DNA of 64,000 nt from Fibrobacter succinogenes (GTDB lineage: Bacteria > Fibrobacterota > Fibrobacteria > Fibrobacterales > Fibrobacteraceae). The notes beneath the pieces were generated by a model. The model ran no database searches and was not told the DNA's origin. It saw only the letters and a list, made by a program, of their open reading frames with translations. Position numbers and translations under genes: made by a program. Where the stretch lies: the NCBI GenBank assembly GCA_902794535.1, contig CADBHQ010000007.1:1-64000 (forward strand), in the 5' to 3' direction. This document shows, piece by piece, positions 1 to 64,000 of the stretch (position 1 is its first letter; every line of letters starts with the position of its first letter).

Positions 1-149
1 GCAAACGGAGGGCCATCGTAGAAAGTGTACGGTTCAGTTTCCGGACGGGAGTCCAGCGACTTCTTGAACGATTCATCCTTATCCCACAAGCCGAGCACGC
101 GCTCTTCTATTTGCGGAAACGATTCTTCTTTCTTTACTTCACGAAACAT
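1..149 (-). CDS. ileS: Isoleucine--tRNA ligase, N-terminal fragment (window edge)
   Basis: Only the first 49 codons are inside the window; the gene runs off the left edge. The protein starts MFREVKKEESFPQ and reaches FYDGPPFA, the segment that leads into the class I HIGH motif in isoleucyl-tRNA synthetases, which charge tRNA-Ile in the cytoplasm. The ATG at 147-149 is preceded by GAGGT, a good ribosome binding site. A short hairpin lies about 15 bases upstream (164-184). The opening residues resemble the long, eukaryote-like IleS type, but too little is visible to settle the type. No T-box motif is seen in the leader. Confidence 0.85.
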   Translation of the reverse strand, partial: MFREVKKEESFPQIEERVLGLWDKDESFKKSLDSRPETEPYTFYDGPPF

Positions 150-163
150 GGGTTACCTCAAAC

Positions 164-184
164 CCCGCAGCACAGCGCTGCGGG
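164..184 (-). other. Small hairpin in the ileS leader
   Basis: A 7-bp perfect stem (CCCGCAG/CTGCGGG) with a 7-base loop lies between ileS and its upstream region, just before the ileS ribosome binding site. It has no U-tract on either strand, so it is not a clear terminator. It may be a leader structure; function unknown. Confidence 0.35.
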
Positions 185-365
185 CACTAAATTTTCGGGC
201 GTAAATGTAGAAATTAGCGAAAGCTACGGCAACGCACCTGTATTACACAAGCCCAAAATTCGGATACCCGATTTAAAATAAAAAATGCACTTCTGTAACA
301 AGAGTTCAACAGCAAAATACCTAGAATATTCCAACTTGGAATATAATTTATCTTAAAAAAAGACG

Positions 366-388
366 CCAAAAGTTGCCTTTTGGGGCAA
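366..388. promoter_or_regulatory. Inverted repeats over the sugar-transporter -35 box
   Basis: CCAAAAgttgccTTTTGG (366-383) is a perfect 6-bp inverted repeat, and TTGCC/GGCAA (373-388) overlaps it. Both lie over the proposed -35 box of the downstream sugar symporter, a position typical of a repressor operator. No regulator gene is adjacent, so the binding protein is unknown. Confidence 0.35.
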
Positions 389-402
389 ACATCACCTATA
401 TT
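373..402 (+). promoter_or_regulatory. Candidate promoter of the sugar symporter gene
   Basis: TTGCCT (373-378) and TATATT (397-402) are separated by 18 bases. The expected transcript start is near 409, giving a leader of about 29 bases that contains the strong ribosome binding site AAAGGGGG before the ATG at 438. Confidence 0.45.
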
Positions 403-437
403 GTCTATATATCCATCAACGCAAAAAGGGGGCTTAA

Positions 438-1829
438 ATGTCCAACGCAAAGTCCAACATGGGACACATTCTACTCATAACCCTATCTGCCGCTATTGGC
501 GGATTCCTATTCGGTTTCGATTCTTCCGTGATTAACGGGGCGAATGGAGCCTTAAAAATCCACTTTAACGCAACCGACTATCAACTCGCCTGGGCTGTGT
601 CGCTCGCACTGATTGGCGCTGCTGTGGGCGCCTATTTCGCAGGGCGTCTTGCCGATATGTTCGGCCGCGTTCGCTGTATGCTCGCCGCATCAGCCTTATT
701 CCTAGTGAGTGCTATCGGTTCGGGCGTTCCGTTCGGAATCCCTGACTTTATATTCTGGCGCGTTATTGGCGGTGTCGGTATCGGTGTCGCTTCTATTATC
801 GCCCCAATTTACATCGCAGAAACTGCACCCGCCCATTTACGTGGACGATTGGGTTCAATGCAGCAATTCGCCATCGTGATCGGTATTTTCGTGGCACTGC
901 TTTCGAACTATTTGATTGTTCGTTTAGCGGGTTCTGCAAATAACGTTCTCTTTGGCGGATTCAAGGCTTGGCAGATTATGTTCTGGGTCGAAATCGTTCC
1001 GGCAGCCCTCTACGGACTTGCCGCCTGGAAACTCCCCGAATCCCCGCGCTACCTTGTGCATAAGGGTCGCCTAGAAGAGGCAAAGGAAGTACTCGCCAAG
1101 ATTGATTCCGAGGGTGTCGACAAAGAAATTGAAAACATTCACGAGACATTCAAGAACGAAAAGCCTGCAAAACTGGCCGATTTGCTCGAATTGGTCGGTG
1201 GCAAAAAGCGAATCGCCCCCATTGTGTGGGCAGGCCTTGGCCTTGCTATTTTGCAGCAGCTTGTGGGCATTAACGTCATCTTCTATTATGGCACCATGCT
1301 TTGGCAGAGTGTAGGCTTCGGTGAAAGCGACGCCTTCCTTACGAGCGTTATTTCTAGTGGTGTAAACCTGGTGATGACGATTGTGGCCATTATGCTTATC
1401 GATAAGCTCGGCCGTAAACCGCTTCTCCTTATCGGCAGCGTGGGTATGGCCATTACCTTGAGCACGCTAACTGTATGCTTCATGAATGCCAATTCCGATG
1501 GAAGCCTCCCCAATGCCGCAGGCGTTATCGCCTTGATTGCAGCAAACCTTTACATCACGTTCTTTGCGGTGTCTTGGGGCCCGGTCATGTGGGTGATGCT
1601 CGGCGAAATGTTCAACAACCGTATTCGTGCCGTGGCAATTGCCATTTGCGGCCTCGCCCAATGGGGAGCAAACTTCATTGTGACTTGGAGTTTCCCGGTG
1701 CTTACCGGCAAGGACGGCATCGGAGTCGGGCCCACTTATGCAATCTACTCCTTCTTCGCTATCTTCAGCATCTTCTTTGTGGCAAAGTTCATTAAGGAAA
1801 CAAAGGGTAAAGAACTCGAAGAAATGTAG
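438..1829 (+). CDS. Sugar porter family MFS transporter (sugar:H+ symporter)
   Basis: This 463-residue, 12-helix inner-membrane protein belongs to the sugar porter family of the major facilitator superfamily (XylE/GLUT type). Visible family marks are the first-helix GGFLFGFDSSVINGA segment, the loop 2-3 GRLADMFGR motif, PESPRYL after helix 6 near residue 200, and QQLVGINVIFYY near residue 273, where the family binds hexose. The length is normal for the family. It probably imports a monosaccharide such as xylose or glucose by proton symport; the substrate cannot be read from sequence. The start has a strong AAAGGGGG ribosome binding site. It is a single-gene unit, divergent from ileS and convergent with the GH8 glucanase, with possible operator repeats over its promoter. 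Confidence 0.88.
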   Translation: MSNAKSNMGHILLITLSAAIGGFLFGFDSSVINGANGALKIHFNATDYQLAWAVSLALIGAAVGAYFAGRLADMFGRVRCMLAASALFLVSAIGSGVPFGIPDFIFWRVIGGVGIGVASIIAPIYIAETAPAHLRGRLGSMQQFAIVIGIFVALLSNYLIVRLAGSANNVLFGGFKAWQIMFWVEIVPAALYGLAAWKLPESPRYLVHKGRLEEAKEVLAKIDSEGVDKEIENIHETFKNEKPAKLADLLELVGGKKRIAPIVWAGLGLAILQQLVGINVIFYYGTMLWQSVGFGESDAFLTSVISSGVNLVMTIVAIMLIDKLGRKPLLLIGSVGMAITLSTLTVCFMNANSDGSLPNAAGVIALIAANLYITFFAVSWGPVMWVMLGEMFNNRIRAVAIAICGLAQWGANFIVTWSFPVLTGKDGIGVGPTYAIYSFFAIFSIFFVAKFIKETKGKELEEM

Positions 1830-1832
1830 TCC

Positions 1833-1855
1833 ACTGCTACATACAATGTAGCAGT
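1833..1855 (+). other. Perfect hairpin just after the symporter stop codon
   Basis: ACTGCTACAT and ATGTAGCAGT pair perfectly around a 3-base loop, 3 bases after the stop codon. There is no U-run behind it, so it looks like a transcript-stabilising 3' hairpin rather than a terminator; the terminator follows at 1891. Confidence 0.45.
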
Positions 1856-1890
1856 AAACTATAAACAATTTACTCCTTCACACACAACAA

Positions 1891-1922
1891 GAAGACCTCC
1901 GATTAAATCGGAGGTCTTCTTT
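1891..1922. terminator. Bidirectional terminator between symporter and GH8 genes
   Basis: GAAGACCTCCGATT and its complement AATCGGAGGTCTTC form a nearly uninterrupted stem, followed by TTT on the plus strand and flanked by AT-rich sequence on the other side. It lies between two convergent genes and can serve both. Confidence 0.75.
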
Positions 1923-1944
1923 AATTGCTTTGTTTAAGCTAGGA

Positions 1945-4062
1945 TTACTTGACGTTCACCTTGGAGAGCTTGCCGTTCACGCGAACCAGGTAGATACCCT
2001 TGCTCGGAACAGTTACGGAAGCCTTGCCAGAAGCAATCTTCTTGCCCTGGAGAGAGAACACAGCGATATCCTGAGCAGCGCCAGCAGAGATGGTCATGCC
2101 AGAGACAGAGATCTTTGCAGCAGCCGGAGCAGCAGCGGTCTTGATGCCGGTAATCGGACCAGACTGGATCTTGATGCCGGTAATCGTGGCCGGATCAATC
2201 ACATTGCCGGAAGCATCGAGGAATTCAATGGACTTGATGGAGAATTCACCGATACCGCCCTTAGCGTCCTTCACTTCCCACTTGAAGCCAGTCACAGCGG
2301 TAACGATCTGAGTTCCTTCCGGAGCTTCGTTCTTGTCAACCCAGTCAAGGAGGCCGCCGAAGTTATCGTTATCGAAGCCCTTGACACCCTGATCGTACGG
2401 AGTCATGTCATAAGTCGTAGCCTTGTAATCAGAACTCGTCGGAACGAAAATACCCGGTTCAGCACCAGCTTCGGCAGTGAATTCATTAAGGATAGCCATA
2501 CGAATCGGGCCAGAAGACTTCATGGTCACGCGAACAGCCTTAATACCAAGAGTATTGAAGTTCACACCCTTCTTATCGTTAGCGAGGAAGGACATGGCGA
2601 TACCGGCAGACGGATACTTGAGAAGACCTGCTTCGGCCTTTTCTTTGGTCCATTCCGGTTCCGGACCAATTTCCATAGAGGCTTCGGCATAAATCTGACC
2701 ATCTTCCTTGAGGAAGAGCGGAGAAGAACCAGAATCCGGAACCATCTTGGTACCGATATTGAGCTTGTCATGGTATGCACCCCAGTTCCAGAAACCAGAA
2801 AGACCAACTGTCGTATCCTTGGGCTGCATCTGAGTACCACCGATTTCAGAAACAGACGGAGCCTTGCTCGGATCCGGAGTGAACTTGGTGAACTTGGAAA
2901 TATCATAGAGGTTCGGCATGTTACCGGTCATGAGGAGGAGGTAAAGGAGGTTCAAAGTAGCCGGATAGTACTTTTCACCGGCAACGCCTTCACCGCAACC
3001 CTGAGCAGTTTCGCAGCTCGTGAGAGAGGAAAGAGCCTTATAGGTCGTACCGAGGTAAGCCTTAGCGTCATCACCATCAACAGAAGAAGTGGCGAGGCCG
3101 AGACCACCAGAGAAGGTAGAAGAAACGAAACGACGCTTGGTAGAGAGTTCCGGCTGACCATCTACATAGTAACCGGAGTTCACGCCACTAGCGGTGTGAG
3201 TAGTCGGGATGAGCCAATCAGAAACCTTCTTGTTGAAGGCCTTTGCATCGGAATTACCATACCAGTAGTAAGCCCAAGCCATGCGCCACGGAGTACGGGC
3301 AGCGTCATCGAAGAAGCCTGCATTTTCGGTCTGGGCCACAGAAGCAGAAGTCTTAGTCGGCTTATGAGAGTTCCAGTCGCACCAGTCCGGGACAAGACCC
3401 GTAGAGGAGTTCTGGCAAGCCTTCAGGTCAGAAGCAGTGGTCGAAAGCACGTTGGACCACGGACCAGAAGCGTCAACAGACTTGAAGAGTTCAAAGTTAG
3501 CGAGCGTACCATAGCTCGGGTTGAAAGCATCGTTCCACTGGTTACCCGGCTTAACGTGGCCACCGTTAATATCGTTGGTGCCAATCCAAGAGATAATCTT
3601 CTTGGCGTCGGTCAAGTAGGAATCCTTGCTCCACTGCTTGGAAGCCATCACGAGAGCGAGAGCAGCGTCAACGTCTGCGTCAGTTGCAGAACCGGTACCG
3701 CCACCTTCACCGATGCGCCAGTTCATACCACCGCCGTTACCGCCGTTGGATGTCCAAACGCCATAAACCTTATCGAACATGGACTGGTCGTCCATGTAGA
3801 CTGCAATCAACATACCGTAAGCGATAGCTTCGGAAACGGTAGAACCGGTTCCTTCCGGTGCATAAATCCAACCATTGTTGGAATTGTACCAGGCCTTTTT
3901 CCACTTCTGGTAGTGGGCCTTGATCATGTCCGTATCGGCATATTCAATGGTCGTGCCGTGCGGATGCTTCATGTTCTGCGGGAAGGGGTATTGACCCGCA
4001 AAGGAGGAGGTTGCCGCCGTGAGAGCGAGCGCACCAATCGCAACTTTGAGAATGTTCTTCAT
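1945..4062 (-). CDS. Secreted glycoside hydrolase family 8 endoglucanase
   Basis: This 705-residue protein has a clear signal peptide ending ...SSFA. Residues about 24-390 form a GH8 (alpha/alpha)6 barrel: E78 in STVSEAIAYGM matches the catalytic acid and D128 in ATDADVDAALAL matches the family signature. GH8 enzymes cut beta-1,4 links in cellulose, xylan or chitosan; endoglucanase fits a fibre degrader best. Residues about 400-630 look like a beta-sandwich carbohydrate-binding module (my inference). The last ~60 residues (IAVFSLQGKKIASG... GIYLVRV...KVNVK) form the small beta domain used as a C-terminal signal by type IX secretion in FCB bacteria, so the enzyme is likely released or surface bound. 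RBS AAAGGA precedes the ATG. The gene is monocistronic. Confidence 0.92.
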   Translation of the reverse strand: MKNILKVAIGALALTAATSSFAGQYPFPQNMKHPHGTTIEYADTDMIKAHYQKWKKAWYNSNNGWIYAPEGTGSTVSEAIAYGMLIAVYMDDQSMFDKVYGVWTSNGGNGGGMNWRIGEGGGTGSATDADVDAALALVMASKQWSKDSYLTDAKKIISWIGTNDINGGHVKPGNQWNDAFNPSYGTLANFELFKSVDASGPWSNVLSTTASDLKACQNSSTGLVPDWCDWNSHKPTKTSASVAQTENAGFFDDAARTPWRMAWAYYWYGNSDAKAFNKKVSDWLIPTTHTASGVNSGYYVDGQPELSTKRRFVSSTFSGGLGLATSSVDGDDAKAYLGTTYKALSSLTSCETAQGCGEGVAGEKYYPATLNLLYLLLMTGNMPNLYDISKFTKFTPDPSKAPSVSEIGGTQMQPKDTTVGLSGFWNWGAYHDKLNIGTKMVPDSGSSPLFLKEDGQIYAEASMEIGPEPEWTKEKAEAGLLKYPSAGIAMSFLANDKKGVNFNTLGIKAVRVTMKSSGPIRMAILNEFTAEAGAEPGIFVPTSSDYKATTYDMTPYDQGVKGFDNDNFGGLLDWVDKNEAPEGTQIVTAVTGFKWEVKDAKGGIGEFSIKSIEFLDASGNVIDPATITGIKIQSGPITGIKTAAAPAAAKISVSGMTISAGAAQDIAVFSLQGKKIASGKASVTVPSKGIYLVRVNGKLSKVNVK

Positions 4063-4102
4063 AGGAAATCCTTTTGATTATCTTTTACACCCAGTTCTTG
4101 TA

Positions 4103-4131
4103 AATATAAAATAGAACCCCCAAAGCGGTAA
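4103..4131 (-). promoter_or_regulatory. Candidate promoter of the GH8 gene
   Basis: Read on the minus strand, TTACCG and TATATT are separated by 17 bases. The start of transcription would be near 4096, about 34 bases before the ATG. The -35 box is weak. Confidence 0.4.
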
Positions 4132-4238
4132 GGCCTGCTTTGTAATAATTCAGTTGCAAAAGTGGCGTTTTTGCGTAAATTTCTAGGAATATAGTGATTT
4201 CGTTCACACTGCGAAATGCGCTTTTCGTTCACCAAATG

Positions 4239-4259
4239 TTCCCAAAAATTTTTCGGGAA
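4239..4259 (-). terminator. Palindrome downstream of the acyltransferase gene, possible terminator
   Basis: TTCCC-AAAAATTTTT-CGGGAA is a near-perfect palindrome about 30 bases past the stop codon of the acyltransferase gene. A U-rich arm makes it a possible weak terminator for the long minus-strand operon that ends here. Confidence 0.3.
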
Positions 4260-4289
4260 TTCACGTTCCAGCGTTATGTTAACAGCAAG

Positions 4290-5459
4290 TTACTTTGCCG
4301 AATTTTGGGCCAACTTGGCTTTTGCCTTTTTGCGACGCCAAACTTTGAACTCACTATACAGCGTGCTGACCGTATAAATGAAAATCAAGAGCAGAATGGT
4401 GTTCTTGGGCTGATTCAGGTTGCAAATGCCCCACGCAATCGTGATAATCGGCAAGTGAATCAAGTACGGATAGAACGAGGCGCGACCAATTTTACGGACA
4501 ATGCCAATGCAGAAAAACTTTGCCACAAAGCCCTTGCCGGTCAAAAGCGAAACCAAGAAAAGGCCGTACAGCAAAATCGGGAGCGAATGGTGGAAGAAAT
4601 AGTTGAATCCGGGATTCAGTTCCGGGCGCATTAAGAAAAGGCTACCGTAAATAGCGGCGAGCATCACGAATTGCGCGATACCACTTGCAAAGTTTCGCTT
4701 GAGAAAATCGAAATGGCCTTCTTTAAAGAGTCTGAAAAGTACCATACCGAACAGATATTCGAAAATACGGACGGGCGCAAAAATGTGGAAGAATCGGTAC
4801 TTGGCGTCGTAACTGTCGAACCAGAGGTTGTCAGAAAGGCCAAAGAAGGTTGCCCACAGAATGCCAGGAATAAAGAGTGTTCCGAAAAGCACCCAAAGAG
4901 TGCGGTCGCTTTGCTTGAAAAGCCAACGGCTAAACCAAGGTGTTACGGCATAGCACACAAAGAAACTGGTAAGAGACCAAGAGGGTTCATTCAACTTCAT
5001 GCCCAAATCGGGCACGATGGACCAGGTAAGGGTAATGTGCAAAAGGAGGCTTCGCCACGGGTGGGTCATTTTAGCAAGGCCTGCGGCAAAGCAGTCACCG
5101 ATTTCAGAGAGTCCAGGCAGGTGCGTATAACCGCTAAACTTGAAGACGAGCACGATGAACATGAGAAGTGTCATGAAGAAGTGCAGGCGATAAAGCTTGG
5201 AGATGCGGGCGAACATGAAGGGGATAACGGGGATTTGGCGTTCGGGGTCGCTGAATTTACTTGCAAACAAGAAGCCTGCGAGCACGTAGAAGATGCCGGC
5301 GGCAAAGGCGGGCGCATTCACGATGGGCATGATCCACTTGTAATCGGACATGTAATTGAGGGCCGAAGAAGAACCCAAGTGAAGCATCACGATGTTAATG
5401 CTTGCGAGGAGTCGAAGGCCATCAAGAGCCGGGAAATAATTCGGTTTTGCTTTTTCCAT
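4290..5459 (-). CDS. Membrane acyltransferase 3 family protein
   Basis: This 389-residue multi-helix membrane protein opens with NYFPALDGLRLLASINIVMLHLG, the usual start of acyltransferase 3 (OafA/NodX type) enzymes, with the conserved DGLR and the active-site-type histidine in MLHLG. Such enzymes transfer acetyl or other acyl groups to surface sugars at the inner membrane. I chose the ATG at 5457-5459 because the catalytic fold begins right after it. An ATG at 5510, overlapping the upstream stop codon and preceded by AAAGGA, would add 17 residues and is possible. It is the last gene of the minus-strand operon that begins near 10656. The glycan target is unknown. Confidence 0.8.
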   Translation of the reverse strand: MEKAKPNYFPALDGLRLLASINIVMLHLGSSSALNYMSDYKWIMPIVNAPAFAAGIFYVLAGFLFASKFSDPERQIPVIPFMFARISKLYRLHFFMTLLMFIVLVFKFSGYTHLPGLSEIGDCFAAGLAKMTHPWRSLLLHITLTWSIVPDLGMKLNEPSWSLTSFFVCYAVTPWFSRWLFKQSDRTLWVLFGTLFIPGILWATFFGLSDNLWFDSYDAKYRFFHIFAPVRIFEYLFGMVLFRLFKEGHFDFLKRNFASGIAQFVMLAAIYGSLFLMRPELNPGFNYFFHHSLPILLYGLFLVSLLTGKGFVAKFFCIGIVRKIGRASFYPYLIHLPIITIAWGICNLNQPKNTILLLIFIYTVSTLYSEFKVWRRKKAKAKLAQNSAK

Positions 5460-5474
5460 AATCTTTTTAAGTGC

Positions 5475-5490
5475 CACACGGATTCGTGTG
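5475..5490. other. Short hairpin before the acyltransferase start
   Basis: CACACG-GATT-CGTGTG forms a 6-bp stem followed by a T-run on the plus strand only, where no gene would use it. On the minus strand it lies about 15 bases upstream of the chosen acyltransferase start and could affect translation. Confidence 0.3.
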
Positions 5491-5499
5491 ACATTTTTT

Positions 5500-6573
5500 T
5501 CATTTTTCAGCATCCTTTTGCATCTTGCTTTGTTGGCGGATGCGGGCAAGGGCTTTGGAGCGGCGGCGGGCGGTTTCTTGGAGGTCGATGGCTTCGTCGT
5601 ATTCATCGACAATTTCGCGGCCGAGGATTTCTTCGAGGACGTCTTCGAGGCTGACGATGCCAGCAATGGCACCCCATTCATCGACAACGCCCACGATATG
5701 CCCGCGCTGCTTTAAGAAGCGAAGCAAAAGTTTGTCTAACGTAAGACTATCAGGAATGAGTTGCAGCGGGCGCATCATCTGACGGAGCTTGACATCGCGC
5801 AGGCCCTCGGCAAGTTTGTTGTAAGCATCGCGGCGAAGCACAATCCCAATCCAATTGTCTTTTTCTTTTTCGTAAAGCGGCACGCGAGAGAACGGCCAAT
5901 TTCCGCGTTCATCGAGAGTCTCGCCGATAGAAGAATCCGCCTGGAGCGAAAACACCACTTGACGCGGCGTCATGACCTTACGCACCGGCACCGATTTCAA
6001 AGCAAGAATATTCTTGATGACCAAAGACTGCTGACGGTCAATGACATCTTCGCGGAGCCCGAGACTCACAAGACTATTGATGTCATCGATACTCACATCT
6101 TTCTTGTCTTCTTTTTCGCGAGTCCAGTGCTTGGTGAGCGTGAGGCAAAGCCAGATAATACCAGTCCACGAAAGAACAATCGTGATGTAATAGAACGGCA
6201 CCGCGACCAAGGGCGCCGCGATTTTCGCCTGCTTGACGCCGAGGGTTTTCGGCGTAATTTCGCCAAACAAAAGAATAAGCACCGTAAGAATAATCGGGAG
6301 CGAGACCTGCCCGAGCGGTGGCAAATTTTTAACAGCCAGCGCCGTAGCAAGCGATGCGCCCACCGTATTTGCAATCGTATTCACCACCAGCACCGAGGCA
6401 ATGTAGCGGTCAATATTTTCCTTGACATGCACAATGTAGCGGGCGGTGAACTTTTTCTGTTTTTGCAGTTGTTCAATAGTTGCAGGCGGCATGCTATAAA
6501 ACGACGCTTCTGTCACCGAACAGAACGCCGAAATGGCCAAGCAACCTAAAACCGTAAGGACGATATAAAACAT
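5500..6573 (-). CDS. CNNM/DUF21 membrane protein with CBS pair (hemolysin family)
   Basis: This 357-residue protein has a DUF21 (CNNM) membrane half with four hydrophobic segments (about 1-22, 58-80, 88-107, 120-145), including the conserved ITPKTLG, and a cytoplasmic CBS pair at about 195-325 (MTPRQVV..., ...GIVSLEDVLEEILG EIVDEYD). Bacterial members such as CorB are magnesium transporters; the name hemolysin is historical. The C-terminal CorC_HlyC domain of longer relatives is absent, which is a known shorter form. It starts 10 bases after sppA and is cotranscribed. Magnesium or other divalent cation transport is an inference from the family. Confidence 0.85.
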   Translation of the reverse strand: MFYIVLTVLGCLAISAFCSVTEASFYSMPPATIEQLQKQKKFTARYIVHVKENIDRYIASVLVVNTIANTVGASLATALAVKNLPPLGQVSLPIILTVLILLFGEITPKTLGVKQAKIAAPLVAVPFYYITIVLSWTGIIWLCLTLTKHWTREKEDKKDVSIDDINSLVSLGLREDVIDRQQSLVIKNILALKSVPVRKVMTPRQVVFSLQADSSIGETLDERGNWPFSRVPLYEKEKDNWIGIVLRRDAYNKLAEGLRDVKLRQMMRPLQLIPDSLTLDKLLLRFLKQRGHIVGVVDEWGAIAGIVSLEDVLEEILGREIVDEYDEAIDLQETARRRSKALARIRQQSKMQKDAEK

Positions 6574-6583
6574 TATTCAATAC

Positions 6584-8920
6584 CTAACAAAGAGCCGGTT
6601 CAAAAAGCGCAGGTTCAACAGCCCAAAGTTGCGGGCGACTCAAGTCATAAATATATTCGGTCCAGTCGGACAATTGGTAAAGCATCTTGGCGCCCGAAGT
6701 CGGGAGCGTGAGCGAATGGCCGGAGCCGAGCACTTTCAAGTCAATATCGGTATTCGGACCGATGTCGGCGAGTTGCTTGGCGACGGCGATTGCGTCGTCG
6801 ATTCCGCCGAGGTCGTGGACAAGTCCTGCGGCAAGAGCCTTGATGCCAATCATGACGCGGCCGCCACCGTAAGCGGTATCGACGGTTGCCTGCGGGATAC
6901 CCGTAGCCTTCGAGACGACTCCCGTAAAGCGCTCGTAGAATTCATCCATGTACGCTTGCAAGGCGGCCTTTTCGCGGTCCGTCCAGGAGCGCGTATAGGT
7001 CGTCGCATCAGCATATTCATGCGTCTTGACGGTTTCGGCCTTGAGCCCGATTTTTTCCATCAAGCCAGAGGCATCGATTTTACCGCCATAGATACCAATG
7101 CTACCCACAATGGCCATCGGTTCTGCAAGAATCTTGTCGCCGGCACAGGCGATGTAGTAACCGCCCGAAGCGCCCATATAGCCGATGCTAGAAACCACAG
7201 GAATTCCCTGCTCGCTCACATTGCGAAGCGCGGCCCAAATCTTGTCGGAAGCAATTGCGGAGCCTCCCGGCGAAGAAATACGCACGATCAAGGCTTCGGC
7301 ACCGGACGAAGGCAATTTGCGAATCATTTCAAGGACCGAATGTTCCATGCGGGAATCGATGGTGCCATCGATATTGAGGAGAGCAATCTTTGCACGCGGA
7401 GCCCAGCTTTCGTTGAAAATCTTTTTATCCGTGGGCGTCCAAGTGCGGTACGCTGCATTCGGGTAGTCGATATCGAAGAATGTCTTTAACGCATACGACG
7501 GCACCTGATCCAAGTAAAGCAAGGTATCCACAAGGCCAGCACGCTTTGCTGCAGAAGCTGTCACCAAGGGCTCGCCCGCCAAGGAATCCAGATGGGCATA
7601 CATCTTGGGAGCAGTCATTTCAGCGCTTACGCCGCGCATAGAAATGTAGGTCTGCAAAGCCGTCCACAAATCCGTATACAGCGTGTCTAAATTCGCACGA
7701 GCCTCTGCCGACATGGAGTCTGCAACATAAGGTTCTACAGCGGACTTGTACGCCCCATGACGCAAGAATTCCGCCTTCACGCCTAGTTTGTCAAACAAAC
7801 CCTTATAAAAGAGAATGTTTCCGCCGAGACCGCGCCAGTTCATGTGGGCTGAAGGTTCCACCGCAATGCGGTCCGCATGCGCCGAAGCGAGCAATACAGA
7901 CGGGCGGATGTCATCCATATAGGCGACAATCTTGCTGCCGCGGGCCTTGAGTTTTTTGACGTAGCGGTCAATTTCGCTTGAAATTCCGATATTGCCCTTG
8001 TAACCCGAGAAATCAAGAAGTACAAGGCCACAAGCCGGGTCGCGCAACATGTGTTCGAACAGATTGCGCACATGCCAAATGCTAATGGAACTCTTGCGGA
8101 AGAACGAGAATTCGTCTTCGGTTTCAGAGATTTGCATGTCAAGCGGTACGCGAACAATTTGGGCACTCAAAGAAGCGTTCGGGTTGCGAGAACTGTGATA
8201 GCCCCACGCGCCACCCTTGGGCAAGAAGTCGTCGTACACATGCAAGGCGACATTGTTGTAGCCACCGAAACTGGTGGAAAATGTAAGGCGGTATTCGTCG
8301 TCGCCATAGAGCGGCACGCGCAAACCCCAGCGCACACCATAAAGTCCAAGTTCAACAAGCAGGCGATGGTCTTCGAAATTTTCGACATCGTAGCTTACGC
8401 TAAACATGGAGCCAATGCGAACGGTGGCGCCCAAGTTCTGCACGCGTTCAGGAGCTTGCGGGCCCGTATAAAGCACGTTATCGCAAGAATAGCCAAGCGA
8501 CATAAACGAAAACGGACGAACTATCAAACCCAAATCTAGGCTCCATTCCGTGCCAGAATAATCTGCCGTACGAATGGCGTTCACACGCTCACCCACAAAG
8601 ACTAGACGATTCCATAACGAATTTCCGTGAGTTAGGCTCCAGCGCGAAATATCTAAATGGTGCGGGCCCTGAATGTATTCAAAGCCGGCTGCCCAATGGT
8701 TCAAATTACCACCGACGCGGAAGTTCTTGATGGACTTATCGTAATCGTAGCTGAGAAGCAAGCCCTTGGAATCAAAGGCGGTAAGGCCAGCCGGGTTGCC
8801 CCAAATACCGTGTTCGTTTTCAAGCGAAACAAAACCCGATTCTCCCGGAATATAAGCAAAGGCACACGCTGCACAGAACAAAAACAGCGCAGACACTGCC
8901 TTATTTTGCATCAGTTTCAT
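6584..8920 (-). CDS. SppA-type serine protease with an N-terminal beta-barrel-like half
   Basis: The C-terminal ~500 residues match the double-domain (67K) signal peptide peptidase SppA: K392 in RHGAYKSAVEPY and S585 in GYMGASGGYY are spaced 193 apart, close to the E. coli Lys/Ser pair. After a signal peptide (ending CAFA), residues about 23-250 are unlike normal SppA, which has an N-terminal membrane anchor. They start with ESGFVSLENEHGIWGNPAGL, an opening typical of PorV/UPF0164-type outer-membrane barrels, and continue as alternating beta strands. I infer a protease displayed at the outer membrane or in the periplasm. RBS GGGGAGGG precedes the ATG, and the start overlaps the oxidoreductase end by 20 bases. 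Confidence 0.85.
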   Translation of the reverse strand: MKLMQNKAVSALFLFCAACAFAYIPGESGFVSLENEHGIWGNPAGLTAFDSKGLLLSYDYDKSIKNFRVGGNLNHWAAGFEYIQGPHHLDISRWSLTHGNSLWNRLVFVGERVNAIRTADYSGTEWSLDLGLIVRPFSFMSLGYSCDNVLYTGPQAPERVQNLGATVRIGSMFSVSYDVENFEDHRLLVELGLYGVRWGLRVPLYGDDEYRLTFSTSFGGYNNVALHVYDDFLPKGGAWGYHSSRNPNASLSAQIVRVPLDMQISETEDEFSFFRKSSISIWHVRNLFEHMLRDPACGLVLLDFSGYKGNIGISSEIDRYVKKLKARGSKIVAYMDDIRPSVLLASAHADRIAVEPSAHMNWRGLGGNILFYKGLFDKLGVKAEFLRHGAYKSAVEPYVADSMSAEARANLDTLYTDLWTALQTYISMRGVSAEMTAPKMYAHLDSLAGEPLVTASAAKRAGLVDTLLYLDQVPSYALKTFFDIDYPNAAYRTWTPTDKKIFNESWAPRAKIALLNIDGTIDSRMEHSVLEMIRKLPSSGAEALIVRISSPGGSAIASDKIWAALRNVSEQGIPVVSSIGYMGASGGYYIACAGDKILAEPMAIVGSIGIYGGKIDASGLMEKIGLKAETVKTHEYADATTYTRSWTDREKAALQAYMDEFYERFTGVVSKATGIPQATVDTAYGGGRVMIGIKALAAGLVHDLGGIDDAIAVAKQLADIGPNTDIDLKVLGSGHSLTLPTSGAKMLYQLSDWTEYIYDLSRPQLWAVEPALFEPALC

Positions 8921-9848
8921 TTACCCTCCCCTTTTTATATACTTCACCAATCAAAGAAACCAGTACGACCGCATTGCAGGCGTCGTAAAAACCACGATAC
9001 CAATCGTATGCGGAATCTTCATCTTGTGTGGCATTCTTATAAGAGCTTAAACAATTTAGAAAAGCGTGATGTTCCTTTTGCAATGCATACGCTGGATTGC
9101 CATTGCGATAGGCGCCCAAATCTAGCGATACGGAACGGCCGTTCATCGAGATTTCTACCATGCGAGAATCGGTAGCACAATTGCGGTCCGCAATAAATTC
9201 AGCCTTTAGCGTACTCAAATCATAAAAGGCGTGAACGCGGTCGTCCGACAATTCTTCGCAATGAAACGACTTGTACATCATGGCGTTCTTGTCTACAAAG
9301 AAATTAAGCAAATCCATGTCGTGGATCATTAAGTCGTATTCCACGGAGACGTCGCGATTGCGCGGTGAAAAACCGTGCGTTCGCGTAAACTTGAAGGAAA
9401 CCGGAGAGAAATCTTGTTTCTGAAGGTACCAGAATTTCAAGTAATCCTGCATTTCCTTGCAAAAGCCAGTCTTCACAAATTCTTCGATTGCCGGATTGTA
9501 GCGTTCCGAATGCCCGACAAAGACAAATGCGCACCATTTCAGGGCAAGTTTCTGGTATTCTAGAGCATCAAGCCCAGACACCGACACAGGCTTTTCCACA
9601 AGCACCGGGAGTTTCGTTTTAATGCATTTTTTGACGTATTCATCGTGCGTTACGGCAGGAGATGCAACAACGGCAAAATCGGGAGCAAGTTCACCGGCTT
9701 TAATTCGTTTGAACAAGGCAGTAGCCTCGGCCGAAGTGTCCGCCACCCCGATGAATTCAACGCCGTCTTGTTCGAACAGCCGCTTGTGCCGCTCGCCCAT
9801 GGTTCCATTACCAATCAGGATTGCCTTATAAGAACAGGAACTTTGCAT
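8901..9848 (-). CDS. Gfo/Idh/MocA family oxidoreductase
   Basis: This 315-residue cytoplasmic protein has an N-terminal Rossmann fold (ILIGNGTMGERH, residues 10-21, with the GxGxxG-like NAD(P) loop) and the family's EKP motif in VLVEKPVSV, followed by the mixed alpha/beta C-terminal domain. Members reduce or oxidise sugars, inositols and related polyols; substrate not identifiable. It overlaps the upstream beta-barrel gene by 23 bases and the downstream sppA by 20 bases, so translation is coupled. Linkage to an acyltransferase and to the polysaccharide locus next door suggests a role in surface sugar synthesis, but this is weak. Confidence 0.85.
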   Translation of the reverse strand: MQSSCSYKAILIGNGTMGERHKRLFEQDGVEFIGVADTSAEATALFKRIKAGELAPDFAVVASPAVTHDEYVKKCIKTKLPVLVEKPVSVSGLDALEYQKLALKWCAFVFVGHSERYNPAIEEFVKTGFCKEMQDYLKFWYLQKQDFSPVSFKFTRTHGFSPRNRDVSVEYDLMIHDMDLLNFFVDKNAMMYKSFHCEELSDDRVHAFYDLSTLKAEFIADRNCATDSRMVEISMNGRSVSLDLGAYRNGNPAYALQKEHHAFLNCLSSYKNATQDEDSAYDWYRGFYDACNAVVLVSLIGEVYKKGRVNETDAK

Positions 9849-10656
9849 AAAGCCCTAATGTGTGGCCGGTTTCCATTCCAAATAAATAGCCTCGGTTTAT
9901 TTCGTAAAAGAGGGCAATTCCCAAGGATTTCTTGAACACCGAGATGTAGCGGGCAGCATCGACGCGAATTCTAAAGCCGCGTTCCAAGTCATCCATTTTT
10001 CGGTAGGGTTTGTCCATGTTCATGTTTTCGGATTCCTGGATACGCCAGCGATACAACAAGGTGTAATCGAGTTGCCAACCGGTATGGTTATCCGGGTCCC
10101 AAAGCAATTTCCACGAGAAGGAGCCTTTTACGCCCAGTTCATCGCCTGGCTGATAATTCTGTTTTTCGAGAAACGTGAAATATTCTAAAGCTAGACCAAA
10201 TGTCAAGTTTTTGGTAAAATCGTAAAGACCAAACGGAGAAATTCCAAGGCGATGAAAGCGATTCACCCTAGAGCCTTCGCGCGGCGGAAGTCGCCAATTG
10301 AAATCGACGCCGAAAAACGGGAACGGCATCATTTTGGCACCTAAGTACGATTCGTTAAGTCCGTTGACATGCAAGTTCAACGATTCATGACGTTGATCGT
10401 GGAGCATGAGGTCGTATTCGTAACTCAAAAGCCTATACGAGAAATCGCCATAAATGCTAAAGCACTTGCACGGGGCATACTCCCCCGCCAAATTCAAGTC
10501 GACACTATAGACATCGTCACGAAGTTCCGCTAGGCTCCCGAACAAAGCATAGCTTGCAGGCCCGCGAACAGGCGATACGGTTTCGCGGGCATGGCCAAAA
10601 AGCGCCATGACAAGAACACAAAAGGGAATTATTTTTAAAGAAAGATATCGTTTCAC
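9826..10656 (-). CDS. Putative outer-membrane beta-barrel protein, unknown function
   Basis: No family is recognised. With the GTG start at 10654-10656 the product is 276 residues, begins KRYLSLK followed by a hydrophobic stretch and a GHA|RE signal cleavage site, and then shows alternating amphipathic strands rich in Tyr, Phe and Trp. It ends AKFLFL, an aromatic end typical of outer-membrane barrels. An upstream TTG at 10689 would lengthen it, but it lacks a sensible ribosome binding site and spoils the signal peptide. It is the first gene of the minus-strand operon and is divergent from the polysaccharide operon. Confidence 0.65.
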   Translation of the reverse strand: MKRYLSLKIIPFCVLVMALFGHARETVSPVRGPASYALFGSLAELRDDVYSVDLNLAGEYAPCKCFSIYGDFSYRLLSYEYDLMLHDQRHESLNLHVNGLNESYLGAKMMPFPFFGVDFNWRLPPREGSRVNRFHRLGISPFGLYDFTKNLTFGLALEYFTFLEKQNYQPGDELGVKGSFSWKLLWDPDNHTGWQLDYTLLYRWRIQESENMNMDKPYRKMDDLERGFRIRVDAARYISVFKKSLGIALFYEINRGYLFGMETGHTLGLYAKFLFL

Positions 10657-10707
10657 AGCTAGATGACTACAATTTAACAAAAAAGACAATCCTGCAGGCT
10701 TGGTTGG

Positions 10708-10736
10708 TTGGAAATTCCATAACGATTATCTATATT
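10708..10736 (+). promoter_or_regulatory. Candidate promoter of the polysaccharide operon
   Basis: TTGGAA (10708-10713) and TATATT (10731-10736) have an ideal 17-base spacer. The transcript would start near 10743, only about four bases before the tagD ATG at 10747, so the mRNA would be almost leaderless. No Shine-Dalgarno sequence is present, which agrees. Confidence 0.6.
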
Positions 10737-10746
10737 AGGGCTCATC

Positions 10747-11145
10747 ATGAAGAAGATAATCACATACGGTACTTTTGACCTTTTACATTACGGACATATT
10801 AACCTTCTGAAGCGCGCCAAGGCTTTAGGCGATTATCTTATTGTAGCCCTTTCCACTGACGAATTCAACTGGAACCAAAAGCAGAAAAAATGCTACTTCA
10901 GTTACGAGAAGCGTAAACAGCTCCTGGAAGCCGTGCGCTACGTGGACCTCGTGATTCCCGAAGAAAGTTGGGACCAGAAGAAAACGGACGTCAAGGAATA
11001 CCACGTAGATACTTTTGTGATGGGCGATGACTGGAAAGGAAAATTCGATTTCCTTAAAGATTCCTGCGAGGTGGTTTATTTGCCCCGCACGCCGGAAATC
11101 AGCACGACCCAAATCAAAAAAGATCTGGAAACTTTAAAGAAATAG
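10747..11145 (+). CDS. tagD: Glycerol-3-phosphate cytidylyltransferase (TagD-like)
   Basis: This 132-residue enzyme joins CTP and glycerol 3-phosphate to give CDP-glycerol. The signatures are [10 protein letters not shown] (H14-x-G-H17, CTP binding) and RTPEISTT near the C-terminus; the length equals that of TagD/TarD. CDP-glycerol donates glycerol phosphate to teichoic acids in Gram-positive bacteria and to capsules or O-antigens in some Gram-negatives. Here it opens an 18-kb operon for a surface glycan and may feed a LicD-type transferase or a missing glycerophosphotransferase. Related enzymes use ethanolamine phosphate or ribulose derivatives, so the substrate is likely but not certain. 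Confidence 0.88.
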
Positions 11146-11155
11146 TAGACTTACA

Positions 11156-12412
11156 ATGAAGCGTCAGTCCAAGAAGCTTCTATTGTTTTTCGTTCTTCTT
11201 TTTTTAGCATTTATTGTCAATTCTTGCGGCACTTGGGGCGAAAATTCGTCGCAAGCCGCTGATTCGGCGTATTTACCGCTAGACGATTCCGAATACCCCT
11301 ATGCCGGATTGCCACGCCTGGCAATTGAGACGGAGAATTTCAGGCAAATTAACAACAAGGAGACCAAAGTCCCGGCACGTCTGCAATTCTACGGCAAAAA
11401 CAAACCCTCTAGCGAAATTCTTGACCTCATGATCAAGGGACGAGGCAATTCCAGCTTTGTCATGACCAAATACGGTTACAAGATCAAGCTCGCCGAAAAA
11501 GATTCCCTGCTCGGAATGCCCAAGGACAAGGAATGGGACTTGATTTCCAACTTTCGCGACAGGTCCCTATTGCGAAACTACATCACCTACCAGCTCGCGG
11601 GAATCCTCGGCGACGAATACTTTCCGAAGTGCGAATTCATAGAACTATACCTGAACCGGCAATACTTGGGAATCTACCTCTTAGTCGAACACGTCAAGGT
11701 TTCCAAGAGCCGCGTAGACATTCCCAAAAGCGATTCCAGTTTCCTTTTTGAAAAGACCTCTGCCACCACTACAGACGGGGCATTGTTCACGTCTAGTCTC
11801 GGCTATATTTTCAAGTTCCGCCAGCCCAAGGAACCGAGCGAAGAGTCCAAGGAACTTCTCGAGAACCACATCAACAATTTTGAGATTTTTCTGCAATCCA
11901 AAAGCATTTACAAACTGGACAGCATTGGCAAATGGATCGACATCAATGACTTTGTAAGATACTACTGGATTCAAGAATTCTCCAAGAACATCGATGGCCA
12001 CAGGCGAAGCATTTTTATCACCTGGGAAAAGGACTGCGCCTTAAAAATGGGACCCGTATGGGATTTTGACTTGGGCTACGGAAGTTCGGCAGACGTGAAA
12101 AGCGGACCCGAGGAATGGCTGATTCGCAAGTACGGGTGGGACCGCTATTTGTTCAAGAACAAGGATTACGAATCGCGGGTAAGGGAATACTGGAAAAAGA
12201 ACCGTTCCGCATTTGTCGCGACCCTGGATTCCATTGATTCCATGTCCGAAAAACTGGAGAGAGCATCGGCAAACGAATTCAAAAAATGGCCCATTCTGGA
12301 AAACGACTCCAGGTGGCCCTTCCATGAAAAATTCGACAGCTACCAGGACGCCGTAGACGCTCTAAAATCCTGGATAGAAGCGCGAATCCAGTGGGTTGAC
12401 GAGAACATATAA
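11156..12412 (+). CDS. CotH-family kinase-like lipoprotein
   Basis: This 418-residue protein has a lipoprotein signal (hydrophobic stretch, then VNS|C at C24). The rest matches the CotH domain: KGRGNSS near 100, the SLLRNYITYQLA segment, YLGIYLLVEHVKVSKSRVDI, and the metal-binding GPVWDFDLGYG near residues 299-309. CotH of Bacillus is an atypical kinase that phosphorylates spore-coat proteins; functions in Gram-negative bacteria are unknown. It begins 10 bases after tagD. A surface-anchored kinase inside a glycan operon is unusual and suggests it modifies an envelope component, which is my inference. Confidence 0.85.
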   Translation: MKRQSKKLLLFFVLLFLAFIVNSCGTWGENSSQAADSAYLPLDDSEYPYAGLPRLAIETENFRQINNKETKVPARLQFYGKNKPSSEILDLMIKGRGNSSFVMTKYGYKIKLAEKDSLLGMPKDKEWDLISNFRDRSLLRNYITYQLAGILGDEYFPKCEFIELYLNRQYLGIYLLVEHVKVSKSRVDIPKSDSSFLFEKTSATTTDGALFTSSLGYIFKFRQPKEPSEESKELLENHINNFEIFLQSKSIYKLDSIGKWIDINDFVRYYWIQEFSKNIDGHRRSIFITWEKDCALKMGPVWDFDLGYGSSADVKSGPEEWLIRKYGWDRYLFKNKDYESRVREYWKKNRSAFVATLDSIDSMSEKLERASANEFKKWPILENDSRWPFHEKFDSYQDAVDALKSWIEARIQWVDENI

Positions 12413-12432
12413 TTCTATATTATGCCCCGAAA

Positions 12433-13878
12433 ATGTCTTTGAAGCAAAAAACTTTCAAAGGCGTCATTTGGAGTGCTGTAGAAAGATTTTCTACCCAGGG
12501 AGTTCAGTTCCTGTTCGGTATTCTTTTAGCTAGACTTCTGACGCCTAACGATTACGGCATGATTGCCATGCTCACCATCTTTATGGCGGTGAGCCAAACT
12601 TTCATTGATAGCGGTTTTGGAAACGCACTCATTCGAAAGCCGGACCGCAACGAAGCCGACAAGGCCACCGTATTCTTCTTCAATATCTTTATGGCGGCGG
12701 CCTGCTATGGCATAATCTTCTTGGGAGCGCCCTTTGTAGCCCAGTTCTACAAGATGCCGCAGCTTTCGGATATTCTCCGGATTCTCGCCATCAACCTGAT
12801 TATTCAGGCCTTCGGATCAATTCAGCGATTGAATCTGACCATTGACCTGAATTTTAAAACGCTGGCAAAGGTTTCCCTGATTGGAGCCATCGTGGGCGGC
12901 ACGGCAGGCCTTATCAGTGCATACAATGGACTTGGCGTATGGTCGCTGGTTATCCAGCAAATGGTCACGACTTCTACGAGAGTGGTTCTGTTCTGGACTC
13001 TTGTTCACTGGCGTCCCAAGACATTTTTCAACAAGACGTCTTTCAAGAACATGTTCGGTTTCGGGTCCAAACTTTTGATTTCCGGTTTGCTGAACACCCT
13101 GTACGAAAACGTCTACGACCTGATTATCGGTAAAGTCTTTTCGGCAGGCACCCTTGGTAACTACAGCAGGGCATCCCATTTCGCCAATTTCCCGTCAAGC
13201 AACATTAACGGAATTTTCCAGAGAGTCACGTTCCCCGTTCTAAGCAAAATCCAGAACGACCATGACAAACTGAGAGTCGGATACCTGAAGTTCCTCAACA
13301 TGGCCACCCTGGTCGTATTCCCGCTGATGATCGGTCTTTCGGCTCTTGCAAAGCCGTTCATTCTCCTGGTTCTTACAGACAAGTGGGTCGACGCCATCCT
13401 GATTTTGCAAATCATCTGCTTTGCCCAAATGTGGTACCCGGTGCATTCTATCAACCTGAACATGCTTCAGGTATTGGGACGTTCCGACCTATTCCTGAAA
13501 CTGGAAATCATCAAGAAAATTGAAGGTATAACAGTACTCTGCATAACTCTTCCCCACGGCATTATCGCCATGTGTTTTGGCCAATGGTTCAACGCCTGTT
13601 TTGGACTAGTTATAAACACATACTATTCTGGAAAACTACTAAATGCCGGACTTTTACCCCAACTCAAAATGTACATTCCCACCATTTTGAATTCCCTAAT
13701 CATGGGAGCAATTTGCTTAGGCGTCACCAAGCTTCTCCCCGAAAAGGAATATGGCATTCAGTTGATCCTTGGAATAACCGCTGGCGCCACCTACTATTTG
13801 GTCAGTAACTGGATATTTAACAGATCTACCGTCAAAGAACTTCTAGAATTATTAAACAGAAAGAAAAATAAATTGTAA
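12433..13878 (+). CDS. Polysaccharide flippase (Wzx/TuaB type, MOP superfamily)
   Basis: This 481-residue membrane protein matches the WzxC/TuaB branch of polysaccharide transporters: it starts SLKQKTFKGVIWSAVERFSTQGVQF and continues LARLLTPNDYGMIAMLTIF, both typical, with about 14 hydrophobic helices. Such proteins flip lipid-linked oligosaccharide repeats across the inner membrane. The upstream gene is 20 bases away. TTGACG at 12396 and TATATT at 12416 sit before the start with a short 14-base spacer, so an internal promoter is possible but poor. Together with the polymerase at 27397 it defines a Wzx/Wzy-type pathway. Confidence 0.9.
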   Translation: MSLKQKTFKGVIWSAVERFSTQGVQFLFGILLARLLTPNDYGMIAMLTIFMAVSQTFIDSGFGNALIRKPDRNEADKATVFFFNIFMAAACYGIIFLGAPFVAQFYKMPQLSDILRILAINLIIQAFGSIQRLNLTIDLNFKTLAKVSLIGAIVGGTAGLISAYNGLGVWSLVIQQMVTTSTRVVLFWTLVHWRPKTFFNKTSFKNMFGFGSKLLISGLLNTLYENVYDLIIGKVFSAGTLGNYSRASHFANFPSSNINGIFQRVTFPVLSKIQNDHDKLRVGYLKFLNMATLVVFPLMIGLSALAKPFILLVLTDKWVDAILILQIICFAQMWYPVHSINLNMLQVLGRSDLFLKLEIIKKIEGITVLCITLPHGIIAMCFGQWFNACFGLVINTYYSGKLLNAGLLPQLKMYIPTILNSLIMGAICLGVTKLLPEKEYGIQLILGITAGATYYLVSNWIFNRSTVKELLELLNRKKNKL

Positions 13879-13888
13879 ATTAACTACC

Positions 13889-15004
13889 ATGAGCGAAAAC
13901 AAGAAGATTACAGTCACGTCACCACTACTTCCGAAATTGGAAGACTTTATCCCGATGCTACAGGATATTTGGGACAGAAAGTGGCTGACGAACAACGGAT
14001 TCTACCACGAAATGCTTGAGAAAGCTCTTGCCGAATATCTGGGAGTCCAATACATCAGTCTGTTTACCAACGGCACGCTCCCCCTGATCACGGCCCTGCA
14101 GGCGCTGCGCATCTCGGGCGAAGTGATTACCACCCCATACAGTTTTGTCGCGACGACCCATTCCATCTGGTGGAACGGCCTCAAGCCCGTCTTTGTCGAC
14201 GTGGACGAAACAACCGGCAACATTGACCCTGAAAAAATCGAGGCCGCCATCACGCCACACACGACGGCGATCATGCCCGTGCATGTCTACGGCACGCCCT
14301 GCAACATGAAACGCATCCAAGAAATTGCAGACATCTATGGCCTGAAGATTATCTACGACGCGGCCCACGCCTTCGGCGTCAAGAAGGACGGCGAATCGGT
14401 CCTGAAGGCCGGCGACATGAGCACCCTCAGCTTCCACGCCACTAAGGTATACAACACTATCGAGGGCGGCGCCCTCGTCTGCCACGACGAGGCAACAAAG
14501 AAACGTATTGATTATCTCAAGAATTTTGGTTTTGCTGGAGAAACAACCGTCGTAGCACCCGGCATCAATAGCAAGATGGATGAGATCCGTTCCGCCTACG
14601 GCCTGTTAAACCTGAAACAGGTGGACGACGCCATCGCGAAGCGCAAAGCCACCGCCGAGAAGTACCGCGAAGCCCTCAAGGACGTCCCCGGCGTGCGCTG
14701 CCTGCAGGACATCGAGGGCGTGCGCCACAACTACGCCTACTTCCCGATCTTTATCAGTGAAGAATATGGTTTGAGCCGAGACGCTCTTTATGAAAAATTG
14801 AAAGAACACAACGTCTACGGCCGTCGCTACTTCTACCCGCTCATCAGCACGTTCAGCGCCTACAAGGGATTGGAATCGGCCGACCCCAAAAATCTCCCTG
14901 TCGCACACAAGCTCGCAGACCAGGTATTGTGCCTGCCGATGTTTGCTGGAGTGAGCGACACTGATGCCGAACGAGTGGTCGACATAATCGTCAACAAAGG
15001 ATAA
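13889..15004 (+). CDS. DegT/DnrJ/EryC1/StrS family sugar aminotransferase
   Basis: This 371-residue PLP enzyme has the family's SFHATKVYNTIEGG motif with the PLP lysine at K186, and the upstream VHVYGTPCNM and IYDAAHAFG motifs. DegT enzymes aminate nucleotide-linked keto-sugars (for example to amino-deoxyhexoses) in O-antigen and capsule synthesis. The matching dehydratase or reductase for the sugar is not in the window. The gene follows the flippase by 10 bases within the operon. Exact sugar unknown. Confidence 0.9.
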   Translation: MSENKKITVTSPLLPKLEDFIPMLQDIWDRKWLTNNGFYHEMLEKALAEYLGVQYISLFTNGTLPLITALQALRISGEVITTPYSFVATTHSIWWNGLKPVFVDVDETTGNIDPEKIEAAITPHTTAIMPVHVYGTPCNMKRIQEIADIYGLKIIYDAAHAFGVKKDGESVLKAGDMSTLSFHATKVYNTIEGGALVCHDEATKKRIDYLKNFGFAGETTVVAPGINSKMDEIRSAYGLLNLKQVDDAIAKRKATAEKYREALKDVPGVRCLQDIEGVRHNYAYFPIFISEEYGLSRDALYEKLKEHNVYGRRYFYPLISTFSAYKGLESADPKNLPVAHKLADQVLCLPMFAGVSDTDAERVVDIIVNKG

Positions 15005-15014
15005 CCATTAGCAA

Positions 15015-16010
15015 ATGGAACAATCTATCAAACGGCTTAATTTTATTGACATTGCCAAGGGTATAGGAATTATCCTTGTTGTGTTAGGGCACTGCCTTGC
15101 ATACGAATGTCATAACAAGCTATTTATGATGATTTATTCGTTCCATATGCCACTTTTCTTTTTCCTGTCAGGCTTTTTATTCAAAAGCAAAGACTATGCA
15201 ACTTATCTCTCGGGAAAAGTAAAAACATTGCTATTCCCAATGATATTCTTTCAAGCACTGAATGTCATTTCCTATGGAATTCTTTTCATATTGGGATTAG
15301 AAACGTTCCACGACACAATTGCCTTTGGCGGCTTTTGGTTTTTGGGAACATTGCTATACGTATCATGTCTTTACTACATGCTATCGGAAAAAATATTTTC
15401 TAATTCCAAACGACGCGGCATCATTATTTTAACAAACGCATTAATCGCAATGGTCTTTGGCCTTATCTACGCAAAAAATGTCAGCGACCAGCCAAACCAG
15501 TTAATCGCGACCTCATTCGTTGCATTCTCATTTTACGCTTTAGGACATGTCTGTAATACGAATCAAAGCCTACAGAATCTTGCGTTACGCGACTCCAAAC
15601 TGATGCGAGTTTTCGCAACCATCGGATCCATAGCCTTGTTCGTTCTGTTAGCATATCTCACAAGCTTTACTAGCAGAAACGTCGACATGAACACGAGCAG
15701 ATACGGAAACAGCTTGTTTTTTATTTTAAACGCACTTGTCGGAATCAGCGCCGCATTTTTGGCCAGCGTGGCCATTTCCAAAAATCGCATCCTTGAGTTT
15801 TTTGGCAAAAATTCACTAATGATATTTCTGCTTCATATTCCATTGTGGAAAACATTTGACTTTATCATGAAAAATCACTTCAGCATGCTGAGTGTTAGTT
15901 GCAGAATTTTTTGCGTATTCCTTACAAGCATAACTATTTCAACCATACTTGCCATCATCATAAACAGGCATTTTACGTGGTTAAAAGGCCAAATAAATTT
16001 CAACAAATAA
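15015..16010 (+). CDS. Membrane acyltransferase 3 family protein
   Basis: This 331-residue protein opens NFIDIAKGIGIILVVLGHCLAYE and continues FHMPLFFFLSGFLFKSK; both are hallmarks of the acyltransferase 3 family of O-acetyltransferases (compare WecH/OatA membrane domains). About ten hydrophobic helices follow. It probably adds acetyl groups to the glycan or to an intermediate. It lies 10 bases after the DegT gene. Its AT-rich base use differs from the GC-richer DegT and ATP-grasp genes on either side, which suggests the operon was pieced together from different sources. Confidence 0.85.
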   Translation: MEQSIKRLNFIDIAKGIGIILVVLGHCLAYECHNKLFMMIYSFHMPLFFFLSGFLFKSKDYATYLSGKVKTLLFPMIFFQALNVISYGILFILGLETFHDTIAFGGFWFLGTLLYVSCLYYMLSEKIFSNSKRRGIIILTNALIAMVFGLIYAKNVSDQPNQLIATSFVAFSFYALGHVCNTNQSLQNLALRDSKLMRVFATIGSIALFVLLAYLTSFTSRNVDMNTSRYGNSLFFILNALVGISAAFLASVAISKNRILEFFGKNSLMIFLLHIPLWKTFDFIMKNHFSMLSVSCRIFCVFLTSITISTILAIIINRHFTWLKGQINFNK

Positions 16011-16023
16011 AAAGATAAGACAC

Positions 16024-17292
16024 ATGAATACAAAAGGGAAAAAACTTCTTATTCTTGGAGCAAACCCGGAAACCGCCAATATTGTCAAAGTGGCCCAGGA
16101 AATGGGAGTCACAACCATCGTAACCGATTACGATCCGCAGGCTCCTGCCAAGAAAGTTTCCAATATCAGCTACAACATCGATGCCATGGACGTCGACGCC
16201 CTTTACGATATGGCTATCCGCGAGAAAGTGGACGGAGTGCTTGTCGGTGTAGCAGACCCATTGATTGCGCCTTACCAGAAGCTTTGCGCCCGCCTTGGAG
16301 TCCCTTGCTACGGCAACGAGGAAACAGTCAAGGCGTTTACAAACAAGCGCCATTTCAAGGAAACCTGCAAGAAATTCGGCATCGAAGGCATCCCCGAATA
16401 TTCCATTGACGATAAGGACGCGGTCAAGTTTCCGGTGATTGTCAAGCCTGCCGACAGCAATTCCGGTAAGGGAATCACACTTTGCCGCAACCGTGAGGAA
16501 TTGGACAGTGCCATAGAACGCGCCCAAAAGGAATCCCGAACGCAGACCGTCCTGATTGAACGTTACATGAAATGCGACGACCTGAGCATCTACTACACCA
16601 TTGTCGATGGCCAAGTTTACCTTTCGAGCCTTTCGGACCGCTACACTTTGCGCACGAATACCAGCGCCACCCCCATTTGCGTAGGCGATGTTTTCGTTTC
16701 CAAGTACTACGATGAATTTGTAAGGAACGAACATCCCAAATATGTGAAGATGTTCAACGAACTGGGTTTGAAAAACGGTGTGCTTTATGTTTCCGCCTTC
16801 TGCGAAGACGGCCACTTCTATGTTTACGATCCCGGTTTCCGCCTCCAAGGCGGCGGCTTCCACTTAATCCTCAAATACATGAACGGCTTTGACCAGCGCA
16901 AAATGCTGGTGAATTTCGCCCTCACCGGATCCATGGACTACGCAGAAACCACCGGCGGAAACTTTGACGAAAAGAACGACGCGAATATGCATGGTAAAAG
17001 CGCCGCGGTCGTATGGTTCCTATTGAAGAACGGAAAAATTGCCGATATCAAGGGACTGGACTTTGTCAAGAATCATCCCTCCGTCGATTTCGTCATTGAC
17101 CGTTTTAACATCGGCGACGAAATCACCCCGAACATGCTAGGCACAGAACGCCAGGTATTCCTGCGCATCTTTATGCACTGCGATAGCAAAACGCAGCTTG
17201 CGACAATTCTCAAGGATTTCCAAAGCCATTTGACCGTGACCGACGAAAAGGGCGAAAGCTTGATTCTACCGTCTTTACTGAACGTCTTGTAG
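16024..17292 (+). CDS. ATP-grasp ligase (carbamoyl-phosphate-synthase-like)
   Basis: This 422-residue protein has an N-terminal Rossmann-like preATP-grasp domain (KLLILGANPETANIV) and an ATP-grasp domain with FPVIVKPADSNSGKGI at about 138-153 and a metal-binding DPGFRLQGGGFH segment. Members form amide, thioester or carboxylate bonds using ATP. In sugar loci, similar proteins attach amino acids or form carbamoyl groups on glycan parts. It sits between an acyltransferase and an SDR gene and is followed 8 bases later by the SDR. I infer it ligates an amino acid or similar group onto an aminated building block; substrate unknown. Confidence 0.78.
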   Translation: MNTKGKKLLILGANPETANIVKVAQEMGVTTIVTDYDPQAPAKKVSNISYNIDAMDVDALYDMAIREKVDGVLVGVADPLIAPYQKLCARLGVPCYGNEETVKAFTNKRHFKETCKKFGIEGIPEYSIDDKDAVKFPVIVKPADSNSGKGITLCRNREELDSAIERAQKESRTQTVLIERYMKCDDLSIYYTIVDGQVYLSSLSDRYTLRTNTSATPICVGDVFVSKYYDEFVRNEHPKYVKMFNELGLKNGVLYVSAFCEDGHFYVYDPGFRLQGGGFHLILKYMNGFDQRKMLVNFALTGSMDYAETTGGNFDEKNDANMHGKSAAVVWFLLKNGKIADIKGLDFVKNHPSVDFVIDRFNIGDEITPNMLGTERQVFLRIFMHCDSKTQLATILKDFQSHLTVTDEKGESLILPSLLNVL

Positions 17293-17300
17293 GAGGAACC

Positions 17301-18068
17301 ATGGAAATTTCACTGAGCAAAAAAGTCATTGCCATTTCGGGCGGCACAAAAGGCGTTGGCAAGCAACTGGCTCTGCAATGCGCCGCTGACGGTGCACATG
17401 TAGTCATTTCCGGCCGCGACGAATCAAGCGCCGCAAGCATTGTGAATGCAGCCAAGGACGCCCCCGGCTCCATCGAATTCAAAAAGACGGACTTGCACAA
17501 CGTCAGTTCCATCCGCGAACTCTTTGCCTTCGTCGCGAAGAAGTACAACAAACTAGACGGTTTCGTGAACTACGCCGGCATCACTCCAGCCGCATCCCTT
17601 ACAGAATGTTCCGAAAGCCTTTTTGACGATGTCTTTGACATTGATATCAAGGCGGCCTTTTTCTGCTGCCAGGAAGCAGTAAAGCTTATGCAGAAATCAG
17701 GCGGCGGCTCCATTATCTTAGTCGGCTCCACGCACCACACCAGAGGCAACAAGGACCGTACCGCTTACGCCTGCGCCAAGGGAGCCCTCTACACGCTATC
17801 CAACCACATCGGCAAGCACTACGCCGAAGACAAGATTCGCTGCAATTACCTCGTCATGGGCTGGACGCCCACCGATGGCGAACTCGCTTTACGAAAGTCC
17901 CAGGGCATGTCCGAACAGGAACTACGCAAAGAAGCAGCAAAGGCAATTCCCATGGGCAGAATGACAGAGGCGTCAGACATTGTTCCCGCCATGGTCTATT
18001 TGCTCAGCGATATATCCTCTATGGTAACAGCCACCGAATTCAAAGTCAACGGTGGAGAACTGATCTAA
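17301..18068 (+). CDS. Short-chain dehydrogenase/reductase (SDR)
   Basis: This 255-residue classical SDR has the nucleotide loop SGGTKGVGK, NYAG (normally NNAG), and catalytic S143, Y156 and K160 in YACAK. The start has an ideal AGGAGG site. The H. influenzae enzyme Bcs1 fuses a ribitol-5-phosphate cytidylyltransferase to an SDR that reduces ribulose 5-phosphate. This operon has a separate SDR and a separate IspD/TarI-like cytidylyltransferase, so a split version of that pair is an attractive, unproven reading. Other keto-sugar reductions are possible. Confidence 0.85.
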   Translation: MEISLSKKVIAISGGTKGVGKQLALQCAADGAHVVISGRDESSAASIVNAAKDAPGSIEFKKTDLHNVSSIRELFAFVAKKYNKLDGFVNYAGITPAASLTECSESLFDDVFDIDIKAAFFCCQEAVKLMQKSGGGSIILVGSTHHTRGNKDRTAYACAKGALYTLSNHIGKHYAEDKIRCNYLVMGWTPTDGELALRKSQGMSEQELRKEAAKAIPMGRMTEASDIVPAMVYLLSDISSMVTATEFKVNGGELI

Positions 18069-18072
18069 TCTC

Positions 18073-19215
18073 ATGGCTACTGTAAGCATCATTGTTCCCA
18101 TCTATAATGTCGAAGCGGAATTACGCAAATGCGTTTCCAGTATTTTAGCACAAACCTACAAAGACATCGAGGTCATTCTTGTAGATGACGGCTCCCCCGA
18201 CAACTGCGGAGCAATCTGCGACGAATTTGCCAGCAAAGACGCCCGCATCGTGGTCATCCACAAAGAAAACGGAGGCCTAGTCAATGCGCGCAAAAGCGGT
18301 CTTGAAAGATCAACGGGCCGGTTCATTTCTTACGTCGATGGTGACGACTGGATTGAAGAAGATTTTATCCAAAACCTCATCGATTGCCAACAGAAATACA
18401 ACGTTGATATTGTAGCGGCTGGTTTTTCTAAAGACATCGGGGACATATCCGACGAGCACGCCAATGTAATCCCTTCTGGTCTTTACGACAAACAAAGAAT
18501 GATTGCCGAAGTATATCCAAGAATGATTTGCGCAGGTCCCTACTTCTATTTCGGCGTCTGTTCCTATGTTTGGAATAAATTATTCAAAAAAGAATTGCTT
18601 TACGATTGCCAAATGGCAGTAGACCCGCGCATTTCCATTGGCGAAGACACCTCCGTCGTTTATTCCGTATTGCTCAAGTCTAATTCGCTCTACATTAGCG
18701 ATAACGCTAGCTACCATTACTATCAAAAAGCTTTCTCTATGCTGAAAAGCATGGGTTCCCTAGAAAAAGAAAAAGAGAAAATCGGTTGGTTAAATAATTA
18801 TCTAGTAAATTCCTTGAAGGACACTCCCTCAGAATACAATTTGACGGGACAAATAGAGCGCTACATCGACAGCCTAAGGATTATTCGCTACGGAGAAACC
18901 AAAGACCCTTCACAGAATCGCTTTTTCAATGTGGATTCCGCAACTCGTGTGGCCATTTTCAACAGCGGAATCGTAGGCCAAAACATCTATTCCATCTACA
19001 CGACCAAGAAAATAGCCCCCATCACAGGATGGTTCGACAAGGACGCCGTCTTTTACCAAGCCCATGGTTTAAACGTAAAAGACTTCGACGAAATTCCAAA
19101 CACAGAATTTGACAAGATCATCATTGCAAATCTTGATGAGAAAAGCATTCTGAGCGCTCTGAAAATCCTTGAAAAATTCGAAATCGACCCGCATAAAATA
19201 ATTACCCTGCTGTAA
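18073..19215 (+). CDS. GT2 glycosyltransferase with C-terminal Rossmann-like domain
   Basis: Residues 1-~230 form a GT-A glycosyltransferase: VSIIVPIYNVEAEL, VDDGSPDN and YVDGDDWIEEDF carry the family 2 nucleotide-sugar motifs including the metal-binding DxD. Residues about 295-380 do not belong to GT2. They read VAIFNSGIVGQNIYS...ITGWFDKD...DKIIIANLD, a Rossmann-like half domain similar to the nucleotide-binding parts of PglD or to the C-terminal part of sugar methyltransferases. The extra domain may bind a nucleotide sugar or partner. It starts 4 bases after the SDR. Confidence 0.85.
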   Translation: MATVSIIVPIYNVEAELRKCVSSILAQTYKDIEVILVDDGSPDNCGAICDEFASKDARIVVIHKENGGLVNARKSGLERSTGRFISYVDGDDWIEEDFIQNLIDCQQKYNVDIVAAGFSKDIGDISDEHANVIPSGLYDKQRMIAEVYPRMICAGPYFYFGVCSYVWNKLFKKELLYDCQMAVDPRISIGEDTSVVYSVLLKSNSLYISDNASYHYYQKAFSMLKSMGSLEKEKEKIGWLNNYLVNSLKDTPSEYNLTGQIERYIDSLRIIRYGETKDPSQNRFFNVDSATRVAIFNSGIVGQNIYSIYTTKKIAPITGWFDKDAVFYQAHGLNVKDFDEIPNTEFDKIIIANLDEKSILSALKILEKFEIDPHKIITLL

Positions 19216-19340
19216 GAACATTGCGTACTCGCCAAGGGTTTCAAACAGCCCTATTTTGCAATGGCGGAAGGCATACTGCCAGCCGTAAAAAATCTATATT
19301 TAAGCAAAGAATTTATAAACTACCTTCAACGGGAAGCACC

Positions 19341-20399
19341 ATGTACTACGTTAATCCCATTATCAAGAGTTTTTTCCGCACAAACCAACCCGAAGGCCGC
19401 GGTAAATACGTAAGACTTGACCAAAACGAAAATCCGGACGGAATTCCACAATGGCTCTTTGACAAAGCTATGGCAAAAGTCACGCCGGAATATCTTTCCA
19501 TCTATCCGGAAGAATCCAAGCTCACAGCTGAATACGCCAAGGTCATCGGTCTCAAAGAAGAAAACATCGCACTCACCGACGGAAGCGTCGTTGCGATGGG
19601 CTACGTTATCAAGGTATTTGGTGAACCCGGCAAAGACCTCATTTGCGTCACCCCGACATTCGGCATGTACAAAGTCTATGCCGACATGCAAGGCATGAAC
19701 ACGAAGTTTGTACACTACGAAAAAGATTATACGTTCAATATCGAAAAGCTTCTCGTCGAAATCAACGAGAGCACAAGCCTTGTCTCTCTCGTGAATCCGA
19801 ACATGCCTATCGGCAACGCCTACACCATGGACGAAATCCGCAAGGTGCTCGACAAGGCCAAGGAAAACAATGCGCTTGTCATCGTTGACGAAGCCTATTA
19901 TCTTTTCCACAAAGAAACGGCGCTTCCGCTCCTAAAGGAATACGACAACCTCGTCATTCTCCGTACGTTCTCCAAGATGCTTTCGATGCCGGGACTCCGC
20001 ATCGGTGTTGTGATTTCGAGCGCAGAGAATGCCCAGTACATCCGCAATTACAAGCCGCACTACACGGTGAACGCGGTAGCACTTGCTGTTGCCGAAGAAA
20101 TGGTTGCGAACTATGACCGCGTCGTGAAAGAACTCACCGACAAATTCGAAGCGGGCAAAGCTTACCTGCTCAATGCGCTAATGGAAACCGACTACTCCTT
20201 CATTCCAACCGAAGGCTGCTTTATCTGCATCACGCCAAAGCACAAGACCGCAGAATACATCACCGACGAACTCAAGAATCGCGGAATACTTATCTTCTGC
20301 GGCAAGGGTGATTCCGCCGGATTCCTGCGCGTCACCATCTGGGACAAAAAATATATGGAAATGTTCATGAAAGAACTTGTGGACATTGACGTAGCCTAA
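19341..20399 (+). CDS. HisC-like class I/II PLP aminotransferase
   Basis: This 352-residue PLP enzyme resembles histidinol-phosphate aminotransferase: LDQNENPDGIP near the start, LVSLVNPNMPIGNAYT, VIVDEAYYLF, and the PLP lysine K212 in RTFSKMLSMPGLRIG. Upstream in-frame codons exist back to 19221, but GGGAAG just before the ATG at 19341 and the start of homology there fix the start. It is not in a histidine operon; it lies 25 bases before a cytidylyltransferase gene. HisC-like enzymes next to CTP transferases also occur in phosphonate and threonine-phosphate pathways, so amination or decarboxylation of a phospho-compound is plausible but unproven. Confidence 0.85.
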   Translation: MYYVNPIIKSFFRTNQPEGRGKYVRLDQNENPDGIPQWLFDKAMAKVTPEYLSIYPEESKLTAEYAKVIGLKEENIALTDGSVVAMGYVIKVFGEPGKDLICVTPTFGMYKVYADMQGMNTKFVHYEKDYTFNIEKLLVEINESTSLVSLVNPNMPIGNAYTMDEIRKVLDKAKENNALVIVDEAYYLFHKETALPLLKEYDNLVILRTFSKMLSMPGLRIGVVISSAENAQYIRNYKPHYTVNAVALAVAEEMVANYDRVVKELTDKFEAGKAYLLNALMETDYSFIPTEGCFICITPKHKTAEYITDELKNRGILIFCGKGDSAGFLRVTIWDKKYMEMFMKELVDIDVA

Positions 20400-20424
20400 T
20401 TCAATAGCGAGAACAGGATTTTCA

Positions 20425-21144
20425 ATGAAGCATGTAGCAATTATTCTGGCAGGTGGTTCCGGAACCCGGATGGGGGGAGCCATGCCCAAGCAATTTCTCT
20501 CTTTGATGGACAAGCCAGTCATTGTTTACACGTTGGAAAATTTCCAGCGGAACGAGAACATCGATGAAATTCTCGTCGTTTGCATAAAGGACTGGATTGA
20601 GCACCTTAAAGAAATTTTAGATGAATTCAAAATTCCCAAGGTAAAATGGATTGTTGAAGGTGGCGCGACCGGTCACGATTCTTCCCGCAATGGCATTTTC
20701 TTTTTGAAGGACAAACTGGAAGATGGAGACCAGGTAATTATTCACGATGCAGCCCGCCCCATTCTGCCCCAGCAAGCCATCAACGAGATGTTAAAAGTCT
20801 CGCACGAAAAAGGAAACGCATCTCTCGCTATTCCCTGCTACGAAACGGTGCTGTTTACCGAAGACGGTGGCAAAAGCGGACTCAAAGAATTGGATCGTAG
20901 TTCCATTATGCGTGTACAGACCCCGCAAGCTTACAACTACAAGTTAATCCGATCCATGTACGAAAAAGCCGAAGCCGAAGACAAACACGATTTTATTTAT
21001 GCAGACCTTGTTTGCACCTATTATGGTGAACGCATTTATTTTTCCAAAGGCTTTACGAACAACATCAAGATTACCCGCAAAGAAGACATTCCTCTTTGTA
21101 AGGCTTTGATGAAGTTTAGTGACGAAGAGCTGTTCAATTCCTAA
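20425..21144 (+). CDS. IspD/TarI-like cytidylyltransferase
   Basis: This 239-residue enzyme has the CTP loop ILAGGSGTRMGGAMPKQF (residues 7-24), HDAARPI and MRVQTPQAY, all shared by MEP cytidylyltransferase (IspD) and ribitol-5-phosphate cytidylyltransferase (TarI/Bcs1). Its place between a HisC-like aminotransferase and RpiB in a glycan operon with LicD genes argues for TarI-type activation of an alditol phosphate for the surface polymer rather than isoprenoid synthesis. If no other ispD exists in the genome, that reading would weaken. Confidence 0.88.
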   Translation: MKHVAIILAGGSGTRMGGAMPKQFLSLMDKPVIVYTLENFQRNENIDEILVVCIKDWIEHLKEILDEFKIPKVKWIVEGGATGHDSSRNGIFFLKDKLEDGDQVIIHDAARPILPQQAINEMLKVSHEKGNASLAIPCYETVLFTEDGGKSGLKELDRSSIMRVQTPQAYNYKLIRSMYEKAEAEDKHDFIYADLVCTYYGERIYFSKGFTNNIKITRKEDIPLCKALMKFSDEELFNS

Positions 21145-21157
21145 CCAAAGGATTCAT

Positions 21158-21592
21158 ATGATCAAGAAAATTGCAATTGGCGCAGACCACGCTGGAGTGG
21201 AATACAAGCAGCCCCTTATCCAATATTTAGAATCCAAAGGCTATGAAATTGTAAACGTTGGCACTGATACCACAGACGCCGTCGATTACCCCATCTACGC
21301 CAAGAAAGTTTGCGAAGAAGTCACAAGCGGACGAGTCGATACAGGCATTCTCATCTGCGGTACCGGAATCGGCATGAGCATGATGGCAAACAAGCAGAAG
21401 GGCATCCGCGCAGCTGTTTGCGGAGACACTAAATCAGCCGAATTCACCAGGCTCCACAACGATGCAAACGTTCTCTGCATGGGCGCACGCATTATCAATT
21501 TTGACCTCTGCAAGCAAATTACAGACATCTATCTTGCAACCGACTTCATGGGCGGCAAGCACAAAGTGCGCATCGACATGTTCGAAGATTAA
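21158..21592 (+). CDS. rpiB: Ribose-5-phosphate isomerase B family (RpiB/LacAB)
   Basis: This 144-residue enzyme starts MIKKIAIGADHAGVEYK and has the active-site cysteine C67 in ICGTGIGMS and the HNDANVLCMGAR segment. RpiB interconverts ribose 5-phosphate and ribulose 5-phosphate; close relatives act on allose or galactose phosphates. The ATG at 21158 with RBS AAAGGA is used; longer in-frame forms would overlap the cytidylyltransferase stop. In this context it could supply ribulose 5-phosphate for an SDR/TarI-type route to CDP-ribitol. Confidence 0.9.
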   Translation: MIKKIAIGADHAGVEYKQPLIQYLESKGYEIVNVGTDTTDAVDYPIYAKKVCEEVTSGRVDTGILICGTGIGMSMMANKQKGIRAAVCGDTKSAEFTRLHNDANVLCMGARIINFDLCKQITDIYLATDFMGGKHKVRIDMFED

Positions 21593-21594
21593 TC

Positions 21595-22410
21595 ATGGCA
21601 GCCGACAACTTTCCAAAGCTTGTATTTTACGCGCAATCAACACTGCTCGAAGGTCCCTCCTTCAGCAAGGACTTAAACCAGATTCTGTGCGTTTCTATTG
21701 AGCAGGAACGCCTATTTCTCATTAATCCGGACGAGCAAACTGTAAAGACATTCAAGACCCGCGGACAAGTTGGTTTCGCCGTTTTCGATGGTAACGACCA
21801 TATTATCTACGCCGCTTACGAGGGCGTATTTCGCCTGAATATTTCTACAGGCAAAGAAACATTCCTCTACCATCTGATTAGCGATCCGCAAATTCGCTAC
21901 AACGACGGAAAATGGGATCCGAAAGGCAGACTCCTCTTGGGGACGACCGGCTACAAGTGCTTCAAGGAAAAGCAATGTGCCCTATACAGCCATGACGGGA
22001 AATCGGCCAAAGTATTAGTCAGCGGCACAAGCATTTCCAACGGCATCGGATTTTACAAGAACAATCTGTTCTTCATCGACACGCCGACACGTAAAGTCGG
22101 TCGTTACCTCTACGACGAAAATGGAAATGCGATCTTCGACAAATACATCGTATCCATAGAAGGCATGGGCGATCCCGACGGCATGGATATCGACGACCAA
22201 GGCAACCTCTACGTTGCCATTTGGGGTGGTTCACGCATCGAGAAGTACAACCAGGAAGGACAAAAAGTCGGGGAACTCGCAATCCCTGCCCTCAACGTCA
22301 CCTCCGTATGTATCGCCGGCGACAAACTCTACATCACGACCGCAATGCACAACGACGGAACCGCAAGCGAACCGATGGCCGGCGGGCTTTTTGTTGCTGA
22401 CAAATTCTAA
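21595..22410 (+). CDS. SMP-30/gluconolactonase/LRE-like protein
   Basis: This 271-residue protein without a signal peptide has the six-bladed propeller pattern of SMP-30/gluconolactonases: LLEGPSFSKD near the N-terminus with a metal-site Glu, VSGTSISNGIGFYKNNLFFIDTP, and DPDGMDIDDQGNLYVAIWGG with the conserved DGM/D metal ligands. Members open sugar lactones. It starts 2 bases after rpiB. A lactonase beside an isomerase and cytidylyltransferase hints that the activated compound passes through an aldonate, which is speculation. Confidence 0.82.
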   Translation: MAADNFPKLVFYAQSTLLEGPSFSKDLNQILCVSIEQERLFLINPDEQTVKTFKTRGQVGFAVFDGNDHIIYAAYEGVFRLNISTGKETFLYHLISDPQIRYNDGKWDPKGRLLLGTTGYKCFKEKQCALYSHDGKSAKVLVSGTSISNGIGFYKNNLFFIDTPTRKVGRYLYDENGNAIFDKYIVSIEGMGDPDGMDIDDQGNLYVAIWGGSRIEKYNQEGQKVGELAIPALNVTSVCIAGDKLYITTAMHNDGTASEPMAGGLFVADKF

Positions 22411-22445
22411 CGACTTTTTAAAAGCATTCACAACCGGAACTTCAA

Positions 22446-23369
22446 ATGACTGAAATTGAAAGAATCAAGCAAGAAGGTTGGCTCCCGGAAAACTTCTGGA
22501 ACGAAGAAATCCGAGACGAATATCTGGTATCTGCCGAGATGAAAAAAGTATGGGCCATCGAAATGGACCTATATAGAGAAGTAACCCGGGTTCTCAACAA
22601 GTACAACCTGCGCTATTTCACCGATGGCGGAACAACGCTGGGCGGTGTTCGCCACAAAGGGTTCATCCCCTGGGATGACGACCTCGACATTTGCGTTCCA
22701 CGCGAAGACTACGAAAAACTGCACCAGCTGGCAAGCGAATTCAAGAGCCCCTATTTCTTGCAATCTACGGTTACGGATCCCGAATACGGTTACTCATTCA
22801 TGCGTTTGCGCAATTCCAACACGTCCGTGGTGGTAAAGCCTTTCACCCATGCAAAGTTCAATCAGGGCATCTACATCGACATCTTCCCGCTGGACAACGC
22901 CACCATGGAAGACATCGCGCCCCGCATGCAGAAAATCGAAAAACTGATTCTCAAGAATTCCGCTTACATGCGCAAGGACTTTCCTGAAAAAAGTGAAAAC
23001 GACTTGCAAAAGATCAAAGATTATCTTGATCCGAACAAGAAGCCCATTGACATCTGGAACGAAATCAACAAGGAAGCCACAGCCGACAACAGCATCGAAA
23101 CCGGCTATTGGTCCACGATTGTCACCACGATATTCGCTCCCTCCAAGAACATATTCCCCAAGAGCATTTTCGATTCCTACAAGGACATTCCTTTCGAATC
23201 CATATCTATTCGCGTTCCCGCTGGCTATCACGAACTGATGACCATTTACTACGGTAACTACATGGAATTTCCTCCTGTAGAAAAACGCGGAAACTGGCAT
23301 TCCATAGAATTCTTTCCAGATATTCCCTACAAGCAACTATATAAAGAGAAATTCGGATTAGAACTATAA
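22446..23369 (+). CDS. LicD family phosphotransferase
   Basis: This 307-residue protein has the LicD core: [23 protein letters not shown] (WDDDLD at residues 76-81, metal-binding aspartates) and IYIDIFPLDN. LicD of Haemophilus and pneumococcus transfers phosphocholine from CDP-choline to glycans, and the related FKRP/FKTN transfer ribitol phosphate from CDP-ribitol. It is the most divergent of three LicD genes in this locus and directly follows the cytidylyltransferase/RpiB/lactonase genes, so its donor is probably the CDP compound they make (inference). Confidence 0.88.
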   Translation: MTEIERIKQEGWLPENFWNEEIRDEYLVSAEMKKVWAIEMDLYREVTRVLNKYNLRYFTDGGTTLGGVRHKGFIPWDDDLDICVPREDYEKLHQLASEFKSPYFLQSTVTDPEYGYSFMRLRNSNTSVVVKPFTHAKFNQGIYIDIFPLDNATMEDIAPRMQKIEKLILKNSAYMRKDFPEKSENDLQKIKDYLDPNKKPIDIWNEINKEATADNSIETGYWSTIVTTIFAPSKNIFPKSIFDSYKDIPFESISIRVPAGYHELMTIYYGNYMEFPPVEKRGNWHSIEFFPDIPYKQLYKEKFGLEL

Positions 23370-23383
23370 ACAACATCAGGTTT

Positions 23384-24547
23384 ATGAAAGATTTAAGTGT
23401 TAGAACATCACGATTCAGCGATTCGATGATTCGCCAAATGACCCGCATTTCCTTGGACTGCGGGGCAATAAACCTTTCCCAGGGGTTTCCAGACTTTGAT
23501 CCGCCTAAAGAAATTACCGACCGTTTGAAAACGGTCGCCGACGAAGGCCCCCACCAATACGCAGTCACTTGGGGTGCTCCGAACTTCAGGGAAGCCCTAG
23601 CAAAAAAGCAGAGCCATTTTACCGGACAGTATATCGACCCCATGAAAAACGTCGTAGTCACCTGCGGCAGTACAGAGGCCATGGTGGCAGCCATGATGGC
23701 CGTGACAAACCCAGGCGACAAGGTCGTGCTGTTCTCCCCATTCTTTGAGAACTACATCGCAGATACCATTCTCTGCGGTACAGAGCCCATCTATGTACCC
23801 CTGATCCCGCCCGACTTCAAGTTCGACGTGGATGCACTTGAAAAAGCCATCAGCACCGAAGGCGTAAAGGCAATCCTCATTTGCAACCCATCGAACCCGA
23901 GCGGCAAGGTTTTCACGGAACAGGAACTCCAAGTTATCGCCGACATTGCCATCAAATATGACATCTACGTCATTACCGACGAAGTCTACGAACACATCAT
24001 CTACGCCCCGCACAAGCATAAGCACATGTCTACCCTGAAGGGCATGGAAGAAAGGACTCTTGTCTGCTCTTCCCTCTCAAAGACCTTCTCCATTACGGGC
24101 TGGCGTCTCGGCTATGTCATTTCAAGCGAACGCATCATTGACAGAGTCAAGAAAGTCCACGACTTCTTGACCGTCGGTGCGGCAGCGCCACTTATGGAAG
24201 CCACCGTTGTCGGCTTGAACTTTGGCGACGATTACTATATCGGGCTTCAGCAACATTACACCCACATGAAAAATCTTTTCACGCAAGGCCTCAAAGATTT
24301 GGGAATAGCATTCACCGACCCTCAAGGCGCTTATTTCGTGCTAGCAGACATAAGTAAATTCGGTTACAAAAGCGATGTTGAGTTCTGCGTGGATCTTGCT
24401 CAAAAAATCGGTGTCGGAGCCGTGCCGGCATCCTGTTTTTTCAAAGAAAACGTTCATCATCTCATCCGTCTGCACTTTGCAAAGAAAGACGAAACATTGA
24501 ATTCCGCGCTAAACAGACTTGAAAAAATAAACACACTGATCAAATAG
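23384..24547 (+). CDS. Class I PLP aminotransferase (methionine/kynurenine aminotransferase-like)
   Basis: This 387-residue fold-type I enzyme has INLSQGFPDFDPP, CNPSNPSGKVF, ITDEVYEHI and the PLP lysine K233 in SSLSKTFSITGWRLGY, a pattern of the YbdL/kynurenine aminotransferase branch. Such enzymes transfer amino groups between amino acids and 2-oxo acids. It lies 14 bases after the LicD gene and 16 before a GT2 gene, so it is part of the operon. It may make an unusual amino acid for the glycan, perhaps used by the ATP-grasp ligase; this is inference. Confidence 0.88.
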   Translation: MKDLSVRTSRFSDSMIRQMTRISLDCGAINLSQGFPDFDPPKEITDRLKTVADEGPHQYAVTWGAPNFREALAKKQSHFTGQYIDPMKNVVVTCGSTEAMVAAMMAVTNPGDKVVLFSPFFENYIADTILCGTEPIYVPLIPPDFKFDVDALEKAISTEGVKAILICNPSNPSGKVFTEQELQVIADIAIKYDIYVITDEVYEHIIYAPHKHKHMSTLKGMEERTLVCSSLSKTFSITGWRLGYVISSERIIDRVKKVHDFLTVGAAAPLMEATVVGLNFGDDYYIGLQQHYTHMKNLFTQGLKDLGIAFTDPQGAYFVLADISKFGYKSDVEFCVDLAQKIGVGAVPASCFFKENVHHLIRLHFAKKDETLNSALNRLEKINTLIK

Positions 24548-24563
24548 ACATCTTCTTAAAGCC

Positions 24564-25568
24564 ATGCTGAATAAAACTCAAGAAGAAATTACCGTAAAAT
24601 GGAAAAGTATGGATACCGAACATCCACTGGTATCCATAAAATGTTTGGCCTTCAATCAAGAGAAATACATTGCACAAACTTTAGATGGGTTCCTAATGCA
24701 GGAAACCGATTTTCCGTTTGAAGTGATTGTTCATGATGACGCTTCTACAGATAAGACAGCAGACATTCTTCGGGAATATGAAAAGAAATATCCGCTTATC
24801 GTAAAGCCCGTTTACCAAACGGAAAATCAATACAGCAAGCGAGATGGTTCCCTTACCCGAGCATCCAACGCTCCTTTGAAAGGCAAATATGTTGCCACTT
24901 GTGAAGGCGATGACTACTGGACTAACCCGCACAAGTTGCAAATGCAGGCCGATTTTCTCGAAAGTCATGATGACTATTTTGCCATTGGCCACAATGTGCG
25001 AATCGTTGATGACAATGGGAACGCCATGACTCAGGATAATCCCATATGGCGAAAATGGTTCGACACATACACCAATATGGAAGACAGGGATTATTCCATT
25101 CATGATCTTGAAGAGGGAATCATGTTTGGTCAAACCTGTACCCGCATGTATAGAAATATCGTTCAAAAAATGTCCGCCGATTTAGAGAAAAAATACTTTG
25201 CAATGGATTACACCAACGGAGACGTTTTAATTTCGCTCCTTTGTTTTTGCAAAGGTAAGGTTCGATGTTCGTCGTTGGTGGCTGCAGACCATCGCAAATC
25301 TATAATCAACGACAGTTGGACGGCCAAGACATTTAAAAAGAACATGACTCGCAGGGACATCTTATCTTTGCTGGAACAAGAAGATTTCGCCAACAGTTTC
25401 GGCATCTATCCCGACTTTACAGACCAGCAATACAGGCACGTACGCAGATCTTTTCTACATTTCAAGCAAAGCAAAAGTTGGTCTGATTTTTCCATATTTA
25501 TCGGCAATTTGCGAATAATAAGACACAAAATCAAATTTTTCAAGAGACTTTTTAAGATCATCAAGTAA
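24564..25568 (+). CDS. GT2 family glycosyltransferase
   Basis: This 334-residue protein has the family 2 GT-A motifs VSIKCLAFNQEKYIAQTLDG, VIVHDDASTDKT and CEGDDYW (DxD-type metal site), and a basic C-terminal tail (KFFKRLFKIIK) that may sit on the membrane. It transfers a sugar from a nucleotide donor to the lipid-linked glycan on the cytoplasmic face. Donor and acceptor are unknown. It is AT-richer than the aminotransferase gene before it. Confidence 0.88.
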   Translation: MLNKTQEEITVKWKSMDTEHPLVSIKCLAFNQEKYIAQTLDGFLMQETDFPFEVIVHDDASTDKTADILREYEKKYPLIVKPVYQTENQYSKRDGSLTRASNAPLKGKYVATCEGDDYWTNPHKLQMQADFLESHDDYFAIGHNVRIVDDNGNAMTQDNPIWRKWFDTYTNMEDRDYSIHDLEEGIMFGQTCTRMYRNIVQKMSADLEKKYFAMDYTNGDVLISLLCFCKGKVRCSSLVAADHRKSIINDSWTAKTFKKNMTRRDILSLLEQEDFANSFGIYPDFTDQQYRHVRRSFLHFKQSKSWSDFSIFIGNLRIIRHKIKFFKRLFKIIK

Positions 25569-25588
25569 TCCATACAGAAGAGTTGTCC

Positions 25589-26545
25589 ATGACTTTCGTC
25601 TACGTTCTCGTCAGCAATGAAAAAGACACTTATTATGAACAGACCATGATAAGCGCGTCCAGCCTGCTTGCGCACAATAAAGACGCGAAGGTCGTGATTA
25701 TCGTTGACCAGGGCACGGCGGCAACATTTACTGGTAAAAGGAAATTCCACGAAAAGCTCGGTGTTGAAATTCGCGAAATCCAGGTTCCTGAAAGTTACAA
25801 CAACCGAGACCGTTCCCGATTCTTGAAGACCACGATGTACCACTACGTCGACGAGGATTTTCTCTTTATCGACGGTGACACCCTTGTATGCGAAGAGCTG
25901 AAGCCAGACTTTAGTGAAGACAAGGCTATCGGAATGGTTCTTGACCGTCACCAGAAAATTTCCGAAGGCAGCTACCAGAATTTCTACGAGAAACGTTCCA
26001 AGCCTCTGCACTGGAGCGCCGGATACCAGGACATGCATTTCAACAGTGGCGTCATCTGGGTCAAAAAATCGCCCGAGGCCCAAAAGTTCTTTGACGAATG
26101 GCACAATCTCTGGAAAGAAACACTAGAAAAATACTCTGTCGTTTACGACCAGACCGCCCTCAACGAAGTCAACGTCCGTCTAGGCGGCATCGTGAAAGAA
26201 ATGGACGGCACCTGGAATTGCCAGGTAACGCGTAGGTCTTCGTTCCTGAAGCACCTATACAGTGCAAAGATCATGCACTACTATGCAAGCTTTGGCCTCA
26301 CCTGCTTTGACCTGGCAAGTAAAGATGTCCAAAGAAGCATCCTCGAAAAAACTCACGAGAAACTGGACGCCATCTTGGCAAATCCCAAAATCGCATTCAG
26401 TTCTGTGCAAGATGTGAATGCCGACCTCATCTCCGTAAAAGTCCAAAGAACGGCATTCTACAGGGCAATCGTATTCATGTACAAGCACCTGAAACCGATT
26501 TACCGTGCCATCGACAAGGCTTGCGGTCTGATTATTCGCAAATGA
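25589..26545 (+). CDS. GT8-like glycosyltransferase
   Basis: This 318-residue protein matches glycosyltransferase family 8: SASSLLAHN near the start, the DxD in FLFIDGDTLVCEE, MHFNSGVIWVKKSP and YDQTALNEV. Family 8 includes LPS galactosyl- and glucosyltransferases that retain anomeric configuration. I use the ATG at 25589 with an AGAAGAG site; a TTG two codons earlier is possible. Its stop codon overlaps the next start (ATGA), so the two genes are translationally coupled. Confidence 0.87.
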   Translation: MTFVYVLVSNEKDTYYEQTMISASSLLAHNKDAKVVIIVDQGTAATFTGKRKFHEKLGVEIREIQVPESYNNRDRSRFLKTTMYHYVDEDFLFIDGDTLVCEELKPDFSEDKAIGMVLDRHQKISEGSYQNFYEKRSKPLHWSAGYQDMHFNSGVIWVKKSPEAQKFFDEWHNLWKETLEKYSVVYDQTALNEVNVRLGGIVKEMDGTWNCQVTRRSSFLKHLYSAKIMHYYASFGLTCFDLASKDVQRSILEKTHEKLDAILANPKIAFSSVQDVNADLISVKVQRTAFYRAIVFMYKHLKPIYRAIDKACGLIIRK

Positions 26546-27384
26546 TCAAGCATATTGCCATTTTTTTCGTTCTACTTTTTTGCATTCCGCTTGTTTCTTA
26601 CGGAGTGGAACTTCGTTACGCCTCTTGGAACATCCGTTGGGAAGACCCCAAGGATATCGAAAACGGCAATGCATGGGAAAAACGAAAAGAGCCCATTGCC
26701 AACGTCATCAAATTCTACGATTTTGACATTGTCGGTCTTCAGGAAGGGAGCCCTTACCGCCTAAAACAATTGATGGAGCTGCTCCCCGAATACGACATCA
26801 TTGTTTCCGACACAATGGAATACAACCCCATTGTAATAAAGAAGGGATTGTTCACCGTCGCCGACCACGGACGTTTCTACCTGTCGAAAACACCCGAGAA
26901 AAAAAGCAAGAGCTGGGATTCCAAGCATGCCCGCTACTGCACCTGGGCGAAACTTAAATTCAATCAGGATTCCCTTTACATTTTCAACGTTCACTTCGAC
27001 TATCATGGCAAGGACGCACAGGCCGAAAGCGCAAAGCTGATGAACCGGAAAATCTACTCCATGGCCGGAAACGCACCATTCATCTTTGCGGGAGACATGA
27101 ATTTTACTTCGAGCTCCAAATCGTACAAAAACCTGGAAACCCCGGTTATGGTCGACGCTCAAAAAATCGCCGAATTCACAAGCACGCCCAACGGCAGTTA
27201 CAACCACTTCGACCCATCGCGTTTCGGTATTTGGCAACTCGACCACATATTCGTCGCCCCTGGCACAAAAGTCAAACGTTTCGGAATACTGAACGAAACC
27301 TATTACGACGGAGAAAAGTTCCGCTATCCCTCCGATCATTCCCCCGTCACAATCCGCTTTGAACTAAGCGGGGAAAATTATTAG
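26542..27384 (+). CDS. Exported endonuclease/exonuclease/phosphatase family protein
   Basis: This 280-residue protein begins with a signal peptide (hydrophobic 4-20, cleavage near SYG|VE). The rest is an EEP fold with all catalytic landmarks: WNIRWE, DIVGLQEG, NVHFDYHG, FAGDMNF, QLDHIFV and SDHSPV. EEP enzymes cut phosphodiester or phosphomonoester bonds in nucleic acids, phosphoinositides or sphingomyelin. Export and placement in a glycan operon rich in phospho-group enzymes suggest a periplasmic or surface phosphodiesterase acting on the polymer or its lipid; a simple secreted nuclease is the alternative. Its ATG overlaps the GT8 stop. Confidence 0.85.
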   Translation: MIKHIAIFFVLLFCIPLVSYGVELRYASWNIRWEDPKDIENGNAWEKRKEPIANVIKFYDFDIVGLQEGSPYRLKQLMELLPEYDIIVSDTMEYNPIVIKKGLFTVADHGRFYLSKTPEKKSKSWDSKHARYCTWAKLKFNQDSLYIFNVHFDYHGKDAQAESAKLMNRKIYSMAGNAPFIFAGDMNFTSSSKSYKNLETPVMVDAQKIAEFTSTPNGSYNHFDPSRFGIWQLDHIFVAPGTKVKRFGILNETYYDGEKFRYPSDHSPVTIRFELSGENY

Positions 27385-27390
27385 TATATT
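27385..27390 (+). promoter_or_regulatory. TATATT box six bases before the polymerase start
   Basis: TATATTTG, a good match to the FCB-group -7 box TAnnTTTG, lies six bases before the ATG at 27397. It would give a leaderless mRNA. No clear -33 element is seen, and the gene follows its neighbour closely, so it may be chance. Confidence 0.3.
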
Positions 27391-27396
27391 TGGAAA

Positions 27397-28734
27397 ATGA
27401 GCGTCGCAGTCCTGCTATTCTTTTTTGGATTACTCTTTACGATAATCTACTCCGATTCAGAAAAGCGATTTCTTACGCTCATTATTGGGACGATTATTTT
27501 CCCAAACGTAGCACTATTTACGACCAATCCCTCCATATCGCCGCAACACATCATACTGTACGTTTATTTCATCGTTGAGTTCTTTAAGGATCGCGAAAAT
27601 TTCAACAGAAGCATCTTCTTCAACATCCTGACCATTCCCATTTTACTCAACATCATCAGCTACTTTTTTACGGCCCTTTACAACTCGGGAATCGCCTCCA
27701 AGGACATGTATTACGGCATTCGCGATGCCATAGACTGCCTAGGATATATTTACGCGGCCTATCTGTACGCTCGCCATGTCGGGATAAACAATTTTGCAAT
27801 CAAGCTCATCCCCTTCGTCTATATCATGTGCTTCTGCGGCATTGCAGAAGTCTTGCTCAGCGACAACATCCCTTACAGGATGGTATGCGCAGCCTTCCCG
27901 CACTACAACGGTTCCTTCGACTTGAATTCTAAAGTCAGCCTTATTGAAAGCTGGCGTCTGCGAACATTCTTCACCACAAAGCATCCCACGGCCTTTGGAA
28001 TGCTTTTAATGTCGCTATTCCTTTTTTACCTGCCCTATTTGAAGAAAGACGCTTTGGATCGTAAGAGAATTCTGTTCGCACTGATACTTCTATCCGCGAA
28101 CCTTGTTCTCTGCGGATCAAGAACGGCACTTGTATGCGCCTTATTGGGCGTAGCGCTTTTAATTTTCGACAGAGTGGGACCATTCATTAAATTTCTCATT
28201 GCAGGAATCGTCGTCTTCTCCTTTTCCGCATTGTTCTCCTTCATGCTGGATAATTTCCAGACCAGTCACGCGGGCAAAGGATCTTCTCTCGATTTCAGAG
28301 AAAGGCAGCTTCTGTTCACGATGGTTTCCATCAGCAACTCCCCCATTTTAGGAAACGGGAACAAGTTTACATCCCATGTGATTTTTGCAGAAGACACCCG
28401 AGCACAAGACAATTACGGCGATGATTTGGGAGGGCTTGAATCCGTTGTTTTCTCCCTGCTTATAGACCGCGGTTTCTTCGGGCTTTTCTCCTATTACCTT
28501 CTCTTGCTTTGGATGTTCATCGTCCTATTCAGGCATAGAAAGTCGCCCCTTATTTCCGGGGGATTCGCGTTGGTTGCCGCAGGCACGGTATTCGTCACCT
28601 TGTCAGGAACCATCGGAAACTGCTCTCAATTTCTATTCTTGTTGGCCGGTTGCCAACTCGGACAAATCGAAAAAGAAAAAATCGATGAATTAGAGGCCGA
28701 AGAAAATCCTAGCCTCGACGACGCCAAAGAATGA
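27397..28734 (+). CDS. O-antigen polymerase/ligase-like membrane protein (Wzy type)
   Basis: This 445-residue protein has 10-12 hydrophobic helices and one large loop after mid-protein. The segment LRTFFTTKHPTAFGMLLMS followed by NLVLCGSRTALVCALLGV is typical of the O-antigen polymerase/ligase (Wzy_C) family. It would polymerise or ligate repeat units on the periplasmic face after the flippase moves them. It is the last plus-strand gene of the locus and overlaps the convergent GT2 gene by 26 bases. Polymerase is favoured over ligase because of the Wzx gene in the same operon, but sequence alone cannot decide. Confidence 0.82.
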   Translation: MSVAVLLFFFGLLFTIIYSDSEKRFLTLIIGTIIFPNVALFTTNPSISPQHIILYVYFIVEFFKDRENFNRSIFFNILTIPILLNIISYFFTALYNSGIASKDMYYGIRDAIDCLGYIYAAYLYARHVGINNFAIKLIPFVYIMCFCGIAEVLLSDNIPYRMVCAAFPHYNGSFDLNSKVSLIESWRLRTFFTTKHPTAFGMLLMSLFLFYLPYLKKDALDRKRILFALILLSANLVLCGSRTALVCALLGVALLIFDRVGPFIKFLIAGIVVFSFSALFSFMLDNFQTSHAGKGSSLDFRERQLLFTMVSISNSPILGNGNKFTSHVIFAEDTRAQDNYGDDLGGLESVVFSLLIDRGFFGLFSYYLLLLWMFIVLFRHRKSPLISGGFALVAAGTVFVTLSGTIGNCSQFLFLLAGCQLGQIEKEKIDELEAEENPSLDDAKE

Positions 28735-29746
28735 TGGCAAGCAAAAGATAAAGCCTTCGATAGGCTAAAATTCCAAAGACTTTCTCTGTCCCCACCAAAC
28801 GCATCGAAGGAACTTTCGCAACGAACGGCTTATAGAACGGGTCATTCAGCAAAATCTTAAGGTTCCTGTATTTTGCCCAGAACGACAAGGAGCCAGAAAA
28901 AAGCTGTCCGGCTTGTTTCTTCGCATAATAAAGGAATCGCGACTGGTAAGCATTTGTCAGCTGGTCCGCCCCATTCGTCTCAATAAAGTGAAGAACTTCT
29001 TTCGAAATAGCCCTGTACACATCTATTGGAGACATTTCATGCGCATGGCACAGCGATGTCGACAGTACACGGTAACGGCAAATCGGCTCCTGCACATAGC
29101 AAACTCTGCTAGAGCACTGCAAGGCGCGCAATACGAAAATGCCGTCTTCAAATAAACTTATAGACAGCGGAAAACTAATTCCGTGGTCCACAAGCAACTG
29201 GCGGCGGAACAGTTTCGCCCACGGGGTAGCCAAAAGATATCCGCTGCGTTCTGAATAGTACGGCGAAAAGCCCCTATACAGCACGGTCTGCTGAATTCGA
29301 ACAATCGTTTCACGATCAGATGTAGCAAAAGGTTCATTGAAAAAGATGTATCGGCGATCTTTTTCCGGACCGTCGTTTCCCTGAAATGAAAAATGGTCTC
29401 CAAAAACAACGTCCGCATTTTCGCTAGAGATCTTTTGGATTAAAACCTCAAGCGCGTTCGCAAGGAGCAAATCGTCTGAATCCGCAAACAGCACATACTC
29501 GCCACTGGCAGCGGCAAGGCCGTCGTTGCGAGCCGCCGACACGCCGCCGTTCACTTTGTGAATCACCTTGATGCGGGCGTCTTTCGCAGCGTATTCATCG
29601 AGAATTGCAGGAGAATCATCCGAGCTTCCGTCATCGACGGCGACAACTTCCCAGTCCGAAAAGGTTTGCGCAATTACGCTGTCCAGGCATTCGTGCAAAT
29701 ACTTCGCCGAATTATAAACAGGAATAACGACGCTTACCACAGGCAT
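28709..29746 (-). CDS. GT2 family glycosyltransferase
   Basis: This 345-residue protein has the family 2 motifs VSVVIPVYNSAKYLHECLDS, VAVDDGSSDDS, NGGVSAARNDGL and LFADSDDLLL (metal site), and a hydrophobic C-terminus (VFGILAYRRLYLLLAIIL) that probably associates with the membrane. It ends the minus-strand arm and overlaps the polymerase gene tail to tail, so transcripts of the two arms are antisense at their ends. Confidence 0.9.
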   Translation of the reverse strand: MPVVSVVIPVYNSAKYLHECLDSVIAQTFSDWEVVAVDDGSSDDSPAILDEYAAKDARIKVIHKVNGGVSAARNDGLAAASGEYVLFADSDDLLLANALEVLIQKISSENADVVFGDHFSFQGNDGPEKDRRYIFFNEPFATSDRETIVRIQQTVLYRGFSPYYSERSGYLLATPWAKLFRRQLLVDHGISFPLSISLFEDGIFVLRALQCSSRVCYVQEPICRYRVLSTSLCHAHEMSPIDVYRAISKEVLHFIETNGADQLTNAYQSRFLYYAKKQAGQLFSGSLSFWAKYRNLKILLNDPFYKPFVAKVPSMRLVGTEKVFGILAYRRLYLLLAIILWRRRG

Positions 29747-29754
29747 AAATCAAC

Positions 29755-30591
29755 CTAGCTGTTTTCGGCACCGTTGACTGTTTCAAGCCCATGATGGTTG
29801 CGGTCATCCATTTTCGGAGGCGTCATGTAGTCACCATAAAGTTGCCTACAGACAAAGTCATAATCCACGGGACCACAGATTTTCGTATCCTCGAACGGAT
29901 ACATGCGACCATCGCCGTAATAATCCTTATGGAACATTTCGCGGAACTTGTAAGCGCCCATTGCGTTTACCAGGTAATTCGACCTTTCGTAAGGAGTTGA
30001 CGTCAACGCGCGTTCAAGAGCGAACAGGCACTTTTTGGTATCGAGGTACTTCTGGATTGGCGTATGGAGGCCTATCCACACCAGGATTTTTTCGTGCAAG
30101 GGACGCCCCTTTTTATGCACATCTACCAACGTATCGAAGCATGAAAAACGGAAAAGCGCACGCAACACGAGCACCTGGAAAACTTTCAACTTACGGAGCA
30201 AGGCATTATTCGGCATTGCATCCAGTGGGAAAAGATCAATCCACGCATAGGTTTCTTCGGCCTTCAGCTTGTCATGACGCACGACCTTGAACGTCGTATC
30301 TTCTATATGACCAAAATAGCGGATGCAATCTTCAGAATTTTTATACGAGCGGAACTTGATATTGCCCGATTCAGGCAAGCCTTCGAGAATCTTGCAAAGG
30401 CGATCGTAATCCGGACGCGGGATACCGACGTCGATATCGTCATCCCAAGGAATAAAACCCTTATGGCGAACGGCGCCTAAAAGGGTTCCACCCAAGGCGA
30501 AATATCTAATATTGTTTTCTTCACAAACTCGCTGAAAAAACTTCAGCAAGTCAAGTTCTTTCAGTTGCAACTTGCGCAGGGATTCATCCAT
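29755..30591 (-). CDS. LicD family phosphotransferase (tandem copy 1)
   Basis: This 278-residue protein has [20 protein letters not shown] with WDDDID at 49-54 and AWIDLFPLDAMPNN. It is a clear paralogue of the next gene upstream; both share the LicD core and similar ends (QLYGDYM...). LicD proteins transfer phospho-groups from CDP donors to glycans. The ATG at 30589-30591 directly follows a GTG that overlaps the upstream stop (TAGTGATG), so translation is coupled whichever start is used. Confidence 0.88.
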   Translation of the reverse strand: MDESLRKLQLKELDLLKFFQRVCEENNIRYFALGGTLLGAVRHKGFIPWDDDIDVGIPRPDYDRLCKILEGLPESGNIKFRSYKNSEDCIRYFGHIEDTTFKVVRHDKLKAEETYAWIDLFPLDAMPNNALLRKLKVFQVLVLRALFRFSCFDTLVDVHKKGRPLHEKILVWIGLHTPIQKYLDTKKCLFALERALTSTPYERSNYLVNAMGAYKFREMFHKDYYGDGRMYPFEDTKICGPVDYDFVCRQLYGDYMTPPKMDDRNHHGLETVNGAENS

Positions 30592-30593
30592 CA

Positions 30594-31442
30594 CTACGCC
30601 TGCTGCTCCACAAGTTGGGCGTCATGGACGTTCTTGTCGCAATCTTCCGGTTCCTTCATGTAGTCACCGTACATTTGCGTCAGAACCTTGTCGGCATCTT
30701 CGGGGCCCATCAGTTGCATGTCTTCAAACTGATAAAGCTTGCCCTTGCCGTAATAGGACTTCGGGAACATTTCCTTGAACTTGTACTGACCCATAAAGTT
30801 CACGATCCAGTTCGTGTCCTGCACCTTATAGCGGCGAAGCACTAAATCAAGCTTGATCAACCACTTCTTGTAGTTCTTATGGCCGTTAACGCCCAAGTCC
30901 TTAACAAGCGCAATCACGATTCGTTCGGACAGCGGTCGATTCGGGCGATTCAGGTTGACCTTATCAAAGCAGGCTACATGGTAACGCAAGCGGAGCCACA
31001 ACAGTTCCAGCATGTGAATCTTGCGTACAAACCAATTGTTCGGCATGCCATCGAGGGGGAAAATATCAACCCAGAGATTTTCTGTTCTAGAGACCAGACT
31101 TCCGTTACGGTTCATCTCGTAGCGGGTGTCCACAATTCTCGAGAAATAATAATGGTGGTCGGACTTATCGCGGTACGAGCGCAATTCCAAATGCTTCGGA
31201 AGAATCTTCGGCACAAGTCTCAAGAAACGTTCGTAATCTTCACGGACGATGCCAATGTCGATATCGTCATCCCAAGGAATGAATCCCTTATGCCGGACAG
31301 CACCCAGCAAGGTTCCGCCCAACAAATAGTACGGAATCGAATTCGCCTCAAGAACCGGCTTTATTTCCTTAAAGATTTTCAAAATAGGCACCTGCGCCCT
31401 AGATAGCGGCACAGGACGTCCTGTTTTTGAATCGAACCCCAT
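30594..31442 (-). CDS. LicD family phosphotransferase (tandem copy 2)
   Basis: This 282-residue paralogue has [20 protein letters not shown] with WDDDID at 57-62, [15 protein letters not shown], and a C-terminal [16 protein letters not shown] segment that matches the next gene. The pair looks like a gene duplication that then diverged, which may reflect different donors or acceptors. It starts 6 bases after the UDP-glucose dehydrogenase stop. The expected donor is a CDP-activated alditol or choline-like compound; CDP-glycerol from TagD is one option. Confidence 0.88.
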
Positions 31443-31448
31443 TTTACT

Positions 31449-32819
31449 TTACTCCGCTTTCCCCTTACCAATACTTGAAACTTCGAAACCGATCTTCTTC
31501 AGAGCTTCTGCATCCAGGATGTTGCGGCCGTCAAATACGAAGGCAGGCTTGGCCATACCCTTGTAAATGCGGTTCCAATCCAGTTCAGCAAAGCACTTCC
31601 ATTCCGTGCAGACCACCACAGCGTGTGCGCCTTCGGCGGCCTTGTACGGGTCTTCCTCGAACTGCACCTGGTCAAGCACGTCCTTCAAATCGCGCTTGGC
31701 ATCAGGAATAGCCTTCGGATCGGTAACGACCGGCAGTGCATGTTCAGCAAGCAGGTCACGCACAACAAGATTTGCAGGGCTTTCGCGAGTGTCGCCGGTA
31801 TTTGCCTTGAAGGCGAAACCGAACACGGCAATCTTCTTGCTTGCAATCGTGTTGAACATGGTCTCGAGCATGCGGTCCACCACGCGGTGGGTCTGCCATT
31901 CATTGATTTTCACCACCGATTCCCAGTAAGCGGCCACTTCAGGGAGACCGTAGTAGCCACACAGGTACACGAGGTTCAAAATATCTTTCTTGAAGCAAGA
32001 ACCGCCAAAGCCGATAGAGGCCTTGAGGAACTTGGGACCGATACGGCGGTCCTTACCCATCACGAAAGCCACTTCATCGACATCGGCACCCGTCTTTTCG
32101 CAAAGGGCGCTAATCGAGTTGATGGAGCTAATGCGCTGCGCCAAGAAGGCGTTTGCAGTCAGCTTCGTGAGTTCGGAACTCCAAAGATTCGTCGTGAGAA
32201 TACGTTCGCGCGGCACCCAGTGGGCATATACATCCACCAGTTTCTGGCAGGCAGCAAGGCCCGATTCCGTCTGGTGGCTACCAATCAGCACGCGGTCCGG
32301 TTCAAAAAGGTCGTTAATTGCGGTACCTTCGGCCAAGAATTCCGGGTTAGAAAGCACTTCAAAGTGCAAGCCCTTGTCGTTAGAGTTCAAGATTCGTTCC
32401 ATGGCGGCAGCGGTACGCACCGGGAGCGTAGACTTTTCCACAATAATCTTGCCTTCGTCGGCGATTTCCAAGATATTGCGGGCGGTCTTTTCCCAATACT
32501 GCAGGTCTGAAGCCTTGCCAGCACCGTGGCCAAACGTCTTGGTCGGGGTATTCACAGAAACAAAGATAATGTCCGCTTCCTTGATAGCAGCCGGAATGTC
32601 GGTGCTAAAGAAGAGGTTCCGGCCGCGGGCGCGCTTCACCACGTCATCGAGGCCGGGTTCAAAAATCGGGAGGTTGTCGCTATTCCAAGCGTCAATACGG
32701 GCCTGGTTGATATCAACCACAGTCACTTTCACATCGGGGCACTTGTCGGCAATAACAGTCATAGTGGGGCCACCGACATAGCCCGCGCCAATGCAAAGAA
32801 TCTTGGTATTGTAACTCAT
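31449..32819 (-). CDS. ugd: UDP-glucose 6-dehydrogenase, eukaryote-like type
   Basis: This 456-residue enzyme oxidises UDP-glucose to UDP-glucuronate with two NAD+. It shows the NAD loop [25 protein letters not shown], and the catalytic cysteine C275 in [12 protein letters not shown]. Its length and segments such as [14 protein letters not shown] and [15 protein letters not shown] match the animal/plant-type branch rather than the shorter common bacterial Ugd. It heads the minus-strand arm and implies that the glycan contains glucuronate or a sugar made from it. TAAATTTG, an FCB-like -10 box, lies 8 bases before the start and no Shine-Dalgarno site is seen. Confidence 0.93.
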
Positions 32820-32969
32820 AATGTGCCCAAATTTAGCAAAATACCGAATTTCTGACCTAGATTATAACTAAAGAAAACCCCGATGAGCACGTTCGTAAGG
32901 TTTATATTAGAACTTTCCGTTCACTATATGTTCGCAGTGGAAAGCCATGTAAAATTGAGTTAAAGAAAC

Positions 32970-35744
32970 TCACTTGAAAACGGCGGTCAGGGCATCCACT
33001 TCCCCCGGGGACACATAACGCGCCTGCTCCATTACGCCATCACTCCAACCCGCCCAAACACCACCATTTGTCGGCACAGCCTCAAGCATCACGGGGAGTC
33101 CCTCAAAGAAATTGACCGTCAGCGGATACGAATCTATTTTCAGACCATGAACGTTTATTATACCCGGTCCGCTTACCGAAAGTGACAACGCAATCGGGCC
33201 ACCCAATTCAAAATATTCGCGCAGTTCATCGTACACAACGCCCGGGCGCTCCTGTGCAAAATCCTTAATTTCCTCAAGTTGTCGATTCATTTTCGAAGCA
33301 CTCAACTTCCACCGTTTTTGATCGCGCGGAATTTCCGATTCAATTTCATTCATCATACGTTCAATGCGGGCAAGCACACGTTCACTCGAGAAATTCATTT
33401 GCAACAGCACCGCCATACGATTCACAAAAGCCGCACGGAATCCCGAATTTTCAAGCAAGCGCCTAAAAAGCAGCGTGTATTCAGGGCCGTTCGGCCAAGA
33501 TTCCCCATCTTCTGCCGCGGCAAATTCAAAGATATTATTCGTGTATTCGCTATAACCATTCCCCATTCCGAAATCCATGTCGTACAGGAACCATTTCCAC
33601 GGCGTTTTCGGATTGTTGCTGCGCCACTTTTTCAGGTTGTTACCCGGCCAGTCGCGGTTATTCGCATACATTTCAGTCTGCATATAATTGATAAAGTTGT
33701 CAACATCAATTTGCGAAGCCACATAAGCATAATTCTCTTCGCTTTCAAGACTGTTCGATTCTAGCCAATCCATCAGCGCCACGTAATCGACAGCGGATCC
33801 TGCCGACACGGAATTATCCGCCTTAAGCAAATCGATATCGTCGGGATTCAACCCATAATGTGTTTCAAAGTAGTACTCAGTAGAACGCTCGCGAATGCTA
33901 TGGATACCATAATATTCACCGTTGTAATACACCACCGCAAATCGCCCGCGTTGGTAATCCACACCTAAGCCTTCGCTAATCGAACTTGCCAAGCGATCGC
34001 GAATGTAGTCATTGCCGAAATTGCTTCCGTTATTGCGCAGAATAAAGACCTTGAATTTGTTCAGCTCCGGAAATTCCGGGAACAGGCTGTAGCGCAAACG
34101 CTTGTCTCCATACTTTTCGCGGAAGGTAATCGCGACCGATTTCTTGTCATTCTGGCGGCTGTAATTTCCAAAAATCTTGAGGCCCGCGTGCTTCACGAAA
34201 GCAGGCGCATTCACGCCAGGCTCCATGAATTCTACCGTCACGGGGATTTCTTTATCGAGCCAGTAATTCGCGCCGTAATGCGGAGCCTTGCTCTGCGCGA
34301 AATTTCCTTCCATGTATATGCCCGAATCAGGGTCAAAAAGCGAATTCGGATCCGTCGTCAAGAACACCACCGGCAAGGAATGCTTTTCGCCTAAGACATA
34401 GGTGCGCACCATTTCTTCACCCGGGAGTTTTCCCGCTTCAAATGCGGCACAGCGAATCGTCATCGAAGAATCCACCGCAAGCGAAACCGCCACCGGAGAA
34501 TCCGCCGTAGGCGCAAGGCCACCCTTTTCGCAACGCACATTCGCGCCCTCAGGCAAAGCAATCGCAAACGGCATATCGTAAAAACCAGACGGCGGAATTT
34601 CGGCCAAAGTATCGAGCGAGGGCGAACGCGACTGCACCACCGGCTGCGTCACAAGGCCATAGGGCGAAGCGTCACCAAAGCCAAAGCCCATCGTACCGTC
34701 GGCAAGCGTGCCGAAACTCCAAGTTTTTCCTACAGGCATTTCAGGGTATGCAATGGAATCTACAATCGCCGTATCAGCATTCACCAAATACAAGCGCCCA
34801 CCCGCCTCAGAAATCTTGAAACCCGCATGCGGTTCATGCCCACGGTTGCGAGCGATATAGCTAAAAACTTTAACTGCCACCTCTTGCGATTCATTCGCCT
34901 CGGGGCTCATGCGCGTGCCGTAAATATTCTTGAGGTCCGGGAAAGTCGTCCCAGTCGGGAGAGCCGCGCGGTAAACCGTCGAAGAATCGCCCGTACCCGT
35001 AAACACGATTTCGTAACCTTTCCAGTCATCAATATCGGGCTGCGTGAGTCTGAAAGACACCTTGCGATCCTTGGTAATGTAAGCCTGCATCAAGATTTCA
35101 TTCGCCGCCGAGATATCGAGTACATCTTCTTTATCAGAACTTCCTGTACCCACGAACACCGCAATCGAAGACCAGCCCAAATCTTCATTCTCGCCAAGCC
35201 TCATCACAGAACCAAAACGTCTTACGGCATCTTCCTTAAAGCAGTTCTTTTTTTGATCGGGCAAAGGTTCTGCATAGCTTTCCCCAGGCGGATCATTCTG
35301 CGAATCGGTCCATGTCCAGCAACCGGGGCCAATCATATTCAGCGAATCATGCGGCAGCTGATAGTCAGGATAGTTCTTGCCCGACATAAACACCAGCAAG
35401 AATTCATTCGGGCCAATTTTTGCATTGCCAAATTTCCACTTGAATGGTTCCGCCTGCGAATCCGTCAAATACAACCCCGACAAATCTACCGTATCGGCCG
35501 AGGTATTAAAAAGTTCCACCCAGCCCGCATCGCCACCTTCATGATCTTCGTAGACAATGTTAATCGGGTCGACTTCAGTAAACATGACCGAACCACCCAC
35601 AAACGGAAGTTTCGTGCCAGAGTCGATTACGCTATCAGCAGGTGTTTCTTGTTCGGAATCTTTTGAGGAACTGGAATCATTATCGGAACACGCTGCAAAA
35701 CACAGCGCAAGCAACGCAATCCATACGGCAAAAAAGCCCCTCAT
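32970..35744 (-). CDS. Large CotH lipoprotein with lamin-tail domain
   Basis: This ~924-residue protein starts with a lipoprotein signal (FFAVWIALLALCFAA|C) and a Ser/Asp-rich linker. A lamin-tail domain follows (EVDPINIVYEDHEGGDAGWVELFN...), then a beta domain like the C-terminal part of beta-hexosaminidases (about 370-460), a CotH kinase-like domain (about 480-800: NYSRQNDKKS, YYNGEYYGIHSIRER, FLYDMDFGMG) and a small beta repeat (GGVWAGWSDG). The same architecture is common in FCB and Planctomycete surface proteins; function unknown. An ATG at 35765 lies 7 bases after a TATATT box and would add 7 residues in a leaderless mRNA. It is a separate transcription unit downstream of eamA. Confidence 0.85.
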   Translation of the reverse strand: MRGFFAVWIALLALCFAACSDNDSSSSKDSEQETPADSVIDSGTKLPFVGGSVMFTEVDPINIVYEDHEGGDAGWVELFNTSADTVDLSGLYLTDSQAEPFKWKFGNAKIGPNEFLLVFMSGKNYPDYQLPHDSLNMIGPGCWTWTDSQNDPPGESYAEPLPDQKKNCFKEDAVRRFGSVMRLGENEDLGWSSIAVFVGTGSSDKEDVLDISAANEILMQAYITKDRKVSFRLTQPDIDDWKGYEIVFTGTGDSSTVYRAALPTGTTFPDLKNIYGTRMSPEANESQEVAVKVFSYIARNRGHEPHAGFKISEAGGRLYLVNADTAIVDSIAYPEMPVGKTWSFGTLADGTMGFGFGDASPYGLVTQPVVQSRSPSLDTLAEIPPSGFYDMPFAIALPEGANVRCEKGGLAPTADSPVAVSLAVDSSMTIRCAAFEAGKLPGEEMVRTYVLGEKHSLPVVFLTTDPNSLFDPDSGIYMEGNFAQSKAPHYGANYWLDKEIPVTVEFMEPGVNAPAFVKHAGLKIFGNYSRQNDKKSVAITFREKYGDKRLRYSLFPEFPELNKFKVFILRNNGSNFGNDYIRDRLASSISEGLGVDYQRGRFAVVYYNGEYYGIHSIRERSTEYYFETHYGLNPDDIDLLKADNSVSAGSAVDYVALMDWLESNSLESEENYAYVASQIDVDNFINYMQTEMYANNRDWPGNNLKKWRSNNPKTPWKWFLYDMDFGMGNGYSEYTNNIFEFAAAEDGESWPNGPEYTLLFRRLLENSGFRAAFVNRMAVLLQMNFSSERVLARIERMMNEIESEIPRDQKRWKLSASKMNRQLEEIKDFAQERPGVVYDELREYFELGGPIALSLSVSGPGIINVHGLKIDSYPLTVNFFEGLPVMLEAVPTNGGVWAGWSDGVMEQARYVSPGEVDALTAVFK

Positions 35745-35800
35745 TGTACAAACATCCCTACACATCAGGGATAATATATATTAATTCTTCAGAAATAGAG

Positions 35801-35873
35801 AAGAGTTGATAGAGCTTAGTTGGTAGAACTTAAAATAAAAATCTAATCACTAAGTTCTAAGCTCTAAACTCTA
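35801..35873. repeat. Imperfect intergenic inverted repeat
   Basis: The left arm (35801-35832) contains AGAGTT, TAGAGCTTAG and AGAACTTA; the right arm (35851-35873) contains TAAGTTCTAAGCTCTA and AACTCT, its near reverse complement. The right arm runs into the stop codon of the EamA gene. It may be a terminator for that operon or a dispersed MITE-like element; it cannot be told apart from one copy. Confidence 0.4.
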
Positions 35874-36704
35874 TTTCTTTCTTCTGGGGCGGCGCACAAT
35901 AAAGAGGCAGGCGCCAATCAGCACAAGGCTCACCGAAATCACCTTGCCCATCGGGAACGCTTCCGAAAATACGAGCACGCCGGCCAAAGTCGGCACTGCA
36001 GCGCCAACAGCCGCACTGAACGGAATAATGAACAGCGCTCGACCGCGAGAGAACGACACCTGCGAATACAAGAAAGCAATGCTATAAGTCGCAATATAAC
36101 CGAGTGTCCTAAAATCCAAAAGCAAGTTCGCAATCGAAGAAAGTTCAATGTGGTCCAAGTCAAAATCCATCGCGAGACTCTTGTAGAATGCTGCAGAAAG
36201 TCCAAAGCCTACGCCCATAATCAAGGAATCCACCATTTCGCGGTCCTTGACCCACAAGTGCGCCACAAGCGTTACAGCACTCAGTCCGCCGGCATACGCC
36301 CAAAGCATCCCGATATTCTGAATCGCAGTCGATTCACCCAAGTTCTCGACAGAGTAAAGAAGGCCCGCCACCACAAAGCAAATCGCAATCACAATGCGCT
36401 TGGTCAAAGCTTCTTTCAGAATGCAGAATCCCATGAGGGCGGTAAGCACCGGATTCAAGACCATCATCGGTTGCACTTGACTCAGGTCATAACGCGCCAT
36501 GGCAATGTAGTAGCCAAGCGTTGCAAGGCCAGAACAGCAAATTCCAAGCCACCAGAACTTATTAGTGATTACGCCCTTAAAGAATTCCCACGGGCGAGAA
36601 GTTCCGCCAGTGCGCTTGCCCACCGTAGACACACCCGACTTTTCGAGAATGTTCCCGCAAGCAAAAAGAAACGCAGGACCGATTGTCAGCAACAGGAACA
36701 GCAT
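35871..36704 (-). CDS. EamA/DMT superfamily transporter
   Basis: This 277-residue protein has about ten hydrophobic helices in two halves, with the paired motif MVLNPVLTALMGFCILKEALTKR in the first half and IIPFSAAVGAAVPTLAGVLVFSE in the second, as in drug/metabolite transporters. Substrate unknown; amino-acid, metabolite or lipid-linked sugar export are all seen in the family. It starts 3 bases after the lytic transglycosylase stop and closes the mlaD-ptsHI operon. Confidence 0.82.
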   Translation of the reverse strand: MLFLLLTIGPAFLFACGNILEKSGVSTVGKRTGGTSRPWEFFKGVITNKFWWLGICCSGLATLGYYIAMARYDLSQVQPMMVLNPVLTALMGFCILKEALTKRIVIAICFVVAGLLYSVENLGESTAIQNIGMLWAYAGGLSAVTLVAHLWVKDREMVDSLIMGVGFGLSAAFYKSLAMDFDLDHIELSSIANLLLDFRTLGYIATYSIAFLYSQVSFSRGRALFIIPFSAAVGAAVPTLAGVLVFSEAFPMGKVISVSLVLIGACLFIVRRPRRKK

Positions 36705-36707
36705 CGG

Positions 36708-39059
36708 CTAGATTCCGTCGTAAATTTCCTGGTAAATCCAGTAATTGCCCATGACGCGCTTCACGTAGTCGCGGGTTTCCCAGTAGCTAATGTCTTCGGC
36801 GCGAACATCCCAAGACTTGCCCTCACCAGCAGCCTGCCAGCGCTTCGTCGGCTTCGGGCCCGCATTGTAGTTACCAAGCACATACATGTAGTCATCGTTG
36901 TATTCGGCCTTCAAATCAATCAGGTAACGAATACCCAAACGAATGTTCATGTAGGCATTGAACAGCTGGCGAGGCTCGAAATTCGGAAGACTTTCCTTTT
37001 CGGCAAGCATTTTGCCTGTCGCAGGCATAATCTGCAAAAGACCGCAAGCACCTGCCGGTGACATGATTTCAAAATTGAAAATCGATTCCTGGCGCATCAC
37101 GCTGTACACAAAGAACGGATCGATGCGGTCACCGGAATGGAACTTCACCTGGTCCATATACGGAATCGGGTACAGGTAATGCAACACATCAATCGGCGGG
37201 GTCATCAGGCGGCGGCGATCGATATTGTTCTGAAACTGGCGAGCAAGGCGATAGCCGGCAGCGGTTTCGCCCATTTCATAGAACAGCTTGCCGTATTCGT
37301 ACAAGAAATCCAAACGTTTCGCATTCTTTTTGCGGGCTTCGTCATAAAGGGCGAAAGCCTGTTCGCTAAAGCCATACTGGAACAGTGTGCGAATGCGGTT
37401 GTAACGTTCCGGATTGTAAGTTGTATCGGGCTTGCCAATCTTCGGCTGCGAAGCGCGCACCCAAGCAAGCGTCTGTTCGGGTGCCATGAGCACGCCATGA
37501 GCATACGGAACATCCTTTTCGTTCATCAGCTTGTAGCCGACAAGCTTAAGACGGCTGCGGTGCGCATAGTAAGCCAGCGGGAAATCGCGAATACAGTCGA
37601 GGTATGCTTCGCGGGCCAGAGAATCTTTACCAAGTCGCATGTAGGCATCGCCCAAGAACATGCGGGCACCGCTACCGCTCCAAAGGAAGGGTTCCTTGGT
37701 CGCATCAATCAAGGCAGGAATTGCTTCAGCCCACTTTTCTTGCTTAAAGTACACAAAGCCAATGCGGAACTTGGCCCACTGGCGCTTGATATTATTCTTG
37801 AAGCGCTTGTGAGAAAGAGTCTTGTAGCAGGCAACGGCGCTATCGTACATTTCTTTCTGTTCGTATTCAAAGCCTTTCACCCACAAGTTGTTCGCGTTTT
37901 CCTTACTGAACTGGCTAGCATCTTGCAGGGTCGCATCCATCTTGCGAATTTCTCTTTCGTAGCGACCGGCATTATTGCGGTACAGGCGCAAAATAGACTG
38001 CATCCACAAGGGCCGCGCTTCCACGGAATCCAACAAGAACTTGAACTGCTTAATGGCTTCGTCATCGCGCTTAAGCGCACGCAAAGTCACCGCACGCTTT
38101 TCCCACAAAGTAATGCGGGTATTTATGTCCAAGGAACTCGGGGCAAGCTTTTTCTGCAAAGAATCTTCCGGCGGCGGGAGCGCTGCTTCCGGTGAAAGCG
38201 ATACAAGCATCGAATCCAGAACATGAATCGAATCGAGCAAAGAAAGGCATTCGCTTGCGTTATCCTTGGCGCACGCCATCTTGGCATACGCAACCTTTTC
38301 TTCCAAGGTCTCGGGAGCGCCACGCACCTTGCGGAGTCTGCGGATTGCGGCAAAGGCGGAATCCTTGTAGTTAGAGGCACTCGTCAAAAGTCGCAAATAA
38401 ATGCGCTTTGCTTCTTTCATCTGCCTGAACTGTTCCAAGTATTGGGCATAGCGATATCTTAAAGCCGCCGCATCATCAGACTTCGGATACTTTTCAACAA
38501 AGACCTTCAGGGAATCCGCATGAGCTCGGTCACTCAAGGAGGAGTCCGCCATCGCGGCCTCAATACGAAGCCTAGAAGCAGCGCGTTCAAAAGAGGCGTC
38601 CTGATCCAGGTTCTTATAAAGAGCGAGCACCACGCGCATGTTCTTGTAATCGCGTAACTTGAACAGCGATTTTGCCATGCGCAAGATAACAGCACCATCT
38701 AATTGAGCATCGCGACCACGCAGAGAATCGTAAGCAAAGTAGGCGCTATCCCACTGTTCCTTGTAAAAGAACTGGGCAGCACGTGCAAAGTCGCGCACGT
38801 TCTTAGGCTGAGACTTGTCTTCACTCAAAGCCTTAAGGCGGTTGTAACGCACCACCACATCCTGAAATTGCGAAGGCGGAATCTGTTCCAGACTTTCGTA
38901 CGGATTCGGGGGAGTAAACGGCATCGACGCAATCAAGCTATCCGTTGCTTGCGACGGAAGCGGACTCGGAGACGATGCTTTTACAGAGGGTGCCACAGAT
39001 GACGAATCCGCAAAAGCGAACACGCCTAAAAACACAACCAACAAAACAATCCTATACAT
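36708..39059 (-). CDS. Soluble lytic transglycosylase with TPR-like superhelix (Slt70-like)
   Basis: This 783-residue protein has a signal peptide (ending FAFA|D), about 500 residues of helical TPR-like repeats, and a C-terminal SLT domain. The catalytic glutamate is E658 in RQESIFNFE; SPAGACGLLQIMPATG and YNAGPKPTKRW complete the family 1 fold. Such enzymes cut the MurNAc-GlcNAc bond of peptidoglycan and leave 1,6-anhydroMurNAc. The order of domains and length fit Slt70 (somewhat longer). It starts 15 bases after ptsI, so wall turnover is cotranscribed with PTS proteins here. Confidence 0.9.
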   Translation of the reverse strand: MYRIVLLVVFLGVFAFADSSSVAPSVKASSPSPLPSQATDSLIASMPFTPPNPYESLEQIPPSQFQDVVVRYNRLKALSEDKSQPKNVRDFARAAQFFYKEQWDSAYFAYDSLRGRDAQLDGAVILRMAKSLFKLRDYKNMRVVLALYKNLDQDASFERAASRLRIEAAMADSSLSDRAHADSLKVFVEKYPKSDDAAALRYRYAQYLEQFRQMKEAKRIYLRLLTSASNYKDSAFAAIRRLRKVRGAPETLEEKVAYAKMACAKDNASECLSLLDSIHVLDSMLVSLSPEAALPPPEDSLQKKLAPSSLDINTRITLWEKRAVTLRALKRDDEAIKQFKFLLDSVEARPLWMQSILRLYRNNAGRYEREIRKMDATLQDASQFSKENANNLWVKGFEYEQKEMYDSAVACYKTLSHKRFKNNIKRQWAKFRIGFVYFKQEKWAEAIPALIDATKEPFLWSGSGARMFLGDAYMRLGKDSLAREAYLDCIRDFPLAYYAHRSRLKLVGYKLMNEKDVPYAHGVLMAPEQTLAWVRASQPKIGKPDTTYNPERYNRIRTLFQYGFSEQAFALYDEARKKNAKRLDFLYEYGKLFYEMGETAAGYRLARQFQNNIDRRRLMTPPIDVLHYLYPIPYMDQVKFHSGDRIDPFFVYSVMRQESIFNFEIMSPAGACGLLQIMPATGKMLAEKESLPNFEPRQLFNAYMNIRLGIRYLIDLKAEYNDDYMYVLGNYNAGPKPTKRWQAAGEGKSWDVRAEDISYWETRDYVKRVMGNYWIYQEIYDGI

Positions 39060-39074
39060 TCACACCCTATCGTG

Positions 39075-40895
39075 TCATTTCTTACTGCTATCGACTTGCC
39101 CCACAAAACTCGATATACCCAAGTCCCGAATCGTCTGGGCATACTTACCTAGCATAAAGGCATTCACGCTTTCAGCATCATCCATCTGCAACACCGTCAG
39201 CGCAGAATCACGCACATCTTCGAAGTTGATCGAACGGATGATTTTCTTGGTAGACATCACGCTCCACGGAGTCATCGAAAGTTCATCGACTCCAAGGCCA
39301 ACGAGCAACAGCACGCTCAACGGATCCGCACTCATTTCACCGCAAACCGCCACCGGAATTCCTTCGCGGTGAGCCGCCTGAACTGTCTGGTAAATCATGC
39401 TCAGCACTGCCGGATGGTGCGGCTGGAACATGTCCGTAATCAATTCGTTCGTACGGTCCACGGCAAGCGTAAATTGCACAAGGTCGTTAGTACCGATGCT
39501 AAAGAAATCCACTTCCTTGGCGAGCTTGTCGACAATCATCACAGCGGCAGGAACTTCAATCATCACGCCGATTTTTACCTTCGCGACTTTCTTGCCCTTT
39601 TCCTCAAGTTCCTTGCGGCATTTTGCAATGCAGGCCTTTGCACGACGCAGTTCTGTCATGCCCGAAATCATGGGCAAGAGCAGGCGCAGGTTTTCCTTGG
39701 TATTTGCAAGGAGCAAAGCCTTCAATTGAGTGCAGAAAATATCTTCGCGGTCAAGGCAAACGCGAATCGAGCGCCAACCCATAAACGGGTTCGATTCGTT
39801 CACCGCCGTAATGCCGCTCACCAGCTTGTCACCGCCGGCATCCAAAGTACGAATTGTCACCGGACAGGGGTACATGGTTTCAAGAATGTAGCGATAGGCA
39901 TCACGCTGTTCATCTTGAGTCGGAGCCTCACTCCGTAAGAACAAGAATTCAGAACGATACAGGCCGATACCGGTTGCACCGAAATCCGTCACCTTTTCTG
40001 ATTCCGACGGAAGTTCGATATTTGCATGCAGCGTGATATACTTGCCATCACGCGTCATCGGTTCCAGCTGACGCATCGTGAACAATTCACGACGCTGTCT
40101 TTCAAAGACTTCTTGGCGAGCGTGGAATTCCTTGATGTCATCCTGATTCGGATTAATGACAACCTGGCCGCTCGAGCCATCAACGATAACTGTATCGCCG
40201 GCCTTCACTAACGCAGCAAAGTTTCTTAAGCCAGAAACCAGCGGAATCTGGAGCGAGCGCGCAAGAATGGCCACGTGGCTCGTACGGCCACCCGTATCCA
40301 TCGCAAGCCCCGCCACTTGGCCGGGCTTGATCGACATCAAAAGACTCGGTAAAAGTTCGTGTCCCGCCAGCACAACGCCGTCTTCAGTAGCCACATCCTC
40401 GAGCACCGGTCCGGAATCTTCCATGGCCGCCATCAAGCGGTTGTACACGTCCCTCAGGTCGGCCGCCTTATCGCGCATGGCAGGCGAATCAATCTGTTCA
40501 AACTTATCAATGAAGGCGCCAAGAACCACATGAACTGCCCAACGGGCATTCTTGCGTTCCTTGCGAATCTTGTCGAGAACCCCATTCATCAAAGTGGGGT
40601 CTTGCAAAATCATCAAGTGCGTCGCAAAGATGAGGCTATCCTTCATCCCGGTGCGACTTTCAGAAAGTTCCTTAATCTGCGAAACTTCCTTGACCGTCTT
40701 GTGGACCGCTTTCAAGAAAAGCTGTTCTTCGTCCGGCAGACGGCTTTCGGGGAGAGTTTCCTCTACCACCGAGATTTTCCGGTTCGTAACCGGGAAAACG
40801 CTCCCCATGGCAAAGCCTGGGGATGCTGGAACGCCCGTCAAAACTGTACGGACTTGTTCCGGCTTTTTAGCAGGGTTCTTCGTTGAAGTGGTCAT
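39075..40895 (-). CDS. ptsI: PTS enzyme I (phosphoenolpyruvate--protein phosphotransferase)
   Basis: This 606-residue enzyme takes phosphate from phosphoenolpyruvate and passes it to HPr. The phospho-histidine is H207 in GGRTSHVAIL; the PEP-binding C-terminal domain shows IRTLDAGGDK, FYRSEFLF-like LYRSEFLFL and CGEMSADP. The ATG at 40893-40895 overlaps the ptsH end by 29 bases and gives a normal N-terminus (LTGVPASPGFAMG), slightly longer than E. coli enzyme I. No PTS permease is in the window. Confidence 0.93.
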   Translation of the reverse strand: MTTSTKNPAKKPEQVRTVLTGVPASPGFAMGSVFPVTNRKISVVEETLPESRLPDEEQLFLKAVHKTVKEVSQIKELSESRTGMKDSLIFATHLMILQDPTLMNGVLDKIRKERKNARWAVHVVLGAFIDKFEQIDSPAMRDKAADLRDVYNRLMAAMEDSGPVLEDVATEDGVVLAGHELLPSLLMSIKPGQVAGLAMDTGGRTSHVAILARSLQIPLVSGLRNFAALVKAGDTVIVDGSSGQVVINPNQDDIKEFHARQEVFERQRRELFTMRQLEPMTRDGKYITLHANIELPSESEKVTDFGATGIGLYRSEFLFLRSEAPTQDEQRDAYRYILETMYPCPVTIRTLDAGGDKLVSGITAVNESNPFMGWRSIRVCLDREDIFCTQLKALLLANTKENLRLLLPMISGMTELRRAKACIAKCRKELEEKGKKVAKVKIGVMIEVPAAVMIVDKLAKEVDFFSIGTNDLVQFTLAVDRTNELITDMFQPHHPAVLSMIYQTVQAAHREGIPVAVCGEMSADPLSVLLLVGLGVDELSMTPWSVMSTKKIIRSINFEDVRDSALTVLQMDDAESVNAFMLGKYAQTIRDLGISSFVGQVDSSKK

Positions 40896-41139
40896 TAAAC
40901 AGACTTTCCAACTGAGACGCGACCTGTTCTTCGTCTTCGCCATCAATTTCGAATTTGACTTCGGAACCCGCAGGGATTGCAAGCATCATCACATTCAAGA
41001 TACTCTTGGCATTCGCCTTCGAGCCCTCGAACACGATGGATATATCGCTCTTGGCTTGGCCGGTGATATCGACTATCATTCCGGCAGGCCTTGCGTGTAT
41101 CCCCAACTTGTTTGTTACCACCAATGCTTTCTCAATCAT
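40867..41139 (-). CDS. ptsH: HPr phosphocarrier protein
   Basis: This 90-residue protein has the active histidine H15 in GIHARPAGM and the regulatory serine S46 in AKSILNVMML, the site used by HPr kinase. Both are intact, so it can in principle be phosphorylated by enzyme I and by an HPr kinase. It starts 8 bases after mlaD and overlaps ptsI, whose translation is coupled to it. The lack of a sugar permease nearby suggests a regulatory PTS. Confidence 0.94.
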   Translation of the reverse strand: MIEKALVVTNKLGIHARPAGMIVDITGQAKSDISIVFEGSKANAKSILNVMMLAIPAGSEVKFEIDGEDEEQVASQLESLFNDHFNEEPC

Positions 41140-41147
41140 TGTTTTCC

Positions 41148-42068
41148 TCAGAAAAAATCCACGTTGATGTCTAGACCATCTTGTAAAATAATGCGCACCA
41201 AGCTATCCGCCGAATGGACAGTCTTGACCAAGTCGTCATGCAAGGTACGGTCGTTCAGCAAAATTCCCACCGTATTGTCCTTGGATTCAATCTTCTTTTG
41301 GACCTTCATGACAAGCTGATCCAAATGGTTCGTCACCGTTTCCAGTTCGCCCAGCAACTTGTCGGCGTTACCCATCACCTTTTCGGTGTTCGCAAACATA
41401 TTGTCGATTGGCGGTTTCACGCCATCAATCAAGTTATTCACCTTGACCGTCACCTGGTTCAAGCCTTCAAGACTCTTCCTAAGCTGCGGGTCAGCCGTAT
41501 TCAGCATCACAAGCACGCGGTCTTCCAACTTTTCGGCCTTCTCGAGCAGTGTCTTGAAGCGTTCCTGGAATTCCGGATTCACAATCGTCTGGTTCAAAGC
41601 TTGCTTGACCGATTCCAAAAGCACCTTCGTCGAGTCGCAGACCTCGCCCACAAGACCAAGAGCTTCGGCAATACCGGCATCGAATTGACCCGTAATGGTA
41701 TCGCCCGGGGCAAAGTAGCTTGCCGAATCACCCAGAATCATACCAATCTGACGTTCACCCATGATACCGATGTTCTGCACGCGAATTTCGGAATCCTTCG
41801 GGATTTTCACGTCGGTACGAAGTCTGATTGTCACAACCACGCGGTGGCCAGCCAAATCGATCGATTCGACCTTACCGAGTTTCACACCATTCACCTTGAC
41901 GGGGTCATCGAGCACCAAGGTACTCACCTGGGTAAACCGCAGATAATAGGTGTTAAAGGTTTCGCGAGGGTCCTTCTCGTTTAAGAAGAATATTCCAAAA
42001 ACAAGAATAATCAGGGCAAGGATGACCACCAAGCCTACTGAAAAATAAAGAGCCGAATACTTTTTCAT
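41148..42068 (-). CDS. MlaD/MCE family lipid transport protein
   Basis: This 306-residue protein has one N-terminal membrane helix (SVGLVVILALIILVFGIFF) and an MCE domain at about 38-120 (DDPVKVNGVKLGKVESIDL, NIGIMGERQIGMI), then a long helical tail. MCE proteins form periplasmic hexameric rings that carry phospholipids between inner and outer membranes (MlaD, with the MlaFE ABC transporter). The mlaE and mlaF partners are not in the window. It heads the operon with ptsH, ptsI, slt and eamA, and follows a terminator that separates it from trmH. Confidence 0.88.
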   Translation of the reverse strand: MKKYSALYFSVGLVVILALIILVFGIFFLNEKDPRETFNTYYLRFTQVSTLVLDDPVKVNGVKLGKVESIDLAGHRVVVTIRLRTDVKIPKDSEIRVQNIGIMGERQIGMILGDSASYFAPGDTITGQFDAGIAEALGLVGEVCDSTKVLLESVKQALNQTIVNPEFQERFKTLLEKAEKLEDRVLVMLNTADPQLRKSLEGLNQVTVKVNNLIDGVKPPIDNMFANTEKVMGNADKLLGELETVTNHLDQLVMKVQKKIESKDNTVGILLNDRTLHDDLVKTVHSADSLVRIILQDGLDINVDFF

Positions 42069-42103
42069 TTGGGTTTTAATCTAGCATTTTTTGCATATAA
42101 AAC

Positions 42104-42128
42104 AAAAAAAGCCCTCTTAAAAGAGAGC
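42104..42128 (-). terminator. Rho-independent terminator after the TrmH gene
   Basis: On the minus strand GCTCTCTT pairs with AAGAGGGC (one U-G wobble) and is followed by seven Ts. The wobble works only in the minus-strand RNA, so the terminator is directional and ends the M16-unknown-TrmH operon. Confidence 0.75.
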
Positions 42129-42149
42129 TTTTAAGGCTTGATTAAGGGG

Positions 42150-42803
42150 TTACTCGTCGATTCGAACAATCGGGCTGTTGTTCTCGATACCGTTCACATG
42201 GCGGTCAAGCCAGTCCAAAAGCAAAGCATCACGTTCTGCCTTAGGGAGCAAGAACTTTTCGCGGCCTTCCTTCTGCATGAACACATCTAGGTAAGTCATC
42301 AAAACGCCGCCAGCCACCGACACATTCATTGATTCGGTAATACCATACTGAGGCAGTTTGAATTCGTAGTCGGCATGGGCCAAAGTATCGGGGTGATTCC
42401 CATGGAATTCGCTCCCCAGATAGAAAGCGGTAGGTTGGCTCAAATCCAAATCCAGAACAGAATTGGTGGTATTCGTGCTCGCCACGGCAATCTTGTAACC
42501 CTTCGCGCGCAGCTTTTCCATGCAAAGCATGCGCTTTTTGTAAAGATACAGGCTCATCCACTTGTAACTGCCCTTCAGAATGGACTTATTCACACTGTAG
42601 GCATTGTCTTCTTCGATAATGTGAACATCTTGAAGGCCAAACACTTCGGCAGTACGAATCACGGCAGAAATGTTGTGCGGGTCGAACAAATCTTCGAGCA
42701 CCATGCAAAAGTGTCTGGTACGGCGATCCACCACAGACGTCAAAAGTTCACGACGGCGTTCCGTCACGCGTTCCAAAAGGGATTCCAAAGTTTCGTTCGT
42801 CAT
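42150..42803 (-). CDS. TrmH family tRNA/rRNA 2'-O-methyltransferase
   Basis: This 217-residue SPOUT enzyme shows the TrmH motifs: motif 1 LEDLFDPHNISAVIRTAEVFG, motif 2 FYLGSEFHG and motif 3 LPQYGITESMNVSVAGGVLM, which forms the knotted S-adenosylmethionine site. Its length and N-terminal ERRRELL segment fit TrmH, which methylates G18 in the tRNA D-loop. Other family members methylate 23S rRNA, so the target base is likely but not certain. It overlaps the upstream gene by an ATGA. Confidence 0.9.
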   Translation of the reverse strand: MTNETLESLLERVTERRRELLTSVVDRRTRHFCMVLEDLFDPHNISAVIRTAEVFGLQDVHIIEEDNAYSVNKSILKGSYKWMSLYLYKKRMLCMEKLRAKGYKIAVASTNTTNSVLDLDLSQPTAFYLGSEFHGNHPDTLAHADYEFKLPQYGITESMNVSVAGGVLMTYLDVFMQKEGREKFLLPKAERDALLLDWLDRHVNGIENNSPIVRIDE

Positions 42804-43834
42804 TTCTTTTCCTTGATAACCTGAAGGTCCTTCACCATAATAGGCACAGCCTGCATATCCTGCTCACGCTTTTGTTTGCGGGCTTTTTGCAGACGTTCAA
42901 AATCGCCAAGTTCCCAATGCGCACCGTTTACGACTTCTTCAAAATCCAAAACGTACTGCACGTTTTCTTCGGACTTGAGAGTCGCACTCTTAAGCATGGG
43001 TTCCTTATTGCCGCTAAAGTACATTCCTGACGCTTTCTTGATGTCGTTCACAATCTGCTCGATTTTCGTGTTCACAACGCTTCTGAACACCTTCATCTGC
43101 ATAATAGAATTGAGCACCGAGTTGCCCGGGAACACGATAGCAGTTAATTTGTACTTAATAATCTTGCCAGGCATTGGATCCATATCCAAGTACGCGATTG
43201 CGGTTCCATGGAGCGCCCACTTTAGGATTTTCGCATGGCCGTATCCAAAGAACAAGTCGCGCATGCCAAGCTTTTGTCCCGCACTATCCTGCAAAGCCCA
43301 GTAGAATTCGCCCGAAAGACTGCGGCCATTACTACCACTAAAGAATCGTCTGTTCGGGGGCGTGTATTCAAGCACGTAGTTTTCGTCAAGGTAAGCGTTA
43401 ATCAACTGCGCCGTAAACGGCATATTGTCAAACAAGAACTTGATTACGTTTTCATCAAGCGGGAGCGTTCCCGCATAAACGTATTCCACACGGTATTGGC
43501 GGCCAAGTCTCGCGTAAATTTCAGGAACCATCGGAGCCTTAGGGTCTACCTTGTAGCCACGTTTTTCAAGTTCCTTGTAAGGCTTGCAAAATTCTTCGTT
43601 GTACTTTACTTTGGGCCATGGATGCTTGTCACCCACGGAACAACCCGGATAATCAATATCCATGCACGTTTTGAGTCCAGAACACAGCGAGCGCACATCG
43701 TCTTCGTTCTGGAGGCGTTTGACCAAGTTGTGGCGAGCGAGCGTATCAGTCGCGAGAGCATCTGCAGCAAAAGCAAACACCCCACACAACAGGACCACAG
43801 TCAAAGACTTCGCTATGTATCCAAGAATCTTCAT
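42800..43834 (-). CDS. Exported protein of unknown function
   Basis: No family is recognised. The 344-residue product has a signal peptide (hydrophobic segment ending AFA|AD), four cysteines within residues 51-83 (CSGLKTC, GC, FC) that could form disulfides in the periplasm, and a later beta-rich region (YRVEYVYAGTLPLDENVIKFLFDNMP...). It ends with a charged KKK tail. The ATG overlaps the M16 gene stop (TAATG) and its own stop overlaps trmH (ATGA), so the three are translationally coupled. Confidence 0.75.
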   Translation of the reverse strand: MKILGYIAKSLTVVLLCGVFAFAADALATDTLARHNLVKRLQNEDDVRSLCSGLKTCMDIDYPGCSVGDKHPWPKVKYNEEFCKPYKELEKRGYKVDPKAPMVPEIYARLGRQYRVEYVYAGTLPLDENVIKFLFDNMPFTAQLINAYLDENYVLEYTPPNRRFFSGSNGRSLSGEFYWALQDSAGQKLGMRDLFFGYGHAKILKWALHGTAIAYLDMDPMPGKIIKYKLTAIVFPGNSVLNSIMQMKVFRSVVNTKIEQIVNDIKKASGMYFSGNKEPMLKSATLKSEENVQYVLDFEEVVNGAHWELGDFERLQKARKQKREQDMQAVPIMVKDLQVIKEKK

Positions 43835-45381
43835 TAATTCCTAAACTCCAGACTATCCTGTGGAATCACCGTGAACGGCTTGATGGCTTCAAGTTTTGAA
43901 ACAGGAGCGACAATCGAGGTGGTCATCTTGTCCATATCAAAATACTTCTTGACCATTGCCTTCACTTGGTCGGCCGTCACCGCATTAATTTCCTTTACAT
44001 AATCCAAATAGTGGTCGTAGGTCTTACCCAGCAGTTCACCCTTCGCAAAGATTACCGCCGTTGCTTCAGGACTATCGAACAGGCTCGGCAAGCTTTCAAT
44101 CAAAGCTTTTTTGGCCTGCGAAAGTTCTTCTTCTGTAGGTCCTTGTTCTGCAAATTCATTCACCACTTCGCGAATCAGTTTCAGGGCAAACCCAACCGAT
44201 TCCACCTTGGTCTGCAAGGCAATCGTTACCATGGCGGTGTCGCGATAATCGTTTCCCACCGAGCTGTACACGCTGTATGCCAAGCCTTCATCGCTACGTA
44301 CGCGGTTCATCAAGCGGCTCGTAAAGCTACCACCACCCAGAATAAAGTTTGCCACCGCTGCCGGATAGTAGTCTGCATGCGGTCTACGCACAAAGGGCTG
44401 GTTCATCGAAATATTTGCCTGCGAAATATCCTTGTCGACCACGTAAATTCCGGGCTTTCTCACAAACGTAAGCGGAGTCGGTTCCTGGGCCACAGCCTTC
44501 GCATTCTTTTTCACATTTTTCGAAACAGCCGTTTTCCAACCTTCAAAGAAATCCTTGAGCACGACAACTATCGAATCCTTGTCGACATCACCAGAAAGTG
44601 CAAATATCACGCGGCCATTCCCATACACACCTTGTGCCAATTGCTTGACATCGGCCACAGACACCTTCTTGTAGTCTTCGGCATTGGCATCCCACAATCT
44701 CGGGTTCGGAGCGTAGTTCACTTTAGCCTTCAACGCCGAAAGTACCTTTGCCGGCGTGTCATAACGGCGATCGTAGGCCGTCAAGAAGTTTGCACGCAAA
44801 ATTTCAAACTGGTCTTTGTCAAAAGCAGGATCCGTCAGCACTTGCTTCGAAAGCTTCAGCATGTCAGCAAAGTCCTTAGACAAGCAATCGATATCGAACA
44901 TCGAAGTAAACGTGCCGACCGAAGAACTCAACCCTGCGCTAATGAATTCCAGGGAATCGTCCAAAGCCTTGGCAGAAATGCCACCACCGCCACCGCGACG
45001 GAGCATGCTCCCCACCATCGATGACGCCGCTTCGTCTTTAAGCGAAAGCGGAGCGCGCGGCTGTTCAAAATAGACTGAAAAATTCACGAGCGGCAAACTG
45101 CGGTCGCTTACAATATAGCCCGAAATACCCGGGGCAATCTCTACGCGGAAATCCTTCGGGTACGGAGCTACATACTTGTATTCTGGAAACTGGATGTCCT
45201 TATAGCTTGCAGGAATCGCCGATTCGGCATTTTTTTCTGCAACAGGGGCAGCCGAATCAGTCTGCGCAGCCGGTACAGGCTCCGTCTGCGGTTCCGGCGA
45301 ACCCGAACAAGCATTCAAGGCAAACACTGTCGCTACCGACGTCGCCGTCAAAAAGAGAACTTTCAAATCAAACTTCATCAT
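43834..45381 (-). CDS. M16 family peptidase homologue lacking the zinc motif (lipoprotein)
   Basis: This ~515-residue lipoprotein (lipobox FALNA|C) has the two-half M16 fold: the C-terminal half keeps RRPHADYYPAAVANFILGG and NRVRSDEGLAYSVYS with the substrate-binding Arg/Tyr. At the place of the catalytic HxxEH motif it reads DEAASSMVGSMLRRGGGGG, so zinc-binding residues are absent. Such non-catalytic subunits pair with an active M16 partner (as in the YmxG/PqqL-like or mitochondrial MPP pairs), but no partner lies in the window. I chose the ATG at 45379-45381, five bases after a TATCTT box. Confidence 0.85.
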   Translation of the reverse strand: MMKFDLKVLFLTATSVATVFALNACSGSPEPQTEPVPAAQTDSAAPVAEKNAESAIPASYKDIQFPEYKYVAPYPKDFRVEIAPGISGYIVSDRSLPLVNFSVYFEQPRAPLSLKDEAASSMVGSMLRRGGGGGISAKALDDSLEFISAGLSSSVGTFTSMFDIDCLSKDFADMLKLSKQVLTDPAFDKDQFEILRANFLTAYDRRYDTPAKVLSALKAKVNYAPNPRLWDANAEDYKKVSVADVKQLAQGVYGNGRVIFALSGDVDKDSIVVVLKDFFEGWKTAVSKNVKKNAKAVAQEPTPLTFVRKPGIYVVDKDISQANISMNQPFVRRPHADYYPAAVANFILGGGSFTSRLMNRVRSDEGLAYSVYSSVGNDYRDTAMVTIALQTKVESVGFALKLIREVVNEFAEQGPTEEELSQAKKALIESLPSLFDSPEATAVIFAKGELLGKTYDHYLDYVKEINAVTADQVKAMVKKYFDMDKMTTSIVAPVSKLEAIKPFTVIPQDSLEFRN

Positions 45382-45386
45382 AAAAA

Positions 45387-45392
45387 AAGATA
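45387..45392 (-). promoter_or_regulatory. Candidate -10 box of the M16 gene (leaderless start)
   Basis: TATCTT on the minus strand ends five bases before the first ATG. The 59-base gap to the divergent gluQ gene must hold both promoters and contains no Shine-Dalgarno site for either gene. Confidence 0.4.
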
Positions 45393-45427
45393 GTAAATCA
45401 GAATATAACACCACACGGATTCTTTTC

Positions 45428-45433
45428 TATCTT
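45428..45433 (+). promoter_or_regulatory. Candidate -10 box of gluQ (leaderless start)
   Basis: TATCTT ends seven bases before the gluQ ATG at 45441, consistent with transcription starting at the start codon. No clear -35 box is seen. Confidence 0.4.
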
Positions 45434-45440
45434 TCCGCGT

Positions 45441-46337
45441 ATGCCAGGAATCATCCGTTTTGCGCCGAGTCCCACGGGCTTTTTACACGAAGGGCACCTG
45501 CTCTCAGCCCTTTACGTATGGGCGGCCGCAAAAAAATGGGGTCTCAAGATTCACCTTCGCATCGAAGACCACGACCAAGGCCGCGCCCGCAAGGAATATA
45601 TCAACGGCATCCGCGAAGATCTCGCCTGGTTCGGATTCCAGTACGACAGCGAAAGCATTCAAAGTTCGCACTTTGACTTTTTCCAGAAAGTCCTCGACAA
45701 ACTCACCGCTCAAGGGCTTGTGTACCCCTGCACCTGCAGCCGCAAGCAATTGCAATCCGAAAATCCCGTAAGCGAAACCGGCGAAGTCATTTACCAAGGC
45801 AAATGCCGCACGCATACAATGCCCTGCAGCGAACCTCATAGCCTACGTATCGTTATTCCAAACAAAGTAATTAATTGGCACGACGAGCGCCTCGGTGACT
45901 TTAGCGAAAATCCGAAAAATCAATGCGGAGATTTCCCTATTCGCGACCGCGACGGTTTCTGGACCTACCAATTCGCCGTCTGCATCGATGACCTTACCCA
46001 AGGAATCACGCATATTGTTCGCGGTGAAGATATCCGCAATTCTACCGCCCGCCAAATAGCCCTTTCGCAATTAATTGCCGAAACTTGCCAAGGCGACCCC
46101 AACCTAAATATACCCCACTACACGCGCCCAGTATATCTGCACCACCCACTTATTGTCGACCCGACTGGCAAAAAGCTCTCCAAGCGCGAGCACGCCTACA
46201 GTCTCCGTCAAGAAAAAGAAAACGGCAAGACTCCCCAGGAACTTTTGGGGCAAATCCTTCATAAAGCCGGTTTTTTGTCACATATTATACCGACAACGTT
46301 AGAACAAGCGATAGCAACGGTTGCAGAGCGCCTGTAA
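45441..46337 (+). CDS. gluQ: Glutamyl-Q tRNA(Asp) synthetase
   Basis: This 298-residue enzyme is a shortened glutamyl-tRNA synthetase that lacks the anticodon-binding domain; it attaches glutamate to queuosine in tRNA-Asp. It has the HIGH-like APSPTGFLHEGH, the zinc ligands CTCSRK...YQGKC, the RGEDI segment and the KLSKREH signature. The length equals that of YadB/GluQRS. It is transcribed away from the M16 gene with a promoter that overlaps no ribosome binding site. Confidence 0.92.
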   Translation: MPGIIRFAPSPTGFLHEGHLLSALYVWAAAKKWGLKIHLRIEDHDQGRARKEYINGIREDLAWFGFQYDSESIQSSHFDFFQKVLDKLTAQGLVYPCTCSRKQLQSENPVSETGEVIYQGKCRTHTMPCSEPHSLRIVIPNKVINWHDERLGDFSENPKNQCGDFPIRDRDGFWTYQFAVCIDDLTQGITHIVRGEDIRNSTARQIALSQLIAETCQGDPNLNIPHYTRPVYLHHPLIVDPTGKKLSKREHAYSLRQEKENGKTPQELLGQILHKAGFLSHIIPTTLEQAIATVAERL

Positions 46338-46364
46338 ACACGCCTTTTACACTCCTTTTTTATT

Positions 46365-46395
46365 ACCTAATTTCGCAACTAGCAATAAATTAGGT
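46365..46395. promoter_or_regulatory. Perfect inverted repeat over the promoter of the helicase-like gene
   Basis: ACCTAATTT (46365-46373) and AAATTAGGT (46387-46395) are perfect complements 13 bases apart. The right arm touches the TATATT box, and the left arm covers the -35 region. This is a classic operator layout; the regulator is unknown. Confidence 0.5.
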
Positions 46396-46400
46396 ATATT
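46395..46400 (+). promoter_or_regulatory. -10 box of the helicase-like gene (leaderless start)
   Basis: TATATT is followed by exactly six bases and the ATG at 46407, so transcription is expected to start at or next to the start codon. No Shine-Dalgarno site is present. Confidence 0.5.
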
Positions 46401-46406
46401 CAGGGT

Positions 46407-49400
46407 ATGTCTTCATCTTCTGCTATTGTCGCCAAAATTCGGCAAGAAGCCGCCCTCTTTGACTCCAAAGACCGTTTACTTAGTTTTTCGACCAAAAACG
46501 ATTTCCAGTCGCCCCTGATCGCCGAGGCAGGAGACCTTTTCTACGAAAAATGGTTGCAAGCCCATGGGCCCCTTCCCCTGGAATCCTTTTTCCAGGTTTC
46601 TCAGAATTTTACGGCGCAGCAAAAGATTACCGCCCTCGACACCATCACCTCGGTGCTTCGTCACAAACTTGACGATTACGGCGAAACAGATCTTTACCTG
46701 CTTCTCGGCTTTTTGAAATGGGACGGCAATGCCCTTGCCCCAAGCCTTTTGGTTCCGCTCGACTTCGATCCGACCAAGAATACGGTTTCTATTTCGAATC
46801 GATCCCCCATCGAAAACATCGTCCTGCGCGAACGCCTCAAGGACTCGATTGCACTGCCCTCTGCCGAAGATGCTATTATCAACGGCAAGTTCAGCCTGCT
46901 CCTCTATTTTTCACAATTTGAAAAAGCCATTGCAGGCGAACGCAACTGGCGCTTTACCCGTCACGGGCTATGCCTCGGTTTTTTCAACACAAACCTTCTG
47001 CAGCTCAAGAAAAGATGCAGCCTAGGCTTTTCCGAAAAGAGCATTGCAGGGAACCCGATTTTGGCGTCGCTCCTTCGCAAGGAAGGTTTCCAGGCCCAAG
47101 AATCTCTGTTCGAAGAAAACGATTTCGACAATGTCTTTTCGCCGGCAGACCACCATTTCCTTTACACCACTGATTCGCACACGAATAAAGTGACAGTGGA
47201 TGCCGAAAACGAGCAAACCTGCGCCTACGCGATCCAGGCACTCCCCGGCACCGAAAAAATGAAGGTGGCCGCCAATATCGTCGCCGACGAAATCGCCCAG
47301 GGCAAAAAACTTTTAGTGGTCCACAAGCGCGCCGTTACGGCACGTGCATTCCAGAATGCCTGGAAACCGCCCTTCCGCAGTTTCCCGGATACCGACCGCA
47401 ACGCACTTGAACAGAAAGTTCGCGCCATGCGAAACGGTTTTCAGGAATACTACAACGCAGTAAACAAGCCTATTCCGCCTACCAACGTTTTACTTCCGGA
47501 ATTGCTGCGCGAATTCAAAGACGTCAAGCAGCCCAAAAAGAAATTCCCCGACCGTATTTTCCGCGGTGTAGGCCAACTGGACTTCAACAGTTACCAAGAG
47601 CTCAAGAAAGACATCCAGATTTTGTCGGAACTGTATTTCGACAAAAAGGGAGTCGATGCCCGCAAGGCATTCCAAGGGGTCAAGGTATCTAGCCTTTCAG
47701 AAGACCAGCAACAAACCCTTTGCGAAGAACTCCGCTGCGCGGCAACCCGCGCAAAAGAACTGGAACCCGTTATCAAGAAAATGGAATCGACAGGGCTTTT
47801 CCCCACCGGGATCTTCCTATCGGGCATGATCGACATTCTTGAACTTCTTCGCGATAATTTCGACGAAAATACTCCCACGTTCGAAGACTGGCAGTTGCGC
47901 AGCCACAACTGGACCGCCTACAGGGATACCCTCATGTACCTCCCCGAAGCAGGAGACCAATGGGTGCGGTACCGCAGGCAAACTTCTGACATTTATACCG
48001 ACAATGCCGTCGACGAAAACATCCAGAATGCACGCGACGACTTTGCCGAATGCCAGCACATTTCTCTCAAGGGCCTTTCGGAACGCTACCGCACATCCCG
48101 CAAGCGTTTGCTGCAGGTGATTCGCAAACCCAAGACCGTCGACTCCGACGCCAAACTCCTGGATTTGATTGACACGCTTCTCGAACTGCAAACCAACAAG
48201 AAGACTTACAAGGAAAGCGCCGTGCTCGGCAACCACTTGCTCGGGCGCGACTGGCACTTCGAAGGTTCTAACTGGGTCGAGCTGAATCAGAAAATTCAGT
48301 ATGTTTACGAATTCCGTGAAAAGCATAAAGACGACCCCAGGCTCGACCTGCTCCTACAGTTGCTTGAACAATGGCACAACTTTAAGGACCTTCAACCGGA
48401 ACTTTCGAATCTCTGGAATTCTGTCATCGAGCTTCAGTCCTCGATCAAGCAGATTAACAGGGACATGGAACTCGAGACACCTCTCGAAAGTTTGAGCATC
48501 GACAAGTGGCTCGGCAAGATTCAGTTGTGGAACGACAACTGGAGTCACCTCGATATTCATCTGCAGCTTTCAGCGCACTTCCAGAAAATGGAAAGCTACT
48601 GCAACACGGCCTTGGTCGAATACCTCAAGGACCCCGAAAACGCAGACGCCGATTTCTGCAACGCCCTCGCCCACTACTGGACCGGAGCCCAGATTCAGGC
48701 GGCCACCAAGATTTGCCCAACCCTGTTCTCGGAATCCCCGAAAGCCAAGGCGCAAAAGAGCAAAGACTACAGGGCTCTCTTGGACCAGTTCTCAAGCGCC
48801 AACTTCAAGGAACTGCATAACGCAGTCGAAGCCGATTCAAGCGTGCTCACCGTAGTACCGCTTGCAGACGCACTCAACATTTCCAACAAGCAGACCTTCG
48901 ACATTTCAATCATTCTCGATGCCGATGCCATTTCAATGGCAGAAGCCTTGCCAATTCTGTTTGCTGCACCCAAGACGATTCTTATTGGCGACCCGCACAC
49001 TCCGAGCCACGACTACTTACCGATTGACGCTTTCCACGAAGAATCCGTTACTCGTAGCGCTCTCTTCCAAGAAAGCATCTTGACCGCGGCTCTTCGTCAG
49101 GGAGCTCCGACCAGAGAACTCTGGTTCTCGACGCAATTCAACAATCCTGCCATTGTAAGCTTCGCTAACGAACGCATTTACAATCATGGAATCAAGCAGT
49201 TGCCGTCTCCGAACAACGACCTGTTCAAGGGCATTTCAATCAAGGAAGTTTCCGACAAGATCGAAACTATCGCCCTGACGGCAATTCACCACGCCGAACG
49301 CCATCCGGAAAGGACCCTCGGAATCATCGCATTCCACCAGTCCACCTGCCAAGAAATTGAAGACGCCATCCGCGCAAAGCTTATCGCAGGGACTCCGGCG

Positions 49401-50507
49401 GCCAATTTCTTTGCAAGACCGAATGCAGACATTCGCTATTTCGTAAAGACGCCCGAAAGAGCAATCGATCAATTCAGGGATACAATCCTTGTCTGTATCG
49501 AAGCCGAGGGCGCAGGCGGCCTTGCTGCCGACCACAAGATTGCAGTTTGCTCTACGCTGGCCAAGCGCGAACTCCGCGCATTCATTACAGAATCCGACCA
49601 GACAAAGATTGCATCGCAAAAGAATTCGCTTTTCCGCGAATGGATCAACCACCTGCAGTCAAGGCAGTATGACCCTGTAATCGAAATCGAGCCCGCAGAT
49701 TCTCCGCTCAGAGACGAAGTCATCGCGACTCTCAAGAACGAAAATATTCTGGTACAAGCCCACACTTCAAAGGGCGGCATTCCCGTGGGTCCGGTCGTCA
49801 TAGACGCAAACAATCCCACGCATTTCTTGTCGCTCATCGAAGACGATTGCACCACGGAACGTTTCCGCGATTCTATCGAAGACCGCGACTACGTACGCCC
49901 GCTTATTCTAAGGCAACTCGGCTGGAAGGTCATGAACCTTTGGTTACCGTTCTGGTACATGTCCAACAAGGACGAAGTCGGACACCTGGTGGCAACCATC
50001 GCTATCGAACAGAGTGTGGCTCCCCCGCCCACAGTAGAAGCCGACGAAGATGACGGTTCCGAAGTGTTTGATGCCGCAAAGCCCATGACCGAGCCTTACG
50101 TGGTACAGCACCCGAAAATCGAAGGAACCGCCCACGACAAGCCCATTGCAGAACTTCCGATTGCAGCGCTCATCACGCAGCTCAAGTTCTATGTCGACAG
50201 CGAAGCTCCAATTCACGAAGAAATCTTGAAACAGCGAATTCTGGAACTGCACCATGTCGACAGAGCAGGCCCTGTGCTCCAGCAAGTGCTGACCGAAGCC
50301 ATCCGTCAAGGATTGCAGAAGAAGCGCTTTATCAAGACAGGCCCGTTCTACTACTCGCTCAAGGCCAAGGAGCCGGTCGCACGCAATCGTGCAAACCGTC
50401 CGGACTTCGAACGCAAACTCGCATTTGTCGCTCCCGAAGAACGCGCGCTCATGCCACAAAACATGGACGAATTCGCTCTCAAGCAAACCATGGGACTGCT
50501 AGAATAA
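46407..50507 (+). CDS. DUF4011/DUF3320 SF1 helicase-like protein with degenerate active sites
   Basis: This 1366-residue protein follows the layout of DUF4011-helicase-nuclease-DUF3320 proteins: DUF4011-like start (KDRLLSF near 21), helicase lobe 1, a helical insert, lobe 2, a Vsr-like endonuclease fold (about 1095-1175) and DUF3320 (about 1231-1320). The catalytic motifs look lost. Walker A reads PGTEKMK (280-286) instead of GTGKS/T, Walker B reads LDADA (837-841) instead of DEAS, HYRS reads FSTQF, and the nuclease keeps IEDD but lacks the first metal-binding Asp. Active relatives occur in anti-phage systems (Hhe type). I infer a non-hydrolysing or regulatory descendant. It is a one-gene unit with an operator-like palindrome. 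Confidence 0.72.
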   Translation: MSSSSAIVAKIRQEAALFDSKDRLLSFSTKNDFQSPLIAEAGDLFYEKWLQAHGPLPLESFFQVSQNFTAQQKITALDTITSVLRHKLDDYGETDLYLLLGFLKWDGNALAPSLLVPLDFDPTKNTVSISNRSPIENIVLRERLKDSIALPSAEDAIINGKFSLLLYFSQFEKAIAGERNWRFTRHGLCLGFFNTNLLQLKKRCSLGFSEKSIAGNPILASLLRKEGFQAQESLFEENDFDNVFSPADHHFLYTTDSHTNKVTVDAENEQTCAYAIQALPGTEKMKVAANIVADEIAQGKKLLVVHKRAVTARAFQNAWKPPFRSFPDTDRNALEQKVRAMRNGFQEYYNAVNKPIPPTNVLLPELLREFKDVKQPKKKFPDRIFRGVGQLDFNSYQELKKDIQILSELYFDKKGVDARKAFQGVKVSSLSEDQQQTLCEELRCAATRAKELEPVIKKMESTGLFPTGIFLSGMIDILELLRDNFDENTPTFEDWQLRSHNWTAYRDTLMYLPEAGDQWVRYRRQTSDIYTDNAVDENIQNARDDFAECQHISLKGLSERYRTSRKRLLQVIRKPKTVDSDAKLLDLIDTLLELQTNKKTYKESAVLGNHLLGRDWHFEGSNWVELNQKIQYVYEFREKHKDDPRLDLLLQLLEQWHNFKDLQPELSNLWNSVIELQSSIKQINRDMELETPLESLSIDKWLGKIQLWNDNWSHLDIHLQLSAHFQKMESYCNTALVEYLKDPENADADFCNALAHYWTGAQIQAATKICPTLFSESPKAKAQKSKDYRALLDQFSSANFKELHNAVEADSSVLTVVPLADALNISNKQTFDISIILDADAISMAEALPILFAAPKTILIGDPHTPSHDYLPIDAFHEESVTRSALFQESILTAALRQGAPTRELWFSTQFNNPAIVSFANERIYNHGIKQLPSPNNDLFKGISIKEVSDKIETIALTAIHHAERHPERTLGIIAFHQSTCQEIEDAIRAKLIAGTPAANFFARPNADIRYFVKTPERAIDQFRDTILVCIEAEGAGGLAADHKIAVCSTLAKRELRAFITESDQTKIASQKNSLFREWINHLQSRQYDPVIEIEPADSPLRDEVIATLKNENILVQAHTSKGGIPVGPVVIDANNPTHFLSLIEDDCTTERFRDSIEDRDYVRPLILRQLGWKVMNLWLPFWYMSNKDEVGHLVATIAIEQSVAPPPTVEADEDDGSEVFDAAKPMTEPYVVQHPKIEGTAHDKPIAELPIAALITQLKFYVDSEAPIHEEILKQRILELHHVDRAGPVLQQVLTEAIRQGLQKKRFIKTGPFYYSLKAKEPVARNRANRPDFERKLAFVAPEERALMPQNMDEFALKQTMGLLE

Positions 50508-50530
50508 CTCAGCCCAAATAAGATTAAAGC

Positions 50531-50564
50531 AAAAAGTTCCACCCATCGTTGGGTGGAACTTTTT
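50531..50564. terminator. Bidirectional terminator between helicase-like and SPOR genes
   Basis: AAAAAGTTCCACCCA pairs with TGGGTGGAACTTTTT around a 4-base loop, with A- and T-runs on both sides. It sits between two convergent genes and can end both transcripts. Confidence 0.85.
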
Positions 50565-50602
50565 CATTATTCAAAAGATGCCAAAGGCATTCAAGCTTAC
50601 AG

Positions 50603-51004
50603 CTATTTGACCTTGACGACGAAGGCATTAATGTTGTAAGCCGACAATTCGCGAGCCTTGTCTTCGGCCGTTTTCTTGTTACCCCAGCCACCGCCACGGA
50701 GCTTGTAGAACGGGGCATCGAATACGACCTGAATTGCATATCCGGTACTTGCAGAAAGCTGAGCACGACGGCGCTGAGCTGCATCAAAGTCGGCTACAGA
50801 TTCAAACTGAAGCATATAGTAACCATCGGACTTGGAGGCTTTCGCCGCAGTCTTTCCCGGAACGGCATCGCTCTTGGAGCTGTCACGCAGAGAAGCACTC
50901 AAAACAGGTTTGTATTCCTTGCCGCGGAACAGGGAATCCAAATCAGTCGGTTCGGCGGCAAAGGCTAAGGCGCAAAGGCACAAGGCAAATAAAATCTTTC
51001 GCAT
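50603..51004 (-). CDS. Small exported SPOR-like protein
   Basis: This 133-residue protein has a signal peptide (KILFALCLCALAFA|A), a linker, and a C-terminal fold DGYYMLQFESVADFDAAQRRRAQL...FYKLRGGGWGNKKTAEDKARELS that fits a SPOR domain, which binds peptidoglycan stripped of stem peptides. The protein is small for a SPOR protein and has no membrane anchor after cleavage, so it would be periplasmic. It has its own TATATT box exactly six bases before the ATG and a terminator on both sides, so it is a stand-alone gene. Confidence 0.78.
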   Translation of the reverse strand: MRKILFALCLCALAFAAEPTDLDSLFRGKEYKPVLSASLRDSSKSDAVPGKTAAKASKSDGYYMLQFESVADFDAAQRRRAQLSASTGYAIQVVFDAPFYKLRGGGWGNKKTAEDKARELSAYNINAFVVKVK

Positions 51005-51010
51005 GCCAAC

Positions 51011-51016
51011 AATATA
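51011..51016 (-). promoter_or_regulatory. -10 box of the SPOR gene (leaderless start)
   Basis: TATATT on the minus strand, then GTTGGC, then ATG. The upstream terminator hairpin ends 2 bases away, so no room is left for a long leader. Confidence 0.5.
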
Positions 51017-51017
51017 G

Positions 51018-51050
51018 AAAAAGGGAACGGATTTTATCCGTTCCCTTTTT
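51018..51050. terminator. Bidirectional terminator after the first fibro-slime gene
   Basis: AAAAAGGGAACGG pairs with CCGTTCCCTTTTT around a 7-base loop. It lies 18 bases past the stop codon at 51068 and immediately upstream of the SPOR promoter. Confidence 0.85.
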
Positions 51051-51067
51051 CAAATCTTGCGGCTAGA

Positions 51068-54000
51068 TTACTTTTTAGCAGGAGCCTTCGCGTAATCCGT
51101 CACAGCCTTCGGCGAACGCTTGACACCCCAGACAGAGGTGCTTTCCTGCTTGGCATCCTTACCAGCAGAACCAAGCTTCACGTAGGAATTGAGCTTAACA
51201 ATGTAAGCGCCAGTTCCAACCACACGGCCCTTATCAGAACGCATGTTCCAGCCGATGAAGAAGTTACGGTCATTACCAGATTCCGTGCAAAGGCCACCAT
51301 TGAAGTACTGAATTGTCTGGTTCGTCACCGGATCCTTTTCAGTGTTCTTCTTATCATCGCAGTAAATCTTCTTAGACTTACCAGCAACGAAGTTGCCCAA
51401 GTTAGTGAAGTACTGTACTTCGTAGTAGAAGAACATGTCTTCCGCCTTCACATTTGCCCTTTCTTCGTCAGTCAAGCCGTTGTACAAAGCGTACATGTCT
51501 GCCTTGACCAAGTGACCAGGCTTGCCACCTTCGGCAGCAAAGACTTCAGCCTTGGTCATTGACGTGCGGTAAGAATTCACCGTCACAGCAGGAACCTTGT
51601 CACCGGCCGGGCCATTAGCAGTCGAAGCAAACTTGTTTTCAATCACGTCAATGTCAGCATCACCCGTCACCGGAATCCACATAGACGGAAGTCTCTTCGT
51701 TTCATTGTAGCCCGTCGGAGAATTCCAGTAGAAGGCAGCATCAGCAGCAGAACGCAAAGTATCGCTACCCGGCTGAGTATAATGAGTCGTATCGGCATCA
51801 GACCAGAAGATATTGGAGAGATTACCGCCCAAGCGCACAAAGTCACCCACATGCGGAGACACATTGCCACGCTGGTACAAGAATCTAATACGACCTTCAC
51901 CATTAACAGCAGTCACAAGCGGATCAACCCGAGAGGTTACCACGGCAGAAGTGTTAGCCAAAGAAGATACATAGCGGTTAGATTCATCCAATTCAACAGC
52001 GGAATTCAAATAGAAGTCAACAGAAGTCTTCGCGTAGGTATCCGTCACCAAGCGAACCGGTTCGGACATAACCACGACAAGGCTGTCAACATCAGTCAAC
52101 TCATCGTCTTTCTTAATCGTACGAACTTCAGCACGCAGCGGCACAGGGGCGATACGATCGGTCAACGCACCGGCAAAGCCCTGCTTCACTTGCTTACCCT
52201 TATCTTCAAATACGGCATAAGAATGAACCTTACCCACACCAGCCGTCTTTACACCTGTAGAAAGCGTAAGGCCACCGATCTTGATCAAGTTGGAGCAATA
52301 GCCGCTCTTTCCGTTGTATTCAACCGGAGAAGAACAGTCAATATTGCTTGCATCAACACTAATCAATTCGTTACAAGAAATCAGAGAGTCCTTGGAAATG
52401 TTGGAGTAGCCTTCCTTAACCGGGTTATGTTCTTCGGCAGAAAGGGAATCCCACATCACGCAGAGCATGGTCGGCAAGGAGTCCTTGTGAATCGGACGGT
52501 CATAGTAAATAGCAACAGAGTCGCCGATACCATCCAAGTATTCCTGATCCATGCTAAAGTACGGTGCCGGAATCTTGTATTCCACAGCAGGGAGAGCGCC
52601 ATGCACGTCGAACACATCGGCAAGCACCGGATACGGTACCGGAGGATCGCGGAAGTACATCGGGTTATAAACAGCCTGCACAAAATCGTTGTATTCAGCC
52701 ACAATCGTTGCCGGGTTATTAATCGTCTCATCGGTATCCCAACGATACTTGGTCAACGAACGGACAGAAATGGTTGCATAGCCATCCTTAAATTCAACTT
52801 CTTCTGGGATAAAGTCAATCTTCGGAGAAGTCAAATTACCCTTATGAATCTTGAGACCCTAAAGGTTTTTCCATCGGCATTGGGTTTCAGCACGCTCAAG
52901 TACAAATCGTAAATCGAGCCGACCCAGTATTCTTCGTAAGAACCATCCGGTAAGGAATCCTGGCCCTGAACAGCAACAGCATTTCCACCTTCTTCCGGAA
53001 TTGCTCTGATAAACGAAATTCGCGGCAAGTAGAAGCTGACAGAAAGCGCATTCGGTCGACCAGACACACTAATCTTAAACGTCTGGATGCTCGCAGACAT
53101 GTCTTGCATAGGAATTGTCACGTAAACAGTGTCCACACCAGTTGCACCAATTGTACGAGGTGTACCAGAACCGATCGGTTTACAAGTATCACCACCATCA
53201 TAAGCACAGAACTTCAGAAGCTTGGCCGCACCACTGTTATCGGAAGCCTGCAAAGTGTACTGAACACCCACAGCGTCGTCCGGATAAATTTCAACTTTAC
53301 CGGTACCTTCAACAGGGGCCAAGGAAGACACATAGACCGGTATAGGCTGTCCCGCCATAGCTGTTGTTTCAATCGTGTAGCTGCCAATCTTAACTTGGTT
53401 AGAGTCCATAGCATCACCGTTTGCATAGACAACGTCCACTTCACCACTTCTACGGAAGGAGTAGACCTTCTTCGTTCACCCAAGCCACAAATAGCTTCAG
53501 GATCAATCTTCGGGTTAGCCGGATTCGTCAAATCGATACCGCACTTATGAACACCGCTAGACACATTTTCTACGCCAGGTACTGCCGGAGAAGAGGCCAA
53601 ATTGCCCTGAACGAGCGTATAGGAAATGCTGAAACTAGAATTCTTAAGATCATCGCCACAATAGATCTTTTCTTCTTCATCACCCGTCATGGCCGCAGCG
53701 CAAGAGCCATCACCACTCTGGGTATAGCATATTTCATAAGCCTTTTCAGAGGTACCAGTTTTCTGAGCCTTTGCTTCGATAGCGGTCTTCTGCTGAATGT
53801 ACATATTCGTCTTGATACGCACGTTACTCATGGTAGTACGACGGTCGCAGAAGAAGATATCCAAATCATACTGGTTGCCAGCTACAAGCGCACCACTCTT
53901 ACCCTTGAACTTATCGAGATTCACATAACCCGGAGCGGCCAAGTGAGTACCACCAAGGTCCACAGCCAACTGGTTATCAATAAACACCCAAATATCATCA

Positions 54001-55757
54001 TCACCGCGGAAGTTGAACTTCAGACCCGGCTTATGGGTAAACTTGGCATGAGATTCAAAGCAGAACTGCTGGTTACGACCCGTCTTGGAAGTCCAGCGCG
54101 GAGAACCGTTAGCCTGGCCACCAACACCCGGCTCTGCCGGCGTTTCGGTACCATCTTCAAAGAAAGCCCATCCCTTCGGAGCATCATTCGGGCAGCTCCA
54201 TCCGAAGATACAGCCGGTGTTATCGTTACCAAGGCCAAAATGCTCTCTAACAACAGTTTCCGTTCCTTCGCCATCGGCAAAGAGACCATCACAATCAATA
54301 CCACCATCCCAACCCGGGCCGTTACAAAGAACGTCGATGTTGGGAATGCCTTCGGTAGGATTATTTTCACGAAGAGCCGGGCCATAGAACACCGGGCCTT
54401 CGGCCATACGCGGGGTACGAGCCTTAGCAACAGGAGTCTGAGAGGGGTCTGCAGCAAGAATAGTCGCATCTGTAGAGCCTTCTACCGGATAGAAACCGCC
54501 CTGCACACTAAGACCAGGACTAGTGTAGAAGTCAGAGTCAAATTCCCACTTACCGTCAGAAGAACGATGGAACGGCATATTGAAGCAGCTCTTTTCGTTC
54601 ACGCCCTGTGTATAGCTAAACAGCATGTTAAAGTACTTGTCATCGATAAAGCACTTCTTACCAGCAGAAGACAGCTTAGGCTTTCTTTGAGACTGCGGAA
54701 CAGTTTCATCAAGAGTCGATTCCACGATGCCCGGAGTCACACCGATACACTCATAAATAGCCTTAAGAGCAACATTCGCGTTTACACCAGCAGCCGCATT
54801 CGTTTGATCCACTTTTTGGCAAGCATCAAAAGTCGGATTCGGATCGTGCGGTTTGGGATCGCCGGGTCCACCATAGCAAGAGAACGCCGGATGCAGGCTG
54901 GCATCGCTATCATAAATAATAGCAGCCATGGTGTATTCACAGGAACCTTCGATACCTTCCACATCGGCCTTATGGTAATAGTAGCCATCAGGTGTAGTTT
55001 TCTGTCCCTCATCCGGCACAAAGAACAAAGAGTCTTCCATAGTGAAAACGGATGCGAGCGGGATAGGCTGAGCAGATGCTGCAGTTTCCCAGTTGCCGTT
55101 CACACCAATCATGTCTTCACGGTCAAGGTCATCATCACGATAAAGAAGCACATTATCCGTGATTTCTTCATTAAAGAATACATAGGAATACCAGCCGCAC
55201 ATGCCATCAACAGCGGTCATAGCTTTACCGGTCTGACCACCATCCAAACTAAGCATCGGCACAGCCGACATCCATTCGTCCATATCAGGCGGAATCATCA
55301 CAAAGAAATACTTTGCGTTAGGCGGATTTTCGCTAACCACGGTTTTTTCCGGATTAGTCGGATCTGCAAAAATATAGAGGTCACCTGTTCTGCTACAAGG
55401 AATACCATCTTGCTGATTACAAGATGTCTTGTCAAATTCAGAATTCGTAATGCCGGCAGACTGGCAGTAGTCGTTGTTGACCGAAGCGATAAAGAACGAT
55501 GTATCCTGTCCTTGAGCAATGAGAGAAGACTTAACAGTCCACCATCCGTCAGCTTGTTTTGTAAACGGAACAAACTTACCACCACCGGCAGCATAAGCCG
55601 TGGTCCAACTCTTAGGAGCATCGAGATAAACGGTACCTTCGGCACAAACCTGTCCGTTTAACGCAAATGCACTCTGCGCCCCAACGAAAAGCAGACAAAC
55701 ACCCAACGCCCACTTAACAAGGAGGTTCATTTTATTCATTTTCATTTTTGTTTCCAT
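51068..55757 (-). pseudogene. Fibro-slime domain protein interrupted by two frameshifts
   Basis: Three pieces in two reading frames together equal the intact paralogue next door. Piece 1 (55757 to about 53478) has a signal peptide and the fibro-slime domain (about residues 555-645: FRGDDDIWVFIDNQLAVDLGG). Piece 2 runs to about 52861 and piece 3 to 51068. At 53474-53480 frame 1 leaves LGE and the frame of YSFRRSGEVDVVY takes over; at 52860 the frame of GKTF changes to that of GLKIHKG. In both places one missing base restores a sequence that aligns to the paralogue. Real decay and sequencing error are both possible. Fibro-slime proteins are surface adhesins of Fibrobacter. The ATG at 55757 has RBS GGAAGGA. 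Confidence 0.8.
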
Positions 55758-55783
55758 CGATGGTTTTCCTTCCAACAGGGCAT
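55742..55783 (-). other. Possible leader ORF overlapping the first fibro-slime start
   Basis: ATGCCC starts a 13-codon reading frame (MPCWKENHRWKQK) that overlaps the main start in another frame. The second fibro-slime gene has a similar short frame at its start. It may only reflect conserved bases around the ribosome binding site. Confidence 0.25.
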
Positions 55784-55786
55784 AAC

Positions 55787-55803
55787 AAAAGGACGGACCT
55801 TTT
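55787..55803 (-). promoter_or_regulatory. Conserved leader hairpin of fibro-slime gene 1
   Basis: On the minus strand AAAAGG-TCCGT-CCTTTT forms a hairpin about 30 bases before the start. The same hairpin with changed stem bases and a GGTC(C/G)GTC core recurs before the second fibro-slime gene, together with the TATGCCC and TTGGAAGGAA that follow. Confidence 0.5.
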
Positions 55804-55826
55804 CGATATCCCATAGACCGCCCTCA

Positions 55827-55855
55827 AATTTACTCTTTTTTAAGCGAAAAGCCAA
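55827..55855 (-). promoter_or_regulatory. Candidate promoter of fibro-slime gene 1
   Basis: TTGGCT and TAAATT on the minus strand are 17 bases apart, so transcription would start near 55820, ahead of the conserved hairpin leader. Confidence 0.45.
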
Positions 55856-55990
55856 TTTTATTTTTGTGATTTTTTGGAAAAAAAACATCCATTTTGTGTC
55901 CAAAAACTTAAAAAAACGAAACCTAGTGAGTTTTGTCACAAGAAAAACAGCCAGTGTAAAATTAAGTTTTCAACAAATCTGTTTCATATA

Positions 55991-56021
55991 AGAAAGGGAT
56001 GGATTAACTCCATCCCTTTCT
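55991..56021 (-). terminator. Hairpin terminator after the second fibro-slime gene
   Basis: AGAAAGGGATGGA pairs perfectly with TCCATCCCTTTCT around a 5-base loop, 20 bases after the stop codon. The T-run is short, so termination may be partial. Confidence 0.65.
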
Positions 56022-56041
56022 AAACCATTCTGAACAGGATT

Positions 56042-59000
56042 TTATTTAGCTGTCAAGTTCTTCATATAGCGAGTGTCTGCTTTCGGAGAACGCTTGACGC
56101 CCCAAACAGAAGTGCTTTCTTGCTTTGCTTCCTTACCAGAAGAGCCAAGCTTCACATAAGACTTGAGCTTAACAATATAGGCACCCGTGCCAACCACACG
56201 CCCCTTTTGAGAGCGCATGTTCCAACCGATAAAGAAGTTGCGGTCCATGCCGGCATCGGTGCAGAGGCCACCATTAAAGTACTGGATGCGCTGCTTCGTC
56301 ACCGGATCGATTTCAGTGTTCTTACTGTCATCGCAGTAAATACGCTGAGTTTTGCTAGCGACGAAGTTACCCAGGTTGGTGAAATACTGGACTTCATAGT
56401 AGAAGTAGACATCCTGCGGAGCAACTTTCTTGCGTTCTTCATCGGAAAGACCATTGTACAATGCATACATGTCCGCCTTCACAATGTGACCCGGCCTTCC
56501 ATTTTCAGCAGTAAGGATTTCAGCCTTGGTCATAGACGTACGATACACATTCACCGATACCGCCGGCACCTTTTCTCCGGCCGGAGCGTTCGATGTAGAC
56601 GCAAACTTGTTTTCATTCACGGCAATTTCAGCATCGCCAGTGACCTGGACCCACATCGACGGCAAACGCAATGTTTCATTATAACTAGTCGGAGAATTCC
56701 AATGGTACGAAGCGTCCACAGCAGAGCGGAGCGAATCAGCATTGGTGCCAGCCGGCTTAATATCTGCCGTATCGGACCAGAATACCGTCGTCAAGTCGCC
56801 ACTCAAGCGCACGTAGTCACCCACATGCGGAGAAACACCGCCGCGCAGGTACAAGTACCTGATACGACCCAAGCCTTCCGACACAGTCACGACAGGTTCA
56901 TTCTGAGCTGTTACAATCGAATTGGCTCCAGCCAAAGCAGATGCATAGCGAGAAGATTCATCCAATTCAATTGCAGAATTCAGATAGAAGTCCAAAGCCG
57001 ATTTTCTATTCGTTGTCGTCACAAGCTTAACCGGTTCAGACATCACCACCACAAGGCTGTCAAGGTCAGACAACTGATCGCCATCCTTGAGGGTACGCAC
57101 TTCGGCACGCAACGGGACTGGAGCCATACGGTCCGTAAGAGCCCCATCAAAGCCCTGTCTGACCTTTTTACCCTTATCTTCGAATTCGGCGAAGGAATGA
57201 ACCTTACCAATACCAGACGTCTTTACTTCTTCGGACAACTTCAGTCCACCCACCATAATCACATTGGTGCAATAGCCACTATCCGACGGGGCAGAGCAAT
57301 CAATATTGCTTGCATCAAGCGGAACAAGGACATTACAAGTGATTGCAGAATCCCTCGGCATTGTAGAAAGCCCTTCTGCATACGGATTATGGGGTTCAGC
57401 CGTAGTGGAATCCCACATCACGCAAATCTTGGTCGGCAAGGAATCCTTATGGATTCGACGATCGTAGTACACAGCAACAGAGTCGCCGATACCATCCAGA
57501 TATTCCTGATCCATACTAAAGTACGGAGCCGGAATACGATGTTCAATAGTCGGCAAGGAACCATGAGCATCAAACACGTCTGCCAAGACCGGGAACGGTA
57601 CCGGAGGATCACGGAAGTACATCGGATAATAAACAGCCTTCACATAGTCATTGTATTGGGCAACAACCGTTGCCGGCCTATGAATAGAAGGATCCCTATC
57701 CCAACGATATTTGGTCAACGAGCGCACCGATATAGTTGCGTATCCATTTACAAAATACACCGGGTCTTCAGGAATAAAGTCAATCTTCGGGGATGTTTCA
57801 GAACCCATGTAGACATAGATTCCATTACATTCTTCCAAACACGGAACATAATTATCATTGCCAACGGGTTTCAGCACAGCCAAATACATCACATTAATTG
57901 AGCCAACCCAGTTTTCTGCGTAAGAACCATCCGGTAAGGAATCCTGACCCTTCACAGGATCAATAGAGACGCCATCTTCCGGAATCGCTCTAATGAACGT
58001 AATCTGCGGCAAGTAGAAGTTGATAGTCAGTGCATTCTGATCTCTACCGGCAACACTAATGTTAAACGGCGTAATCGGCGACTGCAAATCTCGCATATCA
58101 ACATGTGCATAAACCGTATCGACGCCAGAAGCACCAATCTTACGTGGCACAGCCGGATTGATTCTCTTATACCCTTCTTGACCCGTAGTTGCATCAATTT
58201 CCTTGGTGTAAACTTCCATCGGGGCTGTATAAGTTAGCGTATAGGGCATTTCAACCGCATCTTCCGGATAAATTTCAAGTTCTGTAGAATCGCCATTAAG
58301 CGCCACATTCGAAATATAAACCGGGACGTATTCGCCACCCATAGCAGAGGTCTGTATATTATACACACCCGTCTGTGTCTGATCACCACTTTCTTCGTCA
58401 AACACATAAGAACGGCCATTTTTGTAAATGACATCTACTTCACCCGAGGCCTTGAAGCTAAGCACCTTTGCAGACTTACCTTCAATATTCACGAACAAGG
58501 TGTAATAACCGCCTGCCAAAGAAAGTTTCGACCTATCAATCTTCGGCAAACCAAAGTTCGTCAAGTCGATACCGCCCTTATAGATACCCGGCGTTGCGAC
58601 ATTATCGAATCCGGGAACCACATTTTCACCATTTTTCTTACCATTAACAAGCGTGTAAGTCGCCTTGATACGCCCTGCGGCAATTTCAGCAGCAAGGGTA
58701 TCTCCGCAATAGGTTTTCTTTTCTCCGATACCAGCTGCAGCCGCATCGCAAGAACCGTCACCGGTCTTCGTAAAGCAAAGAGTATAGTCCGTTTCAGACG
58801 GATTTCCCGGAACCTTCTTTCCCTTAGCCGTAATAGCCGTCTTCTGCTGGATGTACATATTCGTCTTGATACGCACGTTACTCATGTCGGTACGGCGATC
58901 GCAGAAGAAGATGTCGATATCGTAGGTTTCGCCAGCCGTAAGCAGATTACCGGAAGCTCCCTTTAACGTATCCAGTTTTACATAACCAGGAGCCGCCAAA

Positions 59001-60646
59001 TGGGTACCACCAAGGTCCACTGCAAGTTTGTTGTCGATAAACACCCAAATATCATCGTCACCACGGAACATGAACTGCATGCCTGCACGGTAGGTAAAGT
59101 TGGCGTGCGATTCAAAGCAGAACATCTGGTTATTATCGTTCTCGATACGCAAATCCCACGTGCTATTGTCATAAACATTGGGTTCGGTACCACTGCTGAA
59201 TTCGCCATCAGAAACCGGATACAAGTCGATATAGGGCAAACCGGTTGTCGGTTCAATAGCAGACCAGTCCGTGACATTACCAAGAGCCAGTTGTGCCTTA
59301 CGTGAAATTCCATTCTGGGCCGCGGTTTTACCCTGTTCGCCCACACCATAGCGCACATTGCCCTTGCCGGGTCTAGGGGTAGCAGCCTGTTTACAATAGC
59401 CAGTGCATGTCACATCCGTAGCAAGGTCATTCAACGGAGTAAACGCACCCGCAGGTTCATTATAGCTGTCATATTCCCACATGCCGTCCTTGGTCTGGCT
59501 AAAGACCACATCGCGGCAATGCTTTACGTTAACACCAGCGGTTTCTTCAAACATGACATTGAACGCTTCTGCAGAAACAAAGCACCCGCTTGACGTATTG
59601 TAAGTCGGTTTTTTCGTCGTCGGGTCCAAAATACTGTTAACGATTCCCGTGGTTACACCGATACAAGGCACGCTATTGTCGCCGCCAGCTCCCGGATAGT
59701 TATACTTCGCCGTTGGCGAATAGCATCCGTTCGAAGCCACACGCGGATAAGCATCACACGTAAAGGCACCATGCATACTGGCATCGGTATCGTAAAGGAA
59801 AGCTGCCAACTTATACGTGCAGTTACCTTCAATTTGCGGATCAACAGCCACGAACGTTGTCGTAAGGCCAGCTTCTTCAGCTTTTGCGGAGTCTGCAATA
59901 AAATAAACCCTATCAGATTCCTCAAACATACTAAAGAACATGTCCATCGGGAACGGAACCACAACTTCAGCTTCCCAACCATTCATGCCAATAGCCTCTT
60001 CCAAATCCACGTCATCATCCTTAAAGATGATCAATCTTTCCGGCAACGGTTCATCCATCCAAACAGCATAATACCATCCGCACATATTCGGATCAACCTT
60101 GAACGGTTGAGCATTAGCAAAGGTAGAGTCAGGAGACCACATCGGAACTGTAGACTTCCAGGATTCATCATCGGGAACCAAGACATAGAAATACTTGATA
60201 TCAGGTGCGGTGTTTGTCACCAATGTGGTACCCGCTTTTTTCGGATTTTCTAGCACATAAACGTCTTTTCCTGCGCCAGGGCACCTAATATTACGATTGT
60301 TTTTCGGATAGCTTTGATCGTTCTGAGAAATCCCGTTCCATACATTGGACAGGATAAAATTCATCGGAGCCGACTTTGACGATTCAAGGGCAAATGAGGT
60401 TTCGATGTTTTCGCCACCAGCATCGGCCAAATCGTATTCGTAATACCCTGTAGCAGCGTTATAATACGACGCTGTGACAAGAGCATCGATATTGTTCATG
60501 GCGATATAAAAGTTTCTTGGCCAATCATCGGGTTTCTTAAAATGCAACGTACCTGCACAAGCGGCAATAACGTTTTGCACACCAGCAAAAAGCATACAGC
60601 CCAATATGACCCATTTCCACCAAGAAATCTCTGTTTTTCTCTTCAT
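56042..60646 (-). CDS. Fibro-slime domain surface protein (intact)
   Basis: This 1534-residue protein has a signal peptide (hydrophobic WVILGCMLFAGVQNVIA) and the fibro-slime domain at about 500-600, with ANFTYRAGMQFMFRGDDDIW, FIDNKLAVDLGGTHLAAPGYV and FFCDRRTDMSNVRIKTNMY, a PA14-like beta fold. Beta-rich repeats follow (...GKSAKVLSFKASGEVDVIY), and the C-terminus has RNFFIGWNMRSQKGRVVGTGAYIVKL, a FlgD-like Ig element that may serve as a secretion signal. Fibro-slime proteins were first noted in Fibrobacter and are linked to cellulose attachment. It is a paralogue of the frameshifted gene downstream. The ATG at 60644-60646 has RBS GGAAGGAAG. Confidence 0.88.
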   Translation of the reverse strand: MKRKTEISWWKWVILGCMLFAGVQNVIAACAGTLHFKKPDDWPRNFYIAMNNIDALVTASYYNAATGYYEYDLADAGGENIETSFALESSKSAPMNFILSNVWNGISQNDQSYPKNNRNIRCPGAGKDVYVLENPKKAGTTLVTNTAPDIKYFYVLVPDDESWKSTVPMWSPDSTFANAQPFKVDPNMCGWYYAVWMDEPLPERLIIFKDDDVDLEEAIGMNGWEAEVVVPFPMDMFFSMFEESDRVYFIADSAKAEEAGLTTTFVAVDPQIEGNCTYKLAAFLYDTDASMHGAFTCDAYPRVASNGCYSPTAKYNYPGAGGDNSVPCIGVTTGIVNSILDPTTKKPTYNTSSGCFVSAEAFNVMFEETAGVNVKHCRDVVFSQTKDGMWEYDSYNEPAGAFTPLNDLATDVTCTGYCKQAATPRPGKGNVRYGVGEQGKTAAQNGISRKAQLALGNVTDWSAIEPTTGLPYIDLYPVSDGEFSSGTEPNVYDNSTWDLRIENDNNQMFCFESHANFTYRAGMQFMFRGDDDIWVFIDNKLAVDLGGTHLAAPGYVKLDTLKGASGNLLTAGETYDIDIFFCDRRTDMSNVRIKTNMYIQQKTAITAKGKKVPGNPSETDYTLCFTKTGDGSCDAAAAGIGEKKTYCGDTLAAEIAAGRIKATYTLVNGKKNGENVVPGFDNVATPGIYKGGIDLTNFGLPKIDRSKLSLAGGYYTLFVNIEGKSAKVLSFKASGEVDVIYKNGRSYVFDEESGDQTQTGVYNIQTSAMGGEYVPVYISNVALNGDSTELEIYPEDAVEMPYTLTYTAPMEVYTKEIDATTGQEGYKRINPAVPRKIGASGVDTVYAHVDMRDLQSPITPFNISVAGRDQNALTINFYLPQITFIRAIPEDGVSIDPVKGQDSLPDGSYAENWVGSINVMYLAVLKPVGNDNYVPCLEECNGIYVYMGSETSPKIDFIPEDPVYFVNGYATISVRSLTKYRWDRDPSIHRPATVVAQYNDYVKAVYYPMYFRDPPVPFPVLADVFDAHGSLPTIEHRIPAPYFSMDQEYLDGIGDSVAVYYDRRIHKDSLPTKICVMWDSTTAEPHNPYAEGLSTMPRDSAITCNVLVPLDASNIDCSAPSDSGYCTNVIMVGGLKLSEEVKTSGIGKVHSFAEFEDKGKKVRQGFDGALTDRMAPVPLRAEVRTLKDGDQLSDLDSLVVVMSEPVKLVTTTNRKSALDFYLNSAIELDESSRYASALAGANSIVTAQNEPVVTVSEGLGRIRYLYLRGGVSPHVGDYVRLSGDLTTVFWSDTADIKPAGTNADSLRSAVDASYHWNSPTSYNETLRLPSMWVQVTGDAEIAVNENKFASTSNAPAGEKVPAVSVNVYRTSMTKAEILTAENGRPGHIVKADMYALYNGLSDEERKKVAPQDVYFYYEVQYFTNLGNFVASKTQRIYCDDSKNTEIDPVTKQRIQYFNGGLCTDAGMDRNFFIGWNMRSQKGRVVGTGAYIVKLKSYVKLGSSGKEAKQESTSVWGVKRSPKADTRYMKNLTAK

Positions 60647-60669
60647 ATGACTTCCTTCCAATTGGGCAT
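60643..60669 (-). other. Possible leader ORF coupled to fibro-slime gene 2
   Basis: ATGCCC opens an 8-codon frame (MPNWKEVI) whose TGA overlaps the main ATG as ATGA, a typical translational coupling arrangement. The first fibro-slime leader has a similar MPCWKE start. No Shine-Dalgarno site precedes it, so use is uncertain. Confidence 0.25.
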
Positions 60670-60670
60670 A

Positions 60671-60694
60671 CCAAAAAAGACCGACCCTTTTTGG
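60671..60694 (-). promoter_or_regulatory. Conserved leader hairpin of fibro-slime gene 2
   Basis: CCAAAAA pairs with TTTTTGG, enclosing a GGGTCGGTCT-type loop on the minus strand. It matches the leader of the first fibro-slime gene in position, loop and following sequence. Confidence 0.5.
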
Positions 60695-60904
60695 GACGCC
60701 AACAACCAATGTAAATTTATCCTTTTCTTTTCAAAAAAGAACATTTTTTACTTTTTTTTTCGTTTCGTAAAAGGCTGCGTTATAAACAAACGATAAAAAC
60801 CTTAAAAAATCGAAAATTTACGCATCTACAGACCAGACAGTAAAGAAAATTTTTCAAGAGTAGAGGGCCTATTTTACTACTTTTTTAAACAAACCGGAGT
60901 GCTT

Positions 60905-61783
60905 ATGCAGGACATGGACCAAACAATTGCCAGCGGAAACACAATCAAGCTACCCGTCGCCCCCATGCGACCGCATCTGATTGTGCTCTACCCGCAACAC
61001 CTATTCAAGCAAATACCGCTCGAAAAAGGAACGGTCGTGCTTGGCCGTGGGCAAGATGCAGAAATCCGCCTGGATGACGAACTGGTAAGCCGCAGACACT
61101 GCGCTGTCACCTTCGACGGAGTTGACGTTACAGTCAAGGATCTGGGCAGCACCAACGGCACTTTCGTCGACGGCTCCCCGATTACAGAATGCAAGCTCGA
61201 AGACCACAACCGCCTGCAAATCGGAAAAATGGTCCTGAAAATCGACTTCAAGGACGCAAGCGAAGAAGCTTTTGACCGCGAGCTCTACGAAGCCGCGACC
61301 ATGGATCCGCTCACCAAGATTAGCAACCGCCGCACGTTTATAGACCGAAGCCTCGGCGAACTCGCTTTGGCCCGCCGCAACAACTATTACGTTCACGCCA
61401 TCATGGTCGACGCAGACCACTTTAAGCGCGTGAACGACACCTGGGGTCACCAGTGCGGCGACATGGTTCTTAAAGAAATCGCCCGCATTCTTAAAGAAGA
61501 AAAGCGAGAATCCGACTTGCTCGCCCGCTATGGCGGCGAAGAATTCGTGCTACTTTTAGGCGGCATTGGGCCCGAAGACGCCAAAAAGAGCGCCGAACGC
61601 CTGCGCTCGGCAGTGGAAAGCCACCGCTTTTCGTGGAAAGACACCATTATCCCGGTGACCATTTCTTTAGGCCTTGCAAGCCGTCAGGGCGAAAAAATCG
61701 GCAAAATCGAGGATTTGATTGCCGAATGCGACCGCCTGCTTTATGTGGCCAAAGAGGGTGGCCGAAATCAGGTAGCCTTTTAA
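60905..61783 (+). CDS. FHA-GGDEF diguanylate cyclase
   Basis: This 292-residue cytoplasmic protein has an FHA phosphopeptide-binding domain at about 30-110 (VLGRGQDAEIRLDDELVSRRHCAV, LGSTNGTFVDG) and a GGDEF domain at about 130-292 with the active GGEEF at 210-214, DADHFKRVNDTWGHQCGD, and an intact inhibitory RxxD site (R201-D204). It should make cyclic di-GMP when bound to a phosphothreonine partner, with product feedback. I use the ATG at 60905 after GGAG rather than a GTG two codons earlier. It is divergent from fibro-slime gene 2 and 33 bases before the MATE gene. Confidence 0.9.
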   Translation: MQDMDQTIASGNTIKLPVAPMRPHLIVLYPQHLFKQIPLEKGTVVLGRGQDAEIRLDDELVSRRHCAVTFDGVDVTVKDLGSTNGTFVDGSPITECKLEDHNRLQIGKMVLKIDFKDASEEAFDRELYEAATMDPLTKISNRRTFIDRSLGELALARRNNYYVHAIMVDADHFKRVNDTWGHQCGDMVLKEIARILKEEKRESDLLARYGGEEFVLLLGGIGPEDAKKSAERLRSAVESHRFSWKDTIIPVTISLGLASRQGEKIGKIEDLIAECDRLLYVAKEGGRNQVAF

Positions 61784-61816
61784 ATTGTAAAGAAAAATTC
61801 TATTTTTGGCGCCGAA

Positions 61817-63202
61817 ATGTCTAAACTGAATTCCGAGCGCCTTAATTCCTTTGGTTCTGCAAGTATCCCGAAACTGGTCTTGCAGTTCTCGGTTCCTGCG
61901 ATCATCAGCATGCTGGTAAACGCCCTCTACAACGTAGTGGACCGTTTCTTTGTGGGGCAGGGCGTAGGCAGTCTCGGTATCGCAGGCATCACGCTCTGCT
62001 TCCCGATTTGCCTGTTCATTATGGCCATGTCCATGATGGTGGGCGTGGGTGGCAATACGCTTTTCGCAATCCGCCTTGGGCAAAAGAAGTACATTCAGGC
62101 AAGCATCATTCTGAATAACTCGTTTTCGCTGTTGATCTTGATGGCGCTCGGCACGTTCACTCTCGGCGAAATTTTCATGGAGCCGCTCCTGAAGTTGTTC
62201 GGTGCTAGCGAGCAGACCTTGCCGGTGGCCAGCAGCTACATGCGCATTTTACTGTGCGGTGCTGTATTCCAGACAATCGCCCCCGGCATGAACCACTTTA
62301 TCCGTTCGATGGGTCACCCCAAAACGGCCATGTTCCGCGAAATCGTGGGTGCAGTCACGAACATTATTCTCGACTACCTCTTTATCATGCAGTTCCACTG
62401 GGGTATCGAGGGCGCCGCCTGGGCAACCATCAGTTCGCAGTTGGTGGCCTCGGCCTTGATTACGCAGTTCTTTATCAAGAAGGGCACGCCTATTCGCATT
62501 CGCTGGCGCCACATGAAATTGCGCGCCGCCTATGTCCGCAAGATTTATATTCTCGGTTTGCCGCCTTCTGTAATGCAGATTTGCAACAGCTTGATGAATG
62601 CGATTTTGGCCTGGAGCCTAACCACTTACGGAAACATCAGCGTCAAGACAACTGGCACGCTTTCGGGTGGCGACATGGCAATTTCTGCATTCGGAATCAC
62701 CAACAGCATTGTTTCGATTATCATTTTGCCGCTTCTCGGATTCGTTCACGGCACACAGCCGATTATCGGCTACAACTACGGCGCACGACTCAACAACCGC
62801 GTCAAGGAAACACTCAAGTTTGCCTTCATTTATGCAGGCGGATTCATGTTCGTGACCTGGGGCATTCTCATGTGGCAGGCAGAAACCTTTGTGACGCCTT
62901 TCGCACCAAAAGACCCCGAACTTATCAAACTTTCAGCCTGGGCCATGCGCATTTTTGCGGCAGCCTTCTTTATGATTCCCTTCGGCATGGTGTCGGGGAA
63001 CTTTTTCCAGGGTACAGGAAAAGCGTTCAGGGCTATGTTCCTGAACGCTTGTCGTCAAGTAATTTTACTTATTCCGTTCTTGCTGATACTGCCCCACTTC
63101 TTTGAACTCAAGGGCGTATTCATGGCGCAGCCCATTGCCGACACAGGTGCGGCTTTCATTGGGTTGGCCATGCTTTGGCATGAGTTAAAGAAGCTGCATT
63201 AA
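61817..63202 (+). CDS. MATE family efflux transporter
   Basis: This 461-residue protein has 12 hydrophobic helices and the MATE marks: PKLVLQFSVPAIISMLVNALYNVVDRFFVG at the start, a middle repeat MNAILAWSLTTYG...DMAISAFGITNS, and LLGFVHGTQPIIGYNYGA. Such proteins export drugs and cationic metabolites against Na+ or H+. It is in the NorM/DinF-like clade. Whether it exports anything related to c-di-GMP signalling is unknown. Its stop overlaps the convergent third fibro-slime gene by four bases. Confidence 0.9.
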   Translation: MSKLNSERLNSFGSASIPKLVLQFSVPAIISMLVNALYNVVDRFFVGQGVGSLGIAGITLCFPICLFIMAMSMMVGVGGNTLFAIRLGQKKYIQASIILNNSFSLLILMALGTFTLGEIFMEPLLKLFGASEQTLPVASSYMRILLCGAVFQTIAPGMNHFIRSMGHPKTAMFREIVGAVTNIILDYLFIMQFHWGIEGAAWATISSQLVASALITQFFIKKGTPIRIRWRHMKLRAAYVRKIYILGLPPSVMQICNSLMNAILAWSLTTYGNISVKTTGTLSGGDMAISAFGITNSIVSIIILPLLGFVHGTQPIIGYNYGARLNNRVKETLKFAFIYAGGFMFVTWGILMWQAETFVTPFAPKDPELIKLSAWAMRIFAAAFFMIPFGMVSGNFFQGTGKAFRAMFLNACRQVILLIPFLLILPHFFELKGVFMAQPIADTGAAFIGLAMLWHELKKLH

Positions 63203-64000
63203 CGGACGTTCACGCGGCGGGTTTCGCGGGCAACCTTCACAATGTACGAACCCGGCTTGAGGTTCGGCACCACCGTTTCAGCACCAGCGGTAACGCCCTG
63301 ACGCACCACACGACCCTGCAAATCCATAACCGCAAACTTGGCTGCAGATTTGGTCGCAGTAATCGTGAGGGCCTGCGGCAGATTGTTCTTCACAGTAAAG
63401 CTTACGCCTGCAATATGGGCAACAGGCTTGATTGCGGCCATAACCTTTGCCGATTTGCCATCAATAGTCACAAACAAGGTGTAACGGCCATCCGGCAAAG
63501 TAGTAACCTTGGAAAGATCAATCTTAGGCCGCGAAAGATTCGTGAGGTCAAAGCCACCCTTGTACACACCCGGAGTAGAAACCTTTTCAAAGTCAGCCAC
63601 AGCGCTATCCTTAACAGAGCTTCCGTTGACCAGCGTATAAGATATAATCGACGGAGTGATTGTATCGCAGACGGTCACAGGTTCAGTAGACATTCCGCAA
63701 GTACCGACATTAGCCGACTTGGTGTAACAAATGCTATAAGACGTTGCAGACGGCTGTTCCGACATTTTTGCACCCTTTACGGTAATAGCAGACTGAGGCA
63801 ATTGAGCCAGGAACATATTCGTGCTGATTTCGAAATTGCTCATGGTCGTGCGGCGGTCACAGGCGAAGATATCTACATCGTACTGCTGGCCGACTTCAAG
63901 TTTGCCGCTAGCGCCTTCAAAGGCATCAAGATCTACATAGCCCGGAGCATCCAGGTGGACACCGCCCAAATCAATTGCAAGCTTGTTGTCAATAAACGCC
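63199..64000 (-). CDS. Fibro-slime domain protein, C-terminal part (window edge)
   Basis: The visible ~267 residues contain the end of a fibro-slime domain (AIDLGGVHLDAPGYVDLDAF, FACDRRTTMSNFEISTNMF), the IDLTNLSRPKIDLSKV and DGRYTLFVTIDGKSAKVM segments also found in the two neighbouring paralogues, and a C-terminal domain FAVMDLQGRVVRQG...GSYIVKV..RRVNVR of the same type as in the GH8 enzyme. That end differs from the other two fibro-slime proteins here, so this one seems to use the type IX-like C-terminal signal. It continues beyond the right edge. Confidence 0.88.
   Translation of the reverse strand, partial: AFIDNKLAIDLGGVHLDAPGYVDLDAFEGASGKLEVGQQYDVDIFACDRRTTMSNFEISTNMFLAQLPQSAITVKGAKMSEQPSATSYSICYTKSANVGTCGMSTEPVTVCDTITPSIISYTLVNGSSVKDSAVADFEKVSTPGVYKGGFDLTNLSRPKIDLSKVTTLPDGRYTLFVTIDGKSAKVMAAIKPVAHIAGVSFTVKNNLPQALTITATKSAAKFAVMDLQGRVVRQGVTAGAETVVPNLKPGSYIVKVARETRRVNVR

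What the first reader, a model, noticed from the sequence alone, without database searches (positions are those of the whole stretch)
46407..50507. Giant DUF4011/DUF3320 helicase-like protein with lost ATPase and nuclease motifs
The full 1366-residue scaffold is kept as one open frame, yet Walker A (PGTEKMK), Walker B (DADA), the HYRS-like motif (FSTQF) and the first nuclease Asp are all altered together. A dead gene would collect stops; this one has none. It may have become a structural, sensing or inhibitory protein derived from an anti-phage-type enzyme.
Basis: partly seen in the sequence, partly recalled or inferred. Interest (0 to 1): 0.75.

Follow-up and report, generated by a model that had tools for sequence, protein, structure and literature searches.

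The report
Core dead helicase-nuclease of Fibrobacteraceae
A giant protein that descends from anti-phage DNA/RNA-unwinding enzymes has lost every part needed to burn ATP or cut nucleic acid, yet Fibrobacter and its close relatives keep it intact in nearly every genome, so it has probably become a non-enzymatic housekeeping protein.

Summary
The 1366-aa frame (46407-50507, +) is a diverged DUF4011 / SF1B-helicase / Vsr-like nuclease / DUF3320 protein. Its closest relatives are the anti-phage families ProA, PDC-S37 and Hhe. Alignment with four canonical paralogues from other Fibrobacter genomes shows the loss of Walker A, Walker B, motif III, the HYRS motif, motif V, the motif VI arginine and the first nuclease Asp. 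The same losses are found in 72 distinct orthologues from seven genera, and no Walker A exists elsewhere in the protein. The gene is core: 93 of 96 genomes of the crown Fibrobacteraceae clade hold it and none outside that clade. Canonical paralogues are sporadic. dN/dS is 0.03-0.08 across the gene, including the dead domains. A TATATT box 6-9 nt before the ATG is conserved across genera, and gluQRS lies directly upstream in 64 of 66 loci. AlphaFold/Foldseek confirms a retained Upf1/Dna2-type helicase fold. It is therefore a domesticated pseudoenzyme rather than a decaying or active defence gene. The most likely mechanism, by inference only, is a nucleic-acid-binding scaffold or sensor that uses a dead helicase groove, as AddB/RecC do. 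An inhibitor of active paralogues is unlikely, since most genomes searched lack one.

The parts
46407..50507 (+). pseudo-helicase-nuclease gene, 1366 aa
   Evidence: open frame, orthologues in 93 crown-clade genomes
46599..46838 (+). DUF4011 region (residues 65-144)
   Evidence: E 1.5e-4; 13 of 16 orthologues match
47238..47261 (+). former Walker A: ALPGTEKM (278-285)
   Evidence: canonical GPPGTGKS; the ex-glycine and ex-Ser/Thr positions drift (entropy 2.2 against a mean of 1.34)
47412..48851 (+). large helical region between the two halves of the first RecA domain (336-815)
   Evidence: part of the PDC-S37 match; mostly helices in the model
48915..48926 (+). former Walker B: LDAD (837-840)
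   Evidence: canonical DEAS; LDAD invariant in the genus, D838 in 72 of 72
49128..49139 (+). former HYRS motif: STQF (908-911)
49551..49565 (+). former motif VI: STLAK (1049-1053); arginine finger replaced by Leu (His in some sister genera)
   Evidence: Arg lost in 72 of 72
49713..50000 (+). Vsr-like MTES_1575 nuclease domain (1103-1198); first Asp is Gly1128, Glu1145 and Asp1147 kept
   Evidence: C-terminal model weakly resembles 3hrl and 3r3p
50004..50030 (+). IEQSVAPPP (1200-1208), nearly invariant signature after the nuclease domain
50127..50504 (+). DUF3320 winged-helix region and C-terminal tail (1241-1366)
   Evidence: pI 8.9; weak winged-helix hits
45441..46337 (+). gluQRS (glutamyl-Q tRNA(Asp) synthetase-like), conserved upstream neighbour
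   Evidence: same strand and directly upstream in 64 of 66 loci
46395..46400 (+). TATATT box 6 nt before the ATG (promoter-like; suggests a near-leaderless own transcript)
   Evidence: found 6-9 nt before the ATG in seven genera
50531..50564 (.). 15-bp hairpin just after the stop codon, possible two-way terminator
   Evidence: consensus match only

Best explanation
A DUF4011-type SF1B helicase fused to a Vsr-like nuclease, of the ProA/PDC-S37 anti-phage kind, was captured once in the ancestor of crown Fibrobacteraceae. There it lost ATPase and nuclease chemistry and was then kept by purifying selection as a housekeeping pseudoenzyme. Mechanism (inferred, not shown): the retained helicase groove, dead Vsr-like domain and winged helix bind nucleic acid and/or partner proteins without turnover. 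It would act as an expressed scaffold or sensor, in the way the dead SF1 helicase domains of AddB and RecC became sequence scanners and Vsr-like RAP domains became RNA binders. Shown here: the motif losses, their age, core status, selection, retained helicase fold and conserved promoter-like box. Inferred: ligand, partners, process.
For: Losses in 72 distinct orthologues of seven genera against four canonical paralogues. No Walker A elsewhere. Present in 78/80 genomes of the genus and 15/16 of six sister genera, absent outside the clade. rpoB tree places the gain before the crown radiation; the gene tree is monophyletic and mostly follows it. dN/dS 0.03-0.08 overall, 0.014-0.15 in the REase domain, as low as or lower than its intact neighbour gluQRS. 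LDAD and the Gly that replaces the nuclease Asp are invariant in the genus while ex-Walker A positions drift. Fold retained: pLDDT 85.6, best matches Dna2, Aquarius, Upf1, Senataxin, E down to 7.8e-10. Winged-helix and Vsr-like hits at the C-terminus, weak. TATATT box conserved across genera. AddB/RecC precedent: PMC4824097. Vsr-like FASTKD4 binds RNA without cleaving: PMC11879112.
Against: No binding, partner or phenotype data. The protein is acidic (pI 5.6; REase domain 4.8), which does not favour strong nucleic-acid binding outside the winged helix (pI 8.9). Foldseek E-values for the C-terminal model are all above 0.001. One sister-genus genome, G133 (94% complete), lacks the gene, so it is not indispensable everywhere. 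Glu1145 and Asp1147 are kept, so residual nuclease chemistry with a shifted Asp is not fully excluded.
Confidence: 0.55

Rival explanations
1. RNA- or translation-linked factor: the dead nuclease acts like a RAP domain and the SF1B groove holds RNA, linked to the tRNA-modifying neighbour gluQRS. This is a narrower version of the best explanation.
For: gluQRS directly upstream in 64 of 66 loci although the genes beyond it are rearranged. Nearest folds include RNA helicases Upf1, Senataxin and Aquarius and mitoribosomal proteins of Toxoplasma (I recall these as RAP-type).
Against: G063 and L148 keep the pseudoenzyme without a neighbouring gluQRS; G133 and G119 keep gluQRS without the pseudoenzyme. 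It has its own promoter-like box, so linkage may be incidental. RAP-like matches are weak.
Confidence: 0.2
2. A still-working immune sensor: it recognises phage nucleic acid without ATP and signals to another effector.
For: Closest families are anti-phage. A core DUF4011 gene flanks the P. aeruginosa core defence hotspot in every isolate (PMC10250203).
Against: Core, single-copy and vertically inherited; no defence genes were seen to recur beside it, though most variable neighbours were not identified.
Confidence: 0.13
3. Inhibitor or decoy that pairs with active DUF4011 paralogues.
For: Same fold; four genomes with canonical paralogues also carry it.
Against: Most genomes searched, the window's own included, show no canonical paralogue, yet the gene is kept.
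Confidence: 0.05
4. Still an enzyme with relocated catalytic residues.
For: Glu1145 and Asp1147 are invariant in 72 of 72; a new Asp1133 lies near the lost Asp; the Walker A Lys remains in most.
Against: All helicase motifs fail together, the motif VI arginine is absent in 72 of 72, and Asp1133 is Asn in G063.
Confidence: 0.05
5. A recently decaying pseudogene.
For: One orthologue with a stop and one split frame.
Against: dN/dS 0.03-0.08; full length retained across seven genera, down to about 30% identity.
Confidence: 0.01

Closest known systems
ProA (NCBIfam NF058533) / PDC-S37 (PADLOC) DUF4011 anti-phage helicase-nucleases
   Same: Same domain order and co-linear sequence similarity (226 and 357 bits)
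   Different: Far below ProA's cut-off of 1500; all catalytic motifs lost; core instead of sporadic
Hhe (NF042953)
   Same: DUF4011 helicase architecture, weaker similarity (80 bits against a cut-off of 2000)
   Different: Shorter, catalytically dead, core
AddB / RecC
   Same: SF1 helicase fold that lost its ATPase motifs and was kept for another task (PMC4824097)
   Different: UvrD-like rather than Upf1/DUF4011-like; no homology claimed; RecB- and RecC-type genes are present separately in all 13 genomes checked, so this does not stand in for RecC
RAP-domain / FASTK proteins
   Same: Vsr-like fold without cleavage, used for binding RNA (PMC11879112); weak structural resemblance
   Different: Eukaryotic, different architecture
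Core DUF4011 gene of P. aeruginosa beside defence hotspot cDHS1
   Same: A DUF4011 gene present in every isolate (PMC10250203)
   Different: Motif state not examined here; different neighbourhood

Membership tests
ProA anti-phage protein (NF058533) | score over the curated cut-off of 1500 bits | tested here: not met
   226 bits; even the canonical paralogue L038 gets 1241
ProA / PDC-S37 kind | co-linear DUF4011, helicase, MTES_1575 REase, DUF3320 | tested here: met
   the helicase domains are seen by family profile and fold
ProA / PDC-S37 kind | intact Walker A/B and nuclease Asp | tested here: not met
anti-phage defence gene | patchy distribution | tested here: not met
   93 of 96 crown-clade genomes
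anti-phage defence gene | lies in a defence island | tested here: inconclusive
   gluQRS upstream and housekeeping genes in the window; most variable neighbours in other genomes not identified
anti-phage defence gene | protects against phage | not testable with these tools
   needs plaque assays
SF1B (Upf1-like) helicase | tandem RecA fold | tested here: met
   AlphaFold model and Foldseek
SF1B (Upf1-like) helicase | motifs I, II, III, V, VI | tested here: not met
   AAA_11/AAA_12 hit the canonical paralogue but not this protein
MTES_1575 / Vsr-like nuclease | Pfam cut-off and catalytic Asp | tested here: not met
   32.6 against 38.2 bits; Asp is Gly in 59 and Gln, Ser, Cys, Glu, Ala or Leu in 13 of 72
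AddB/RecC-like scanner (mode of action) | binds nucleic acid in the dead helicase groove beside a motor partner | not testable with these tools
   inference only

The most novel reading that the evidence does not exclude
A whole bacterial family has turned an anti-phage helicase-nuclease into a non-enzymatic core RNA- or DNA-binding factor, possibly tied to translation or tRNA through gluQRS, with a dead Vsr domain used as a binding module as in RAP proteins.
Probability: 0.2. Interest if true: 0.85.

Novelty: new variant of a known kind. Interest (0 to 1): 0.68.

Why it matters
Defence genes are usually gained and lost quickly. Here one was fixed across a bacterial family after losing both its motor and its blade, and it is under strong purifying selection. 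That makes a clear test case for how immune enzymes become housekeeping scaffolds, and it flags a 1366-aa protein of unknown role in a major fibre-degrading gut lineage. It also warns that domain-based defence annotation may count such proteins as active systems.

Tried and rejected
A relocated P-loop: none conserved. RecC replacement: RecB- and RecC-type genes occur in all 13 genomes checked, with or without the pseudoenzyme. Phage origin: no viral contig relative (pattern-limited scan). PDB sequence search: nothing with the single protein, nothing convincing with a profile. Strict operon with gluQRS: linkage is strong, but an own conserved TATATT box and separate losses argue against dependence. 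First rpoB tree picked antisense frames in some genomes and was redone. PF12705 search for AddAB-type genes was inconclusive. First gluQRS dN/dS included non-coding 5' extensions and was redone. Literature searches found no work on this protein; DUF4011 occurs in 3 held papers.

Full report
What was checked. The frame at 46407-50507 (+) is real: 1366 codons, no internal stop. Pfam sees a Vsr-like MTES_1575 REase (1103-1198), DUF3320 (1263-1291) and DUF4011 (65-144), all at or below cut-off. NCBIfam gives ProA (E 6.8e-67) and Hhe (6.3e-23), both far below their cut-offs; PADLOC gives PDC-S37 (4.8e-107). No solved structure is related by sequence.

Distribution. A search of close relatives found it in all 36 other genomes of the genus sampled, one copy each, at 41-89% identity where full length. 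A profile of 16 orthologues finds it in 78 of 80 genomes of the genus (both misses are 65-71% complete) and in 15 of 16 genomes of six sister genera, with nothing comparable elsewhere in the phylum; the G129 hit is a fragment of a canonical paralogue. In an rpoB tree six of these seven genera (no rpoB was found for g18) form one clade apart from genera g20 and g22, which lack the gene. So it was gained once before the crown radiation and lost in G133. A scan of 84,980 species for its signature peptides found only Fibrobacter-type records, and viral contigs gave none; both scans are limited by the peptide patterns.

Catalysis. Four paralogues in the same genus keep GPPGTGK[ST], DEAS, VQGDERD, an arginine in motif VI and the nuclease Asp, and they are sporadic. 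In 72 distinct orthologues of the window protein the Walker A GK-glycine, the Walker B Asp, the Glu, the motif III Gln, the motif V Gln and Glu, and the motif VI arginine are absent from every one, and the first nuclease Asp is never Asp. The ex-Walker A glycine and Ser/Thr positions drift faster than average, while LDAD, G1128-P1129 and L1051-A1052 are fixed in the genus sample. Drift at old catalytic sites with fixation of new residues nearby is what a repurposed pseudoenzyme predicts. No other P-loop is conserved. Pfam finds AAA_11/AAA_12 in the canonical paralogue but not here.

Selection. In the 14 closest pairs dN/dS is 0.028-0.076 for the whole gene. It is low in the dead RecA and nuclease domains too; the few higher values come from short stretches or very close pairs. 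The intact neighbour gluQRS shows 0.04-0.16 in six of the same pairs; the seventh has too few changes to count. The test uses pairwise Nei-Gojobori counts, and large dS values are rough.

Context. gluQRS lies directly upstream on the same strand in 64 of 66 loci (a few are duplicate records), usually within 80 nt, while genes further out change. The link can break: G063 and L148 lack the adjacent gluQRS, and G133 and G119 have gluQRS but no pseudoenzyme. A TATATT box sits 6-9 nt before the ATG in seven genera, and several other window genes have a similar layout. I infer an own promoter and a near-leaderless transcript. A hairpin follows the stop codon.

Structure. AlphaFold on residues 181-1366 with 42 orthologues gives pLDDT 85.6 and pTM 0.66. 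Foldseek's best PDB matches are Dna2, Aquarius, Upf1, Senataxin and Ighmbp2 (E 7.8e-10 to 1e-7; probability 1.0), all SF1B. TM-scores over the whole query are low because only the helicase part aligns. The C-terminal 282 residues (pLDDT 82.7) weakly match Toxoplasma mitoribosomal proteins, Vsr-like nucleases (3hrl, 3r3p) and winged helices, all with E above 0.001.

Interpretation. Shown: an old, core, catalytically dead (by motif) descendant of an anti-phage-type helicase-nuclease, with its fold and full length under strong selection. Inferred: it binds nucleic acid or partners without turnover. AddB and RecC show that a dead SF1 fold can become a scanner (PMC4824097), and FASTKD4 shows that a Vsr-like fold can bind RNA without cutting (PMC11879112). 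RecB- and RecC-type genes occur separately here, so it does not replace RecC. The acidic character of most domains is a caution; a protein scaffold is also possible. An inhibitor of active paralogues is unlikely, because most genomes searched show none.

Limits. Genera are numbered, not named, in the genome tool; the names Fibrobacter and Fibrobacteraceae come from records of orthologous loci. Some orthologues are incomplete metagenome assemblies. Genus g16 branches differently in the gene tree and the rpoB tree, probably a long-branch effect. AlphaFold cannot show activity, and no assay exists.

Noticed in passing
window 51068-55814 (-): A fibro-slime-type gene is split into three frames (53214-55814, 52831-53439, 51068-52834), whereas the same-species genome G065 has one intact 1593-aa frame. 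Real pseudogene or assembly error not decided.
   Followed up: partly
window 10731, 12416, 27385, 35778 (-), 46395, 51016 (-): TATATT boxes 6-11 nt before the ATG of several long frames: Fibrobacter may use many near-leaderless transcripts.
   Followed up: partly
L038 (G032), L051 (G104), L039 (G005), L231 (G120): Sporadic canonical DUF4011 helicase-nucleases with intact motifs in Fibrobacter, likely real anti-phage genes that coexist with the pseudoenzyme.
   Followed up: partly
L080 (G063): Genus g15 shows no GluQRS-type gene (only GltX-like hits), so glutamylation of queuosine may be lost there.
   Followed up: no
P. aeruginosa cDHS1 right flank (literature): A DUF4011 gene present in every isolate (PMC10250203); its catalytic motifs should be examined for similar loss.
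   Followed up: no
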